From an uncultured bacterium (GTDB taxonomy: Bacteria; Patescibacteriota; Saccharimonadia; Saccharimonadales; Saccharimonadaceae): DNA of 54,032 bases. Shown piece by piece: positions 1 through 54,032 of the stretch. The stretch lies in NCBI GenBank assembly GCA_903900345.1, contig CAIUMO010000029.1, forward strand, positions 1 to 54,032, written 5' to 3'. The notes beneath the pieces are model-generated. The model did no database searches. It was not told the DNA's origin and saw nothing but the letters and a program-made list of their open reading frames with translations. A program made the translations under genes and the position numbers. Every line of letters starts with the position of its first letter. Positions within the stretch are counted from its first letter, which is position 1.

Positions 1-81
1 ATTGCACCGACTTTGCTGACATTAATTGGCGAGTCGATTCCGACTGAAATGACCGGTAATAATTTAATAGAATTTAAATAA
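1..81 (+). CDS. gpmI: 2,3-bisphosphoglycerate-independent phosphoglycerate mutase, C-terminal end (partial)
   Basis: Only the last 26 codons lie in the window, in frame 1, ending with TAA at 79-81. The residues APTLL followed by EMTGNNLI resemble the conserved C-terminal tail of cofactor-independent phosphoglycerate mutase, where the pattern APT-LL-...-EMTG-SLI is typical. The enzyme converts 3-phosphoglycerate to 2-phosphoglycerate in the cytoplasm, the step before enolase. Enolase starts 9 nt downstream, so the two are probably cotranscribed. The call rests on a short tail plus context. Another member of the alkaline phosphatase superfamily cannot be excluded. Confidence 0.72.
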   Translation: MAPTLLTLIGESIPTEMTGNNLIEFK

Positions 82-1404
<1,323 letters not shown>

Positions 1405-1467
1405 ATTAAATATTTGCCATATTCTATTCGCTGTACAGCGAAGCTATATTCCAATAGCTAATTAAAG

Positions 1468-1473
1468 TATACT
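1468..1473 (+). promoter_or_regulatory. -10 box for leaderless cobO
   Basis: TATACT at 1468-1473 ends 6 nt before the ATG at 1480, so transcription would start at or next to the start codon. A second TATAAT at 1474-1479 abuts the ATG. No Shine-Dalgarno is visible. Confidence 0.55.
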
Positions 1474-1479
1474 TATAAT

Positions 1480-2046
1480 ATGGCATTTGAAGATTACAAA
1501 CAAAAAGACAGCGTCATCGTTGTCTATACAGGTGACGGCAAAGGTAAAACCAGTGCTGGGCTGGGTTTAATGGCGCGGGCGCTAGGCGCTGGTTTTAATG
1601 TGGCTTTTGTTCAGTTTATTAAAATGTGGGATGTCAGCGAACATCAGTTTATTCGCACAATTTCGCCTTTGTTTGATAAAAAATTAGATTTTTATAAAGG
1701 CGGATTAGGCTTTTTTGAAGCGGGTGAACTAAGTTCAAGTGCATCCAAAGAGGATCATATTACCGAAGCCAAGCGAACCTATGATTTTGCCTACAAAGCT
1801 GCGACCAGCGGTGATTATCAACTGGTGATTTGTGATGAAATCAATAACGCCGTTCATGACGGCCTGCTGGATATTACCGATTTAGAAAGATTAATTGACG
1901 ATAAACATAAAACGACCAGTCTATGTTTGACTGGTCGTAATTTTCCGAAATCACTTATTAGCAAAGTTGATATTGCGTCGGATATGACTAAACTAAAACA
2001 TCATTTTGATGATAAATTACTTGCGAACAAGGGTATCGACTACTAA
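1480..2046 (+). CDS. cobO: Cob(I)alamin adenosyltransferase, CobO/CobA/BtuR family
   Basis: Corrinoid adenosyltransferase, 188 aa, that transfers the 5'-deoxyadenosyl group of ATP to cob(I)alamin to make adenosylcobalamin. The modified P-loop GDGKGKT is at residues 18-24, followed by SAGLGLMARALGAG, the QFIKMW motif and the Walker B-like LVICDEINNAV, all typical of the CobA type rather than PduO or EutT. No corrinoid ring synthesis genes are in the window, so a salvage role is likely. The gene converges on the DUF6580 gene, overlapping its 3' end by 30 bp. The nearby class II ribonucleotide reductase on the opposite strand needs exactly this cofactor. The start follows a -10 box with no leader. 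Confidence 0.93.
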   Translation: MAFEDYKQKDSVIVVYTGDGKGKTSAGLGLMARALGAGFNVAFVQFIKMWDVSEHQFIRTISPLFDKKLDFYKGGLGFFEAGELSSSASKEDHITEAKRTYDFAYKAATSGDYQLVICDEINNAVHDGLLDITDLERLIDDKHKTTSLCLTGRNFPKSLISKVDIASDMTKLKHHFDDKLLANKGIDY

Positions 2047-2586
2047 ACTTTTCGAAGTTTGGTAATACTTGACTAGTTGCCACGCGCCGACAGTGGCTGG
2101 TACTAAAATTAAGTTGCCAATTAACATGGTGCGGTAGAACGGAATTGCCATCAGATAGCAGTTAGTCAGTCCAGCCCAAGTTGCAGGGTACCAACCTTGT
2201 GCCCAGACGCCAAAGTTTGTAATGATAAAGAATATAAATGAGCTAGCTGCGGCAAATCCAATTGATGATAGGATTTGAACTTTTGGTTTATTATTTAATT
2301 TTCTTAATAACATTGCGCTGATACCAATCAAAGCGAATGAACCCCATGTATAGATAAAAATCGACGTATTGCCAATCATTAAATCAGAAATCATCATTGC
2401 GACAATAGGTACGATTACTGCTGCTCTGAACCCTAGGATAATTGCCGCCAAAACACTTACGGCCGTTATAATCTCTAAGTTGGGCGCGATTCCGTAATTG
2501 AAATTCACAACCCTCCAGCCGACAGCCAAGGCTATCAGCAGGGTAGTTAATGCTACGTATTTTAGGATGTTAGTATTCTTAGTCAT
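2017..2586 (-). CDS. DUF6580-type putative transport protein (ECF S-component-like), candidate B12 uptake
   Basis: Integral membrane protein, 189 aa, with five or six hydrophobic segments. The family-like pattern is APNLEIITAVSVLAA near residue 35, then MMISDLMIGN, and ITNFGVWAQGWYPAT with NCYLMAIPFYRTMLIGN near the C-terminus. From memory this matches DUF6580, a family resembling substrate-binding subunits of energy-coupling-factor transporters. It follows the DUF4430 gene by 12 nt on the same strand, with AAAAGGA before its ATG, so the two look cotranscribed downstream of nrdJ. The link to cobalamin is an inference from neighbours. No ECF ATPase or T component is in the window, so energy coupling would need genes elsewhere. 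Confidence 0.75.
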   Translation of the reverse strand: MTKNTNILKYVALTTLLIALAVGWRVVNFNYGIAPNLEIITAVSVLAAIILGFRAAVIVPIVAMMISDLMIGNTSIFIYTWGSFALIGISAMLLRKLNNKPKVQILSSIGFAAASSFIFFIITNFGVWAQGWYPATWAGLTNCYLMAIPFYRTMLIGNLILVPATVGAWQLVKYYQTSKSLVVDTLVRK

Positions 2587-2598
2587 TATTTTTTCCTT

Positions 2599-2994
2599 TT
2601 AGAAAGAACTTAATTTCCAGGTAATCGTATCAGTGCTTTTGGTGATATAGCTGCCAGCTCCAACTGATGCGGCAACGTCATTAATATTGAATGCCCAATA
2701 TTGGTTGCTTGGGTTAGCGGCGACGCCATCAATTGATGTTACGTACGCCATCTCACCTGTGCCACTGGTGACTATTGTAGCATTTTGTTGCAGCAATACT
2801 AGCGCCGTAACGCCGTCTTTGCCTTTATAGGTTAAAGTGTTATTGACTAATGCGGGCTTAGTGACTTTTTCGACTACGACTGGATTTGCTACTGATACAG
2901 ATCGGTTGTAATATACTCCAGTTGCAATCGCTGCGACGATTAAGACTACGGCTGCAATCGCTAAGATAATATGTTGTTTTGATATTTTTTTCAT
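2599..2994 (-). CDS. Membrane-anchored DUF4430 (transcobalamin-like) protein
   Basis: 131 aa: a short basic N-terminus, one transmembrane or signal-anchor segment (about residues 9-28), then an extracytoplasmic domain. The DUF4430 pattern is visible: KDGVTALVLLQQNA, then YVTSIDGVAA, QYWAFNIND and VGAGSYITKSTDTITWK at the C-terminus. DUF4430 is related to the C-terminal beta domain of transcobalamin and intrinsic factor. It lies between nrdJ (69 nt upstream) and the DUF6580 membrane gene (12 nt downstream), with GAAAGGG before its ATG. I infer that it captures cobalamin or a corrinoid at the cell surface for the neighbouring membrane protein. Binding is not demonstrable from sequence. Confidence 0.8.
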   Translation of the reverse strand: MKKISKQHIILAIAAVVLIVAAIATGVYYNRSVSVANPVVVEKVTKPALVNNTLTYKGKDGVTALVLLQQNATIVTSGTGEMAYVTSIDGVAANPSNQYWAFNINDVAASVGAGSYITKSTDTITWKLSSF

Positions 2995-3063
2995 ATGTTT
3001 TGTACCCTTTCACGTTATGGTGAATTATCTATTATTTTAATTTGAACGCTATTTAAATTGTTT

Positions 3064-5664
3064 TTAACACTTACTGAAACCGCACAACTCACATTTTTGG
3101 CAGCCTTCGATAAAGCGCAGGCTAGCTGATCCACATTCTGGGCAGATATCAGTTATTTCGGTAATTTTTTCGATTTTCTTGTCATTGAAAAGTGGAATTG
3201 TTTCGGTTTGATCGGACTCCTCAATTTCGGTATGAATCACTTTTGTGGCTTGGTGTTGTTCCATGACCTTTGCGACTGCATCGGCTAACGATCTAACACG
3301 ATCAGCGCCAAAGCCAGTTGAACTTGATCCACCAATGCCACGTAATTGTGATATGACCTTTTGAGCAATTTGATCAGATGAATAGTCTGATGGAATGCGG
3401 AAGTTGAGCGATATTAGACGTCCGATGGCTTCAGCGTCAGCTGTGATATCGCTACCAGCGCGACCGACGTTAATAAAGACTTCAAAGATATTACCGTTTT
3501 CATCTTCATTAATTGATACAAAAGCTTTACCTAGTGGGGTCATAACCTTGTGAGTACGACCATTCAGGACACTTGGACGTCGTTTCAGGTCAATTCGAAC
3601 AGCTGGTGCTGATTCTAGGTCTAGAACAACTTCTTCATCTTTGTCGCCAGTTTTGCCGGCTAGCTTGTCGTAATACGATGAATCTTTTTTGGTTTCAAGT
3701 ACTTGTTTGTCACGACTACCATCACGGTAGATGGTAATACCGCGGCAACCAGTTTCGTGAGCTGTTAAATATGCGTTACGGACATCTTCGACGGTGGCGC
3801 TGTTTGAGAAGTTGATAGTTTTTGAAATAGCGTTATCAACATATTTTTGGAAAGCCGCCTGAATTTTGAGGTGCCATTCAGGACTAATATCACCAGCTAC
3901 CACGAAAGTCTTTTTCAAATCTTCTGGAATTGAATCCATGTTTTGGATTGATCCGCCATTAGTTTGGATTTGTTCAAGTAACTCTTCGGAATACAAACCA
4001 CGTTTTTTCAAAGCCGCTTCAAAATATGGGCTGCTTTGGAACATGCGTTTACCCTCGATGGTGTTTTTAGCGTAAGTCAGGGCAAATAGTGGTTCACAAC
4101 CGCTAGATGTCTCAGCCAACATTGAAATTGTGCCAGTTGGAGCGATGGTTGTTCGAGCGCCGTTGCGAGGTTTGATTTCGCCTGGTTTGTCATAGTACGA
4201 ACCGACAAAGGCGGGGAATACGCCACGTTGAATACCAAGTTCGACTGAGGCTGCATCTGATTCATCTTGGATGAACTTCATGACTTTTTCAGCCATTTCA
4301 ACACCTTCGTCGGTATTATAGCCAATTTCCATGTCAATCAAAGCGTCGGCGAAGCCCATAATACCTAGACCGATGCGGCGAATTTGACGAACCATCAGGC
4401 GCACTTTATCAATAGGATATTCGTTCATATCTAGGACGTTATCGAGGAAGCGAACGGCTGTATGGGTTGTTTCACGCAGACCATCCCAGTCAAAATCTTT
4501 ACCTTTGACGAAGAGGGCTAAATTGATGCTACCGAGCGTACAGGCGTCGTAAGGCAATAGTGGTTGTTCGCCGCAAGGGTTAGTTGCCTCTATCATGCCT
4601 AGCTGTGGAGTTGGATTGGCGCGCGAGCTGTTAATGCGATCGATAAAGATCATACCAGGATCGCCGTATTGCCATGCAAAGCGAGTTATTAAGTCAAAGA
4701 CTTTCTTGGCGTTCAAACGTCCAACTTCTGACTTGGTACGTGGGTTGACCAAGGCATAGCCATAGCCAGGTGTGTCTTCGCGGCACCATTCAGTTAGTTT
4801 AGCAACGGCGGCATCGAGTCGGACATTCTTTAGATCGATGTCGCGAGTTTGATGAGCTTCACGAACTTCAGCTACAAAAGTAGTAAAGTCAAAACCTTTT
4901 TCGTAATCATCATCAAGTAATTGTTTATCAATCTTGATTTGGTCAAAGAATTCTTTGTCGGTTGTGACTGAAATATTGAAATTTGTTAATGAGAATTCGT
5001 CGAGTTTATAAATAGTAAACAACAAAATATCGGGGTGATTAAAGTGCAAAATACCCATGTTGGCACCGCGTCGAACGCCACCTTGGCGGATTGATGAAGT
5101 GATGTCATTGTACATTTGCATAAATGAGACTGGTCCAGTGGTTGAACCACCAGAAGTTGATAAAATGTCGTTTTTTGGTCTCAGGCGAGAGAAGGCAAAT
5201 CCCGTACCACCGCCTGATTTGTGAATCATGGCCATATCAGTAGCAGTTTGTAAAATTCCTTCCAAATCGTCAGGCACAGGTAAAACGAAGCAAGCTGATA
5301 ATTGTTGTTTTGGTTTGCCCGTATTTAGTAGCGTTGGTGTATTTGGCAAAAATTTACGTGTAATCATTAATTTGTAAAATTTTGAAGCCATAGCGATATG
5401 AGCTTTTTTGTCGCCACCGTACAAACGTTCAGCGGTTGCTATATTATAAGCGACGCGCCAAAAGAGATCTCTTGGTGACTCAATTGGTGTGCCGGCTTTG
5501 TCACGCCTGGCGTAACGAGTTCGGCCGATATACCAAGCATTTTCGCTTAATTTTGGCTCTGGTAACGTTGACGGTGTTGGTGGAATTTCTTGACCGATGG
5601 CGTGTATTTCGTCCAGTCTTTCGGCATCATTTAACTCTAGTGTTGGTTGAACCATGTCTTTCAT
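3064..5664 (-). CDS. nrdJ: Adenosylcobalamin-dependent ribonucleoside-diphosphate reductase (class II)
   Basis: 866 aa. It reduces ribonucleotides to deoxyribonucleotides using a radical generated from adenosylcobalamin, without oxygen and without an activase. Typical features are RKFLPNTPTLLNTG near the N-terminus, the serine/glycine-rich SGGGTGFAFSRLRP, the active-site block NPCGEQPLLPYDACTLGSIN, and GARTTIAPTGTISM. The last 26 residues form a four-cysteine ribbon (CPECG...CQKCELCGFSKC) characteristic of NrdJ, whose last cysteines relay electrons from thioredoxin. AAGGAAGGG lies just before the ATG. Transcription starts from a strong promoter overlapping NrdR-like boxes, divergent from thioredoxin. 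The downstream DUF4430 and DUF6580 genes could be read from the same promoter. Confidence 0.97.
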   Translation of the reverse strand: MKDMVQPTLELNDAERLDEIHAIGQEIPPTPSTLPEPKLSENAWYIGRTRYARRDKAGTPIESPRDLFWRVAYNIATAERLYGGDKKAHIAMASKFYKLMITRKFLPNTPTLLNTGKPKQQLSACFVLPVPDDLEGILQTATDMAMIHKSGGGTGFAFSRLRPKNDILSTSGGSTTGPVSFMQMYNDITSSIRQGGVRRGANMGILHFNHPDILLFTIYKLDEFSLTNFNISVTTDKEFFDQIKIDKQLLDDDYEKGFDFTTFVAEVREAHQTRDIDLKNVRLDAAVAKLTEWCREDTPGYGYALVNPRTKSEVGRLNAKKVFDLITRFAWQYGDPGMIFIDRINSSRANPTPQLGMIEATNPCGEQPLLPYDACTLGSINLALFVKGKDFDWDGLRETTHTAVRFLDNVLDMNEYPIDKVRLMVRQIRRIGLGIMGFADALIDMEIGYNTDEGVEMAEKVMKFIQDESDAASVELGIQRGVFPAFVGSYYDKPGEIKPRNGARTTIAPTGTISMLAETSSGCEPLFALTYAKNTIEGKRMFQSSPYFEAALKKRGLYSEELLEQIQTNGGSIQNMDSIPEDLKKTFVVAGDISPEWHLKIQAAFQKYVDNAISKTINFSNSATVEDVRNAYLTAHETGCRGITIYRDGSRDKQVLETKKDSSYYDKLAGKTGDKDEEVVLDLESAPAVRIDLKRRPSVLNGRTHKVMTPLGKAFVSINEDENGNIFEVFINVGRAGSDITADAEAIGRLISLNFRIPSDYSSDQIAQKVISQLRGIGGSSSTGFGADRVRSLADAVAKVMEQHQATKVIHTEIEESDQTETIPLFNDKKIEKITEITDICPECGSASLRFIEGCQKCELCGFSKC

Positions 5665-5678
5665 TTAACCCTTCCTTA

Positions 5679-5726
5679 TCCCCATATGTTGTGTGTGTGT
5701 TGTAGTATAGACGCTACATGTTGCGT
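5679..5726 (-). promoter_or_regulatory. Candidate tandem NrdR boxes upstream of nrdJ
   Basis: Two 16-bp sites, 5711-5726 (ACGCTACATGTTGCGT on +, an imperfect palindrome) and 5679-5694 (TCCCCATATGTTGTGT), match each other at 11 of 16 positions and resemble the NrdR consensus ACACWATATATWGTGT. Their centres are 32 bp apart, the roughly three-helical-turn spacing usual for NrdR. One lies between -35 and -10 of the nrdJ promoter and the other just downstream of the -10, so binding would block RNA polymerase. The repressor gene is not in the window. Confidence 0.6.
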
Positions 5727-5733
5727 ATGTCAA
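5704..5733 (-). promoter_or_regulatory. nrdJ promoter
   Basis: Reading the minus strand, TTGACA (5733-5728) is followed by an 18-bp spacer and TATACT (5709-5704). The -35 is perfect and the -10 has one mismatch. Transcription would start near 5697, leaving a leader of about 30 nt that contains the AAGGAAGGG site. Confidence 0.82.
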
Positions 5734-5784
5734 CGATAATTGTTATTATTACATTTACGCTAAATATTAAAAAGGATAAACACA

Positions 5785-6099
5785 ATGAGAGCAACCGAAA
5801 AGTCAACTTTTGAGCAGGATGTATTAAAGTCAACAAAGATAGTTCTACTAGATGTTTGGGCGCCATGGTGTGCTCCATGTCGTGGCATGGAACCTGTTAT
5901 TGAAGCCATTAGCCAAGAAACAAAAAGCTGGGCAGAGGTTATTAAATTAGACGCATCTATTGAAATGGATCTAGTTCAAGAACTTGGCGTTAGTGCCTTG
6001 CCAACCTTTTTGATTTACAAAAATGGACAGATTGTTGGGTCAACTATTGGGGCTGTTGCAAAAAATACTTTACTTAATTTGATGGAAAAAGCTAAATAG
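5785..6099 (+). CDS. trxA: Thioredoxin
   Basis: 104 aa, the usual size of a single-domain thioredoxin. The redox site is WAPWCAPC with cysteines at residues 29 and 32, alanine replacing the more common glycine of CGPC. The cis-proline loop is SALPTF and the C-terminal half has FLIYKNGQIVGSTIG. It reduces disulfides in cytoplasmic enzymes and is recycled by thioredoxin reductase; a trxB lies at 41464. Its position divergent from nrdJ suggests it is the reductant for the class II reductase. AAAAAGGATAAACAC precedes the ATG. No strong -35/-10 pair is evident for this direction. Confidence 0.93.
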   Translation: MRATEKSTFEQDVLKSTKIVLLDVWAPWCAPCRGMEPVIEAISQETKSWAEVIKLDASIEMDLVQELGVSALPTFLIYKNGQIVGSTIGAVAKNTLLNLMEKAK

Positions 6100-6126
6100 T
6101 AGCTAAACTAGACTATTGTTCTCTGC

Positions 6127-6132
6127 TATAAT
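6127..6132 (+). promoter_or_regulatory. -10 box of the tRNA-Cys/tRNA-Leu unit
   Basis: TATAAT at 6127-6132 ends 8 nt before the mature 5' end of tRNA-Cys, so transcripts would need almost no 5' trimming. No good -35 box is seen at the expected distance. Confidence 0.55.
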
Positions 6133-6140
6133 CAAATTAT

Positions 6141-6214
6141 GGCGCGTTGACGGAACGGTTACGTGGAGCTCTGCAAAAGCTTATAAATGGGTTCGACTCC
6201 CATACGTGCCTCCA
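6141..6214 (+). tRNA. tRNA-Cys (GCA)
   Basis: A 74-nt cloverleaf. The acceptor stem GGCGCGT pairs with ACGTGCC, the discriminator base is T (typical for tRNA-Cys), and CCA is encoded. The anticodon stem GAGCT/AGCTT encloses loop CTGCAAA with anticodon GCA. The T stem is ATGGG/CCCAT around TTCGACT. It is followed after 10 nt by tRNA-Leu. Confidence 0.95.
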
Positions 6215-6224
6215 ACGTGAATAC

Positions 6225-6310
6225 GCGCGGATGGTGGAATGGTATACACGAGAGACTTAAAATCTCTTGGCTTCACAGCCTTGCGGGTTCAAATCCCGCT
6301 CTGCGCACCA
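6225..6310 (+). tRNA. tRNA-Leu (TAA)
   Basis: An 86-nt class II tRNA with a long variable arm. The acceptor GCGCGGA pairs with TCTGCGC, followed by A and encoded CCA. The anticodon stem AGAGA/TCTCT encloses CTTAAAA, giving anticodon TAA. The T stem is GCGGG/CCCGC. A partial duplicate of its 3' end lies downstream (6381-6389 and 6476-6496). Confidence 0.95.
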
Positions 6311-6350
6311 AAGTAAAATAGCTTCCCTTGGGAGGCTATTTTACTTTGGT
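6307..6350 (+). terminator. Terminator hairpin after tRNA-Leu
   Basis: A perfect 16-bp inverted repeat, ACCAAAGTAAAATAGC (6307-6322) against GCTATTTTACTTTGGT (6335-6350), with a 12-nt loop. The left arm includes the CCA end of the tRNA. The descending arm contains TTTTACTTT rather than a clean U-tract. Confidence 0.7.
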
Positions 6351-6496
6351 ATGTAAAAATGAGATTGAACCCGCAAGGCTCTTGCGGGTGAGAACTGCCA
6401 GTGACAGTTCGCAAGGAAATCTTCCGATGGCAACTAAGTTGCCCGTCGTGAAGTTTCGGGGTCGCCGAAGGTGACCAAATCCCGCTCCGCGCACCA
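6351..6496 (+). other. tRNA-Leu-derived palindromic debris with an interrupted second 3' end
   Basis: No protein is visible here. An inverted copy of the tRNA T arm (6365-6377) is followed by a direct copy of CTTGCGGGT (6381-6389), then about 86 nt rich in small hairpins, then a 21-nt copy of the tRNA-Leu 3' end including CCA (6476-6496, 20 of 21 identical to 6290-6310). It reads as a duplicated T-arm/acceptor segment split in the T loop by an insertion at 6390-6475. There is no matching 5' half, so it is not a functional tRNA. Confidence 0.65.
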
Positions 6497-6533
6497 ACTA
6501 AAATAAGTCCTTATATAGGACTTATTTTAGTTG
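6495..6533 (+). terminator. Second terminator-like hairpin
   Basis: A perfect 17-bp inverted repeat (6495-6511 and 6517-6533) with a 5-nt loop directly follows the duplicated CCA, the same layout as the hairpin after the intact tRNA-Leu but with a different stem sequence. Confidence 0.65.
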
Positions 6534-6544
6534 ATTACGTTTGC

Positions 6545-6550
6545 TATAAT
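6545..6550 (+). promoter_or_regulatory. -10 box for lemA-htpX
   Basis: TATAAT at 6545-6550, followed by a leader of about 30 nt containing AAGGAGG at 6573-6579, seven nt before the lemA ATG. This gene pair uses a leadered, Shine-Dalgarno start, in contrast to the leaderless genes elsewhere. Confidence 0.6.
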
Positions 6551-6585
6551 AATAGTGTATATATGTAATCTTAAGGAGGAAAATC

Positions 6586-7152
6586 ATGGATGCAGTAATT
6601 TGGGTCATTTTAGGAATCGTTGTATTGGTAGCTCTGTTCTTGTGGTCGGCTTATAATTCGCTAGTCACTTTAAAGGTGCGTGTCGATGAAGCTTGGAGTG
6701 ATATCACTGTTCAATTAAAGCGACGCTTGGATTTGATTCCAAATCTGGTTGAAACTGTCAAAGGTTATGCTCAGCACGAAAGTAGTGTTTTTGAGGCCGT
6801 TACAGCAGCTCGGGCTAATGCCTTGAATGCCAATGGTGTCAAAGAAACAGCTGATTCTGAAAATCAATTTGAAGGTGCTTTGAAGAGTCTATTCGCAGTT
6901 GCTGAAGCTTATCCAGACCTAAAAGCTAATCAAAGTTTCGTTGCATTGCAGCAAGAGTTGGTTGACACCGAAGACAAAATTCAAGCATCTCGCCGCTTTT
7001 ATAATGGTGGTGTTCGTGATTTGAATACCAAGATCCAAACCTTCCCAAGTAATGTTGTAGCTAATTTGTTTAGCTTTAAAGGTCGTGAATTCTACGAATT
7101 AGACGCTACTGAACAAAAACAAGCCGAAAAACCTGTCGACGTAAAATTTTAA
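6586..7152 (+). CDS. lemA: LemA family protein
   Basis: 188 aa. One N-terminal transmembrane segment (about residues 3-22) is followed by a long helical domain. The conserved block VDEAWSDITVQLKRRLDLIPNLVETVKGYAQHE and the later QASRRFYNGGVRDLN and FPSNVVANLFSF are diagnostic of the LemA family. The biochemical role is not established. The frequent pairing with HtpX, seen here with an 18-nt gap, suggests a part in membrane protein quality control. It is first in an operon with htpX and probably the following membrane protein. The strong AAGGAGG upstream fixes the start. Confidence 0.93.
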   Translation: MDAVIWVILGIVVLVALFLWSAYNSLVTLKVRVDEAWSDITVQLKRRLDLIPNLVETVKGYAQHESSVFEAVTAARANALNANGVKETADSENQFEGALKSLFAVAEAYPDLKANQSFVALQQELVDTEDKIQASRRFYNGGVRDLNTKIQTFPSNVVANLFSFKGREFYELDATEQKQAEKPVDVKF

Positions 7153-7170
7153 TTAGGCGATTGCTGAATT

Positions 7171-8055
7171 ATGTATAAAGCAATTGCTGCTAATAAACGT
7201 AACACTGTCCTTATTATGGCGGTGTTTGTTGGCATCATCAGCGCCATTGGTTTTGTGGTCAGTTATCTGTATGGCAACACCAATATTACTTATTATGTAA
7301 TTGTTGGGGCGGTTTTGTACGCTTGGTTACAATATTATCTAGCAACAAGCTTAGCGGTGGCGATGACTGGTGCTAGACAAATCGAAAAGCGTGACAATCC
7401 GCGCTTTTATCGGATTGTCGAAAACCTAGCTATCACAACCGGTATGCAAACACCCAAGGTTTATATTATTGATGATGCTGCACCAAATGCCTTTGCGACT
7501 GGCCGTGATCCTAAGCATGCCATTGTTGCGGCTACAACTGGTTTGATCGACATGATGAGTGACAGTGAATTAGAGGCGGTTATGGCTCACGAAATGGGTC
7601 ATGTTCAAAATTACGACATTCGTATCAGTATGATAGCTTTTGGTCTAGTTAGTGCTGTTGGTCTTTTGACGGATATAGTTCTAAGGATGCTGTGGTTCGG
7701 TGGCGATAATCGACGTGATAATGATAATAATTCACCAATCATGATGATTGTAGGTGTAGTAGTTTTAATCTTGGCGCCAATTATTGCGGCGATTGTTCAG
7801 ATGGCGATTAGTCGACAACGTGAATATCTAGCCGATGCAACCAGTGCTATGACGACACGCAATCCAGATTCGATGATTTCAGCCCTTGAAAAACTCAAGG
7901 CTGACGGTCGTCCAATGAAACGCCAGAACAGCGCGACAGCCCATCTTTACATCTCGAATCCTCTAAAAACAGGCTTCTTTGGTAAATTATTTAGCACTCA
8001 TCCACCGCTTGAAGACCGAATTAAGCGATTGCGTGATAATGCGAATAAATTCTAA
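7171..8055 (+). CDS. htpX: Zinc metalloprotease HtpX homolog
   Basis: 294 aa, close to the usual HtpX length. This is a membrane-bound M48 protease that degrades misfolded membrane proteins. Two N-terminal membrane segments (about residues 12-34 and 40-60) precede the HEXXH motif, AHEMGH with histidines 140 and 144. Further membrane segments follow, and the third zinc ligand is expected in the SRQREYLADATSA helix. FSTHPPLEDRIKRL at the C-terminus is the family's terminal signature. It lies 18 nt after lemA and 3 nt before the next gene, so it is probably cotranscribed. Confidence 0.95.
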   Translation: MYKAIAANKRNTVLIMAVFVGIISAIGFVVSYLYGNTNITYYVIVGAVLYAWLQYYLATSLAVAMTGARQIEKRDNPRFYRIVENLAITTGMQTPKVYIIDDAAPNAFATGRDPKHAIVAATTGLIDMMSDSELEAVMAHEMGHVQNYDIRISMIAFGLVSAVGLLTDIVLRMLWFGGDNRRDNDNNSPIMMIVGVVVLILAPIIAAIVQMAISRQREYLADATSAMTTRNPDSMISALEKLKADGRPMKRQNSATAHLYISNPLKTGFFGKLFSTHPPLEDRIKRLRDNANKF

Positions 8056-8058
8056 ACT

Positions 8059-11071
<3,013 letters not shown>

Positions 11072-11076
11072 AAAAT

Positions 11077-11796
11077 ATGACAGTCTTGATAGTAATTATT
11101 ATAACTATGATTAGCACTACCTTAGGCGGTCTTTTTGCGCTAAGGTTAAAAGATAAACTTCATTTAATCCTTGGCTTTAGTGCTGGTGCGGTTTTAGGCG
11201 TGGCATTATTTGATTTGTTGCCTGAGGCGATTGAGTTGACCAAGGGATCATATAGCATTCAAACTTTATCGATTTTGATTGCGCTTGGTTTTTCGATTTT
11301 TATGGTGTTAGACAGATTTTTTTCTATGCATGGGCACAGCGATGATCATTGTGAAAATCCATCACATGACGGTAAACTTGGCGCTTCAGCTCTAGTCTTT
11401 CACAGCTTTTTAGATGGTTTCGGGATTGGATTGGCTTTTAAGATTTCGCCAGCTATTGGTTGGGTTGTGGCGCTGGCTGTTTTGACGCACGATTTTTCCG
11501 ATGGTGTAAATACGGTTAATATGATTATCAAAAACAAGGGTCAGCGAAAGTCGGCCATTAAATGGTTAATGGCCGATGCCTTGGCGCCAGCTGTTGGTGT
11601 AGTGGTAACTTATTTCGTAACTGTCTCGGAGTCTGTACTTGGTTTGATACTGGCATTTTATATTGGTTTGTTTTTATATATTAGCGCCAGTGATTTAATT
11701 CCCGAAAGCCACCATCGTCATCCAGCAGCCTGGACGACCGTGTCGACTATAATTGGCATGGTGGTAATTTATATAGCTATACAATTTGCTAAATAA
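11077..11796 (+). CDS. ZIP family divalent metal transporter
   Basis: 239 aa, eight predicted membrane segments. ZIP proteins import Zn2+ or other divalent metals. Helix 4 carries FHSFLDGFGIGLA and helix 5 carries THDFSDGVNTVNM, the places where the family keeps its metal-binding H-x3-D and H-x3-D/E residues. A histidine-rich loop (MHGHSDDHC...SHDGK) lies between helices 3 and 4. It starts 5 nt after ligA and is the last gene of this operon, closed by a bidirectional terminator. Confidence 0.88.
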   Translation: MTVLIVIIITMISTTLGGLFALRLKDKLHLILGFSAGAVLGVALFDLLPEAIELTKGSYSIQTLSILIALGFSIFMVLDRFFSMHGHSDDHCENPSHDGKLGASALVFHSFLDGFGIGLAFKISPAIGWVVALAVLTHDFSDGVNTVNMIIKNKGQRKSAIKWLMADALAPAVGVVVTYFVTVSESVLGLILAFYIGLFLYISASDLIPESHHRHPAAWTTVSTIIGMVVIYIAIQFAK

Positions 11797-11828
11797 AAAA
11801 TACCTCGCTTTTTAGGGCGAGGTATTTT
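11797..11828. terminator. Bidirectional terminator between ZIP gene and RRM gene
   Basis: A 12-bp perfect stem, AAAATACCTCGC (11797-11808) and GCGAGGTATTTT (11817-11828), with an 8-nt loop. A-tract on the left and T-tract on the right allow it to work in both directions between two convergent genes. Confidence 0.9.
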
Positions 11829-11847
11829 AATGCGTTTGGTAATTAGA

Positions 11848-12186
11848 TTACCAACTGCGTTGGCGGAATGAACCACCGCGGTCGCTGTTGCCACCACGAT
11901 CGTTGCTGCCACCGAAGTCACGACGAGGTCGGTCTTCTTTTGGACGTGCTAGACCAACGCTGATTGCGCGGCCATCTAGTTCTTTGCCATCTAGCTGATC
12001 AACAGCTTTTTGGTTGTCTGATTCTGTTTTGAATTCAACAAAGCCGAAGCCTTTTGAACGGCCGCTGTCGCGGTCAGTGATTACTCGTGCGCTTTCAACT
12101 TCACCAATTTGCTCAAAAAAAGCTTTTAGTGTGTCATCTGTAGTTGCATATGCTAGGCTACCGATGAATAGATTTTGCTGTGCCAT
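11848..12186 (-). CDS. Single-RRM RNA-binding protein, glycine-rich tail
   Basis: 112 aa. An RNA recognition motif covers about residues 3-80, with RNP2-like LFIGSLAYAT and RNP1-like KGFGFVEF. The tail is rich in Gly, Arg, Asp and Ser (GGSNDRGGNSDRGGSF). Bacterial proteins of this type bind single-stranded RNA and are often induced by cold. The gene is preceded on the minus strand by a gap of about 400 bp that may include a structured 5' leader, for example the stem at 12274-12289 (TTACCT...AGGTAA). Confidence 0.92.
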   Translation of the reverse strand: MAQQNLFIGSLAYATTDDTLKAFFEQIGEVESARVITDRDSGRSKGFGFVEFKTESDNQKAVDQLDGKELDGRAISVGLARPKEDRPRRDFGGSNDRGGNSDRGGSFRQRSW

Positions 12187-12436
12187 ATAATTTAGGTACT
12201 CTTTTCTTCTTAAATCTGATTCTTATTATCGTCAGATCGACCGCTTTTGCGACTTTCGCTAAGAAGAGAGTTTACCTTGAGAGGTAAGCGCCCGCCTTTT
12301 GCTTTTATGCGCGTGTGCTTCTGAACATTATTATTTAAGCATAGTTTGCTAATAAATACTAGTATAAGCTGGATTTGATAGGTGGTAGACAAATAATGCT
12401 TGTGTTTTATGAATGATTAAGTAATAATATTATTAT

Positions 12437-12556
12437 GGCTGGTGCGCACAAGGGGTAACCTTTGCGCTAAAACAAACAAGTTCAAACAAAAACGTGCCCC
12501 GGGTGGGCGCGCAACAGCAAGTAATCAACCCGTCCTAATCATTAGGGCGGGTTTTT
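12437..12556 (+). ncRNA. Candidate small RNA with intrinsic terminator
   Basis: TATTAT boxes at 12428-12433 and 12431-12436 are followed by about 115 nt without a sizeable open frame. This contains a stem (GCGCACAAGG with CCTTTGCGC, about 12443-12467), a GC-rich stem (GCCC...GGGC near 12496-12509), and a 12-bp terminator hairpin at 12527-12538/12542-12553 followed by a U-tract. No Rfam family is recognised. It could instead be a leader of the downstream prepilin gene. Confidence 0.45.
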
Positions 12557-12557
12557 G
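12527..12557 (+). terminator. Intrinsic terminator of the candidate small RNA
   Basis: AACCCGTCCTAA (12527-12538), loop TCA, TTAGGGCGGGTT (12542-12553), then TTT. All 12 pairs form, one being a G-T wobble. Confidence 0.85.
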
Positions 12558-12597
12558 TTGCTTGTCTATCTGTTATTTATTGCTATGCCGATTAATT

Positions 12598-13635
12598 ATG
12601 CTTATACTTAAACATGTGCATAAAAGTGCTAAGTTTGTAGGCAGTTCAAATATATCAGTCTCTTCAAGTTGTCCCAAAAACCGAGATTCTACCGTCTACC
12701 AACGCGGCTTCACTATTGTCGAGCTCCTAGTCGTCATCGTCGTTATCGGCATTCTAGCCACCATAACCATCGTCAGCTATACCGGCATTTCTCAGCGTGT
12801 CACAGTTGCATCATTACAGTCTGATTTAGCCAACGTGTCAAAATTGTTAAGATTAGATCAGGTTGTAGGTAATGGTTATCCGGCGTCATTAGCGGCGGCT
12901 AGTGGCAACAAGGGCATATCCGCCAGCCCCGACACGACGTTAAGATATGGGTTTAATAATAATGTCAGTCCGCAGACATTTTGTGTCTCGGCAACCAAAG
13001 GAACGACAAGTTATAAAATTACTAATGACAGCGCATCAGTTTCTGGCGACTGTACAAGCTATGGCTTGGTATTGTATTTGGATGCCGAAAATACGGCATC
13101 ATATTCTGGGACTGGTACAACGTGGACTGATTTAAGTGTCAACGCAACTACAAACGCATTAGTTGGAGGCGTGACATATACCGCTAGCGACCACGGAGCA
13201 TTTGCTTTTAATGGAACAACTGGTTATGTAAATTTATCTAATGTTAATCGAACTGGTCTAACAAACTGCTCGATAACATTTTGGCGTAAATCAGTTGACA
13301 ACACTCAGTGGCTTATATTGGGCGGACAAAATACATCGTACTTTTTGATGGCAATATCATCAGGCGCGTTTTATCATGGCAATGCTGGGTCGTCAGTTTT
13401 AACATACCAAGACGGAGTGGCTTCGACGACAGATAATCGGAACGGTGTTTGGCGTCAATATGTTGCGACAGGTGTTAATTTAAGTAGTTGGTCGGCGTTG
13501 TATCTGAATAATTATTTTACTGGCGGTTGGGGTTATAAGGGTTTATTGCAGGACTTCAGAGTATATAATCGTATACTGAATCCAGCCGAGATCCAACAAA
13601 ACTATACAGATACTCGAAGTCGTTTCGGAGTATAG
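12598..13635 (+). CDS. Prepilin-type surface protein with C-terminal LamG-like lectin fold
   Basis: About 345 aa from the ATG at 12598. The open frame reaches back to 12442, but no other start gives a sensible leader. A long basic leader ends in RG before FTIVELLVVIVVIGILA, a type IV prepilin cleavage site with Glu at mature position 5. The pilin helix (to about residue 85) is followed by a short pilin-like part and then about 190 residues resembling a concanavalin A/LamG jellyroll, ending in LLQDFRVYNRILNPAEI, the usual last strand and helix of that fold. It would be exported, processed by PilD-type peptidase and displayed on the surface. A second prepilin fusion lies at 26064. Confidence 0.85.
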   Translation: MLILKHVHKSAKFVGSSNISVSSSCPKNRDSTVYQRGFTIVELLVVIVVIGILATITIVSYTGISQRVTVASLQSDLANVSKLLRLDQVVGNGYPASLAAASGNKGISASPDTTLRYGFNNNVSPQTFCVSATKGTTSYKITNDSASVSGDCTSYGLVLYLDAENTASYSGTGTTWTDLSVNATTNALVGGVTYTASDHGAFAFNGTTGYVNLSNVNRTGLTNCSITFWRKSVDNTQWLILGGQNTSYFLMAISSGAFYHGNAGSSVLTYQDGVASTTDNRNGVWRQYVATGVNLSSWSALYLNNYFTGGWGYKGLLQDFRVYNRILNPAEIQQNYTDTRSRFGV

Positions 13636-13687
13636 TTCGGTCATATTAATTTTTGTAGTAAGTAATTTTAGTGGTAACATTTATATA

Positions 13688-14602
13688 ATGAAAGCAATAA
13701 TTGTTAAAGATTTAGTCAAAAAGTACAGTGATTTAACAGCGGTTAATGGAATATCGTTCGAGGTCGAAAAAGGGTCGGTCTTTGCCTTTTTGGGTACTAA
13801 TGGCTCAGGCAAAAGCACAACAATCGGCTGTATTACGACTACCAACAAAATTAATGACGGCAATATTACAGTAAATGGGCATAAGGTTGGCACTGATGAT
13901 GACGCAATTCGTCGCGAAATTGGTGTCGTTTTTCAAACTTCACTGTTGGATGATTTATTGACGGTTCGCGAAAATATTGCCAGCCGAGCAGCATTTTATA
14001 ATTTGGGAATTGATGTAGATGCCAGAATTTCTGAACTTTCTAAGACGCTAGATTTGGACTCATTCTTGGACCAACGATACGGTACGTTATCTGGTGGTCA
14101 AAAGCGTCGGGCTGATATTGCGCGGGCTTTAGTCCACAAACCAAATATTTTATTCTTGGATGAGCCAACGGCCGGACTGGACCCAGCTAGTCGTGAGAAC
14201 GTTTGGCAGACGATCTATGACTTACAAAAAAAGTCAGGCTTGACGGTATTTTTGACAACTCATTATATGGAAGAAACCGAACGCGCCGATATGGTTTACG
14301 TTATTAATAATGGCGACTATGTCGCCAGTGGCACACCACAAAGTTTGCGGACTGAATTTAGTCGCGATAAATTAAAATTAGTCGGCATTCGTCAAAAAGA
14401 GCTAATTATTAGTTTAAATAAAGATAAAATAGGCTACATTATCAAAAATGACGCCATAATTATTAATGTTGCTTCCAGTAAGGTCGCGATGAATTTACTA
14501 AAAAAATATGAATCAGCAATCAAAGATTTTGAGTTTGTGCACGGTAATATGGATGATGTATTTTTGGAATTAACCAAACAAGGCGAGGAGGCTTATTTAT
14601 GA
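13688..14602 (+). CDS. ABC transporter ATP-binding protein (ABC-2 / DrrA-like)
   Basis: 304 aa. The Walker A motif is GTNGSGKST (residues 36-44), the signature is LSGGQKRR and Walker B is ILFLDEPTAGLD, with H-loop TTHYMEE. The N-terminal region and extra C-terminal domain resemble DrrA/NatA ATPases, which power ABC-2 exporters of drugs, lipids or polysaccharides. The stop overlaps the start of the permease gene by 4 nt (ATGA), so the pair forms one transporter. A weak -10 (TAACAT, 13675-13680) lies 7 nt before the ATG and there is no Shine-Dalgarno. The substrate cannot be told from sequence. Confidence 0.94.
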   Translation: MKAIIVKDLVKKYSDLTAVNGISFEVEKGSVFAFLGTNGSGKSTTIGCITTTNKINDGNITVNGHKVGTDDDAIRREIGVVFQTSLLDDLLTVRENIASRAAFYNLGIDVDARISELSKTLDLDSFLDQRYGTLSGGQKRRADIARALVHKPNILFLDEPTAGLDPASRENVWQTIYDLQKKSGLTVFLTTHYMEETERADMVYVINNGDYVASGTPQSLRTEFSRDKLKLVGIRQKELIISLNKDKIGYIIKNDAIIINVASSKVAMNLLKKYESAIKDFEFVHGNMDDVFLELTKQGEEAYL

Positions 14603-15471
14603 TATTTAGTTTAATGAAGCGCAACATTCAGTTGTTTTTCCGTGATCGTTCCAGTGTCTTCTTTTCGCTGCTTGGTCCGGTGATTATGTTTGTTTTATAT
14701 GTAGTCTTTTTGGGCGCCGTTCAATCCGATGGCTTAAAAAGTTTATTTCCTGGTGCCTCGACCGCTGACCTTGATAATTTTGCGATTACGTGGGTATTTG
14801 CTGGCATATTAACGATTGTAACTGCCACAACTAGTTTGGCTGCGATTCAAGTTTTCGTTGCCGATCGTGCCAGTGACAGGTTTAAAGATTTTGCGGTTTC
14901 GCCGATTAAAAGCAGCAAAATTGTGATGGCTTATCTGGCATCAACATTTGTCATATCACTGTTTATGACGACAATCGTATTTATATTAAGTGAACTATAT
15001 ATTGTCGCCAGGGGTGGTCAGTTGCTGACCGTCGAGAATGCTGCGCTGTCATATGCAATTTTGGTGCTACTATGTGCGGTATTTTCAGCGCTTAATAGTT
15101 TTATCGTTACATTTATTAAAAGTTTGGCAGCTTTTTCGTCATTCAATATTATTGTTGGTACAGCATCGGGCTTTTTAGCGGCGGTGTATGTACCAGTCGG
15201 CACATTACCAAAAGCAGTCGATAATGTAATTAATTTGTTGCCATTTTCGCAGGCGGCATCATTGATGCGAGCACCATTTGTTCATCAAGATTTAAATAAA
15301 TTAGTATCTGGCAATAGCGAAGCCTTAACGAAAGTTAGTGAATTTTTCGGTATCATCATTAAAGTTGGTGATTACAGCCTAAGTTATGGTTTAATTATAG
15401 CTATTTTGGTTAGTCTATTCTTCGTATTCACGGTTGGTGCGATTTTGCAGATACATCGTAAGTTAAAGTAG
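14599..15471 (+). CDS. ABC-2 type transporter permease
   Basis: 290 aa with six predicted membrane segments. The N-terminus MKRNIQLFFRDRSSVFFSLLGPVIMF is typical of ABC-2 permeases (DrrB/NatB type), as is the amphipathic stretch before the first helix. A loop of about 40 polar residues (VQSDGLKSLFPGASTADLD) follows helix 1. Start and stop overlap with the ATPase gene (ATGA) implies translational coupling and a shared complex. It probably works as a dimer with two ATPase copies to export an unknown substrate. Confidence 0.92.
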   Translation: MIFSLMKRNIQLFFRDRSSVFFSLLGPVIMFVLYVVFLGAVQSDGLKSLFPGASTADLDNFAITWVFAGILTIVTATTSLAAIQVFVADRASDRFKDFAVSPIKSSKIVMAYLASTFVISLFMTTIVFILSELYIVARGGQLLTVENAALSYAILVLLCAVFSALNSFIVTFIKSLAAFSSFNIIVGTASGFLAAVYVPVGTLPKAVDNVINLLPFSQAASLMRAPFVHQDLNKLVSGNSEALTKVSEFFGIIIKVGDYSLSYGLIIAILVSLFFVFTVGAILQIHRKLK

Positions 15472-15501
15472 CGCGGAATGGGTTTTATGTTTGCAATGGG
15501 T

Positions 15502-15507
15502 TATAAT
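15502..15507 (+). promoter_or_regulatory. -10 box for leaderless murF
   Basis: TATAAT at 15502-15507 ends 7 nt before the ATG at 15515. There is no Shine-Dalgarno. Confidence 0.65.
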
Positions 15508-15514
15508 TGTAATT

Positions 15515-16792
15515 ATGTTTAAAGCTTATGTCCAAAAACGATTAGAAAAATATGTCAAAGAATATTTTGCTCAACATCCCGAGATTAAACTGGTTGTCGT
15601 AACTGGTAGCGTAGGTAAAACTAGTACTAAAGTCGCCATTGCGACGGTGCTATCTGAACGTTTCAGGGTTCGTTTGCACGAAGGCAACCACAATACTCAT
15701 ATGAGTACGCCATTAGCGGTTTTGGGGATTGAATATCCTGAACAGCTGAAAAGTATTAGGGCATGGCTGGAGGTATTTAGGGCTGCCAAAGAGCGCATCA
15801 AAGAGCCAACTGATGTTGATGTGATTGTTCAAGAACTAGGCTCGGATCGTATTGGTCAAGTATCACATTTTAGTACTTATCTACACCCAGATATTGGCGT
15901 TGTGACAGCGGTTTCACCTGAACATATGGAATATTTCAAGACGATTGATGCTGTTGCCCAGGAAGAATTGGCGGTTGCTAATTTTTCTAAGATAGCACTT
16001 ATTAATCGGGACGATATAGACGGTGATTACGCCAAGTATTTAACAAATCCTCACGTTAATACTTATGGCACCAGCGCCACAGCTGAATATTATTTTGTTA
16101 GTGATAACTATTCAATTAACGATGGATACACAGGCAACTTCATTGTACCGGAATGGTCAAATCCGACGACGGCAACAATCCATGTTATCGGCGAGCATAC
16201 TCTCAGGCCAGCTATCGCCGCTGGCGCGGTAGCGGTTAAATTAGGTATGACGACAACTGAGGTTGCTAGTGGTTTGGCAAAAGTTCGTTCGATCTCGGGT
16301 CGAATGAATGTCCTGCGTGGCGTTGACGAAGCGGTTATTATCGACGATACCTATAACTCTAGTCCTTTGGCGGCCGAATCATCATTGCGTGTTTTATATC
16401 AACTTAGCGCCCCACAACGCATTGCTGTGCTTGGTAGTATGAATGAATTAGGTGAAATGTCTCGGGCTGAGCATGAAAAGTTAGGCCAACTCTGTGATCC
16501 AAATGAACTAGCTTGGGTTGTGACTGTTGGCGATCAGGCTAATCAATTCTTAGCTCCAGCCGCAAAAGCTAAAGGATGTCAGGTTAAAAGTTTTGAAAAC
16601 TCGCTCTTGGCCGGTGCATTTGTTAAAAGTGTAATCGAGAAGGGTGCCGTAGTATTATTCAAAGGATCGGAAGGCGGCATCTATTTAGAAGAAGCTATTA
16701 AAGAAGTCCTACATTCAACTAACGATGAGTTAAAGTTGGTCCGCCAATCACCAGAGTGGATAGCGCGTAAAAACGCCTTTTTCTCAAAATAG
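15515..16792 (+). CDS. murF: Mur ligase, MurF-like (UDP-MurNAc-tripeptide--D-Ala-D-Ala ligase)
   Basis: 425 aa from 15515. The open frame extends to 15491, but the -10 box lies between the two, so the inner ATG is preferred. It has the ATP-binding GSVGKTSTK (P-loop of Mur ligases), EGNHNTHMSTPLAVLG, the central EL..D..G segment, and the C-terminal domain with IIDDTYNSSPLAAESSL, AVLGSMNELGEMS and VLFKGSEGGIYLE, matching MurF better than MurC, D or E. MurF adds D-Ala-D-Ala to the peptidoglycan precursor in the cytoplasm. It is monocistronic as far as visible. Confidence 0.85.
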   Translation: MFKAYVQKRLEKYVKEYFAQHPEIKLVVVTGSVGKTSTKVAIATVLSERFRVRLHEGNHNTHMSTPLAVLGIEYPEQLKSIRAWLEVFRAAKERIKEPTDVDVIVQELGSDRIGQVSHFSTYLHPDIGVVTAVSPEHMEYFKTIDAVAQEELAVANFSKIALINRDDIDGDYAKYLTNPHVNTYGTSATAEYYFVSDNYSINDGYTGNFIVPEWSNPTTATIHVIGEHTLRPAIAAGAVAVKLGMTTTEVASGLAKVRSISGRMNVLRGVDEAVIIDDTYNSSPLAAESSLRVLYQLSAPQRIAVLGSMNELGEMSRAEHEKLGQLCDPNELAWVVTVGDQANQFLAPAAKAKGCQVKSFENSLLAGAFVKSVIEKGAVVLFKGSEGGIYLEEAIKEVLHSTNDELKLVRQSPEWIARKNAFFSK

Positions 16793-16862
16793 AATCATAA
16801 ATATATCGCGCTTATGCTAATATTGAATTAATAATTAGTATAATTTAGTAAAAGGATTTTTT

Positions 16863-18118
16863 ATGCCTGATGAGCCGCAAGAAAACCAGCAACCAACAGT
16901 TCCTATCCAAGATATAATTCCTCAAAATAATATTGTTGCTACGCCTGTAGTTAACCCTGTGCAAACGCCAATAGTGCCGCCGTCAATACCTAATTCGGTT
17001 GTGGCAGCTCCGAAGTTCCAGTAACCGACCCAGGCGTCATAAATGATATAACATCAAAGCCAGCTTTGGCTGACGTGAATTTGGTCCAGCCTGCTGTCGT
17101 TACAAAGCCCAAAAAGAGTAAAAAGTTTATTGCAGGCCTAATAATCTCAATAATTCTAGCATTGTCGATTAGTTTTTCGGCCTTTGGCTTTAATTATTGG
17201 TATCAAGATCCTCAAAAAGTACTATCTGACGCGATTGTTAATGCGGTCACATCCAAAGCTTCGCTTTACTCTGGCGATATTAACATCGATGCTAGCGGTA
17301 CAAAAGTTAAAATATCAATTACAACCAAACAGGCTGATATTGTAACTGGTAGTTTAGATCTAAAGATAACAGCAACCTACAGCGGTAAAAGCTATTCAAT
17401 TGATACTAGCGCCTTGATTGATAAAAATGTTGATTTGTTTTTCAAACTGTCGAACCTCAGTAGTATAGTAGCTGAAGCCAAAAGTTCTATGGGTATCGAG
17501 GCGGGCTCGACAATATCGAAATCAATTGATAGCCTGGTTACAAAGGTTGATGGTACATGGGTCAAGATATCTAGTGTTGATTTGAAAGAATATAGTTCCA
17601 GCTATGCAACTACAAAAACCTGCGTTAATGACGCTATGACAAAATTCAAGAACGATAGCACCGAAGCTACCGAAGTCATTGATGTTTATAAAAAGAATCC
17701 ATTTTTAGTTATTGATAAAGATCTAGGCCAAAAGGACGGCAACTTTAACTTTCAAGTTAAAGGATCAACTAGTGGGTTGAAGGCGTTCATAGACGGACTA
17801 AAGACTACCAAGGTTTACAAAGCGGTTCATAATTGTGACAGCAGTCTTGAACTTGACGGAAGTAGCGCTAGCGATAGTCCAAGTTCCAGCTCAAGCTCGT
17901 CCTATAAATTAATATTGTCAGTTAATTACTGGTCACATCAAATTACTAAAATTGATTTTAGCGGTTCGTCGGACGCAAACAGCAGCTTTACGTCTGTCAT
18001 CGTGCCGCAGTTTAATCAAAAAGTGACAATTGATACACCTAGCACATCGATTTCTTTGACTGAATTAAACTCGTACGTCCAAGAAGTATTTAACTCATTT
18101 TATAGCGGGTATCTATAA
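16863..18118 (+). pseudogene. Anchored extracytoplasmic protein gene interrupted by a one-base frameshift
   Basis: Translation from ATG 16863 (AAAAGGA site before it, TATAAT at 16839-16844) gives a Pro/Gln/Val-rich peptide that stops at 17022-17024. Around 17012 the frame shifts: adding one G after CTCCG gives APEVPVTDPGV and continues without a stop through 17066 to 18118, in the same compositional style. The second part has a transmembrane segment (FIAGLIISIILALSISFSAF) and about 300 extracytoplasmic residues with a Ser-rich loop. The fold resembles lipoprotein-like sheets but is not recognised. Either the gene is broken or one base was missed in sequencing. No slippery heptamer is seen. 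The part from TTG 17066 could still be translated. Confidence 0.75.
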
Positions 18119-18140
18119 GATCTGAATTGATAATTCAATA

Positions 18141-18170
18141 ATTCACCCCCGTAGCGCAACGGGGGTGAAT
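18141..18170 (+). terminator. Hairpin terminator upstream of leuS
   Basis: A 12-bp stem, ATTCACCCCCGT (18141-18152) and ACGGGGGTGAAT (18159-18170), with loop AGCGCA, followed by TTTGTT. It ends the preceding transcript and abuts the leuS -10 box. Confidence 0.85.
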
Positions 18171-18174
18171 TTGT

Positions 18175-18180
18175 TATACT
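18175..18180 (+). promoter_or_regulatory. -10 box for near-leaderless leuS
   Basis: TATACT at 18175-18180 lies 9 nt before the ATG, predicting a 5' leader of only two or three nucleotides. No Shine-Dalgarno is seen. Confidence 0.6.
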
Positions 18181-18189
18181 ACATCTAAC

Positions 18190-20643
18190 ATGAAGCGCTA
18201 TAATCCAACCGAAATCGAACAAAAGTGGCAAGACGTCTGGGAACGTGACGGTACGTACAAGGTCGACTTTTCAGATCACAGCAAGCCTAAATATTACGGC
18301 ATGAGTATGCTGCCAGGTATTACTGGCGCTGGCATTCACACTGGACACGGCCGAACTTTCCAATTCAGCGATATCAAGGTACGCGCCAAACGTCAGCAAG
18401 GTTATAACGCTTATAATCCTATCGGTTGGGACTCTTTCGGCTTACCGGTTGAAAATTATGCGATTAAAATTGGCAAAACTCCACGCGTTGCACATGATGA
18501 AGCTAAGGTTAATTTCAAACGTCAATTAAAACGTTTAGGTTACAGCTATGACTGGTCCAAAGAAATCAGCACAGCTGATCCGTCGTATTACAAATGGACA
18601 CAGTGGATATTTAATCAGCTGTATAAACATGGCTTAGCCTATCAAAAACAAAGTCCACAGTGGTGGTGTGAGACTGATCAAACCGTTCTGGCTAACGAGC
18701 AGGTAATTGATGGCAAATGTTGGCGTTGCGGAAATCAAGTGTCAAAGAAAAACCTAAAACAATGGTTTTTCAAGATTACTGAATACGCTGACGAAATGTT
18801 GGACGCGACCGATGATTTAAATTGGACCGAAATGGTCAAAACAATGCAAAAAAATTGGATTGGTCGTTCAGTTGGCGCCGAGGTAGAATTTAAAGTCGAT
18901 GGACGTGACGATATTATAACTATCTTTACGACTCGTCCAGATACACTATTTGGTGCAACGTTTATCGTTCTGTCGCCTGAACATGAATTGGTCAAGACTT
19001 TGGTTAATGATGAAACACGTCAATCAGTTGAAAGTTACATTGCCGAGGCGGCTCGCAAGTCTGAAATCGAGCGCATGAACGAATCGCGCGAAAAAACTGG
19101 TGTCTTTACGGGCAGTTACGCCATCAATCCAGTCAACGGCAACAAATTGCCGATTTGGACAGCTGACTATGTGTTATATGGTTATGGCACCGGCGCAATT
19201 ATGGCTGTTCCGGCCCACGACGAACGCGATTTTGCTTTTGCTGAAAAGTTTAATTTGCCAATTATTGAAGTTATTAAAAAACCTGAATCCGACAACGAAA
19301 TTGGTGTTTATCATGGCGAAGGTCCACTGGTTAACAGTGGTGAATTTGATGGCACAGATTCATCAGATGCTCGCGAGCAAATTGTTGACTGGTTAGAACA
19401 GCAGGCAACAGGCAAGTCAAAAACGACTTACAAAATGCGTGACTGGTTGATTAGTCGTCAACGATATTGGGGTGCGCCAATCCCAATTATTCATTGTCCT
19501 GAACACGGCGCCGTGGCTGTACCTGACGACCAATTGCCAGTTATTTTGCCAGAAATGGAAGATTTTAAACCACGCGGTGGTGCAACTTCAGCCCTAGCTA
19601 GCGCAACTGATTGGGTCAATACAACTTGTCCAACTTGTGGCAAGCCAGCCTTGCGTGAAACCGATACTTTGGACGGCTATGCTTGCAGTAGTTGGTATTT
19701 CTTACGTTATTTGGATCCATTTAATGACAATCAGGCGTGGGATCCAGAAGTTGAAAAACATTGGGGGCCAGTCGACTTTTATAATGGCGCCGATCATGCT
19801 GTCGCCCATCTGTTATATTCACGTTTTTGGATGCGATTTTTCTATAAATTAGGACTAGTATCAACACCCGAACCATTTGGTCGCATGATGTACAACGCCT
19901 ATATTTTGGCGCCAGACGGTACCAAAATGAGTAAGTCAAAAGGCAACACAATTGACCCACTAGAGATTATGGACAGTGGTTATGGTGCCGACAGTTTGCG
20001 TGTCTACGAGATGTTTATCGCGCCGTATGATTTGGAAGCTCCATGGGATACCCGTGGTGTACCTGGCACTTACCGATTTTTGAACCGTGTTTGGACGTTG
20101 GCCCAAGAATACATTGACGCTGGCGAAGTTAATTTAACCGATGCTGCTGCCAAAGAGATATTAGTGACCGCTCATCGCACTGCCAAAAAGGTGTCAGCCG
20201 ATATTAACGATGACAAATTTAACACCGCTATTTCGTCAATGATGGAAGCGGTTAATAACTACTACAAATTAAAAGTCCAATATCCAGTCGGTAAATCACC
20301 AGCTTGGACCTATGCGATTGAAAGTTTGTTACAAATTTTGTCGCCATTCGCGCCACATATTACCGAAGAATTGTGGAGTCAAATGGGGCATACCGATACG
20401 ATTCACGTCGATCATTGGCCAACATGGGATAATCAATATTTACAGATGGATACGATTACAATTGTCGTCCAAGTGAATGGTAAATTACGAGCCAAATTAA
20501 ATGTAGCCGCCGATTCAAACGAAGATGAAGTTAAACAATTAGCCCTTAATGACGCCAATGTTAAATCCTTCACGGATGGCAAAGCACCAACTAAGGTGAT
20601 TTATGTACCAGGTCGTTTAGTGAATATTGTGATTGCCACTTGA
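18190..20643 (+). CDS. leuS: Leucyl-tRNA synthetase
   Basis: 817 aa class I synthetase that attaches leucine to tRNA-Leu. The HIGH motif appears as HTGH (residues 50-53) within LPGITGAGIHTGHGR, where most bacteria have YPSG-hydrophobic-HVGH, so the block before it is unusual. GYNAYNPIGWDSFGLPVE follows. The editing CP1 domain (TTRPDTLFGATF and YGTGAIMAVPAHDERD) is intact. A four-cysteine zinc module CWRCG is seen near residue 182, with CPTCG and CSSW near 480. KMSKSKGN begins at about residue 579. The anticodon-binding and C-terminal domains are complete. It ends in TGA overlapping the -35 box of the rpmF promoter. Confidence 0.98.
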   Translation: MKRYNPTEIEQKWQDVWERDGTYKVDFSDHSKPKYYGMSMLPGITGAGIHTGHGRTFQFSDIKVRAKRQQGYNAYNPIGWDSFGLPVENYAIKIGKTPRVAHDEAKVNFKRQLKRLGYSYDWSKEISTADPSYYKWTQWIFNQLYKHGLAYQKQSPQWWCETDQTVLANEQVIDGKCWRCGNQVSKKNLKQWFFKITEYADEMLDATDDLNWTEMVKTMQKNWIGRSVGAEVEFKVDGRDDIITIFTTRPDTLFGATFIVLSPEHELVKTLVNDETRQSVESYIAEAARKSEIERMNESREKTGVFTGSYAINPVNGNKLPIWTADYVLYGYGTGAIMAVPAHDERDFAFAEKFNLPIIEVIKKPESDNEIGVYHGEGPLVNSGEFDGTDSSDAREQIVDWLEQQATGKSKTTYKMRDWLISRQRYWGAPIPIIHCPEHGAVAVPDDQLPVILPEMEDFKPRGGATSALASATDWVNTTCPTCGKPALRETDTLDGYACSSWYFLRYLDPFNDNQAWDPEVEKHWGPVDFYNGADHAVAHLLYSRFWMRFFYKLGLVSTPEPFGRMMYNAYILAPDGTKMSKSKGNTIDPLEIMDSGYGADSLRVYEMFIAPYDLEAPWDTRGVPGTYRFLNRVWTLAQEYIDAGEVNLTDAAAKEILVTAHRTAKKVSADINDDKFNTAISSMMEAVNNYYKLKVQYPVGKSPAWTYAIESLLQILSPFAPHITEELWSQMGHTDTIHVDHWPTWDNQYLQMDTITIVVQVNGKLRAKLNVAADSNEDEVKQLALNDANVKSFTDGKAPTKVIYVPGRLVNIVIAT

Positions 20644-20668
20644 GCTAAAGCTTGAGTTTAGTTATAAT
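20640..20668 (+). promoter_or_regulatory. Promoter of rpmF-nusB-Nudix-rnc
   Basis: TTGAGC (20640-20645), a 17-bp spacer and TATAAT (20663-20668). The -35 overlaps the leuS stop codon. A leader of about 35 nt carries AAAGGAG at 20698-20704 before the rpmF ATG. Confidence 0.8.
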
Positions 20669-20710
20669 AGCTACAAGTTTTATTATATTAACCTGCAAAG
20701 GAGTTCTTTT

Positions 20711-20860
20711 ATGGGACAACCGAAGAAACAGTCTAGCCCACGAAAAACTGGTTTACGCCGCAGTCACTTGCGTCTTGAGCTAGCTCGTCGAGTTAACGCT
20801 AAATCACCAGTTAAAGTTCGCACGACTCGTCGTGAAACTGGCAAAGCTCTCGCAAAATAA
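20711..20860 (+). CDS. rpmF: 50S ribosomal protein L32, short cysteine-free form
   Basis: 49 aa, very basic. The N-terminal QPKKQSSPRKTGLRRSHLRL matches the L32 pattern in which PKK-T-S--RRSH is conserved. The C-terminal half, where most L32 proteins have a zinc ribbon or its cysteine-free relic with HRVC--CGYY, is shortened and has no cysteine. The AAAGGAG site fixes the start at 20711 although an open frame begins at 20633. Position ahead of nusB and rnc fits, since rpmF is often near rnc. Identification rests on a short stretch plus context. Confidence 0.7.
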   Translation: MGQPKKQSSPRKTGLRRSHLRLELARRVNAKSPVKVRTTRRETGKALAK

Positions 20861-20911
20861 GCGATTAGCTTAACATACCTTAAAACATAACAAAGAAAGA
20901 ATTAAAACGCT

Positions 20912-21370
20912 ATGGCATCCAATCGCCACCTCGGTCGCATCGTTGCTTTACAAACTTTATACGAATTTGAATTTCGTACACAGTCTAAAGACACGACAGT
21001 TGACATAGATGACATCTTGGCTCGTAACCTTGAAAGGTACAAGACTACGATTGACGATAAGGAATTTGTCGGGAAGCTTGTTAATGGTGTTTTGGCGGAG
21101 TGCGATAATCTGGACTCCAAAATTACACCAATTGCCCCAGATTGGCCAATCGACCAAATTGCTCGAATTGACCGCAATATTCTACGCATTGGACTTTATG
21201 AATTACTATTTCAAAACGAAGTTATTCCTCCAAAGGTAGCCATTAATGAGGCAGTTGAACTAGCTAAAGCGTTTGGTTCTGAAAACTCAAGCAAGTTTAT
21301 AAATGGGGTGCTTGGCACCGCCTATCGTACACTTGTGGAGGACATAACCAATGACGGCGCAGCGATTTGA
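20912..21370 (+). CDS. nusB: Transcription antitermination protein NusB
   Basis: 152 aa, all-helical. [18 protein letters not shown] at the N-terminus and [22 protein letters not shown] with [30 protein letters not shown] at the C-terminus are the two NusB signatures. NusB with NusE (S10) binds boxA RNA and promotes antitermination on rRNA operons. Its 3' end overlaps the Nudix gene by 20 nt. An AAAGAAAGA stretch precedes the ATG. Confidence 0.96.
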
Positions 21371-21848
21371 TAAGATAAAAAAGTATTTTAACCGCAGCAA
21401 AAAGAGCCAAATCCAAGAAATAGTTCGTGAGCCAACAAGTGGTGGTATTATTTTTCGTCGCGATAAAGACGGCGGCGTTGAGATTTTGTTAATTCAAGAT
21501 GGTAAAGACCGTTGGACGATTCCAAAAGGTCATATTGAAGAAGGTGAAACTGCCCAAGAAACGACTGTTCGTGAAATTGGCGAAGAAGCTGGTTTGCAGA
21601 ATGTTGAAGTTTTGGGTTGGCTTGGCAAAATTCATTTTCGTTATCGCCGAATCGACAAGCTAGTCTTGATGACGACTCAGATTTATCTGGTGCGTGCGCT
21701 TGGCGACACTAATGCTATTCAAAAAGAAGAGTGGATGCATGGTATTAAGTGGTTTAAGTTTTATGATGCACTGGATGCGATCGAATACGAAGATATTGGC
21801 AAATTAATGTTATTGGCTATGAAACGAATAAGACAGGAGAATCTATGA
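21351..21848 (+). CDS. Nudix hydrolase
   Basis: 165 aa. The Nudix box runs from Gly60 to Leu82 (GHIEEG, then REIGEEAGL), with the full GX5EX7REUXEEXGU pattern. [10 protein letters not shown] before it and the WTIPKGH turn resemble the diadenosine polyphosphate or NDP-sugar branch of the family, which hydrolyses nucleoside diphosphates linked to another moiety. Substrate is not predictable. The gene overlaps nusB by 20 nt and rnc by 4 nt (ATGA), so it is translated from the same message. Confidence 0.93.
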
Positions 21849-22564
21849 GCGGAATGCAAACAGCACCATATCAAGACTTTGCCAAGGAAAAACTGGGCTT
21901 TGAATTCACCGATATTCAATTGTTAATTACAGCCTTGACGCATCGAAGTTACGTTAATGAACACAAAAAAAGTGTCAATGAGCATAACGAACGATTAGAA
22001 TTCTTGGGTGATGCCGTGTTGGAATTAGTTGTTACGGAGTTCTTGTTCAAAAATTACAACGAGCCAGAGGGAATCCTGACTAATTGGCGTGCGTCTTTGG
22101 TCAGGACTGAAAGTATTGGCGCAGCCGGCGTTGGGCTTGGTTATGAGCCGTTAGTGCGAATGAGTCGCGGTGAAAAACAAGGTAGTGATCGTGCTCGTCA
22201 ACAGATACTTGCCAATGCATTTGAAGCTGTAACTGGTGCTATTTATTTGGAGCGTGGTTATGATGATGCTTCGACCTTTATTCACAAAAATATTATTAGC
22301 AAGCTAGAGGGTATTTTGGCATCCGGCAGTTGGCGTGATGCTAAATCACATCTGCAAGAAGTATCGCAACGGATGGACGGTAAAACGCCTCAATATCGTG
22401 TGATTGAAGAAGTTGGTCCAGACCACGACAAGATTTTTACACTTGGTGTTTATGTTGGTGATAAGTTAATGGGTACTGGCAGTGGTCCTAGTAAGCAAGT
22501 TGCTCAACAACAAGCCGCTCAAACTGCTCTTGATGAATACGCTAGAATCAGCGTCTCTAAATAA
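21845..22564 (+). CDS. rnc: Ribonuclease III
   Basis: 239 aa. The catalytic domain (residues 1-150) carries NERLEFLGDAVLE (48-60), with the Mg2+-binding Glu and Asp, and a later DAFEAVTGAIYLE-like segment (NAFEAVTGAIYLERG). The C-terminal dsRNA-binding domain starts at DAKSHLQEVSQ and ends in KQVAQQQAAQTALDEY. It cleaves double-stranded RNA in rRNA precursors. The ATG overlaps the Nudix stop. AGACAGGAG within the Nudix coding end provides a ribosome site. Confidence 0.97.
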   Translation: MSGMQTAPYQDFAKEKLGFEFTDIQLLITALTHRSYVNEHKKSVNEHNERLEFLGDAVLELVVTEFLFKNYNEPEGILTNWRASLVRTESIGAAGVGLGYEPLVRMSRGEKQGSDRARQQILANAFEAVTGAIYLERGYDDASTFIHKNIISKLEGILASGSWRDAKSHLQEVSQRMDGKTPQYRVIEEVGPDHDKIFTLGVYVGDKLMGTGSGPSKQVAQQQAAQTALDEYARISVSK

Positions 22565-22585
22565 AAGCTAAATGCCATTAACTGA

Positions 22586-22614
22586 TTGACTCTTGCTTGA
22601 AAACAGTGTAAGAT
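22586..22614 (+). promoter_or_regulatory. Promoter of rpsP
   Basis: TTGACT (22586-22591), 17-bp spacer, TAAGAT (22609-22614). An ACTCTTG/CAAGAGT inverted repeat spans the promoter and may end the upstream transcript. AAAAGGAAG precedes the rpsP ATG. Confidence 0.7.
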
Positions 22615-22667
22615 TGGTCAAGAGTAAAAAATCAATTTAAAGATAAGATAAAAGGAAGTTTATATTT

Positions 22668-22991
22668 ATGCTCGCAATTCGCTTACAACGTGTCGGCCAC
22701 AAAGGTCACGCAATGTACCGACTTATTGTCCAAGAAGCTCAGCGCCAACCAACCAGTGGACGTGTGATTGCTTTTGTTGGTTCATATGATCCACATACCA
22801 AAGATTCTAAAGTTCAGGTTGAGATAGCTCAAAAGTACTTGGATACAGGTGCACAACCTTCGCCACGTGTCGTTAAACTATTGAAAACTGCCGGCGTTAA
22901 ATTGCCTGACTGGGTTGAAAAAGCTTCAACGACCAAATCAAAGGCTATCCGCAACACTGAAAAACTTCGCAAGAACCAGCCAAAAGAATAA
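22668..22991 (+). CDS. rpsP: 30S ribosomal protein S16
   Basis: 107 aa. The N-terminus MLAIRLQRVGHKGHAMYRLIV and the block GRVIAFVGSYDP with YLDTGAQPSPRVVKLLKTAGV are typical of S16, with a basic C-terminal extension. It is followed by the KH-domain gene and trmD, the common rpsP-khpA-rimM-trmD order with rimM missing between them here. S16 binds 16S rRNA early in 30S assembly. Confidence 0.97.
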   Translation: MLAIRLQRVGHKGHAMYRLIVQEAQRQPTSGRVIAFVGSYDPHTKDSKVQVEIAQKYLDTGAQPSPRVVKLLKTAGVKLPDWVEKASTTKSKAIRNTEKLRKNQPKE

Positions 22992-23072
22992 ACATATTTT
23001 TTTGGTAAAGCTAACATGTTACAATAAGGCTACAACAATAGTAGCTATTAATAATAGTGGTGAGGGGGCAGT

Positions 23073-23468
23073 ATGTCGACAATAGATCAACAGTTTGTAG
23101 AATATATCGTAAAATTACTAGTAGGACATCCGGATGATGTTGTAGTTGACCGCCTAATCGATGAAAAAGGCGTGTTGCTATCACTAACGGTCAATCCTGA
23201 AGATTTAGGACGAGTTATTGGTAAACGTGGCGTGACCGCTCAAAGCTTGCGAACATTGTTGCGTGCACTTGGTACCAAGAATGACGCTAGGTATAACCTC
23301 AAGATAGTTAACAATGATGATCAGCGTGAAAATTACACAGCTACACCATCAGATAGCCAAACAAGCGAGCCTGTGAAGAACTCAACAGATGAGCCTGTGG
23401 ATAACGGTTATGATTACTCAAAAAAGACTCGTGAAGAGCTTGCAGAACTAGACGACCTGGATATATAA
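23073..23468 (+). CDS. khpA: KH-domain RNA-binding protein KhpA-like, acidic tail
   Basis: 131 aa. The first 76 residues form a KH domain, with VEYIVKLLVGHPDDVVVDR, and VIGKRGVTAQSLRTLLRALG containing the GKRG RNA-binding loop. KhpA homologues (YlqC) are usually about 76-80 aa; this one has an extra tail of about 55 residues rich in Asp, Glu, Ser and Thr, probably disordered. A GAGGGGG site precedes the ATG. It lies between rpsP and trmD. KhpA proteins bind small RNAs and, with KhpB, influence cell division in Gram-positives. Confidence 0.92.
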   Translation: MSTIDQQFVEYIVKLLVGHPDDVVVDRLIDEKGVLLSLTVNPEDLGRVIGKRGVTAQSLRTLLRALGTKNDARYNLKIVNNDDQRENYTATPSDSQTSEPVKNSTDEPVDNGYDYSKKTREELAELDDLDI

Positions 23469-23569
23469 TCATTAACAGTTACAGACAAATCGTCTGAACT
23501 GCGAGAAAAGTACGACAAAGCTCTATGCGAGCAACAATATATATTGTTGAGAGATTTATATGTCAGAGA

Positions 23570-23594
23570 AACCACCTTTCGGGGTGGTTTTTTT
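23570..23594 (+). terminator. Intrinsic terminator after the KH gene
   Basis: AACCACC (23570-23576), loop TTTCGG, GGTGGTT (23583-23589), followed by TTTTT. It lies upstream of trmD, separating it from rpsP-khpA. A second stem, CAACAATATATATTGTTG (23532-23549), lies just before it. Confidence 0.85.
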
Positions 23595-23607
23595 GTGGCA
23601 AAACACC

Positions 23608-23613
23608 TATGAT
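23608..23613 (+). promoter_or_regulatory. -10 box for leaderless trmD
   Basis: TATGAT at 23608-23613 ends 7 nt before the ATG at 23621, immediately after the upstream terminator. No Shine-Dalgarno. Confidence 0.55.
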
Positions 23614-23620
23614 ATATGAG

Positions 23621-24274
23621 ATGAGAAAAATACAAGTAATTACACTATTCCCTGAAATGTTTGACGGCGTGTTGAATAATTCTATGATGTGGAAAGCGCA
23701 GGACCAAAAGGCAGTTGAATTCCGTCTGATTAATTTGCGTGATTTTGGCTTAGGTTTACGAAAAAGAGTTGACGATACTCCTTATGGCGGTGGTGACGGC
23801 ATGTTATTGATGGCTGAGCCATTGTTTGCAGCGATCGAGGATGGTAAAAAGTACGATCCAGCCGCTAAAGTTATACTAATGACGCCACGTGGCAAGCGCT
23901 GGAGTCAATCCATTGCCCAAGATTGGGCAGATAGCAATGATAACTATATATTCGTTTGTGGCCGCTATGAGGGCTATGACGAGCGTGTCTTGACGTTAGT
24001 TGACGATCAAGTTAGTGTTGGCGATTACGTCTTAACTGGTGGCGAACTACCAGCTATGACGATTATCGATAGTATTGTTCGTTTGATCCCAGGTGTATTA
24101 GGCGGTGAGAATAGCGCGGCGATTGAAAGTTTTAGTGATGGTGAGACTTTGGAATTTCCGCAATACACTCGACCTGAAGTTTTTAGGGATTTAGAAGTAC
24201 CAAAGGTTCTGTTGACTGGTAACCATGCCGCAATCGCCAAATGGCGCCAAGATAATTCGCTCAAGGCCGAATAG
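23621..24274 (+). CDS. trmD: tRNA (guanine-N1)-methyltransferase TrmD
   Basis: 217 aa from 23621. The open frame extends to 23525 through the terminator, so the inner start is preferred; the ATG at 23609 is an alternative. TrmD methylates G37 next to the anticodon using S-adenosylmethionine and prevents frameshifting. KIQVITLFPEMFDG, DDTPYGGGDGMLL, CGRYEGYDERV and the trefoil-knot block SVGDYVLTGGELPAM are visible, as is the LEFPQYTRP segment. The C-terminal helical domain is somewhat short, ending in AIAKWRQDNSLKAE. Confidence 0.97.
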   Translation: MRKIQVITLFPEMFDGVLNNSMMWKAQDQKAVEFRLINLRDFGLGLRKRVDDTPYGGGDGMLLMAEPLFAAIEDGKKYDPAAKVILMTPRGKRWSQSIAQDWADSNDNYIFVCGRYEGYDERVLTLVDDQVSVGDYVLTGGELPAMTIIDSIVRLIPGVLGGENSAAIESFSDGETLEFPQYTRPEVFRDLEVPKVLLTGNHAAIAKWRQDNSLKAE

Positions 24275-24295
24275 TATTTTATTTTAAGCTAACAG

Positions 24296-24325
24296 AAAAG
24301 CCCCGCCTATCAGGCGGGACTTATT
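24296..24325 (+). terminator. Terminator after trmD
   Basis: CCCGCCT (24302-24308) pairs with AGGCGGG (24312-24318) around ATC, flanked by an A-rich upstream side and TTATTTGTT downstream. Confidence 0.8.
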
Positions 24326-24451
24326 TGTTGTGGTGGATATCGAAGTGCGATTCGTCACAATACATGTTTTTTGGTGTTATGTTTGTTTTTGTAACTTTCG
24401 CTTACTTGTACTTTAGGTGATTTCTTAAAAAAGCGCAAGCACTATTATAAA

Positions 24452-24490
24452 AATAACAACATTTGTTATTAATTTCAGCTGGTATATAAT
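24452..24490 (+). promoter_or_regulatory. Promoter with inverted repeat upstream of the 24498 gene
   Basis: An 8-bp inverted repeat AATAACAA-CAT-TTGTTATT (24452-24470) covers the -35 position. TATAAT (24485-24490) ends 7 nt before the ATG at 24498, a leaderless layout. The repeat could be an operator. Confidence 0.5.
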
Positions 24491-24497
24491 TCATAGC

Positions 24498-24992
24498 ATG
24501 AGTATTATCACCCGTGCGACACCAGCTAAGCCGGCCAAAACATCTGATGCCCAAAAAGTAATCTATGCCTACACCTTTATATTGATAGTTTTTGTATTAT
24601 GCCAGTTATTCACATATGATGATTTTTTGAAGCTGTTGGAGGGCTTTTTTACGTCCGGTAGTGCACCGATTGCTAATATTTTAGGCAGTATCATTGTGAC
24701 GTTCGAGTTGTTGGCTTTGCCATTTTTACTAGGAATGCGCCTCAGTCATCTGATGAGGGTTGTAAGCATGGTGTTGGGCTGGCTAGTGCCGACAATATGG
24801 CTGTTGTTATCAATTTGGATTAATGTAACACCTAATAATATAAATAGTATTTGTTTCTTGGGCGCGCTGGTTGATATTATACCTGGCTGGTGGGCGGTAG
24901 CCGTTAGCTTGGCGCTAGCTATATTGGCGATTTGGTCTAGTTGGGGATTGTGGCCGCTCGGCACCAAATCATCGTCAACTAAAACTAAATAA
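24498..24992 (+). CDS. Hypothetical four-helix membrane protein
   Basis: 164 aa, not recognised. After a cytoplasmic N-terminus (about 22 residues, Ala/Lys/Pro/Thr) there are four hydrophobic segments near residues 23-40, 58-80, 88-110 and 118-150, and a Ser/Lys/Thr C-terminal tail. No catalytic motif is visible. The fold could be like small DoxX or DUF4870-type membrane proteins, but this is only a shape comparison. The following membrane protein gene at 25052 has its own Shine-Dalgarno, so the pair may or may not be cotranscribed. Confidence 0.75.
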   Translation: MSIITRATPAKPAKTSDAQKVIYAYTFILIVFVLCQLFTYDDFLKLLEGFFTSGSAPIANILGSIIVTFELLALPFLLGMRLSHLMRVVSMVLGWLVPTIWLLLSIWINVTPNNINSICFLGALVDIIPGWWAVAVSLALAILAIWSSWGLWPLGTKSSSTKTK

Positions 24993-25051
24993 CGCATTGT
25001 TTTATCCATAGCTAACAGTTATGATTAGTTTATTAAGGGGGAACAGAATTA

Positions 25052-25582
25052 ATGGAATCAATAGAAAAACTAGAAGCTCAGATTGCCGGCTGGCTTAGGC
25101 CGTTGCCACACTTACCAACTAAAGGCCAAAAATGGTTTGCTGATAATGCCTGGTGGATGGTGGTTGTTAGTATCAACTTCTCAATCATGGGTATCTTGGC
25201 TGTGATTAGCTCAATTTTTACGGCTATAGCATTTATGAACGCTGTGTCGAGTTATTCTAGTATCTACAGTAGTTATAGTTCGTCATCTTCGTATAATGGC
25301 TGGATTATCTTAGTATTTTTGCTCGTATTATCGATCTTGATCGTTAATATTATACTAATGGCGCTAGCCGTCACGCCGTTGCAGTTGTCGCAAAAAAAAG
25401 GCTGGAATCGATTGTTCAGAATATTACTCTTGAATGCCATATTGATGCTAATCGGTGCCATTTCAACTTGGACACTACTTGGTTTTGTGGTTGTCTTGAT
25501 TGTCGGTACGATTGTTGCCAGCGCCGGCACCTATTTATTGTTTGAAACTCGTTCACACTTTAGCTCAAGTTCAAAAAACTAG
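25052..25582 (+). CDS. Small membrane protein with PLPHLP motif (paralog of 27588)
   Basis: 176 aa, unknown function. An amphipathic N-terminus (SIEKLEAQIAGWLRPLPHLPT) precedes four membrane segments; a Ser/Tyr-rich external loop (SSYSSIYSSYSSSSSY) joins the first two. It shares with the protein at 27588 the W-x-(K/R)-PLPHLP motif, a following KW-x3-N/L-WW, the LxMTVALTAMAVSP/ALAVTPLQ helix, KKGW, and a C-terminal YxLFExRSxF. AAGGGGG lies before the ATG. The two paralogs flank the prepilin-propeller gene, which suggests a link to surface structures. Confidence 0.8.
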   Translation: MESIEKLEAQIAGWLRPLPHLPTKGQKWFADNAWWMVVVSINFSIMGILAVISSIFTAIAFMNAVSSYSSIYSSYSSSSSYNGWIILVFLLVLSILIVNIILMALAVTPLQLSQKKGWNRLFRILLLNAILMLIGAISTWTLLGFVVVLIVGTIVASAGTYLLFETRSHFSSSSKN

Positions 25583-25612
25583 TATTATTCAGTTATAAAG
25601 TCGCTCCATCAC

Positions 25613-25641
25613 TTGAGCTGGCGTCCTAATTAGTGTACAAT
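25613..25641 (+). promoter_or_regulatory. tRNA-Gln promoter
   Basis: TTGAGC (25613-25618), a 17-bp spacer and TACAAT (25636-25641). Start would be about 10 nt before the mature tRNA. Confidence 0.75.
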
Positions 25642-25657
25642 CTGTTTGTATCTCTAA

Positions 25658-25732
25658 TGGGATGTCGCCAAGTGGTAAGGCACTGGTTTTTGGTACCAGC
25701 ATTCGGGGGTCCGAATCCCTCCATCCCAGCCA
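25658..25732 (+). tRNA. tRNA-Gln (TTG)
   Basis: 75 nt including encoded CCA. The acceptor stem TGGGATG pairs with CATCCCA, and the discriminator is G. The anticodon stem CTGGT/ACCAG encloses TTTTGGT with anticodon TTG. The T arm carries GGTCCGAATCC. The U1-A72 pair is typical of tRNA-Gln. Confidence 0.95.
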
Positions 25733-25773
25733 TAGAAAAAGTCCTAGGTTTTTAATCCTAGGACTTTTTCTAT
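25732..25773 (+). terminator. Terminator after tRNA-Gln
   Basis: A perfect 17-bp stem (25732-25748 with 25757-25773; ATAGAAAAAGTCCTAGG on the left) and an 8-nt loop. The stem begins at the last base of CCA. Confidence 0.85.
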
Positions 25774-26063
25774 ATTTTGGGGTCGGGTTTCGGACCACCG
25801 TTTTTCGCTTTAGCGAAAAAGTGTTTACATTTTTTCGTGAATTAGCGGAGGAGCCAGCTTGCTGACGATCTCCCTCTATTGGCTAAAACTATCAGAAAAT
25901 AATACCTCTCGAGGGACGTCCTGTGGATACCCTCCTGTGGATACCCACTCTTTAGGCAACACCCCACAGAAATATACCTTAAGATTTACTTATCATCACG
26001 CTAATGCTATTGTTAATCTATAATAGGCAGTGAAATATTAAAATAATCTTTAGGTGTTAATTT
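25774..26063. other. Non-coding stretch with inverted tRNA T-arm copy, hairpin and tandem 14-mers
   Basis: No gene is visible. It contains an inverted copy of the tRNA-Gln T arm (25785-25796), a 9-bp hairpin TTTTTCGCT-TT-AGCGAAAAA (25801-25820), and a tandem repeat of CCTGTGGATACC (about 25920-25945) holding two TGTGGATAC 9-mers close to the DnaA-box consensus. The end of the stretch, with TATAAT at 26021-26026, is probably the promoter of the prepilin gene. Confidence 0.5.
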
Positions 26064-27479
26064 ATGAATAAAAAAAATATATCAACCAAACTAATCACTA
26101 ATAATAAATCAAACGGTTTTACTATCGTTGAACTTTTGGTTGTCATCGTTGTTATAGGCGTATTAGCAGCTGTTGCTTACATATCTTACTCGGGCATTAG
26201 ACAGCGCGCGACGAACGTAGCATTGCAGTCTGATTTAACTAATGCCTCTAATATGCTAAGGCAATATAATGTATATCATGGATCGTATCCAACTAGTCTT
26301 GATAGTAATAATTGTCCATTAGGATCTGCTCCGTCACCTGATACAAGCTACTGTCTTAAGGCTACCAGCGGTAATACCTATATTTATACCAACTCAACCT
26401 CTCAGACATTCAGCTTGACCGAAGCGAATACAAATGGAACGGTGTATACTATTACCGACAATTTTAGTCCGATGCTTCATACTGGCAGTTTGTCTAACTT
26501 TACAGCGCCAACCATCGCAACCGGCACCAATCCATACGGCATTGTAATTTCGGCCGATGGCGCGTCAGTTTACGCTACTAATGCCACGTCTAACACTATC
26601 TCGATGTACAGTCGCAACACCGGCACTGGTGCATTGACAGCCTTGGCTACCCCAACAATCGCAACCGGTACTAATCCATACCGCTTGGCTATTTCAGCCG
26701 ATAGTAGATCAGTTTATGCTGCGAATAATGGCTCTAACACTATCTCGATGTACAGTCGCAACACCGGCACTGGTGTATTGACAGCCTTGGCTACGCCAAC
26801 AATCGCAACCGGCACTAATCCGTATGGTATTGCTATATCAACTAATGGCGCCTCAGTTTATACCACTAACGTTGGCTCTAACACTATCTCGATGTACAGT
26901 CGCAACACCGGCACTGGTGTATTGACAGCCTTGGCTACGCCAACAATCGCAACCGGTACTAATCCAAACCGTATTGCTATATCAACTGATGGCGCCTCGG
27001 TTTATGCTACTAACGATGGCTCTCATACTATCTCGATGTATAGTCGCAACACCAGCACTGGTGCATTGACAGCCTTAGCCACACCAACAATCGCAACAGG
27101 CACTAATCCACGCGGTATTGTCATATCAAACGACGGCACTTCGGTATACGTAACCAACTCCAACTCTAGTACTATCTCGATGTATAGCCGTAATACCAGC
27201 ACCGGTGCATTGACAGCCTTGGCCACACCAACAATCGCAACCGGTACTAATCCATATCGTTTGGCCATCTCAAACGACGGTACTTCAGTTTATGCTACTA
27301 ATTATACCTCCAGTAATATCTCGATATACAGTCGTAATACCAGTACTGGTATCTTGACTGCTATGGGTACGATCGCAACCGGCACCAACCCACGCGGTAT
27401 CGCTATATCGGCTGACGGCACTTCTATCTACGCTGCTAATGTCAACTCCAATACCATCTCGTTGTATAATCGTAATTAA
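26064..27479 (+). CDS. Prepilin-type surface protein with seven-bladed beta-propeller
   Basis: 471 aa. A short leader ends in NG (residues 17-18) before FTIVELLVVIVVIGVLAAVAY, a type IV prepilin signature with Glu at mature position 5. A pilin-like segment with a Cys pair follows to about residue 148. From there seven repeats of about 48 residues carry TIATGTNP--(I/L)-IS-DG-SVYATN---NTISMYSRNT, each a YVTN/lactonase-type propeller blade. Such propellers usually bind proteins or glycans or act as adhesins. The protein should be processed by prepilin peptidase and displayed outside the cell. Start supported by single ATG; no strong Shine-Dalgarno. Confidence 0.88.
   Translation: MNKKNISTKLITNNKSNGFTIVELLVVIVVIGVLAAVAYISYSGIRQRATNVALQSDLTNASNMLRQYNVYHGSYPTSLDSNNCPLGSAPSPDTSYCLKATSGNTYIYTNSTSQTFSLTEANTNGTVYTITDNFSPMLHTGSLSNFTAPTIATGTNPYGIVISADGASVYATNATSNTISMYSRNTGTGALTALATPTIATGTNPYRLAISADSRSVYAANNGSNTISMYSRNTGTGVLTALATPTIATGTNPYGIAISTNGASVYTTNVGSNTISMYSRNTGTGVLTALATPTIATGTNPNRIAISTDGASVYATNDGSHTISMYSRNTSTGALTALATPTIATGTNPRGIVISNDGTSVYVTNSNSSTISMYSRNTSTGALTALATPTIATGTNPYRLAISNDGTSVYATNYTSSNISIYSRNTSTGILTAMGTIATGTNPRGIAISADGTSIYAANVNSNTISLYNRN
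26510..27476 (+). repeat. Seven in-frame 144-bp repeats in the propeller gene
   Basis: Copies begin near 26510, 26654, 26798, 26942, 27086, 27230 and 27368 with a 144-bp period; the last is shorter. Long stretches such as ACTATCTCGATGTACAGTCG recur almost unchanged, so the blades are recent duplications or are kept alike by recombination, and copy number may vary between strains. Confidence 0.9.
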
Positions 27480-27587
27480 TATTTATCATCATTCAACTTG
27501 GATGACTAAAACTTGAATTATATAATATATGATTTGTTGTCGTAAAGCTAAAGGTCTATAATAGTGACATTAAGGGGGACTAACAAT

Positions 27588-28121
27588 ATGGAGCTAATAA
27601 ATCAATTTAAAAAGACGATCGAGGAATGGCTCAAACCATTGCCACATTTACCAGTAACTTGGCGAAAATGGTTAGGCGAGAACTTGTGGTGGTTGACTTT
27701 AGTCGGTGTCATAATATCTGTAATCTCTATATTTATATTAATACTGGCTATACTAGCAGCTTTATCGATATTCGGTGCAGCAGCCACTGTCTATAATGCC
27801 TATGGGGTAGCTGTTACTACTACATATTCTGGATTTTGGATACTGAGCTCATTTGTATCATTGGCGCTTTTAATGCTAACTGTTGCATTGACAGCAATGG
27901 CGGTTAGTCCGCTAAAGGCCCAAAAGCAAAAAGGCTGGGATTTGTTGTTCTTGGTATTTGTCATTAATATAATTTCATCATTGATCAGTGCTTTAATTAA
28001 ATTTAACGCCTTTACTTTAATACCAAGCTTAATCGGTGCCGCAATCAGCGCCGCTATTAGCGCTTACTTCTTGTTCGAAGTCCGTTCACAGTTCAACGGA
28101 GCCACGGTCATCAAGAAATAG
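27588..28121 (+). CDS. Small membrane protein with PLPHLP motif (paralog of 25052)
   Basis: 177 aa from the ATG at 27588, which has AAGGGGG 8 nt upstream; the frame is open to 27564, but that start has no ribosome site. The amphipathic N-terminus (IEEWLKPLPHLP) and four membrane segments parallel the protein at 25052, as do the KQKGWDLLF segment and C-terminal YFLFEVRSQF. Sequence between motifs has diverged, so the duplication is not recent. Function unknown. It starts 108 nt after the propeller gene. Confidence 0.8.
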   Translation: MELINQFKKTIEEWLKPLPHLPVTWRKWLGENLWWLTLVGVIISVISIFILILAILAALSIFGAAATVYNAYGVAVTTTYSGFWILSSFVSLALLMLTVALTAMAVSPLKAQKQKGWDLLFLVFVINIISSLISALIKFNAFTLIPSLIGAAISAAISAYFLFEVRSQFNGATVIKK

Positions 28122-28138
28122 TAGCATTATAAATATTC

Positions 28139-28453
28139 ATGACTACTAACACAAAAGCCATCATATCTTCGGTCGCTTTCTTTGCATTGGTATATGCAAT
28201 ATTTGAGTATTATACTTTTACGAACGGAGGTAGTTTTGACTCTAGCGCCGTGCCTGGCATCATCACGGTTGGCATCTTGCTAATTATTGCTATTGGCGTC
28301 GTTAGTTCGATTAAATACTATCGTGAAGCGACAAAATCTAGTGGTGGCTCTAGGCTATCCGAGCTTGATGCTGAAATTAAAGCTTACAGTATGTTGGCCG
28401 ACGAACAGATTAAAAAGAACGTTATTAGTCAGACCAATAAGCAAGAAAAATAA
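28139..28453 (+). CDS. Hypothetical protein, two membrane helices and charged tail
   Basis: 104 aa, not recognised. Two hydrophobic segments (about residues 7-24 and 38-57) are followed by a charged, probably coiled-coil C-terminus (SELDAEIKAYSMLADEQIKK). It begins 17 nt after the PLPHLP paralog, so it is likely in the same transcript. TATAAA at 28128-28133 lies close to the ATG. No ribosome site is clear. Confidence 0.6.
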   Translation: MTTNTKAIISSVAFFALVYAIFEYYTFTNGGSFDSSAVPGIITVGILLIIAIGVVSSIKYYREATKSSGGSRLSELDAEIKAYSMLADEQIKKNVISQTNKQEK

Positions 28454-28530
28454 TCTAATTAAAAATTGATTATTAGGTAGCAGTATTTTTATTTAGCTTA
28501 TGGTATACTGCTATTATTATAGGGGGAAAT

Positions 28531-29379
28531 ATGGATCAAGAGTTTAAACCAACTGAGGATATAAATCCAATTGAAACATCTACGCCAGTTGATGTACCAT
28601 CTGAACCAATAGAAATTATAAAATCAAGCGATGACGACACATCGTCACAGAACATTGAGGTGACTCAAATGTCCAAGCTCGAGCCCGAGGTTGAGGCTGA
28701 ACTTAAACCTGAGCCTGAGCCACAACACGCAGAAGAATTATTAATAGAGGCCCCAAAGCCAGTAGTAGATCAACCAAAGCCTACAGTAGTCAAAAAAAGT
28801 ATACTCAAGACGCTGTTATATCTGCTGGTGATTGTGTTATTGACATCTGCTGGTATTGCGTCAAATTTATGGCGCGATCAAGTTGCTAGTGATCTAGAGA
28901 AAAAGCAGTCAGCTAATATTGAAACTTTAGTTAAGACGATTGGTTCTTTGCAGGAAAAGTTAAACGCAGCAACGGCCACTACAACAACTCAAACGACAAC
29001 TACCGCGGTGGCGCCTAGCGCCTCGGCTATCGAAAGTATCAAATCATCAATAACCTCTGGTAACACAGCTGCACTAGAAGGTTATATGGCATCGAGTGTT
29101 AGTGTTGTGATTGCCGCTTCAGAAGCTGCTGGTGCTGGTACGCCTACAGCAGCAGTTACTAGTATTACAAACTTTATAGCTAATGCCACGTCACCTTGGA
29201 ACTTCAGTCTATCGGCCTCAATCCTAAGTTCTTATGGCGCCGGTAGCTATAAACAATATTTCCCAAGTATTGCGATTGTTGGTAAATCTGCTAACAAAAA
29301 AGTTATCTCTTTCTCGTTCGACAGCAAGGGCAAGATTGACACGGTATTCCTAGCAGCTAGCGAAGATTTACTCCAGTAA
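28531..29379 (+). CDS. Hypothetical anchored protein with acidic cytoplasmic domain
   Basis: 282 aa, not recognised. Residues 1-88 are acidic and Pro/Glu-rich (PEVEAELKPEPEPQH), likely disordered in the cytoplasm. One transmembrane segment (about 91-110) follows, then a short coiled coil and a Thr-rich linker (TTTTQTTTTAV), then an extracytoplasmic domain of about 110 residues rich in Ala and Ser. The layout resembles the frameshifted protein at 16863. A TAGGGGGAAAT site precedes the ATG and TATACT lies at 28503-28508. A terminator follows. Confidence 0.75.
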   Translation: MDQEFKPTEDINPIETSTPVDVPSEPIEIIKSSDDDTSSQNIEVTQMSKLEPEVEAELKPEPEPQHAEELLIEAPKPVVDQPKPTVVKKSILKTLLYLLVIVLLTSAGIASNLWRDQVASDLEKKQSANIETLVKTIGSLQEKLNAATATTTTQTTTTAVAPSASAIESIKSSITSGNTAALEGYMASSVSVVIAASEAAGAGTPTAAVTSITNFIANATSPWNFSLSASILSSYGAGSYKQYFPSIAIVGKSANKKVISFSFDSKGKIDTVFLAASEDLLQ

Positions 29380-29405
29380 ATCACAACTACTAGGGCGCTA
29401 GTTTA

Positions 29406-29437
29406 TAAAGGTACGGGTCACTCCGTACCTTTATTGA
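29406..29437 (+). terminator. Terminator after the 28531 gene
   Basis: TAAAGGTACGG (29406-29416), loop GTCACT, CCGTACCTTTA (29423-29433), then TTG. Eleven perfect pairs. Confidence 0.85.
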
Positions 29438-29583
29438 TTCATGGTTATAACGATGTTATTTATGAAGGTATCGTATATAATTTATACATAAGAATTGACG
29501 GTTTCTGGTATAATTAGTATGATAAGTATGAAATATATTTAGTAATTAAGACCACATATAATTTGGAAGGGTAGTAATACATA

Positions 29584-31329
29584 GTGAAGAATTTGGCAAA
29601 ATATTTTAAGCCTTATACTGTTTGGTTGATTGGTTTGATAATCCTAGTTTGGGGTCAGGCTTATACTAATTTAACCTTACCTGATTATATGTCCAAGATT
29701 GTTAATGTGATCATAACCAGCAAGAGCAGCAAAGATATTGCGCCCATCTGGAATAATGGGCTACAGATGTTGCTGTTAACGCTATTTGGTGGTTTATGCG
29801 CGATGGCGATTGGTTTTGTGGCTGCCAAAATATCGACAGGCTATGTGCGTAAACTGCGAGAAGCTATCTTCATAAAGATTGAAAGATTTTCACTTAATGA
29901 ATTTAACAGCTATTCATCGTCATCTTTGATCACTCGTGCTACTAACGATATGCAGCAGATCCAAACTGTGATAGCGATGCTACTTCGTATGGCTTTTTTG
30001 GCACCGTTTATGGGGGTTGGTTCAATCATTAAGGCTCATCAACTGTCACCATCAATGTCATGGATTGTTTATGCGGCTATTGGTGCATTAGTGGCTTTGA
30101 TTATTATGTTGTTCTTTGTCGTTATTCCTAAATTTACGATTATTCAAAAATTAGTCGACAAACTAAGTTTGCAAACCAGGGAAATGCTGACCGGCGTTCG
30201 TGTGATTCGTGCCTATAACAATGATGATCGTCAACAGGCTAAATTTAATCAGACTAACCTTGAATCGACACGCCTTAATATTTTCGTTAACCGTGTCATG
30301 ATGTTGATGCAGCCAGCAATGACATTGATTATGGGTTTGGCGTCGATGGCTGTGGTTTGGTATGGCGCTTATATGATCAAGAGCCACAATCTACAAGTTG
30401 GTAACTTATTGGCTTTGATGCAATACGTGATGCAGACGATTATGGCCTTCTTGATGATATCGATTGTCTTTATTATGGTGCCACGAGCTGCCGTGTCCTT
30501 AAGGCGTGTTAGTGAAATATTGGGTACCGAGCCATCGATTAGTGACCCAATATCGCCGGTTCATTTGGCTAAAGAAATTCGTGGTACGGTTGAATTCCAT
30601 GATGTTGACTTTGGCTACAAAGGATCAAAGCAGCAAGTATTATCACATATATCATTCACGGCTGAACCTGGCCAGACGACAGCAATTATCGGTGGTACTG
30701 GTAGTGGTAAGTCGACGGTACTGAATTTAATACCACGCCTTTATGATGTGACTGGTGGTTCAATCACGATTGACGGGATTGATGTCCAGCAAATTAATCA
30801 GGCCGAACTGCGTCAACATATTGGTTACGTGCCACAAAAAGCTTCGCTGTTTTCGGGAACGGTCGGCACTAATATAGGCTATGGCAAGCCAAAGGCGAGT
30901 GACAAAGATTTAAGCAAGGCGGCTTCAATCGCTCAAGCTAGTGAATTCATTAATGGCTTGCCTAAAAAATTAGACAATCCAATTGCTCAGGCTGGCAATA
31001 ACGTATCAGGCGGACAAAAACAACGTTTGTCAATTGCTAGAGCGTTAGCTAAACAACCTGAAATTTATTTGTTTGACGATAGCTTTTCAGCGCTTGATTT
31101 TAAGACCGATGCGGCTTTACGTAAGGCTTTAAATAAAGAGCTATCCAAAGCGACATTTATTGTTGTTGCCCAGCGTATTAGTACGATTATGCAGGCTGAA
31201 AAAATTATCGTGTTGGATGATGGTAAGATTGTCGGTATTGGTAACCACCATGATTTGATTCGCACGTCAAAAGTTTATAAAGAAATAGCTGAATCTCAGT
31301 TATCGGCTGTCGAACTAGGAGAGGATTAA
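29584..31329 (+). CDS. ABC exporter half-transporter, degenerate-site subunit (TM287/BmrC-like)
   Basis: 581 aa, GTG start. It has six membrane segments (about residues 10-300) and a nucleotide-binding domain with Walker A GGTGSGKST (about 370-378), signature VSGGQKQRL (about 474) and Walker B IYLFDDSFSALD. The catalytic glutamate is replaced by Asp499, as in one subunit of heterodimeric exporters such as TM287/288 and BmrCD. It lies 4 nt before the partner gene. The pair probably exports lipids, peptides or drugs. TTGACG and TATGAT with 17-bp spacing, and an extended TGGTATAAT, lie upstream near 29490-29530. GGAAGGG precedes the start. Confidence 0.93.
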   Translation: MKNLAKYFKPYTVWLIGLIILVWGQAYTNLTLPDYMSKIVNVIITSKSSKDIAPIWNNGLQMLLLTLFGGLCAMAIGFVAAKISTGYVRKLREAIFIKIERFSLNEFNSYSSSSLITRATNDMQQIQTVIAMLLRMAFLAPFMGVGSIIKAHQLSPSMSWIVYAAIGALVALIIMLFFVVIPKFTIIQKLVDKLSLQTREMLTGVRVIRAYNNDDRQQAKFNQTNLESTRLNIFVNRVMMLMQPAMTLIMGLASMAVVWYGAYMIKSHNLQVGNLLALMQYVMQTIMAFLMISIVFIMVPRAAVSLRRVSEILGTEPSISDPISPVHLAKEIRGTVEFHDVDFGYKGSKQQVLSHISFTAEPGQTTAIIGGTGSGKSTVLNLIPRLYDVTGGSITIDGIDVQQINQAELRQHIGYVPQKASLFSGTVGTNIGYGKPKASDKDLSKAASIAQASEFINGLPKKLDNPIAQAGNNVSGGQKQRLSIARALAKQPEIYLFDDSFSALDFKTDAALRKALNKELSKATFIVVAQRISTIMQAEKIIVLDDGKIVGIGNHHDLIRTSKVYKEIAESQLSAVELGED

Positions 31330-31333
31330 TAAT

Positions 31334-33193
31334 ATGGAAAAGAAACAAACAGCGCCAGTTGGTTTTAGGGGTGGACCTGGCCCTATGGGCGGAATGAGAG
31401 GTGGCGGAACACCTCAAAAACCAAAAAACTTCAAGAAGACAATGAAAAAAATCTTTAGCTATTTGCGACCTTTCTGGGGCCGATTAGCTCTAGTCGCCAT
31501 AAGTGCAGTTATTAGCACGATTTTTGCAATCGCCAGTCCAAAGGTTCTAGGTAATATGACAACCGAAATTGTCAACGCCTATATCAAGAGTCAGATGCTT
31601 GGCATTGCTTTAGATATTAATTTTACCAACATTGCTAATATCGGTTTTTGGCTGATTGGTTTGTATGTTGTCAGTGCCTTATTTAGCTATCTTCAGAGTT
31701 GGCTAATGACGACAATTACACAAAAGGTAACGTATCAATTCCGTCATCAAATATCAGAAAAGATCGCTCGTTTGCCGTTAAGATATTTTGACCGACACGA
31801 AAATGGTGAAATTGTGAGTCATGTGACAAACGATGTTGAGACAATCAGTCAAAACTTGAATCAAAGCATGACGCAGATTATCACATCTGTCATCATGATT
31901 GTCGGTATTTTGGGAATGATGATTAGTATTAGTTGGCAATTAACTATTATTGCGTTGATGGTTTTGCCGACCAGTATGGTACTGATTACGATCATCGTTA
32001 AACGTTCACAGCGATATTACGACAGGCAACAGGCTGCGTTGGGCGAAATTGATGGTCATATTGACGAAATGTTTTCGAATCACGCTATCGTCAAAACTTT
32101 TAATGGCGAACAACGTTCTATTAATAAGTTCAACTTAATCAATAATAAGTTATATAACAGCGGTTGGAAGTCACAATTCTTGTCAGGTTTGATGATGCCG
32201 ATTATGACGTTCATCAGTAACTTGGGCTATGTTGGTGTAGCTGTTGTTGGTGGCTGGCTGGCGATTAACGGCAAGATTACGATTGGAGATATTCAAGCCT
32301 TTATTCAGTACATGAATCAATTTACTCAACCTATTTCACAAACGGCTAATATCGCCAATGTCTTGCAAGCAACGGCGGCGGCGGCCGAGCGTGTCTTTGC
32401 TTTCTTGGATCAAGCCGAAGAAGAGCCTGAAACTAACACAGTAGCTGCTCCAAAGTTGATCAGAGGTGAAGTGGTACTTGAAGATGTTAGTTTTGGTTAC
32501 GACTCCAATCAGCCGATCATTAAGCATTTCTCAACTCACATCAAACCTAAACAAAGTGTCGCTATTGTTGGTCCGACCGGTGCAGGCAAGACTACAATTG
32601 TCAACTTATTGATGCGTTTTTATGATATTGACAGTGGTTCGATAAAAATTGATGGTATCGATACGTCAACTATGAAGCGTAACGATGTCCGTCAAATGTT
32701 TGGCATGGTTTTACAAGATACATGGTTGTTCCAAGGTACGATTGCCGAAAATATCGCCTATGGCAAAAGCAATGCGACGCGCAAAGAGATTATTGCCGCC
32801 GCCAAAGCCGCTCACGCTGATCACTTCATCAAAACGTTACCTGATGGCTACGATACGATAATTAGCGAGACGGCTGATATTATTTCGGCTGGTGAGAAAC
32901 AGTTGCTGACAATTGCCAGGGCTATCTTGGCTGATTCACCGATGTTAATCTTGGACGAAGCTACTAGCTCGGTTGATACGCGCACTGAAGCTTTGATTCA
33001 GTCGGCTATGGATAAATTAAGTCATGGTCGGACTAGTTTTGTGATTGCGCATCGTTTGTCGACGATTCGTAACGCCGATGTCATATTAGTGATGCGTGAA
33101 GGCAATATTGTTGAGCAGGGTACGCACATTGAGCTATTAGCTAAAAAAGGCTATTATGCCGAACTTTACAACAGCCAGTTCAACCAAGTCTAA
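31334..33193 (+). CDS. ABC exporter half-transporter, catalytic subunit (TM288/BmrD-like)
   Basis: 619 aa. A Gly/Pro-rich cytoplasmic N-terminus (GFRGGPGPMGGMRGGG) precedes six membrane segments and the nucleotide-binding domain. Walker A is GPTGAGKTT (about 413-421), Walker B is LILDEATSSVD with catalytic Glu542, and the signature is altered to SAGEKQ instead of SGGQ. This is the reciprocal pattern to its neighbour: the canonical ATP site would combine this subunit's Walker B with the neighbour's SGGQ motif, the other site being degenerate. It is 4 nt downstream of the first subunit, so they form one heterodimer. Confidence 0.94.
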   Translation: MEKKQTAPVGFRGGPGPMGGMRGGGTPQKPKNFKKTMKKIFSYLRPFWGRLALVAISAVISTIFAIASPKVLGNMTTEIVNAYIKSQMLGIALDINFTNIANIGFWLIGLYVVSALFSYLQSWLMTTITQKVTYQFRHQISEKIARLPLRYFDRHENGEIVSHVTNDVETISQNLNQSMTQIITSVIMIVGILGMMISISWQLTIIALMVLPTSMVLITIIVKRSQRYYDRQQAALGEIDGHIDEMFSNHAIVKTFNGEQRSINKFNLINNKLYNSGWKSQFLSGLMMPIMTFISNLGYVGVAVVGGWLAINGKITIGDIQAFIQYMNQFTQPISQTANIANVLQATAAAAERVFAFLDQAEEEPETNTVAAPKLIRGEVVLEDVSFGYDSNQPIIKHFSTHIKPKQSVAIVGPTGAGKTTIVNLLMRFYDIDSGSIKIDGIDTSTMKRNDVRQMFGMVLQDTWLFQGTIAENIAYGKSNATRKEIIAAAKAAHADHFIKTLPDGYDTIISETADIISAGEKQLLTIARAILADSPMLILDEATSSVDTRTEALIQSAMDKLSHGRTSFVIAHRLSTIRNADVILVMREGNIVEQGTHIELLAKKGYYAELYNSQFNQV

Positions 33194-33201
33194 ATATGTG
33201 C

Positions 33202-33207
33202 TAATCT
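33202..33207 (+). promoter_or_regulatory. Weak -10 box for leaderless PAP2 gene
   Basis: TAATCT (33202-33207) ends 6 nt before the ATG at 33214, the same spacing as stronger leaderless starts in this window. The gene could also be read through from the ABC operon. Confidence 0.4.
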
Positions 33208-33213
33208 GTATGT

Positions 33214-33720
33214 ATGACACAAGCATTATTGATTAGAATAATGGCCGATGGCCTGTTGGTGCCAATTGTCCTAATAGGTATTTATGCTTTAACTTTTAAG
33301 ATACCAAAAGGTCACAAGCTAGAATCATACAAAAGGATTTTGATGGCTGGATTGACGGCCTACTTAATCGCAAAATTGGTCGGCTCATTTTACCAACCTT
33401 CAGCTGAGCGGCCATTTGAGTTGCTGGGATCAGCGGCCGGTGCATCGTTTTTAAAGAACCCTGGTTTTCCATCTGATCATGTTTTATTTGTAGCGGCTAT
33501 TACCTTTGCTGTCTGGTTTGAGACTAAACAGAAGCTAATTACTATTTTGCTGGCCTTTTTGACATTAGCCGTTTGTGTTGGTAGAGTAGCGGCTTTGGTC
33601 CACACGCCAGTTGATATAATTGGTGGCATAGTCATAGCTATGATCGGCGCTTTATGGTATTTAAACGGCACGCCGCTAGCTAAAAGACCTAAACTATCTT
33701 TGTCTAAACGACAAAAATAA
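33214..33720 (+). CDS. PAP2-family membrane phosphatase, possibly undecaprenyl-diphosphate phosphatase
   Basis: 168 aa with five membrane segments. The PAP2 motifs are RPFE (from the KX6RP block), PSDH (residues 86-89, for PSGH) and GRVAALVHTPVD (for SRX5HX3D). The family removes phosphate from lipid phosphates such as undecaprenyl diphosphate or phosphatidic acid on the outer face of the membrane. Glycine replaces the usual serine before Arg in motif 3. It starts 20 nt after the ABC exporter subunit, so a role in lipid or cell-envelope handling would be consistent. Substrate uncertain. Confidence 0.85.
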   Translation: MTQALLIRIMADGLLVPIVLIGIYALTFKIPKGHKLESYKRILMAGLTAYLIAKLVGSFYQPSAERPFELLGSAAGASFLKNPGFPSDHVLFVAAITFAVWFETKQKLITILLAFLTLAVCVGRVAALVHTPVDIIGGIVIAMIGALWYLNGTPLAKRPKLSLSKRQK

Positions 33721-33728
33721 CGTATACT
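33700..33728 (+). promoter_or_regulatory. Promoter of the 33755 gene
   Basis: TTGTCT (33700-33705), a 17-bp spacer and TATACT (33723-33728). The -35 lies inside the end of the PAP2 gene. ACGGAGGTC follows before the ATG. Confidence 0.7.
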
Positions 33729-33754
33729 ATAGCCGTATAGACGGAGGTCTGATT

Positions 33755-34240
33755 ATGGCAAAGATTATAAAAAGTGATGTCGAGTCACAGGTGATTAGTT
33801 CAAGCTACTCTTTATGGTTAGTGGCCTTATTAGGAGCTTCATTAGGTTTAATCTTTTGTTTATTGACGATGATAATCAACCAATATTTTATTAACCCGTT
33901 ATTTTGTGGCTCATCGGTTAACGCCGATATATGTCTGAATTCGGTAAGCGTCTCGGGTAATATAGCTACAATTCTAGTCGCTGTGATCGGAATTTTTACA
34001 ATGTTACGTCTAGAGCTAGACCAGCCATTGCTAGTATCAATCGTCGTGGCGGCTACTTTGTGGGGCTTGGCTCAATTAACGGATGGATTGTCGGCTATTG
34101 AAATAATTGCTTGGAGCGTATCAATCTATGCGCTAGCTTATATATTATTTTCATGGATTGCTCGATACAGGCGGATTCTGTCGGCTTTAGTCGTCATGCT
34201 GCTGGTTATTTTTATTGTCCGCGTCGTAGCTAACTTTTAA
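33755..34240 (+). CDS. Hypothetical membrane protein
   Basis: 161 aa, not recognised. Four or five hydrophobic segments (about residues 20-43, 67-85, 93-108, 112-130 and 138-158). A loop after the first helix has two cysteines (LFCGSSVNADICLNSV) that could form an extracytoplasmic disulfide. GGAGGT lies 8 nt before the ATG. Read from its own promoter between the PAP2 and rmuC genes. No function can be inferred. Confidence 0.75.
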   Translation: MAKIIKSDVESQVISSSYSLWLVALLGASLGLIFCLLTMIINQYFINPLFCGSSVNADICLNSVSVSGNIATILVAVIGIFTMLRLELDQPLLVSIVVAATLWGLAQLTDGLSAIEIIAWSVSIYALAYILFSWIARYRRILSALVVMLLVIFIVRVVANF

Positions 34241-34244
34241 ATGC

Positions 34245-34250
34245 TATACT
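34245..34250 (+). promoter_or_regulatory. -10 box for leaderless rmuC
   Basis: TATACT (34245-34250) ends exactly 6 nt before the ATG at 34257. No Shine-Dalgarno is present. Confidence 0.65.
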
Positions 34251-34256
34251 AGACGT

Positions 34257-35330
34257 ATGGAACAGACAATTCTTTGGGTTTTATTGGTAGTAGTAATCGC
34301 TGGTTTTAGTCTGGCTTTTTATATGTTAAACCAGAGATTAAAGGATCTAAAGAATTCTAGCGCTGTTGAGTTGCTTAAAAGTGATGTCACTGAGCTGGCG
34401 CGTGGCATAAATAATCTGCAACAGACAGTTGGCAATAAGCTTGATCAAAACAACACAACGATGCAAAATTCAATGCAAAAGCAGCTCAGTGAGAGTGCTA
34501 AATTAGTGGCAGATGTTACTCAAAGACTGGCAAAACTGGACGAAACCAATCGACGCGTGGTTGATGTGGCTGATGAGCTTAAAACGCTTCAGAATGTCCT
34601 ACAGAACCCTAAACAACGTGGTGTATTTGGTGAATACTATTTAGAGTCGGTTCTTGATAATATTTTGCCTAGCAAAAATTATCAGATGCAATATAAATTT
34701 AAAGACGGCGAGATTGTTGATGCAGTTGTTTTTTTGGATAAAGGCCAAATTTTGCCGATTGACAGTAAATTCAGCCTTGAAAACTACAACCGCATGGTGG
34801 GTGAGGACAAAAAGCCAGAACGCGAGAAATTATTGGCGCGAGTCCGAACTGACCTAAAAAATCGCATTGACGAGACTAGTAAATATATTCGTCCAAGTGA
34901 AAAAACGATGGATTTTGCTTTTATGTTTATTCCTAGCGAATCGCTTTACTACGATTTACTAATTGGCGATGTTGGCACTGGATCAAGTGCGCGTGACTTA
35001 ATCGAGTATGCCTTTCGCGATAAAAAGGTGATTATTGTTAGTCCGACTAGTTTTATGGCCTATTTACAGACGGTTTTGCAGGGTTTGCGTAGCTTGCAGA
35101 TCGAAGAACAGGCTAAGGACATCCAAGTTAGGGTTGGACAGTTAGGGCAACATATCGGTAAGTTCGACGAGTTTATGGGTAAGCTTGGCAAATCACTTGG
35201 CCAAACTGTCGGTCATTATAACGATGCCCATAAAGAGCTTGGTAAGATTGATAAAGATGTAATAAAGATCGCTGGCACTAATCCTGGTGTTGACTCGCTG
35301 CTGCTTGATAAGCCGCAGAGTGATGAATAG
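34257..35330 (+). CDS. rmuC: DNA recombination protein RmuC
   Basis: 357 aa. An N-terminal membrane anchor (about residues 4-23) is followed by a long coiled coil (to about residue 120) and a nuclease-like domain with NPKQRGVFGEYYLESVL, GEIVDAVVFLDKGQILPIDSKFSLENY and AFMFIPSESLYYDLL. The D and K residues around PIDSKFS match the predicted active site of the PD-(D/E)XK-like RmuC family. RmuC limits inversions and recombination at repeats and is implicated in phage defence in some species. Confidence 0.95.
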   Translation: MEQTILWVLLVVVIAGFSLAFYMLNQRLKDLKNSSAVELLKSDVTELARGINNLQQTVGNKLDQNNTTMQNSMQKQLSESAKLVADVTQRLAKLDETNRRVVDVADELKTLQNVLQNPKQRGVFGEYYLESVLDNILPSKNYQMQYKFKDGEIVDAVVFLDKGQILPIDSKFSLENYNRMVGEDKKPEREKLLARVRTDLKNRIDETSKYIRPSEKTMDFAFMFIPSESLYYDLLIGDVGTGSSARDLIEYAFRDKKVIIVSPTSFMAYLQTVLQGLRSLQIEEQAKDIQVRVGQLGQHIGKFDEFMGKLGKSLGQTVGHYNDAHKELGKIDKDVIKIAGTNPGVDSLLLDKPQSDE

Positions 35331-35350
35331 ATTTACTTCAACTTTTAGCT

Positions 35351-35698
35351 AATAGCCCCCTCTCACCTCACGGGTCCTGCCGCTCGGTCCGCCCCTGATT
35401 CTATTTCGGATTACCGAACGTAGAATCGGGTGCTGCCCCGCCTCACGTCACCCGTCTAAGTCTGCTACTTAAGGCCAGGGCCAAGGAGTCGTATTGTTTG
35501 AAATTAGTATTAGACTTTAAGCCTACATCACACTACTACTAAAGACACCCTGGAACCCAAGTCTGACAGGGCGCCGGGGCCCCTGATCAGACCTGGAGCG
35601 AAGCAGTACATTTGATAGGCTGTATGGTGGAGGCGGCAAAGAAGAGGAAGCTAAAGGGTGAAATGGGCGGCAGGACCCGTGGGGTGAGATGGGCTATT
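35351..35698 (+). ncRNA. GC-rich structured element closed by a 30-bp terminal stem (candidate RNA or mobile module)
   Basis: No plausible protein. The first 33 nt (35351-35383) are complementary to the last 32 nt (35667-35698) with few mismatches, so a transcript would close into a long multibranched structure. Internal stems include GTCTGA/TCAGAC with AGGG/CCCT (near 35557-35592) and GATTCTA/TAGAATC (35397-35427). A 13-bp terminator follows. The first 139 nt recur at 53795-53889 minus a 44-nt insert (35396-35439). The segment near 35583-35604 (ATCAG...GGAG...GAAGCAG) resembles domain IV of SRP RNA, but its loop is imperfect and it competes with the neighbouring stem. RNase P and tmRNA motifs are absent. 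Confidence 0.55.
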
Positions 35699-35707
35699 AC
35701 AGAAATA

Positions 35708-35740
35708 AAAATATCCCCGCTTTGGCAGCGGGGATATTTT
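35708..35740. terminator. Bidirectional terminator after the structured element
   Basis: AAAATATCCCCGC (35708-35720) and GCGGGGATATTTT (35728-35740), 13 bp, with one more T-A pair at the top. It separates the structured element on the plus strand from the convergent aquaporin-like gene. Confidence 0.9.
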
Positions 35741-35760
35741 GATCTAGATATTTCTATCTA

Positions 35761-36591
35761 TTATTTAACGTCGCAACATCCACAACTACAGTCGCAACAA
35801 CTATCGCTGGAATTAGACTTCAATAAATCTTGTACGAAGAATCCGATAACGCCACCGATAATTGGGGCAATAACGTAAATCGCAATTGGCCATAGATTAA
35901 ATGACAAACCATTTGCAGCAAGTGCAACGGCTGGATTTAAGAATGATAGGGCGGTATTTGCTTCAGTTAATGAAGTTGATGTTACCCAACCGGCAAACAA
36001 TAATGCGATTAAGACTGCAAATCCGTATGAGAATGCTGATTTTAGATCAGCTTTCTTGACGCGAACTGCTGCAGCTAAACCTAAGCCAAGGATAATTGCA
36101 CCGATGAGCTCTGCAAAGAAGAAGGCCCATTCCTTGCCGCTTGTTACGGTTGCGGCGTGGAACAATACTGAAGCTGTGCCTGCTTCTGTGCTGTGTAATA
36201 ACGTATTTAGTGTCAAATATGCAGCACCTGCTCCTAGTAATTGAGCTATGATGTAGCCTATAGCGTAAACGCTTTTGATCTTTTGTGTTACCCATGCGCC
36301 AATTGTTAACGCTGGGTTAACATAGGCACCTGAAGCGCCACCGAGAATCAGAACGATGCCGGCTAATGCAAACGCTACATATAGCGGTTGACCTTGAACT
36401 GCGAAAACAGCTGCAACAAGCAGGAATGTTCCGATAAACTCTGAGACTAAAGATTTAACTAGTGATGTTACATCTACCTTACTAATAGTTTTACCTTGTG
36501 GTTTAGTAACCGATTCGGTACTGATTGCTTTAACTGTATGTTTAACTTTTGACGATTTATTTTTCGACGAAATGGCGGCTTTAGTGGCCAT
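35761..36591 (-). CDS. MIP family channel (aquaporin-like) with cysteine-rich tail
   Basis: 276 aa. A Lys/Ser/Thr-rich N-terminal extension of about 42 residues precedes six membrane segments and two half-helices with NPA motifs (about residues 92-94 and 219-221). The residue after the second NPA is valine, where classical aquaporins have the selectivity-filter arginine, so the pore may be wider or pass another small neutral solute. The last 18 residues contain seven cysteines (SCCDCSCGCCDVK), suggesting a metal or metalloid site. AAAGGAGGAAAAAAC precedes the ATG, a strong Shine-Dalgarno. Arsenite, glycerol or water could be the substrate. Confidence 0.88.
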   Translation of the reverse strand: MATKAAISSKNKSSKVKHTVKAISTESVTKPQGKTISKVDVTSLVKSLVSEFIGTFLLVAAVFAVQGQPLYVAFALAGIVLILGGASGAYVNPALTIGAWVTQKIKSVYAIGYIIAQLLGAGAAYLTLNTLLHSTEAGTASVLFHAATVTSGKEWAFFFAELIGAIILGLGLAAAVRVKKADLKSAFSYGFAVLIALLFAGWVTSTSLTEANTALSFLNPAVALAANGLSFNLWPIAIYVIAPIIGGVIGFFVQDLLKSNSSDSCCDCSCGCCDVK

Positions 36592-36660
36592 GTTTTTTCC
36601 TCCTTTAAAGTGAAATATGAAAATAGTATATCACAATATTAATGAAACAAACATGAGTGC

Positions 36661-36666
36661 TATAAT
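36661..36666 (+). promoter_or_regulatory. -10 box for leaderless 36674 gene
   Basis: TATAAT (36661-36666) ends 7 nt before the ATG at 36674 and decides that start over the longer frame from 36617. Confidence 0.65.
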
Positions 36667-36673
36667 AAACCTA

Positions 36674-36913
36674 ATGGGATTATTTATTAAACAAGAAGAT
36701 GGCCGCAGCGAATTGCAAAAACAAATTGCGATGGAACTGCAAGCTAAAGCTAAAAAACGAACTGAGCTGGCTGATATGCCAGATTTAGTTGACGATTCAG
36801 AGTATATTAAAGGCACTAAAAAGACGACTAGTTTGGCCTGGTTGTGGGTTCTGGTGGTTGTTGGATTTGTTGTGATTGCTATTTGGCTGATATCAATTAG
36901 TCTGGCGCGTTAA
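36674..36913 (+). CDS. Small single-span membrane protein
   Basis: 79 aa, not recognised. A charged, helical N-terminal half (QKQIAMELQAKAKKRTEL) is followed by one transmembrane segment near the C-terminus (about residues 55-76). The frame is open from 36617, but the -10 box overlies the extension, so it is not coding. It lies divergent from the aquaporin gene and 30 nt before pheS. Confidence 0.65.
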   Translation: MGLFIKQEDGRSELQKQIAMELQAKAKKRTELADMPDLVDDSEYIKGTKKTTSLAWLWVLVVVGFVVIAIWLISISLAR

Positions 36914-36926
36914 GCGTCATTTGGCG

Positions 36927-36932
36927 TATAAT
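36927..36932 (+). promoter_or_regulatory. -10 box for pheS
   Basis: TATAAT (36927-36932) lies 11 nt before the ATG at 36944, predicting a leader of about 4-5 nt. No Shine-Dalgarno is seen. Confidence 0.5.
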
Positions 36933-36943
36933 AATAAGTAATT

Positions 36944-37954
36944 ATGCAAAATATTGATGATACACGCAAAGATCTTTTAGCGCGAATAGCGGTTAGCGAT
37001 GCGCCGCGTGAGTTATTAAAAGTTCCCGAACTGAAACAGCTTTATGATGTTATTAAAACTTTAGCGCCAGAAGAACGCGGTGCTTATGGCAAGCAGATTA
37101 ATGAACTAAAACTGTTATTAGAATCAGCTATAACTGAACGTGAATCTAGTCTTGAGGACTTGGCAGTTGAGTCGATTGACATTAGCGCGCCTTGGGATGT
37201 TAATGGCCGACCATTGAATTTATTGCCGACCGAACAGGGTACTCAACATCCGTTGACACTGGAACTCGAGAATGTCATCAATATTTTTACACGTATGGGT
37301 TTTGAGGCGATTGAGTCGCGTCAAATTGATGATGACGACCACATGTTTGCGACACTTAATTTTCCAGCTAATCATCCAGCCCGTGATGGCTATGATACAT
37401 TCCGGACGGAAGAGAATTTTATTCCACCAGCTCATACTTCAACGATGCAAAACCGAATCTTGAAGGCTGGTAAATCTAAATTAGAGGCTGGCGGCCAAAT
37501 TGCGTCGATTAGTTATGGTCGAGTTTTTCGTAATGAAGATATCGATGCCACGCACGAACATACTTTCTACCAATGCGAGGGCATATTTGTCAGTTCGACC
37601 GCTACACTTGGTCAGATGTTAGGTACATTGCGTAGTTTCTTCGAGACTTATTATGGACAATCTTTGAAGATCAAAACCCAACCAGCTTATTTTCCGTTTG
37701 TTGAACCTGGTCTGGAATTTGCGATTGAAAAACCAGCAGCGCTGGGCGGTAAGCCAGGTGAGTGGTTAGAGATGTTGGGTTGTGGCATGATTCATCCTAA
37801 TGTCCTTAGTATGGCCGGTATTGATCCACAAAAATATCGCGGTTTTGCTTGGGGTGGTGGTATTGAACGCCTAGTTATGTTGAAGTACGGCATCGAAGAT
37901 ATACGTCATTTTGAATCTGGTAAATTACAATTTTTGAGGAAATTTTATGAGTAA
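36944..37954 (+). CDS. pheS: Phenylalanyl-tRNA synthetase alpha subunit
   Basis: 336 aa. An N-terminal coiled-coil arm is followed by the class II catalytic core: motif 1 around THPLTLELENVINIFTRMGF, motif 2 GRVFRNEDIDATHEHTFYQCEG, the phenylalanine pocket PAYFPFVEPGLEF, WLEMLGCGMIHPNVL and motif 3 GFAWGGGIERLVMLKYGI. It forms an alpha2-beta2 enzyme with PheT. The stop overlaps the start of a small gene by 8 nt, which itself overlaps pheT by 4 nt, so all three are translationally coupled. Confidence 0.97.
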   Translation: MQNIDDTRKDLLARIAVSDAPRELLKVPELKQLYDVIKTLAPEERGAYGKQINELKLLLESAITERESSLEDLAVESIDISAPWDVNGRPLNLLPTEQGTQHPLTLELENVINIFTRMGFEAIESRQIDDDDHMFATLNFPANHPARDGYDTFRTEENFIPPAHTSTMQNRILKAGKSKLEAGGQIASISYGRVFRNEDIDATHEHTFYQCEGIFVSSTATLGQMLGTLRSFFETYYGQSLKIKTQPAYFPFVEPGLEFAIEKPAALGGKPGEWLEMLGCGMIHPNVLSMAGIDPQKYRGFAWGGGIERLVMLKYGIEDIRHFESGKLQFLRKFYE

Positions 37955-38228
37955 AGAAATTCACAAAAAGACAATATCGTCATTATTCAAAGAAACTTTA
38001 AGCGGCAATAAATCCTTTGATGTTCGCTTGGCCGATTGGCAATGTGAAGCTGGCGACATATTAATCTTGGATGAAATCGATGATATTACTAAAGTTCCAA
38101 CCGGACGATCACTGCGTAAAAAAGTTGGCTATATTTTAAACACTCAGGATAACAATTTCTTCGCCAAGAAAGAGATTGAAAAGTACGGTTTGCAAGTAAT
38201 ATCGTTACTCGAGGAAGATAAATTATGA
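37947..38228 (+). CDS. DUF3850/ASCH-like small protein inserted between pheS and pheT
   Basis: 93 aa. The pattern KKTISSLFKETLSGNKSFDVR followed by W-CEAGDILILDEID and TGRSLRKKVGYIL resembles the DUF3850 branch of the ASCH/PUA-like fold, in which a K-E/D-VR turn and GD-L-L-E strand are conserved. That fold binds RNA or modified nucleotides. The gene overlaps pheS by 8 nt and pheT by 4 nt (ATGA), so it is made in step with the synthetase subunits. A direct role with PheRS, or with tRNA-Phe, is an inference. Confidence 0.7.
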   Translation: MSKEIHKKTISSLFKETLSGNKSFDVRLADWQCEAGDILILDEIDDITKVPTGRSLRKKVGYILNTQDNNFFAKKEIEKYGLQVISLLEEDKL

Positions 38229-40711
38229 TTATTTCATTAAATTGGTTAAAGAAATTCACAGATATTGATATGCCAGTTGAAGAGTTGGCGACTTTAATTG
38301 GCGCTCGTCTGGTTGAGATTGAAAGTATTACTAATCTTGGCGAAAAATACAAAGATGTTTTGGTGGTAAAAGTTGTTAGCGCCGAAAAGTTAGAAGGTTC
38401 GGATCATTTAAATGTCACAAAGATTGACGACGGTGGTGTGACTGCAAACCTAGAGCGCGACAAAGACGGTCTGATTCAAGTTGTTTGTGGCGCACCTAAT
38501 ATTAAAGCTGGTCAATTAGTTGCCTGGTTGCCACCAGACTCGATTGTGCCTGAGACTTTTGCTAAAGCCGAGCCGTTTAAGCTTGGTATCCGAAATCTCA
38601 GAGGCACGATCAGCAACGGTATGATCGCTAGTAGCCGTGAATTGGCTTTGTCTGACGAACATGAAGGCATTTTGGAACTAGATGGCGACATCAAACCTGG
38701 CACTTCGTTCGCTAAGACCTACGAATTGGATGATTACCTGTTAGATATCGAGAACAAATCATTAACGCATCGACCAGACTGTTTTGGAATTGTTGGCTTT
38801 GCGCGTGAGGTTGCTGCCATATCGGGTAAGCAGTTTAAAACACCAGATTGGTTGGTGGACTTAACGGCTGATTTCAGCGGTGATCAAACTGCGTCTCAGC
38901 TAGACGTGTCAGTCGATGACTCAGAATTATGTTCAAGATATCTGGCGATTGTTATGTCAGACGCTAATGGTAGCAAAAAATCACCTTTGCATATTCAAAC
39001 TTATTTGTCACGAGTCGGGGTGCGGCCAATTAGTGCTGTCGTCGATGTTACTAATTACTTAATGATGCTGACGGGTCAGCCGCTACATGCTTTCGACTAT
39101 GACAAGTTAGTTAGTCTAAATGCCGGCAAGGCCGAAATTCATGTTCGGGCTGGTCGTGACAAAGAAAAGTTAGAATTATTAGACGGTCGAACTATTGAAT
39201 TGACGACTGACGACATCGTGATTGCTTCTGGCGAGACAGCGATTGGATTAGCCGGTGCGATGGGTGGTTTGAATACGGTGATTGATGATAATACCAAGAA
39301 AATTATTGTTGAAAGCGCGACCTTCAATCTCTATAAATTACGTTCTACTCAAATGCGTCACGGCATTTTTAGTGAAGCGATTACTAGGTTCACCAAAGGT
39401 CAACCAGCTGAATTGTCGGCGCCAGTTTTATCGGCAGCTGTTCATTTGATGAACAAATGGGCTGATGCGCAGACTTTATCAAAAGTTGCCGAAGCTTATC
39501 CTGGAAAAAATGATCGACCGACTATTAATATTTCACAAGCCTTAATTAATGATACTCTTGGCGATGATATTGACATGACTAAAATTACTAAGACACTTGG
39601 CAATGCTGAATTTGAGATTGAGACTAAAGATACAACGGCAACTATCAAAGTGCCATATTGGCGGGCTGATATTCATATCAATGAGGATATAGTCGAAGAA
39701 GTTGGACGATTGAACGGTTTTGACAATATTAATCCAACTTTGCCAGGGCGTAATTTTACGGCTATTATGCCAAGTGACTTTGACGGTTTTCGTAGCAAGG
39801 TTCGCAAGATTATGGCTCGGACTGGCGTTAATGAAGTCTTAACCTACAGTTTTGTTCATGGTGACGTTTTGAATAAGGTCGGCCAAAAAGTCGAAAACTC
39901 TTATCGAATCGTAAATTCAATTAGTCCAGACTTGCAATACTATCGTCAAACTTTAACGCCGAGTTTGCTTGGACTGATTAATCCAAATATTCGCCAAGGA
40001 TATGACAATTTTGCCCTATTTGAGATCAATAAAACTCATCGACGACAGGACGGTTTGACTGACGAGAATGTTCCAGTCGAGACTGACATGTTGGCGCTAG
40101 TTATCGCCGACAAAAATAAGCCAGCTGGAGCGCCATATTATCAGGCCAGACGAATCTTTGATTATTTATGTGCTTGTTTTGGTTTAGAACTAGATTACCA
40201 GACGATTGATGACAAACTTGATGAATCACTAATGGCGCCATTTGAATATCGTCGTAGCGCCAAAGTTGTTGATAAGTCGAACGGTTCATTGATTGGACTG
40301 GTCGGTGAATACAAAAGATCGGTTGCTCATAACTTTAAATTGCCAGACAATGCGGCTGGCTTTGAAATTGACATGAAGGCTTTGTTCGAGATCATTAAAA
40401 CAAAGTCTAATAATTATAAGCCGATTAGTCGCTATCCAAGCTCGGAACGTGATATTTGTTTTCAGGTCTCTAGTGATACAGCTTATGGACAAATCATTGA
40501 AGCTTTGAACGACGCGCTTAAAAACGCTCCAGTTGAAACCAGCATTTTACCAATTGATATTTATCAAGCCGAAGCTGGCAAAACCAAAAATATTACAATT
40601 CGTGTCAAATTAGTCAGCCATGACCATACTCTAACGAGCGAAGAGGTGACTAACACTATCGAATCGGTCATTAAAGTTGTAGCGACCGCAACTGACGCAA
40701 CTGTCATCTAA
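38225..40711 (+). CDS. pheT: Phenylalanyl-tRNA synthetase beta subunit
   Basis: 828 aa. The N-terminal EMAP-like tRNA-binding domain (VKVVSAEKLEGSDHLN and VVCGAPNIKAGQLV) is followed by the B3/B4 editing domain (RPISAVVDVTNYLMM and GQPLHAFDYDKL), the B5 domain, the catalytic-like core and the C-terminal anticodon-binding FDX-ACB fold (ISRYPSSERDICFQV). The enzyme charges tRNA-Phe and edits Tyr. The ATG overlaps the stop of the DUF3850-like gene. Length and domain order are normal. Confidence 0.97.
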   Translation: MIISLNWLKKFTDIDMPVEELATLIGARLVEIESITNLGEKYKDVLVVKVVSAEKLEGSDHLNVTKIDDGGVTANLERDKDGLIQVVCGAPNIKAGQLVAWLPPDSIVPETFAKAEPFKLGIRNLRGTISNGMIASSRELALSDEHEGILELDGDIKPGTSFAKTYELDDYLLDIENKSLTHRPDCFGIVGFAREVAAISGKQFKTPDWLVDLTADFSGDQTASQLDVSVDDSELCSRYLAIVMSDANGSKKSPLHIQTYLSRVGVRPISAVVDVTNYLMMLTGQPLHAFDYDKLVSLNAGKAEIHVRAGRDKEKLELLDGRTIELTTDDIVIASGETAIGLAGAMGGLNTVIDDNTKKIIVESATFNLYKLRSTQMRHGIFSEAITRFTKGQPAELSAPVLSAAVHLMNKWADAQTLSKVAEAYPGKNDRPTINISQALINDTLGDDIDMTKITKTLGNAEFEIETKDTTATIKVPYWRADIHINEDIVEEVGRLNGFDNINPTLPGRNFTAIMPSDFDGFRSKVRKIMARTGVNEVLTYSFVHGDVLNKVGQKVENSYRIVNSISPDLQYYRQTLTPSLLGLINPNIRQGYDNFALFEINKTHRRQDGLTDENVPVETDMLALVIADKNKPAGAPYYQARRIFDYLCACFGLELDYQTIDDKLDESLMAPFEYRRSAKVVDKSNGSLIGLVGEYKRSVAHNFKLPDNAAGFEIDMKALFEIIKTKSNNYKPISRYPSSERDICFQVSSDTAYGQIIEALNDALKNAPVETSILPIDIYQAEAGKTKNITIRVKLVSHDHTLTSEEVTNTIESVIKVVATATDATVI

Positions 40712-40740
40712 ATAATTTAGCCATAAACCATCTATCACAG

Positions 40741-40770
40741 TTGGAGTGTCTGACGATTATTTGCTATACT
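40741..40770 (+). promoter_or_regulatory. Promoter of the FKBP gene
   Basis: TTGGAG (40741-40746), an 18-bp spacer and TATACT (40765-40770), followed by a leader with GAGGGGG at 40791-40797. Confidence 0.7.
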
Positions 40771-40807
40771 GGACTGTAAAGTAATTGTCAGAGGGGGAGT
40801 GAATTTT

Positions 40808-41437
40808 ATGGCGACACCAACATCGCAGCGGATTGGTATTTGGATTATTGCAGTTGTATTAACTTTAGGTACATTAGGCTCTTTTTTAGTGATGGCGCTG
40901 AGCGTTCAGAATCAATCTAGTGATAAGGCGACGATTCAAAAGGAATATAGCCAATATCAAACAGCTATTGCAGCTCAAACAAAAGAATTATCGGACAAAT
41001 ATTACACAACTTTTAATCAATATGTATATTTGCCGGCAGCTTTTACCGCCGCTGATGTGACTAAACTAACAACAAATGATTTGAAGGTTGGTGATGGTGA
41101 AGTGCTAACATCTACGACGGCGTATAATGCCTACTACATAGGTTGGAATCCTAAAGGCGTTGTCTTTGACGGCTCAATTTCAAACGGAGCTTTGAAGGCG
41201 CCACTCGCTGGCGGTAACCTGATTGCTGGTTGGAACGAAGGTGTCGTTGGTATGAAAATTGGCGGAGTTCGTGAATTATCGATTCCATCTGACAAAGCTT
41301 ACGGTGCAACTGGTTCTGGTGACAATATACCTGCTAATACGCCGATTAAATTTGTTGTCATGGTTATTCAAAAGGTGGCTGATGTACCAATTCCGGCTGA
41401 ACTTTTAAAGTATTATCAATCACAATCAAATGGCTAA
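40808..41437 (+). CDS. Membrane-anchored FKBP-type peptidyl-prolyl isomerase
   Basis: 209 aa from the ATG at 40808, about 10 nt after GAGGGGG; a GTG at 40799 is too close to that site. A transmembrane anchor (about residues 8-32) is followed by a helical linker and an extracytoplasmic FKBP domain with VFDGSI, LIAGWNEGVVGMKIGGVRELSIP, AYGATGSGDNIPANTPIKFVV. It would speed proline isomerisation in exported proteins, plausibly the pilin-like surface proteins. The trxB gene follows 26 nt downstream. Confidence 0.92.
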   Translation: MATPTSQRIGIWIIAVVLTLGTLGSFLVMALSVQNQSSDKATIQKEYSQYQTAIAAQTKELSDKYYTTFNQYVYLPAAFTAADVTKLTTNDLKVGDGEVLTSTTAYNAYYIGWNPKGVVFDGSISNGALKAPLAGGNLIAGWNEGVVGMKIGGVRELSIPSDKAYGATGSGDNIPANTPIKFVVMVIQKVADVPIPAELLKYYQSQSNG

Positions 41438-41463
41438 AAAATAAAGAAAGAGGGTTAGACAGA

Positions 41464-42396
41464 ATGAGTGATAAAATTCAAGACGTAATTATGATCGGCG
41501 CTGGCCCAAGTGCTTTAACGGCGGCTATTTACACGGCGCGTGAAGACATCGACACTATTTTGTACGAAAAAGCGATGGTTGGTGGTATACCGGCTGTTGT
41601 TGATATGATTGACAATTATCCTGGTTTTCCTGACGGCATTGAAGGCATGGCGCTGGCCGAGCAAATGGAAAAGCAGGCTAAACGATTCGGCGCCAAGATT
41701 GAGTTTGGTGATGTCACAGCAATTCGCACGGAAGGTGATTTGATTGCATTGACAATTGATGGCGCTGAGGTTAAAGCTAAGGCGGTTTTAATTGCAACTG
41801 GCAACGCTAACAATAGGTTGGGTGTTCCTGGTGAGGATGAATATTATGGACGTGGCGTACATTTTTGCGCAACCTGCGATGGAGCGTTTTATCGTGGCAA
41901 GCGACTTGTCGTTGTTGGTGGCGGTAATTCCGCTGTTCAGGAAGCGATCTATCTAACTCGTTTTGCGACTCATATTGATCTAGTGGTTCGTAGTACGATC
42001 AAAGCCAGTGAAGTGCTACAAAACGATTTAAAAAAGTATATTGATGACAATAAAATAACAGTCCACTTGGGTTCGCCAACCGAAGAGATTGTCGCAACTG
42101 ACGGCCATGTCACAGCAGTTCGTGTTACCAAAGACGGCAAGTCGGTTGATATTGAAACTGATGGCGTCTTTGTCTTTGCTGGCCTGAAACCGAACACCGG
42201 CTTTTTAGCTGGTAGCGGAATTGAACTTGATGATCAGGGCTTTATTAAAACCGATCTAAGGTTGCAAACTAATATTCCTGGAATTTTTGCCAGTGGTGAT
42301 GTTCGTAGCGGCGCAACTATGCAAATTGCTAGCGCAGTTGGTGAGGGTGCGACGGCAGCTAATAGTATAGATGAATATTTGCACGATCTTAAATAA
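41464..42396 (+). CDS. trxB: Thioredoxin reductase
   Basis: 310 aa flavoprotein that uses NADPH to reduce thioredoxin. The FAD-binding GAGPSALTAAIYTARE lies near the N-terminus, the redox pair is CATC (Cys135 and Cys138), the NADPH motif is GGGNSAVQEAIYL, and the C-terminal FAD block is GIFASGDVRSG. AAAGAGGG lies upstream of the ATG. It is in a short operon after the FKBP gene. With the thioredoxin at 5785 it would supply electrons to NrdJ. Confidence 0.96.
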   Translation: MSDKIQDVIMIGAGPSALTAAIYTAREDIDTILYEKAMVGGIPAVVDMIDNYPGFPDGIEGMALAEQMEKQAKRFGAKIEFGDVTAIRTEGDLIALTIDGAEVKAKAVLIATGNANNRLGVPGEDEYYGRGVHFCATCDGAFYRGKRLVVVGGGNSAVQEAIYLTRFATHIDLVVRSTIKASEVLQNDLKKYIDDNKITVHLGSPTEEIVATDGHVTAVRVTKDGKSVDIETDGVFVFAGLKPNTGFLAGSGIELDDQGFIKTDLRLQTNIPGIFASGDVRSGATMQIASAVGEGATAANSIDEYLHDLK

Positions 42397-42416
42397 CAGA
42401 CAACATTTGTCCGTGC

Positions 42417-42422
42417 TATAAT
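42417..42422 (+). promoter_or_regulatory. -10 box of ppa
   Basis: TATAAT (42417-42422) with a leader of about 25 nt carrying AAGGAG at 42443-42448. No clear -35. Confidence 0.55.
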
Positions 42423-42454
42423 ATAGATAATTTTACGAAATTAAGGAGATAAAA

Positions 42455-42985
42455 ATGGCAGATTTTAATCAAATTCTTACACCTGGTGACGTTGAGGCCG
42501 GTGTAGTTAACGTAGTAGTTGAAATTCCAGCTGGTAGCAGCCACAAAATTGAGTGGAACCGCGAGAAAGCCGTAATGCAGTTGGACCGTGTTGATCCAAA
42601 AATCTTTGCCAAGCCAACTAACTATGGTTTTATTCCTCAAACCTTGGACGAAGATGGCGATGAACTAGACGCATTGATCATTACCGACGAACCATTGCCA
42701 ACCGGCATCTATTTGCAAGCAAAAGTGCTTGGTGTTATGAAATTTGAAGATGACGGTGAAGTTGACGATAAAATTATTGTTGTACCAGCTGATGATCGCA
42801 ATACCGGTAATGTTATTAATTCATTGTCAGATTTGCCAAAGCAAAAAATTGACCAAATTACTCATCATTTTACTCACTACAAAGACCTAAAAAAGACTAA
42901 TTCAACTATTGTCAAAGGCTGGGGTGATGAAGTTGAAGCTAAAGCTATCATTTACAAGTCAATTGATCGTTGGAACAGCAAATAA
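42455..42985 (+). CDS. ppa: Inorganic pyrophosphatase
   Basis: 176 aa, family I soluble pyrophosphatase. Signature residues are in YGFIPQTLDEDGDELDALII (D-GD-LD metal site) and GEVDDKIIVVPADD, with the Lys-rich C-terminal segment HYKDLKK and VKGWGD. It hydrolyses PPi released in tRNA charging and nucleic-acid synthesis. AAGGAG precedes the ATG. Its 3' end converges on the Rel gene with a 13-bp gap and no obvious terminator. Confidence 0.97.
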   Translation: MADFNQILTPGDVEAGVVNVVVEIPAGSSHKIEWNREKAVMQLDRVDPKIFAKPTNYGFIPQTLDEDGDELDALIITDEPLPTGIYLQAKVLGVMKFEDDGEVDDKIIVVPADDRNTGNVINSLSDLPKQKIDQITHHFTHYKDLKKTNSTIVKGWGDEVEAKAIIYKSIDRWNSK

Positions 42986-42998
42986 CTGAACGTTAAAC

Positions 42999-44540
42999 TT
43001 ATTTGTGTTTGTTCCGCTGATAAGCTTTGTGGCGAATAATGCTAGCCGCATTGGTTATCATGCCAATTAATCCTAGTTGTTTAAGCTGCGCCTGAAGTTT
43101 GCTTCTGGCATGTGTGGTTGTGACTAGGTTTTTCCAGGCTTGCTTGGGTTGGGATAGTTTATTGATTATAACTTCGACGACATCGCCGTTTTGTAGTGGT
43201 TTATCGAACGGATGAATTTTACCATTAACGCGGAAGCCGTTAGCGTGTTGACCAATGTCGCTGTGCACTAAATAGGCGAAGTCAAGCGGCAGCGCGCCTT
43301 CGGGTAAGTCGTAAATGTCACCTTTGGGCGAGTGTACGAAAATGCGCTTGCCAAACAAGTCGATGTTTAATTGATCTTTAGATATTTGTTCGCCATTTTG
43401 TAGTTTTTCGACGACTTCCTGAAGTTGAGTAATCCAACGCATATTAGCTGGCAACTCTGAACTTTTACGTTTTTTAATATAATCTTTCGATGATTTTTGG
43501 TCATGATAGTGAAAACTGGCGGCTAATCCACGCTCATCGTAGTCGTGCATTTCGTGAGTTCGGATCTGAAATTCAACAATTTGTTTGTTCGGAGTGATGA
43601 CTGTCGTGTGTAGGCTTTGATAGCCGTTTGATTTTGGGGTGGCGATATAATCTTTGATTCGGTTAATCATCGGTTTGTACATGCTGTGTAGAATGCCAAG
43701 TACTAAATAGCAATCTTCTTTTTTGTCGACAATGACGCGCAGAGCCATCAGGTCATAAATACCATCGATATTACCGTCAGTTTTGACTAGCTTTTTGTGT
43801 AAGCTATAGATACCTTTGACGCGGCCGTTAATTTCAGCCTTAATATTTTGTTTTTTAAGTACGGCCTCGACATCAACACGAATTTGCCCAAGTTTACGAG
43901 TGCTTTTACCTAATCGTTTTTTCATTATTATCTTGAGCCTTTTGAATTCAGCTGGATCTAGATAGCTAAAGGCTAATTCTTCAATCTGCATTCTAATCTG
44001 CCCCATACCTAACCTGTCAGCGATTGGACCAAAGACTTCCAATGATTCGCGAGCGATTTTTACTTGTTTGTCGTGTGGCAAATGTTGTAAGGTCGATAAG
44101 TTATGCAGGCGATCAGCTAGTTTGATAATGATAACCCGAATATCTTGACCGACGGCAATCAATAATTTAGATAGGTTATCTTTGGTTTTAGGCAGATAAT
44201 TAGACAAATCTTGCATGCCAGAACGGGCTTTGGCGAACTTTGTAACGCCATCCACCAATTGTGCGACGTCGTGACCGAATAAACTTTCAATCTTATCTAA
44301 TGTTACATTTGTATCCTCGACCGTGTCGTGCAAGACTCCGGCTATCACACTGTCCAGATCCATACCCCAATTCATCAAAGTGTCAGCAACGGTCAGTGGG
44401 TGGGTGATGTAAGGTTCACCACTGGCTCGTTTTTGGCCGGCGTGAGCAGTGATTGCCAGATTAATTGCTAGTTCAAGCTCAAGAATCTGATGCATATCAT
44501 AATATGATTTGGCATGATCGATTAATTCGGACTTTTGCAT
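42999..44540 (-). CDS. rel: RelA/SpoT-type (p)ppGpp synthetase/hydrolase lacking C-terminal ACT domain
   Basis: 513 aa, shorter than the usual 700-750. The HD hydrolase domain has GEPYITHPL and LHDTVEDT (His71, Asp72, Glu75, Asp76). The synthetase domain has GRVKGIYSLHKKL, DLMALRVIV and SNGYQSLHTTV. A TGS domain follows (FVHSPKGDIYDLPEGALPLDFAY), and the protein ends soon after it, without the zinc-finger and ACT domains. Both enzyme activities look intact, so it would make and degrade the starvation alarmone with a changed ribosome response. The promoter is divergent from rpiB; TATGAT (44552-44547) ends 6 nt before the ATG, a leaderless start. Confidence 0.93.
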   Translation of the reverse strand: MQKSELIDHAKSYYDMHQILELELAINLAITAHAGQKRASGEPYITHPLTVADTLMNWGMDLDSVIAGVLHDTVEDTNVTLDKIESLFGHDVAQLVDGVTKFAKARSGMQDLSNYLPKTKDNLSKLLIAVGQDIRVIIIKLADRLHNLSTLQHLPHDKQVKIARESLEVFGPIADRLGMGQIRMQIEELAFSYLDPAEFKRLKIIMKKRLGKSTRKLGQIRVDVEAVLKKQNIKAEINGRVKGIYSLHKKLVKTDGNIDGIYDLMALRVIVDKKEDCYLVLGILHSMYKPMINRIKDYIATPKSNGYQSLHTTVITPNKQIVEFQIRTHEMHDYDERGLAASFHYHDQKSSKDYIKKRKSSELPANMRWITQLQEVVEKLQNGEQISKDQLNIDLFGKRIFVHSPKGDIYDLPEGALPLDFAYLVHSDIGQHANGFRVNGKIHPFDKPLQNGDVVEVIINKLSQPKQAWKNLVTTTHARSKLQAQLKQLGLIGMITNAASIIRHKAYQRNKHK

Positions 44541-44546
44541 ATATCT

Positions 44547-44598
44547 ATCATATACGTTATTTAAAGGATTGCATAATCCATCATATAACGCTTATACT
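44547..44598. promoter_or_regulatory. Divergent leaderless promoters of rel and rpiB
   Basis: On the minus strand TATGAT (44552-44547) is 6 nt from the rel ATG. On the plus strand TATACT (44593-44598) is 7 nt from the rpiB ATG at 44606. The 65-bp gap holds both promoters. Confidence 0.6.
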
Positions 44599-44605
44599 TT
44601 ATAGT

Positions 44606-45055
44606 ATGAAGATATTTCTCGGTAGCGATCATCAGGGCTTCCATTTAAAGGAAAAAATATTTGCTTATCTGGTCAAACATGGCTATGAAGTTGAGGACGT
44701 AGGCGGAAGAACACTTGAACCAAGTGATGACTTTCCGGAGTTTGCCCAAGCGGCCGCTTTGCAGATTATAGGCAGCACCGATCAAGACCCTCGTGGAATT
44801 TTAATTTGCGGTGGTGGTCAAGGTATGGCGATAGCAGCTAATCGCTTTCGTGGTATTCGGGCTAGCGTTATTTGGGACGCCTATGAGGCAAAGATGACGC
44901 GCAATGATAATGATAGTAATATGCTTTGTTTGCCAGCGCGAATACTTGAAAATGACGATAGTGCATGGGAAGGCATTCTTGAAACCTGGTTAAATACACC
45001 ATTCGCTGATGCGGTTCGTTTTAGACGTCGCAACGCGCAGATTGACGAGGTGTAA
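44606..45055 (+). CDS. rpiB: Ribose-5-phosphate isomerase B
   Basis: 149 aa from the ATG at 44606; the open frame reaches 44465 but runs through the rel start. FLGSDHQGFHLKE, the ICGGGQGMAIAANRFRGIRA loop and NDNDSNMLCLPAR are typical of RpiB, which interconverts ribose 5-phosphate and ribulose 5-phosphate. The usual cysteine or serine in the GTG(I/Q)G loop appears as ICGGGQG. It is first in the cluster rpiB-rpe-tkt-tkt-fba; its stop is directly followed by the rpe ATG. Confidence 0.93.
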   Translation: MKIFLGSDHQGFHLKEKIFAYLVKHGYEVEDVGGRTLEPSDDFPEFAQAAALQIIGSTDQDPRGILICGGGQGMAIAANRFRGIRASVIWDAYEAKMTRNDNDSNMLCLPARILENDDSAWEGILETWLNTPFADAVRFRRRNAQIDEV

Positions 45056-45703
45056 ATGAGCGGTGTTATTGCTCCTAGTATAACCGTTGAAACAGAGGAC
45101 CAATATAGGTCTTCTATCGACAGACTAAAGCCGTTTACGCAAAGGGTTCATGTCGACGTTAGCGATGGTGAGTTTGCGCCAGTTTTCATGGTAGAACCAT
45201 CAAAATTGTGGTGGCCCAAAGAATGGACGGTTGATATTCACGCTATGGTCTCGCATCCAATTGATTACGTTGACCAATTAATTGCTTTGAAACCTAATTT
45301 AATAACTTTCCATGCCGAAACTGGTATTAATTTAGTACCAATATTCGATAAAATTAAAAAAGCCGGCATCAAAGCTGGTATTGCTTTGTTAAAGCCAACG
45401 GTACCGTCTACGATTGCTAATGAGATTAAAGCGGCTGACCATGTATTGGTTTTTTCGGGTGATTTAGGTCATTATGGTGGTACCGCTAGTCTGATGCAAC
45501 TTGAGAAAATTCGATTGATAAAGGCTATCAATCCTAGTGTTGAAATTGGTTGGGACGGTGGTATAAGTGTCGATAACGCCTTTACTTTAGCTCAAGGTGG
45601 CGTCAATGTTTTTAATATCGGTGGAGCGTTAGCTAACACCGATGATCCAGCTAGTGTTTATGATACACTTGTAAGAGAAATTAACAAACAAGGGGTTATT
45701 TAG
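45056..45703 (+). CDS. rpe: Ribulose-phosphate 3-epimerase family protein
   Basis: 215 aa TIM barrel. IAPSITVE, the metal-binding HVDVSDGEFAP segment (family H-D-MDG-FVPN), VDIHAMVSHP, and the phosphate-binding GWDGGISVDN and NIGGAL segments fit Rpe. The usual LMVMTVEPG strand is changed to VLVFSGDLG, so the protein is divergent and could epimerise a related sugar phosphate. It starts at the base after the rpiB stop, and the transketolase gene begins 3 nt after its end. Confidence 0.85.
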   Translation: MSGVIAPSITVETEDQYRSSIDRLKPFTQRVHVDVSDGEFAPVFMVEPSKLWWPKEWTVDIHAMVSHPIDYVDQLIALKPNLITFHAETGINLVPIFDKIKKAGIKAGIALLKPTVPSTIANEIKAADHVLVFSGDLGHYGGTASLMQLEKIRLIKAINPSVEIGWDGGISVDNAFTLAQGGVNVFNIGGALANTDDPASVYDTLVREINKQGVI

Positions 45704-45705
45704 TC

Positions 45706-46569
45706 ATGGTGGGTGATAAATTAACATTATCTCAGTTACAGCACAAGGCCAACGACTTGCGCCAAGATGTTATTCGTATGTTAGAAGCCGCTGGCAGCGG
45801 ACATACCGCTGGTGCGTTAGGCATGGCTGATATATTGGCAGCGCTATATTTTAATATTTTGAATATTGATCCCAAAAATCCCGATTGGTCTGAACGCGAC
45901 ATCTTTTTCCTTAGTAATGGGCATACGGTGCCGATTCAATATGCGGCTATGGCTGAAGCTGGGTTTTTTGATAAATCAGAACTGATGACGTTGCGCAAAT
46001 TAGGTAGCCGTTTGCAAGGTCACCCTGAACGAACAATGTTGCCTGGACTTGAAACTACCAGCGGTCCACTGGGTAGTGGATTATCGCAGGCCGCCGGAGC
46101 TGCCTATGCTTTTCAATATTTAGATAATCAAAAACATCGTTTTGTTTACACAATTATGGGCGATGGCGAACTGGACGAAGGCAATGTCTGGGAAGCGGCT
46201 ATGTTTGCTGGTAAATACAAATTATCGCAACTGATTGCTTTTGTTGATCGTAATAATATTCAAATTGACGGTAATACCGAAGACGTTATGCCGCTGGAAA
46301 ATTTGCGCGGTAAATGGGAATCATTTGGCTGGTACGTGATGGATATCGACGGCAATAATATCGAAAGTATTATCGATGCTGTTAATACTGCCAAAGCTAT
46401 CACCAACCGACCTTGTATGATTATTGCTCACACCGTTCCTGGCAAAGGCGTTGACTTTATTGAATATGATTACAAATGGCATGGTGTACCGCCAAACGCT
46501 GATCAGGCCAAATCTGCAATCGAAAAATTGCAAGCCAACGACGACCAAATTACCTCAGGAGAATTTTAA
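45706..46569 (+). CDS. Transketolase, N-terminal (TPP-binding) subunit
   Basis: 287 aa. It carries the thiamine diphosphate-binding half: SGHTAGALGMADILAALYF, FFLSNGHTVPIQYA, GPLGSGLSQAAGAAYA and the TPP motif MGDGELDEGNVWEAAMFAG, ending with NRPCMIIAHTVPGKGV. It pairs with the next gene, which encodes the pyrimidine and C-terminal domains. Splitting of transketolase is known in archaea and several bacterial lineages. Together they transfer two-carbon units between ketoses and aldoses. The gap to the second subunit gene is 2 nt; CAGGAG precedes that start. Confidence 0.95.
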   Translation: MVGDKLTLSQLQHKANDLRQDVIRMLEAAGSGHTAGALGMADILAALYFNILNIDPKNPDWSERDIFFLSNGHTVPIQYAAMAEAGFFDKSELMTLRKLGSRLQGHPERTMLPGLETTSGPLGSGLSQAAGAAYAFQYLDNQKHRFVYTIMGDGELDEGNVWEAAMFAGKYKLSQLIAFVDRNNIQIDGNTEDVMPLENLRGKWESFGWYVMDIDGNNIESIIDAVNTAKAITNRPCMIIAHTVPGKGVDFIEYDYKWHGVPPNADQAKSAIEKLQANDDQITSGEF

Positions 46570-46571
46570 TT

Positions 46572-47570
46572 ATGAGCGATTATCTGATTAACCCAAATGT
46601 CTTAAATGATGATGTTGCCCAAGATACAATTCGGGGTGGTTTTGGCCGCGGCTTAAAGGTCGCCGGTGAAGCTAACGACAATGTTGTAGCACTGTGCGCT
46701 GATTTAACTGAAAGTGTTCAGGTCCATATTTTTCGTGAAGCTTTTCCTGATAGATTTATCCAAACTGGCATCGCTGAACAAAATTTGGTTGCTGTAGCTA
46801 GTGGTCTAGCGCTGGCTGGTAAAATTCCATTTGCTGCTAGCTATGCGGCTTTTAACCCAGGACGCAACTGGGAACAAATCAAAACAACAGTCGCAATTAA
46901 TGATCAACCGGTTAAAATTGTTGGTGGACATGCTGGTATTGGTGTTGGTCCTGATGGTGCAACTCACCAAATGTTAGAGGATATCGCAATTATGCGCGTA
47001 CTACCCAATATGGTGGTTGTTGTGCCTGGTGACGCCATTGAAGCCGAAAAGGCAACGCGGGCAATTGCCGAAAATGGCAAACCAAGCTACATTCGTTTGG
47101 CCCGTGTTAAAACACCAATTATTAGTACTGATCAGTCGCCATTTGAAATCGGCAAAGCTTATATTTTGCGCGAGGGCAGTGATGTCAGTTTGATGGGTAC
47201 GGGTGTTATGACTTATCAATTACTAGTCGCCGCCAAGATTTTAGCTGAACAGGGGATTAATGCTGAAGTAGTCCATGTTCCTACTATTAAACCACTTGAT
47301 AATGATACGATTGTGGCCAGTGCTAAGCGTACTGGGCGAGTCGTAACGGCCGAAGAAGCTCAAATTACGGGTGGATTTGGTGGTGCAGTGGCTGAGCTGC
47401 TTAGTGAAAAATTACCAACGCCTTTAATACGCATTGGCATCCAGGACCGCTTTGGTGAAAGTGGTGAACCAGCTGAATTATTTGATCATTTTGGTTTAAC
47501 TGGCGTTCATATTGCCAAAAAGGTCGCTGATTTTATAAATACATCAGCGCAGTATCATCGAGAATATTAG
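46572..47570 (+). CDS. Transketolase, C-terminal subunit
   Basis: 332 aa. The pyrimidine-binding domain has LCADLTESVQVHIFREAFPDRFIQTGIAEQNLVAVASGLAL, with the TPP-activating glutamate in IAEQN, and GGHAGIGVGPDGATHQ. The C-terminal domain includes TAEEAQITGGFGGAVAELL and DRFGESGEPAELFDHFGL. It completes the enzyme begun by the previous gene. Resemblance to 1-deoxyxylulose-5-phosphate synthase is expected for this family, but the two-gene layout within a pentose phosphate cluster favours transketolase. The aldolase gene starts 12 nt downstream with AGGAGA before it. Confidence 0.94.
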   Translation: MSDYLINPNVLNDDVAQDTIRGGFGRGLKVAGEANDNVVALCADLTESVQVHIFREAFPDRFIQTGIAEQNLVAVASGLALAGKIPFAASYAAFNPGRNWEQIKTTVAINDQPVKIVGGHAGIGVGPDGATHQMLEDIAIMRVLPNMVVVVPGDAIEAEKATRAIAENGKPSYIRLARVKTPIISTDQSPFEIGKAYILREGSDVSLMGTGVMTYQLLVAAKILAEQGINAEVVHVPTIKPLDNDTIVASAKRTGRVVTAEEAQITGGFGGAVAELLSEKLPTPLIRIGIQDRFGESGEPAELFDHFGLTGVHIAKKVADFINTSAQYHREY

Positions 47571-47581
47571 GAGAAAATCAC

Positions 47582-48499
47582 ATGGGACTAACAATGGAAC
47601 AAATTCGGCTAAATACTGATCGTGCCAGGCGATTAATGCACCGTAGTCGTGAACAGCGCTTTTCGGTTGGGGCGTTTAATATGGATAATCAGGACGTTTT
47701 GATCGCAATATCAAGGGCTGCTCAAAAGCTGAATTCACCAGTGCTAGTCGAGGTTACTCATGATGAGGTGACGGCGATCGGTATTCAAAATGTTCGCGAT
47801 TTAGTTGATAATTGCAAACGAGAATACGGCATTGAAATGTATATTAATCTGGATCATGGTCGTTCCGTCGAAGTATCCAAGGCCGCAATTGATGCTGGTT
47901 TTGAATTTGTTCACATTGACGTTAGTCAGGCTAATCATGATGCGTCCGATGAAGAAATTATTCGTCAAACCCGCGAAGTAGTTGAGTATGCCAAAATTAC
48001 TGGCGCACTAGTCGAGGGCGAGCCACATTATTTTGGTGGTAGCAGTAATCTGCATACTGAGGATATTGATTATGAAGAAATTAAAAAGACATTTACGACG
48101 CCTGAAGGTGCCAAAGCTTTTATTGAAGCAGCCGGCGTTGACATTTTTGCAGTTGCGATTGGTAATTTGCATGGCAAGTATCCAGTGCCAAAAGTTTTGG
48201 ATATCGAACTACTAAAACGAATTCGTGAATACATTAACCCTGATTCGTTAATTAGTTTACATGGCGGCAGTGATACACCAGCTCATTATTTTGTTGAAGC
48301 AGCGCAAAACGGTGTTAGTAAAGTAAATATCAACAGTGATTTGCGCTATGCGTATCGAACTAATCTTGAAAAAGTTTTGGCCGAAAATCCCGACCAATAT
48401 GCTGTCGTCAAATTGATGGAACCTGTCCGTCAAGCTGTCCAGGCTGTCGTTGAAGAAAAAATCGCCGCCCTTGGATCAGCCGGCAAAGCTGAACTGTAG
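47582..48499 (+). CDS. fba: Class II fructose/tagatose-bisphosphate aldolase
   Basis: 305 aa zinc-dependent aldolase. The metal histidines lie in NLDHGRS, AIGNLHGKYP and SLHGGSDTP, and the phosphate-binding end is VSKVNINSDLRYAYR. The catalytic Asp is expected in NLDHG. It cleaves or forms fructose 1,6-bisphosphate (or tagatose, or sedoheptulose 1,7-bisphosphate, which this class can accept) from triose phosphates. Position at the end of a non-oxidative pentose phosphate operon supports a role in linking it to glycolysis. It converges on tal without an obvious terminator in the 10-bp gap. Confidence 0.93.
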   Translation: MGLTMEQIRLNTDRARRLMHRSREQRFSVGAFNMDNQDVLIAISRAAQKLNSPVLVEVTHDEVTAIGIQNVRDLVDNCKREYGIEMYINLDHGRSVEVSKAAIDAGFEFVHIDVSQANHDASDEEIIRQTREVVEYAKITGALVEGEPHYFGGSSNLHTEDIDYEEIKKTFTTPEGAKAFIEAAGVDIFAVAIGNLHGKYPVPKVLDIELLKRIREYINPDSLISLHGGSDTPAHYFVEAAQNGVSKVNINSDLRYAYRTNLEKVLAENPDQYAVVKLMEPVRQAVQAVVEEKIAALGSAGKAEL

Positions 48500-48509
48500 A
48501 ATTGGTTAA

Positions 48510-49586
48510 TTAAATTCGTTTTGATTCAATCGCATTCAGCAATGATGCGTATGAGGCTTTGAATTTGTCGACACCTTCATTTTCAAGGGTGCGTGATACG
48601 TCGTCCATATCGACACCAACTGATTTAATAGCGGCCAAAGTTTTGTGGGCGTTTTCGATATCAACCATAGTGACTGATTTTACATTAGCAGGTAAGTGGT
48701 CGATAATGCGTCCAATTGTGTCTTCGGGCAACGTATTAACAGATAATGGTGTTAGCAAATTACTGACGTACAGCAAGTCGTCATAGGCTGGGTTTTTGGT
48801 TGAAGTTGATGCCCACAATAATCGTTGGACTGATGGTCCGTGGCTGTCGATGACAGCTTCTTTACCCAGGCGGTCTAGGAATATATCATAGGCGACGACG
48901 GCTTGAGCAATAGCGGCTTTACCGCGTAGGGCTAATGCCTCGTCAGTGCCGATGGCTTCCAAGCGTTTGTCGGTTTCGCTATCAACACGGCTGATGAAAA
49001 ATGATGCTACGCTGCGCGCACGGTTGTTTGATCCTGTCATATGAGTGTCTTTGAAGGCCGTAATAACGTCTTGGTATCGGTCCAGACTGAATATTAATGT
49101 GACATTAACATTAATGCCACTGCCCAACAGTTCGCGGATTGCTGGTACGCCAGCCGCAGTTGCGGGTACTTTAATCAATAAGTTTGGCAAATTTAACTCG
49201 GCCCATAACTTTTTAGCCTGAGCGATTGTAGCGTCGGTATCGTCAGCCAAATTTGGTGAAACTTCAAGTGATACATAGCCGTCTTCGCCATTTGATTCGT
49301 GCCAAATCGGCTCTAATAACTTGGCAGCTGAACGGATATCTTCGATGGCTAGTTTAAAGAATATTTCTTCGTTTGACAGGCCTTCGCTGACATATTGTTT
49401 GATTTTTTCATCATAGGCGTCGCTGCCTTTGATGGCATTTTCCAAGATTGTTGGATTAGATGTTAATCCTCGAACGCCTTTATCAATAAATTGTTGCAAT
49501 CGTCCTGATTCGACTAATTCCCTGGACAGGTTGTCGATCCATGGGCTTTGCTGAAAACTTGTGTGTAGTTTGTGAAGATTTGTCAT
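48510..49586 (-). CDS. tal: Transaldolase
   Basis: 358 aa, the longer TalB/Tal-type form found in actinobacteria and cyanobacteria. SPWIDNLSRELVESGRL and GLTSNPTILENAI near the N-terminus, the Schiff-base lysine in NLLIKVPATAAGVPAI, INVNVTLIFSLDRY and VASFFISRVDSETD are characteristic. It transfers a dihydroxyacetone unit between sedoheptulose 7-phosphate and glyceraldehyde 3-phosphate. It lies opposite the rest of the pentose phosphate genes. TATAAT on the minus strand (49600-49595) ends 8 nt before the ATG. Confidence 0.96.
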   Translation of the reverse strand: MTNLHKLHTSFQQSPWIDNLSRELVESGRLQQFIDKGVRGLTSNPTILENAIKGSDAYDEKIKQYVSEGLSNEEIFFKLAIEDIRSAAKLLEPIWHESNGEDGYVSLEVSPNLADDTDATIAQAKKLWAELNLPNLLIKVPATAAGVPAIRELLGSGINVNVTLIFSLDRYQDVITAFKDTHMTGSNNRARSVASFFISRVDSETDKRLEAIGTDEALALRGKAAIAQAVVAYDIFLDRLGKEAVIDSHGPSVQRLLWASTSTKNPAYDDLLYVSNLLTPLSVNTLPEDTIGRIIDHLPANVKSVTMVDIENAHKTLAAIKSVGVDMDDVSRTLENEGVDKFKASYASLLNAIESKRI

Positions 49587-49594
49587 TTGTATTA

Positions 49595-49616
49595 ATTATA
49601 GCAAATGAGCTATTAT
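49595..49616. promoter_or_regulatory. Divergent leaderless promoters of tal and the PfkB gene
   Basis: Minus strand TATAAT (49600-49595) is 8 nt from the tal ATG. Plus strand TATTAT (49611-49616) is 7 nt from the ATG at 49624. A further TATAAT (49614-49619) overlaps an upstream ATG at 49618. The two -10 boxes are about 10 bp apart, so the promoters probably interfere. Confidence 0.55.
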
Positions 49617-49623
49617 AATGTAT

Positions 49624-50589
49624 ATGGTTAGAATTTGTTCACTCGGGGCGGCTTCTCAAGACGTATTTATGTCGGGCAAAAACATCAAATCGCATTTGGA
49701 TGCGATTGAACATGATTACGTTGAATCTTTTAAACTAGGCGCCAAAATCGAGGCTGATCACATTAGCTTTGCAACAGGCGGTGGTGCAACTAATGCGGCT
49801 GTAACTTTTGCTAGACAAGGCATCGAGAGTAGTTTTATCGGCAAGTTAGGCCGCGATATTCCGGCCGAAGGCGTGATTGCCGAACTTGATCGCGATAACG
49901 TTGACAGTCACCAAGTGATTTACGACGAAGTTCACGGCACTCAATACTCAACCGTTTTGCTGACCGAAAGTGGCGAACGAACAATTTTAATTTATCGTGG
50001 CGTTGCTAATACGCATCGTCCGCAGGATTATGAATCGATTGATTTTACGCAATATGATTGGTTGTATATATCATCGTTTGGTGGCGCGGTTGATGCATTA
50101 GATTTGATATTTCATAAGGCCTTGGCGTCAGGTGTAAAAATTGCTTTTAATCCAGGTGATTCTGAGTTGGATCAAATGGACAAGCTAAAGCCGCTTCTAG
50201 AAGATATTGATATTTTGATCGTCAACAAGGAAGAAGCGCAGCTGATAGTTGACGGTAGTGATTTAGAGGAATTAACTCGACATTTACTCCATATCGTACG
50301 ACTAGCGATTGTTAGTGACGGTCCAAATGGCGTCATGGCGAGCGACGGCAAGACAATTGTTCGTGCCGGTATGTATGAAGATGTGAAGGTTATTGATCGA
50401 ACTGGCGCCGGTGATGCCTTTGGGTCAGGTTTTTTGAGTCAATGGTCGCAAGGTCGGTCATTAAAAGACTCAATAGTTTTTGCTAGTGCTAACTCGACGT
50501 CAGTTGTGACTAAAATCGGAGCTAAAAGTGGTATTTTGCACAAAGGCGCGACTTTACATGCCATGCCTTTAAGTGAGAAAGATTTTTAG
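49624..50589 (+). CDS. PfkB family carbohydrate kinase
   Basis: 321 aa from the ATG at 49624, chosen from the -10 spacing; 49618 adds two residues. The PfkB signature 1 lies in ATGGGATNAAVTFARQG with GKLGRD, and signature 2 is DRTGAGDAFGSGF, with catalytic Asp264. The family phosphorylates ribose, fructose, fructose 6-phosphate or nucleosides. Given the neighbouring pentose phosphate genes a sugar or sugar-phosphate kinase is likely, perhaps a substitute for phosphofructokinase. Substrate is not readable from sequence. A gene of unknown function follows 10 nt downstream. Confidence 0.9.
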   Translation: MVRICSLGAASQDVFMSGKNIKSHLDAIEHDYVESFKLGAKIEADHISFATGGGATNAAVTFARQGIESSFIGKLGRDIPAEGVIAELDRDNVDSHQVIYDEVHGTQYSTVLLTESGERTILIYRGVANTHRPQDYESIDFTQYDWLYISSFGGAVDALDLIFHKALASGVKIAFNPGDSELDQMDKLKPLLEDIDILIVNKEEAQLIVDGSDLEELTRHLLHIVRLAIVSDGPNGVMASDGKTIVRAGMYEDVKVIDRTGAGDAFGSGFLSQWSQGRSLKDSIVFASANSTSVVTKIGAKSGILHKGATLHAMPLSEKDF

Positions 50590-50599
50590 ATTATAAAAT

Positions 50600-51139
50600 A
50601 TGGCTCAATATTTACAATCAGTTTTAGGCTTGCCAGAACCAATCTTTAGTCATGGTTTATCTAGACTTGAAAAGGCAACTGGCAATAGCGGTATTGATAT
50701 TAGGCTGATTGCTGATATTACTGAGAAGGCTCATGTGATTATGCGCCGCTTAGGTCTCGATACTTGCGATACGACTGGTCATGAACTATTTTTTTCGTTA
50801 AATTCAGCCATTAGAAGAGGTGATGGTGAATCTTTATTGGGTGACTCCGATTATGTTTTATTGCTTGTTGATGGACAAATAATCTCGTTTAATCTGATTG
50901 ATGCTATTGAGAACGCTCATCACGAAATGCCGCTTGGCAAGAATATAATCAATCACGGTCAACGTAGCTTGCGTGGTGAATTGGTCGGACGTTATATCGA
51001 TCACGCCAGAACCGACGAAGTTACAGCGAGGGAGATTGCCGGTCATATTGGGCTTCTACCTGATAGTGACGCGTGCTATACTGGTCGTAAACATAAGCAT
51101 AATCAAGCTATAAATATCGAAAAGGAATCAATCAAGTGA
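50600..51139 (+). CDS. Conserved-looking hypothetical protein
   Basis: 179 aa, soluble, not recognised. Mixed alpha/beta with charged helices (IDIRLIADITEKAHVIMRRLGLD), an internal strand pair (YVLLLVDGQIISFNLIDAIENA), then LRGELVGRYIDHARTDEVTAREIAGHIGLLP, and a Lys/His-rich C-terminus. No known catalytic motif stands out. It lies 10 nt after the PfkB kinase gene and overlaps the next gene by 4 nt (GTGA), so it is part of that operon. Confidence 0.7.
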   Translation: MAQYLQSVLGLPEPIFSHGLSRLEKATGNSGIDIRLIADITEKAHVIMRRLGLDTCDTTGHELFFSLNSAIRRGDGESLLGDSDYVLLLVDGQIISFNLIDAIENAHHEMPLGKNIINHGQRSLRGELVGRYIDHARTDEVTAREIAGHIGLLPDSDACYTGRKHKHNQAINIEKESIK

Positions 51140-51744
51140 AGTATCAAATCTGTGTATCTGGCGCGGCCTCTGGCGTAACTGTCCAAGCCTCACATCAATT
51201 AGCTTACGACCTAGGCAAGGCGATTGCTCAATCTGGCGCTACTCTGACAACTGGTGCCACGATCGGTTTACCTTGGTATGCTGCTCAAGGAGCCTTTAGT
51301 GTCAAAGATCGTCGTGGTGTTTCAGTCGGTTTTTCACCAGCCAGTTCTTTTCGTGAACACGTCACGGTTTATCGATTACCAACTGTCGAATTTGATTACA
51401 TTAATTTTACCGGCATGGCTTACGTCGGCCGCAATATCCATTTAGTGCGCAGCAGTGATGCCCTTATTACGGTCGGTGGCCGTATGGGCAGTTTGCATGA
51501 ATTTGCTACGGCAATCGAAAGCCAAAAGATAGTTGGCGTTTTGCTCGGTAGTGGCGGTCTGGCTGATTATGTTCCAACTCTTTTGAAAAATATCGAAGCA
51601 CCAGGCGCTAAAGACGTTATTTATGACACTAATCCAGCGCGATTAGTCGAAAAAGTCATCAAAGTACTTGATGCTAAATATTTAGATTTTAATCATAATC
51701 TACCAGTTGGCAATGTTGCCAATCACGGTACTATTAACGGTTAA
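51136..51744 (+). CDS. SLOG/LOG-like Rossmann-fold protein
   Basis: 202 aa, GTG start overlapping the previous stop (GTGA). The fold pattern ICVSGAASG, SGATLTTGATIGLPWYAAQGA and the loop DALITVGGRMGSLHEFATAI correspond to the nucleotide-binding family that includes LOG (lysine decarboxylase-like) and DprA-like SLOG proteins. The LOG catalytic pattern PGGxGTxxE is altered to VGGRMGSLHE. Such proteins act as nucleoside-monophosphate phosphoribohydrolases or nucleotide sensors; which applies here cannot be said. Confidence 0.75.
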   Translation: MKYQICVSGAASGVTVQASHQLAYDLGKAIAQSGATLTTGATIGLPWYAAQGAFSVKDRRGVSVGFSPASSFREHVTVYRLPTVEFDYINFTGMAYVGRNIHLVRSSDALITVGGRMGSLHEFATAIESQKIVGVLLGSGGLADYVPTLLKNIEAPGAKDVIYDTNPARLVEKVIKVLDAKYLDFNHNLPVGNVANHGTING

Positions 51745-51764
51745 ACTGTTAGCCGTCATAAATA

Positions 51765-51788
51765 TAGTTATTATTGCTATAATAACTA
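51765..51788 (+). promoter_or_regulatory. uvrB promoter with overlapping inverted repeat
   Basis: TATAAT (51778-51783) ends 6 nt before the GTG start at 51790, a leaderless layout. A perfect 9-bp inverted repeat, TAGTTATTA (51765-51773) and TAATAACTA (51780-51788) around 6 nt, covers the -10 and the start point and could be a repressor site. It is too AT-rich to match the known LexA boxes. Confidence 0.55.
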
Positions 51789-51789
51789 A

Positions 51790-53757
51790 GTGGATAAATT
51801 TGTACTCAAAAGTGATTATCAGCCAACTGGCGATCAGCCGAGTGCTATCAAGCAACTAATTGATGGCCTGGATAATGGCGTCCACGAACAGACGCTGCTT
51901 GGCGTTACTGGTTCAGGTAAGACTTTTACGATGGCGAACGTTATCGCTAATCGCAATGTGCCGACATTAGTTTTGGCTCACAATAAAACTTTGGCGGCCC
52001 AACTTTACAGTGAATTTAAATCATTTTTTCCAGATAACGAAGTTCATTATTTCGTTAGTTATTTCGATTATTATCAACCTGAAGCTTATATGGCTAGTAG
52101 TGATACTTATATTGAAAAGGACAGCAAAATTAATGACGAGATTGATCGGCTGCGTCATGCTGCTACCTCGGCGTTATTGACTCGACGTGACACAATCATC
52201 GTTGCTAGTGTTAGCTGTATTTATGGTATCGGTTCGCCCGAAGATTATGCCGGCATGGCTATCTTGATTAAACGCGGCGAAAAACGTCAACAAGATAAAT
52301 TCGTACGCTTACTAACTGATATTCAATATCATCGCAACGACATCGATTTTCATCGCGGAACATTCCGTGTTCGTGGTGACATAGTTGATGTTTTTCCGGC
52401 CGGCAGTGATGTAGCTTATCGGGTGGAGTTTTTTGGTGATGAAGTCGAGCGCTTAACACGCGTTGATCCATTAACTGGCGAAATATTGGCCGAACCAACT
52501 GAGGTGAAAATCTTTCCAAGTAGCCATTACGTTACACCCAAGGAAAAAACCCAGCAGGCAATAGAAGGCATTAAAAAAGAGTTTGCTAGTCGTCTGGAGT
52601 ACTTTGAAAAGCACGATAAATTACTTGAAGCACAGCGCCTATCGCAACGCACCAAATATGACATTGAAATGTTGGAAGAAACCGGCTTCGTCAAAGGCAT
52701 CGAAAATTACAGTCGCTATTTAACCAATCGTGAACCAGGCGAACAGCCAGCGACATTAATGGATTACTTTGCTGATGACTTTTTGTTGTTAATTGATGAA
52801 AGCCATATGACATTACCGCAGGTCCGTGGCATGTATAACGGCGACCGCGCGCGCAAAGAAGTACTGGTGGAATATGGTTTCCGTTTGCCGTCAGCCCTTG
52901 ATAACCGACCACTGACATTTGAGGAGTTTAATCGTCATATCAATCAAGCAATTTACGTATCAGCTACCCCAAGTGAATATGAATTGTCGCACAGTCCTAA
53001 ACCAGCTGAACAGATTATTCGCCCAACTGGACTAATCGAGCCCGAAATTATTATTCGTCCAACCAAAAACCAAATTGATGATTTGATTACTGAAATTCGC
53101 GACCGTGTTGCCAAACATCAGCGCGTTTTAGTAACAACGCTGACTAAACGCATGGCCGAAGATTTGTCGACATATTTGCAAGAAATGGATATCAAAACTG
53201 CCTATATCCACAGCGATGTTGATACGTTAGAACGTGGCGATATTCTAAATGACTTACGCAATGGTGTTTATGATGTCTTGGTTGGCATTAATCTGTTACG
53301 TGAAGGCTTAGATTTACCAGAAGTTAGCATGGTAGCGATTATGGATGCTGATAAAGAGGGTTTTTTGCGTAGCAGCGGTGCTTTGATCCAGACCAGCGGA
53401 CGTGCCGCTCGACATATCGATGGCAAAGTCTTTATGTACGCCGATCGAATGACTGATTCAATGAAGAGGGCGATTGACGAGATGAATCGTCGTCGTGATG
53501 TTCAAATTGCCTACAATAAACAGCACAATATTACACCTGAAAGCATCGCCCGTGAAGTTGGCGTCGGTCTGCGCGCCTTGATTCCTAAAAAAGCTGACGA
53601 ATCACACAAATTAAACCTAAAAAAGATTCCGAAGGACGAATATCCAGGCTTAATTCGCGAGTTAACTGGTCAAATGGATATGGCCAGTGCTAATTTGGAA
53701 TTTGAAAAAGCCGCCGAATTACGCGACATGATTGCGGATATCAATAACAAATTATAG
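51790..53757 (+). CDS. uvrB: UvrABC system protein B
   Basis: 655 aa, GTG start. UvrB is the helicase-like core of nucleotide excision repair, verifying lesions delivered by UvrA and recruiting UvrC. The Walker A motif is GVTGSGKT (residues 38-45), and the beta-hairpin is around [14 protein letters not shown]. The domains that follow (LIDESH for Walker [45 protein letters not shown] and QTSGRAAR) are intact. A C-terminal UVR motif ([19 protein letters not shown]) for UvrC contact is present. The GTG is set by the -10 box 6 nt upstream. Confidence 0.98.
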
Positions 53758-53794
53758 GTATTCCTAATCCTGGTTTTATACTACTGTAACTCCA

Positions 53795-53889
53795 TCTCAC
53801 CTCACGGGTCCTGCCGCTCGGTCCGCCCCGCCTCGCGTCACCCGTCTAAGTCTGCTACTTAAGGCTAGGGCCAAAGAGTCGTATTGTTT
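53795..53889 (+). repeat. Second copy of the 5' module of the 35351 element
   Basis: 95 nt matching 35361-35395 plus 35440-35499 with three mismatches, lacking the 44-nt hairpin present in the other copy (35396-35439). The junction lies at a GCCCC repeated on both sides of the insert. Both copies lie just after a plus-strand gene (rmuC and uvrB) and are GC-rich in an AT-rich background. No right-hand inverted arm is found before the window ends. Confidence 0.9.
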
Positions 53890-53906
53890 TTAAGATAATT
53901 TAAATA

Positions 53907-54031
53907 CGTTCAACACCACTTGGTTCAGTGCAGATGGATGCGTAGCGGTAGCGGAGGCCAAGCGCCACGTGCTGACCACTTCGTGGTCACACGTAGAGTG
54001 GCCATCTGCCTGGACTAAGTGGTGGTGAACG
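53907..54031 (+). other. Long imperfect hairpin after the repeat
   Basis: A 15-bp outer stem with one mismatch (53907-53921 with 54017-54031) continues through GCAGATGG/CCATCTGC and ends in a TGACCA-CTTCG-TGGTCA hairpin (about 53973-53989). It has the shape of a structured RNA or a palindromic element. No family recognised; it may continue past the window edge. Confidence 0.6.
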
Positions 54032-54032
54032 G

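Follow-up and report, generated by a model that had tools for sequence, protein, structure and literature searches.

Origin of a structured block between rmuC and an aquaporin gene

The window analysed here, a 54,032-nt stretch of DNA from an uncultured bacterium of the Saccharimonadaceae, contains a strongly folded block between rmuC and an aquaporin gene, raising the question of whether it is an RNA gene or an element that arrived from elsewhere. A sequence-only reading had described a GC-rich structured block, closed by a terminal inverted repeat and followed by a terminator, and had proposed either an undescribed RNA or a non-autonomous mobile element. The features on which the following analysis rests are:

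35350..35699, minus strand (on which the conserved cores fold): whole composite palindromic element, delimited from its arms, orthologues without the block and further genomic copies
35357..35394, no strand: outer inverted repeat, left arm; pairing reaches 35350 in RNA folding
35371..35454, minus strand: core 1, from alignments, covariance models and covariation
35549..35604, minus strand: core 2, an 18-bp covarying hairpin, from covariation and model searches
35655..35679, minus strand: degenerate, inverted version of the left half of core 1, differing from the core-1 pattern at 2 positions, within the right arm
35656..35693, no strand: outer inverted repeat, right arm; pairing reaches 35699 in RNA folding
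35705..35743, no strand: terminator hairpin common to the convergent rmuC and aquaporin genes, assigned to host sequence outside the element
53790..54032, minus strand: second, truncated copy at the window end, with core 1 minus its apical hairpin and a different central module

The 350-nt element lies between rmuC (34257-35330, Pfam RmuC) and the terminator shared with the aquaporin gene (35761-36591, minus strand, Pfam MIP). Its arms, 35357-35394 and 35656-35693, form a long imperfect inverted repeat (38 nt, 82% complementary), with the outermost pairs at 35350-35358 and 35691-35699 when the block is folded as RNA. The GC content is 0.54 compared to 0.42 in the window, a value matched by 1 of 1074 sampled 350-nt stretches, and the fold z-scores are -10.1 on the plus strand and -7.9 on the minus strand, with none of 100 shuffles folding as well as the block on either strand. 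Composition, arms and fold are therefore as first described, or stronger. The truncated copy at 53790-54032 directly follows a uvrB-like gene.

Orthologous loci point to an insertion at this site. Of 23 rmuC loci listed for the genus at full or near-full length, several among the subset readable by script have a tight rmuC-terminator-aquaporin order without the block (L240-L242, L246-L248 and L252-L254), each with a similar hairpin in the same place. Since these loci keep the terminator, the comparison indicates that the block is an insertion and that the terminator (arms 35705-35721 and 35727-35743, 94% complementary) is owned by the host; the hairpin reported after the block is thus real, but belongs to the neighbouring genes. 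In two relatives (L238 and L239) another long palindromic repeat, CATCCTGTTTGTCTGACGCG with its inverse, is found 3' of rmuC.

Conserved cores and their strand

Core 1 is a conserved hairpin interrupted by two internal loops rich in purines, reading CGGGUG-R-CG-N5-CGGGGC..GGGGCGGA-N5-CG-R-CAGGACCCG in RNA orientation, while core 2 follows the pattern GCTTCRCKCCRGGT..ACYTGG..CAGG. The covariation on homologues that had been suggested for this block reveals compensatory changes exceeding the shuffled control in both cores. In 43 core-1 sequences aligned without reference to structure, the three-helix hairpin contains 127 double-changed cells compared to 37 after shuffling (score 0.345 against 0.115, reached by 0 of 500 shuffles), and the support is lost when the pairing is shifted by one to three columns. 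A larger set of 84 copies gives 0.534 against 0.153, in an alignment that was fitted to the model, and core 2 scores 0.283 against 0.108 (0 of 500 shuffles).

The non-standard pairs of core 1 fix the strand. Read on the minus strand they comprise 24 G.U against 4 A.C and 49 G.A against 2 C.U, and one internal R.R pair occurs as A.G in 27 and as G.A in 14 of the 43 sequences. An RNA read from the plus strand was rejected, as the G.U and G.A pairs of the minus strand would there become C.A and C.U mismatches; the single-sequence folding energy of the block favours the plus strand, contrary to this evidence. Such pairs are tolerated both in folded RNA and in folded single-stranded DNA, so they identify the strand and not the molecule.

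The copies are mosaics, with a common core-1 region, an apical hairpin that is missing in some and alternative central modules. Minimal core-1 copies are about 85-140 nt long with inverted ends, whereas the block in the window, at 350 nt, is a composite. The outer arms differ among most copies yet remain complementary, and exact ends can be defined just for a subfamily. One core-1 subfamily (L071, L081 and L123), occurring in more than one lineage, has an outer inverted repeat of roughly ACCTGRRTCTCAAAAC / GTTTTGAGAYTCAGGT.

A dispersed, multicopy family

A DNA search matches the block to many further places in the window's own 0.79-Mb genome. Core 1 is found at 12 places there, at 25 in each of two relatives (G173 and G218) and at 7 to 17 in five others, numbers that were scored with more candidates and that include, in the window's genome, two places on seemingly redundant contig ends. 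The end of contig C7 and the start of contig C17 of this genome (G000) bear near-identical core-1 copies with the same flanks, probably representing one locus.

Within the genus 24 of 28 genomes match the block at least in part. Across the class, covariance model R1 is positive in 60 of 295 genomes and 14 of 129 genera, a lower bound given its strict filters, and a broader model, R2, finds one to four copies in each of nine sampled Patescibacteria genomes outside the class; those out-of-class examples that were aligned retain the conserved loops. The exact core-1 pattern occurs in 72 stretches among 84,980 GTDB genomes, mainly from Saccharibacteria or unnamed bins and some titled Nomurabacteria. 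Most of the single matches in other groups are missing the second half of the motif, and these probably arose by chance. No matching record among the same 84,980 genomes is titled Rickettsia or Wolbachia. Nor is the pattern present in viral contigs. Sampling was of one genome per species, so that recent jumps would not be directly visible.

No Rfam family, including SRP, 6S, HEARO and raiA, reaches its gathering score in the block, and across the window, the block itself and 20 related loci tRNAs alone do so. A low-threshold scan of 35300-35780 returned six sub-threshold matches, all on the terminator hairpin and none inside the block. The covariance-model search thus gives no significant match to a known RNA family, and the resemblance to SRP domain IV that had been noted is not borne out, the SRP model finding no match. 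On sequence grounds the block is a copy of a dispersed modular repeat family rather than a single-locus non-coding RNA. The proposal of an undescribed RNA holds in part, in that there are two covarying RNA-like cores on the minus strand without an Rfam match, but there is no sign of a dedicated non-coding RNA gene.

Insertions inside conserved protein genes

Of 84 core-1 copies with genomic context, 56 are intergenic and 28 lie within ORFs of at least 100 aa, with no fixed orientation. Genes identified by Pfam that contain core-1 insertions are those for tRNA-guanine transglycosylase (TGT), CysRS, TyrRS, TopA, DnaX, QueA, Obg, a PBP, RsuA-type and FtsJ-type proteins and PriA, while core 2 is inserted in the genes for TopA, MnmA, AlaRS and DnaX. 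Both orientations occur in genes, several core-1 copies running antisense to their host. In TopA a single site, at about residues 394 to 422, is occupied by core 1 in one species (L171) and by core 2 in a second (L027). As ORF calls that span an insert select for open frames, such cases alone are no proof of a constraint on frame, for which the TGT site is better suited.

In one Saccharibacteria genus a TGT search gave matches in 111 of 118 genomes. One TGT loop is a hotspot for palindromic inserts there: among 50 fetched orthologues (L267-L316), 28 carry inserts in it that are 100 nt or longer, the remainder having short loops, some of them scar-like. All 28 inserts are free of stop codons in the frame of the gene, whereas in the remaining sense frames only 4 and 0 are open, a count that does not derive from the way in which the loci were extracted; the multiple-of-three lengths (50/50) are in part built in, since both flanks were required to lie in one frame. 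Ten of the inserts are confident core-1 matches, including one antisense copy, and the remaining inserts are different palindromes that fall into several families by eye, a number that was judged and not computed. BLAST clustering merged all TGT inserts into one group, probably via palindromic and shared flanking matches. In a structure model of TGT, of low confidence and built from a shallow alignment, the insert appears, again with low confidence, as a loop that joins a helix to a strand. One TGT pair (L280 and L312) hinted that the arms might be target DNA copied in inverse orientation, but this reading was not adopted, as the 'empty' sequence resembles a deletion scar.

The stop-free frames of all 28 inserts favour translation over removal from the mRNA, the TGT insert probably adding a loop peptide to the protein. 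If the genic copies were instead removed or skipped, as a self-splicing intron or translational bypass element would be, their presence in essential genes and their compact RNA fold would be readily understood, but a frame kept open in 28 of 28 TGT inserts, against 4 and 0 in the other frames, would be unneeded, and genic copies occur in both orientations. We therefore regard splicing or bypass as barely conceivable.

A probable mobile element and its possible mobilisation

Taken together, the dispersed copies, the occupied and empty orthologous sites, the insertions both between and inside genes and the frame-kept TGT inserts provide sequence support for a mobile element, as do the inverted-repeat ends and the variable place and orientation; of the two original proposals it is the non-autonomous mobile element that gains. 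Most probably, the block is a copy of a small non-autonomous palindromic mobile element family of Patescibacteria that works in a manner resembling the palindromic elements of Rickettsia. Each element would be a long hairpin built of modules (core 1, core 2 and others), folding on one strand and exposing conserved purine-rich internal loops. An enzyme encoded elsewhere may recognise this folded single strand, either DNA or RNA, via the two conserved loops and place a copy at another site. The fold would then be conserved because only copies able to fold spawn new ones, and genic copies would persist only where the frame is kept and the loop is tolerant. The fold is conserved although copies lie at unrelated places, in both orientations and in different host proteins, and we can explain this most simply by an enzyme that recognises the folded strand in trans. 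More tentatively, these may be a new class of Patescibacteria elements in which a folded strand with conserved loops is the transposition signal, and several unrelated families may share hotspots in essential genes, adding peptides to core enzymes.

The same fold might be expected of a host non-coding or cis-regulatory RNA, such as a riboswitch-like element, an attenuator or an mRNA-stability element, that is multicopy by chance, and the strong covariation, the unvarying unpaired purines and the G.U and G.A pairs specific to one strand would suit such an RNA well. Its neighbours and orientation would not be expected to vary as they do here, where the upstream gene presents its 3' end to 32 intergenic copies and its 5' end to 23, several genic copies are antisense and orthologous loci differ in the presence of the block. 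A host RNA is therefore unlikely.

Mobilisation in trans could take more than one form, and the search for a transposase partner covered IS630-type DDE_3, TnpB and Y1 proteins. IS630-type DDE_3 is found in none of the R1-positive genomes, and TnpB above the cut-off is essentially absent from them. Y1 transposases of the RAYT type, which would mobilise REP-type repeats as single-stranded DNA hairpins, fit the strand-specific fold, and a RAYT-like gene is encoded by the window's own genome and by several relatives. Against this, the gene is not associated with the elements among the 295 genomes, where 11 of the 60 positive ones carry it (Fisher p 0.72), the two 25-copy genomes (G173 and G218) lack any Y1 match, and none of ten RAYT loci has a core-1 match, the flanks that were read bearing their own, different short palindromes; RAYT mobilisation thus appears very improbable. 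Those short palindromes, for example GAAGGACGGACCTTC among the RAYT-like Y1 genes L326-L334, are unlike the element studied here. The RNA-like fold could alternatively serve as a SINE-like template copied by a reverse transcriptase, and there is a weak association with PF00078 (27 of 60 positive genomes compared to 65 of 236 others, Fisher p 0.012). This association is confounded by shared ancestry, and PF00078 finds no match in the window's genome, despite its 12 copies, or in most element-bearing relatives in the genus, which makes RNA-mediated copying quite improbable. Reverse transcriptases occur in 92 of 295 class genomes, with up to five matches per genome and many of about 330-430 aa, and are possibly part of diversity-generating retroelements. 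For the preferred reading, a non-autonomous element mobilised in trans, comparison of sites, which included no very close pair of empty and filled loci, revealed no consistent target-site duplication. With many sites, empty orthologues and a defined folded core, the way in which such palindromes move is directly testable, and the covariance models allow recognition of inserts that could otherwise be mistaken for non-coding RNAs or lineage-specific protein loops.

Comparison with known repeat families

Like REP and BIME sequences associated with RAYTs, the element forms dispersed hairpins in a genome that encodes a RAYT, but it is longer than the 20-40 bp REP palindromes and has no association with the RAYT. 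BOX elements of Streptococcus pneumoniae are modular mosaics of repeat units with RNA-like structure, and in both respects resemble the present family, although they come from an unrelated lineage and, to our knowledge, have not been described as in-frame gene insertions. Bacterial MITEs (Correia/NEMIS, RUP, ERIC and YPAL) are short non-autonomous repeats, mostly with inverted ends, and some are fused to genes in frame (PMC2229807). The present elements differ in having no parental transposase among the types searched (Y1, TnpB and IS630), no consistent target duplication at the sites compared and a conserved single-strand fold.

Our search of the open literature, with most subscription journals outside its coverage, returned no description of such elements in these bacteria, and the family, in the ultra-small Saccharibacteria and some other Patescibacteria, appears to be previously unnamed. 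The best-known palindromic repeats that code for protein are those of Rickettsia and Wolbachia. The Rickettsia palindromic elements (RPE) and the protein-coding palindromes of Wolbachia are hairpins of about 100-150 bp with inverted-repeat ends, found between genes and in frame within conserved protein genes (PMC2229807). The elements described here share the short hairpin, about 105-146 bp long in RPE, the inverted-repeat ends and the occurrence at intergenic sites as well as in frame in conserved protein genes. They differ in their hosts, in their covarying cores with invariant internal loops, in forming modular composites of about 350 nt and in that one gene loop carries inserts of clearly different kinds. 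We therefore propose that they work like RPE rather than that they are RPE, a likeness drawn from the published description. The presence of a similar family in Saccharibacteria and other Patescibacteria, whose genomes are streamlined, suggests that palindromes of this kind may have arisen independently in reduced genomes, reshaping core proteins.
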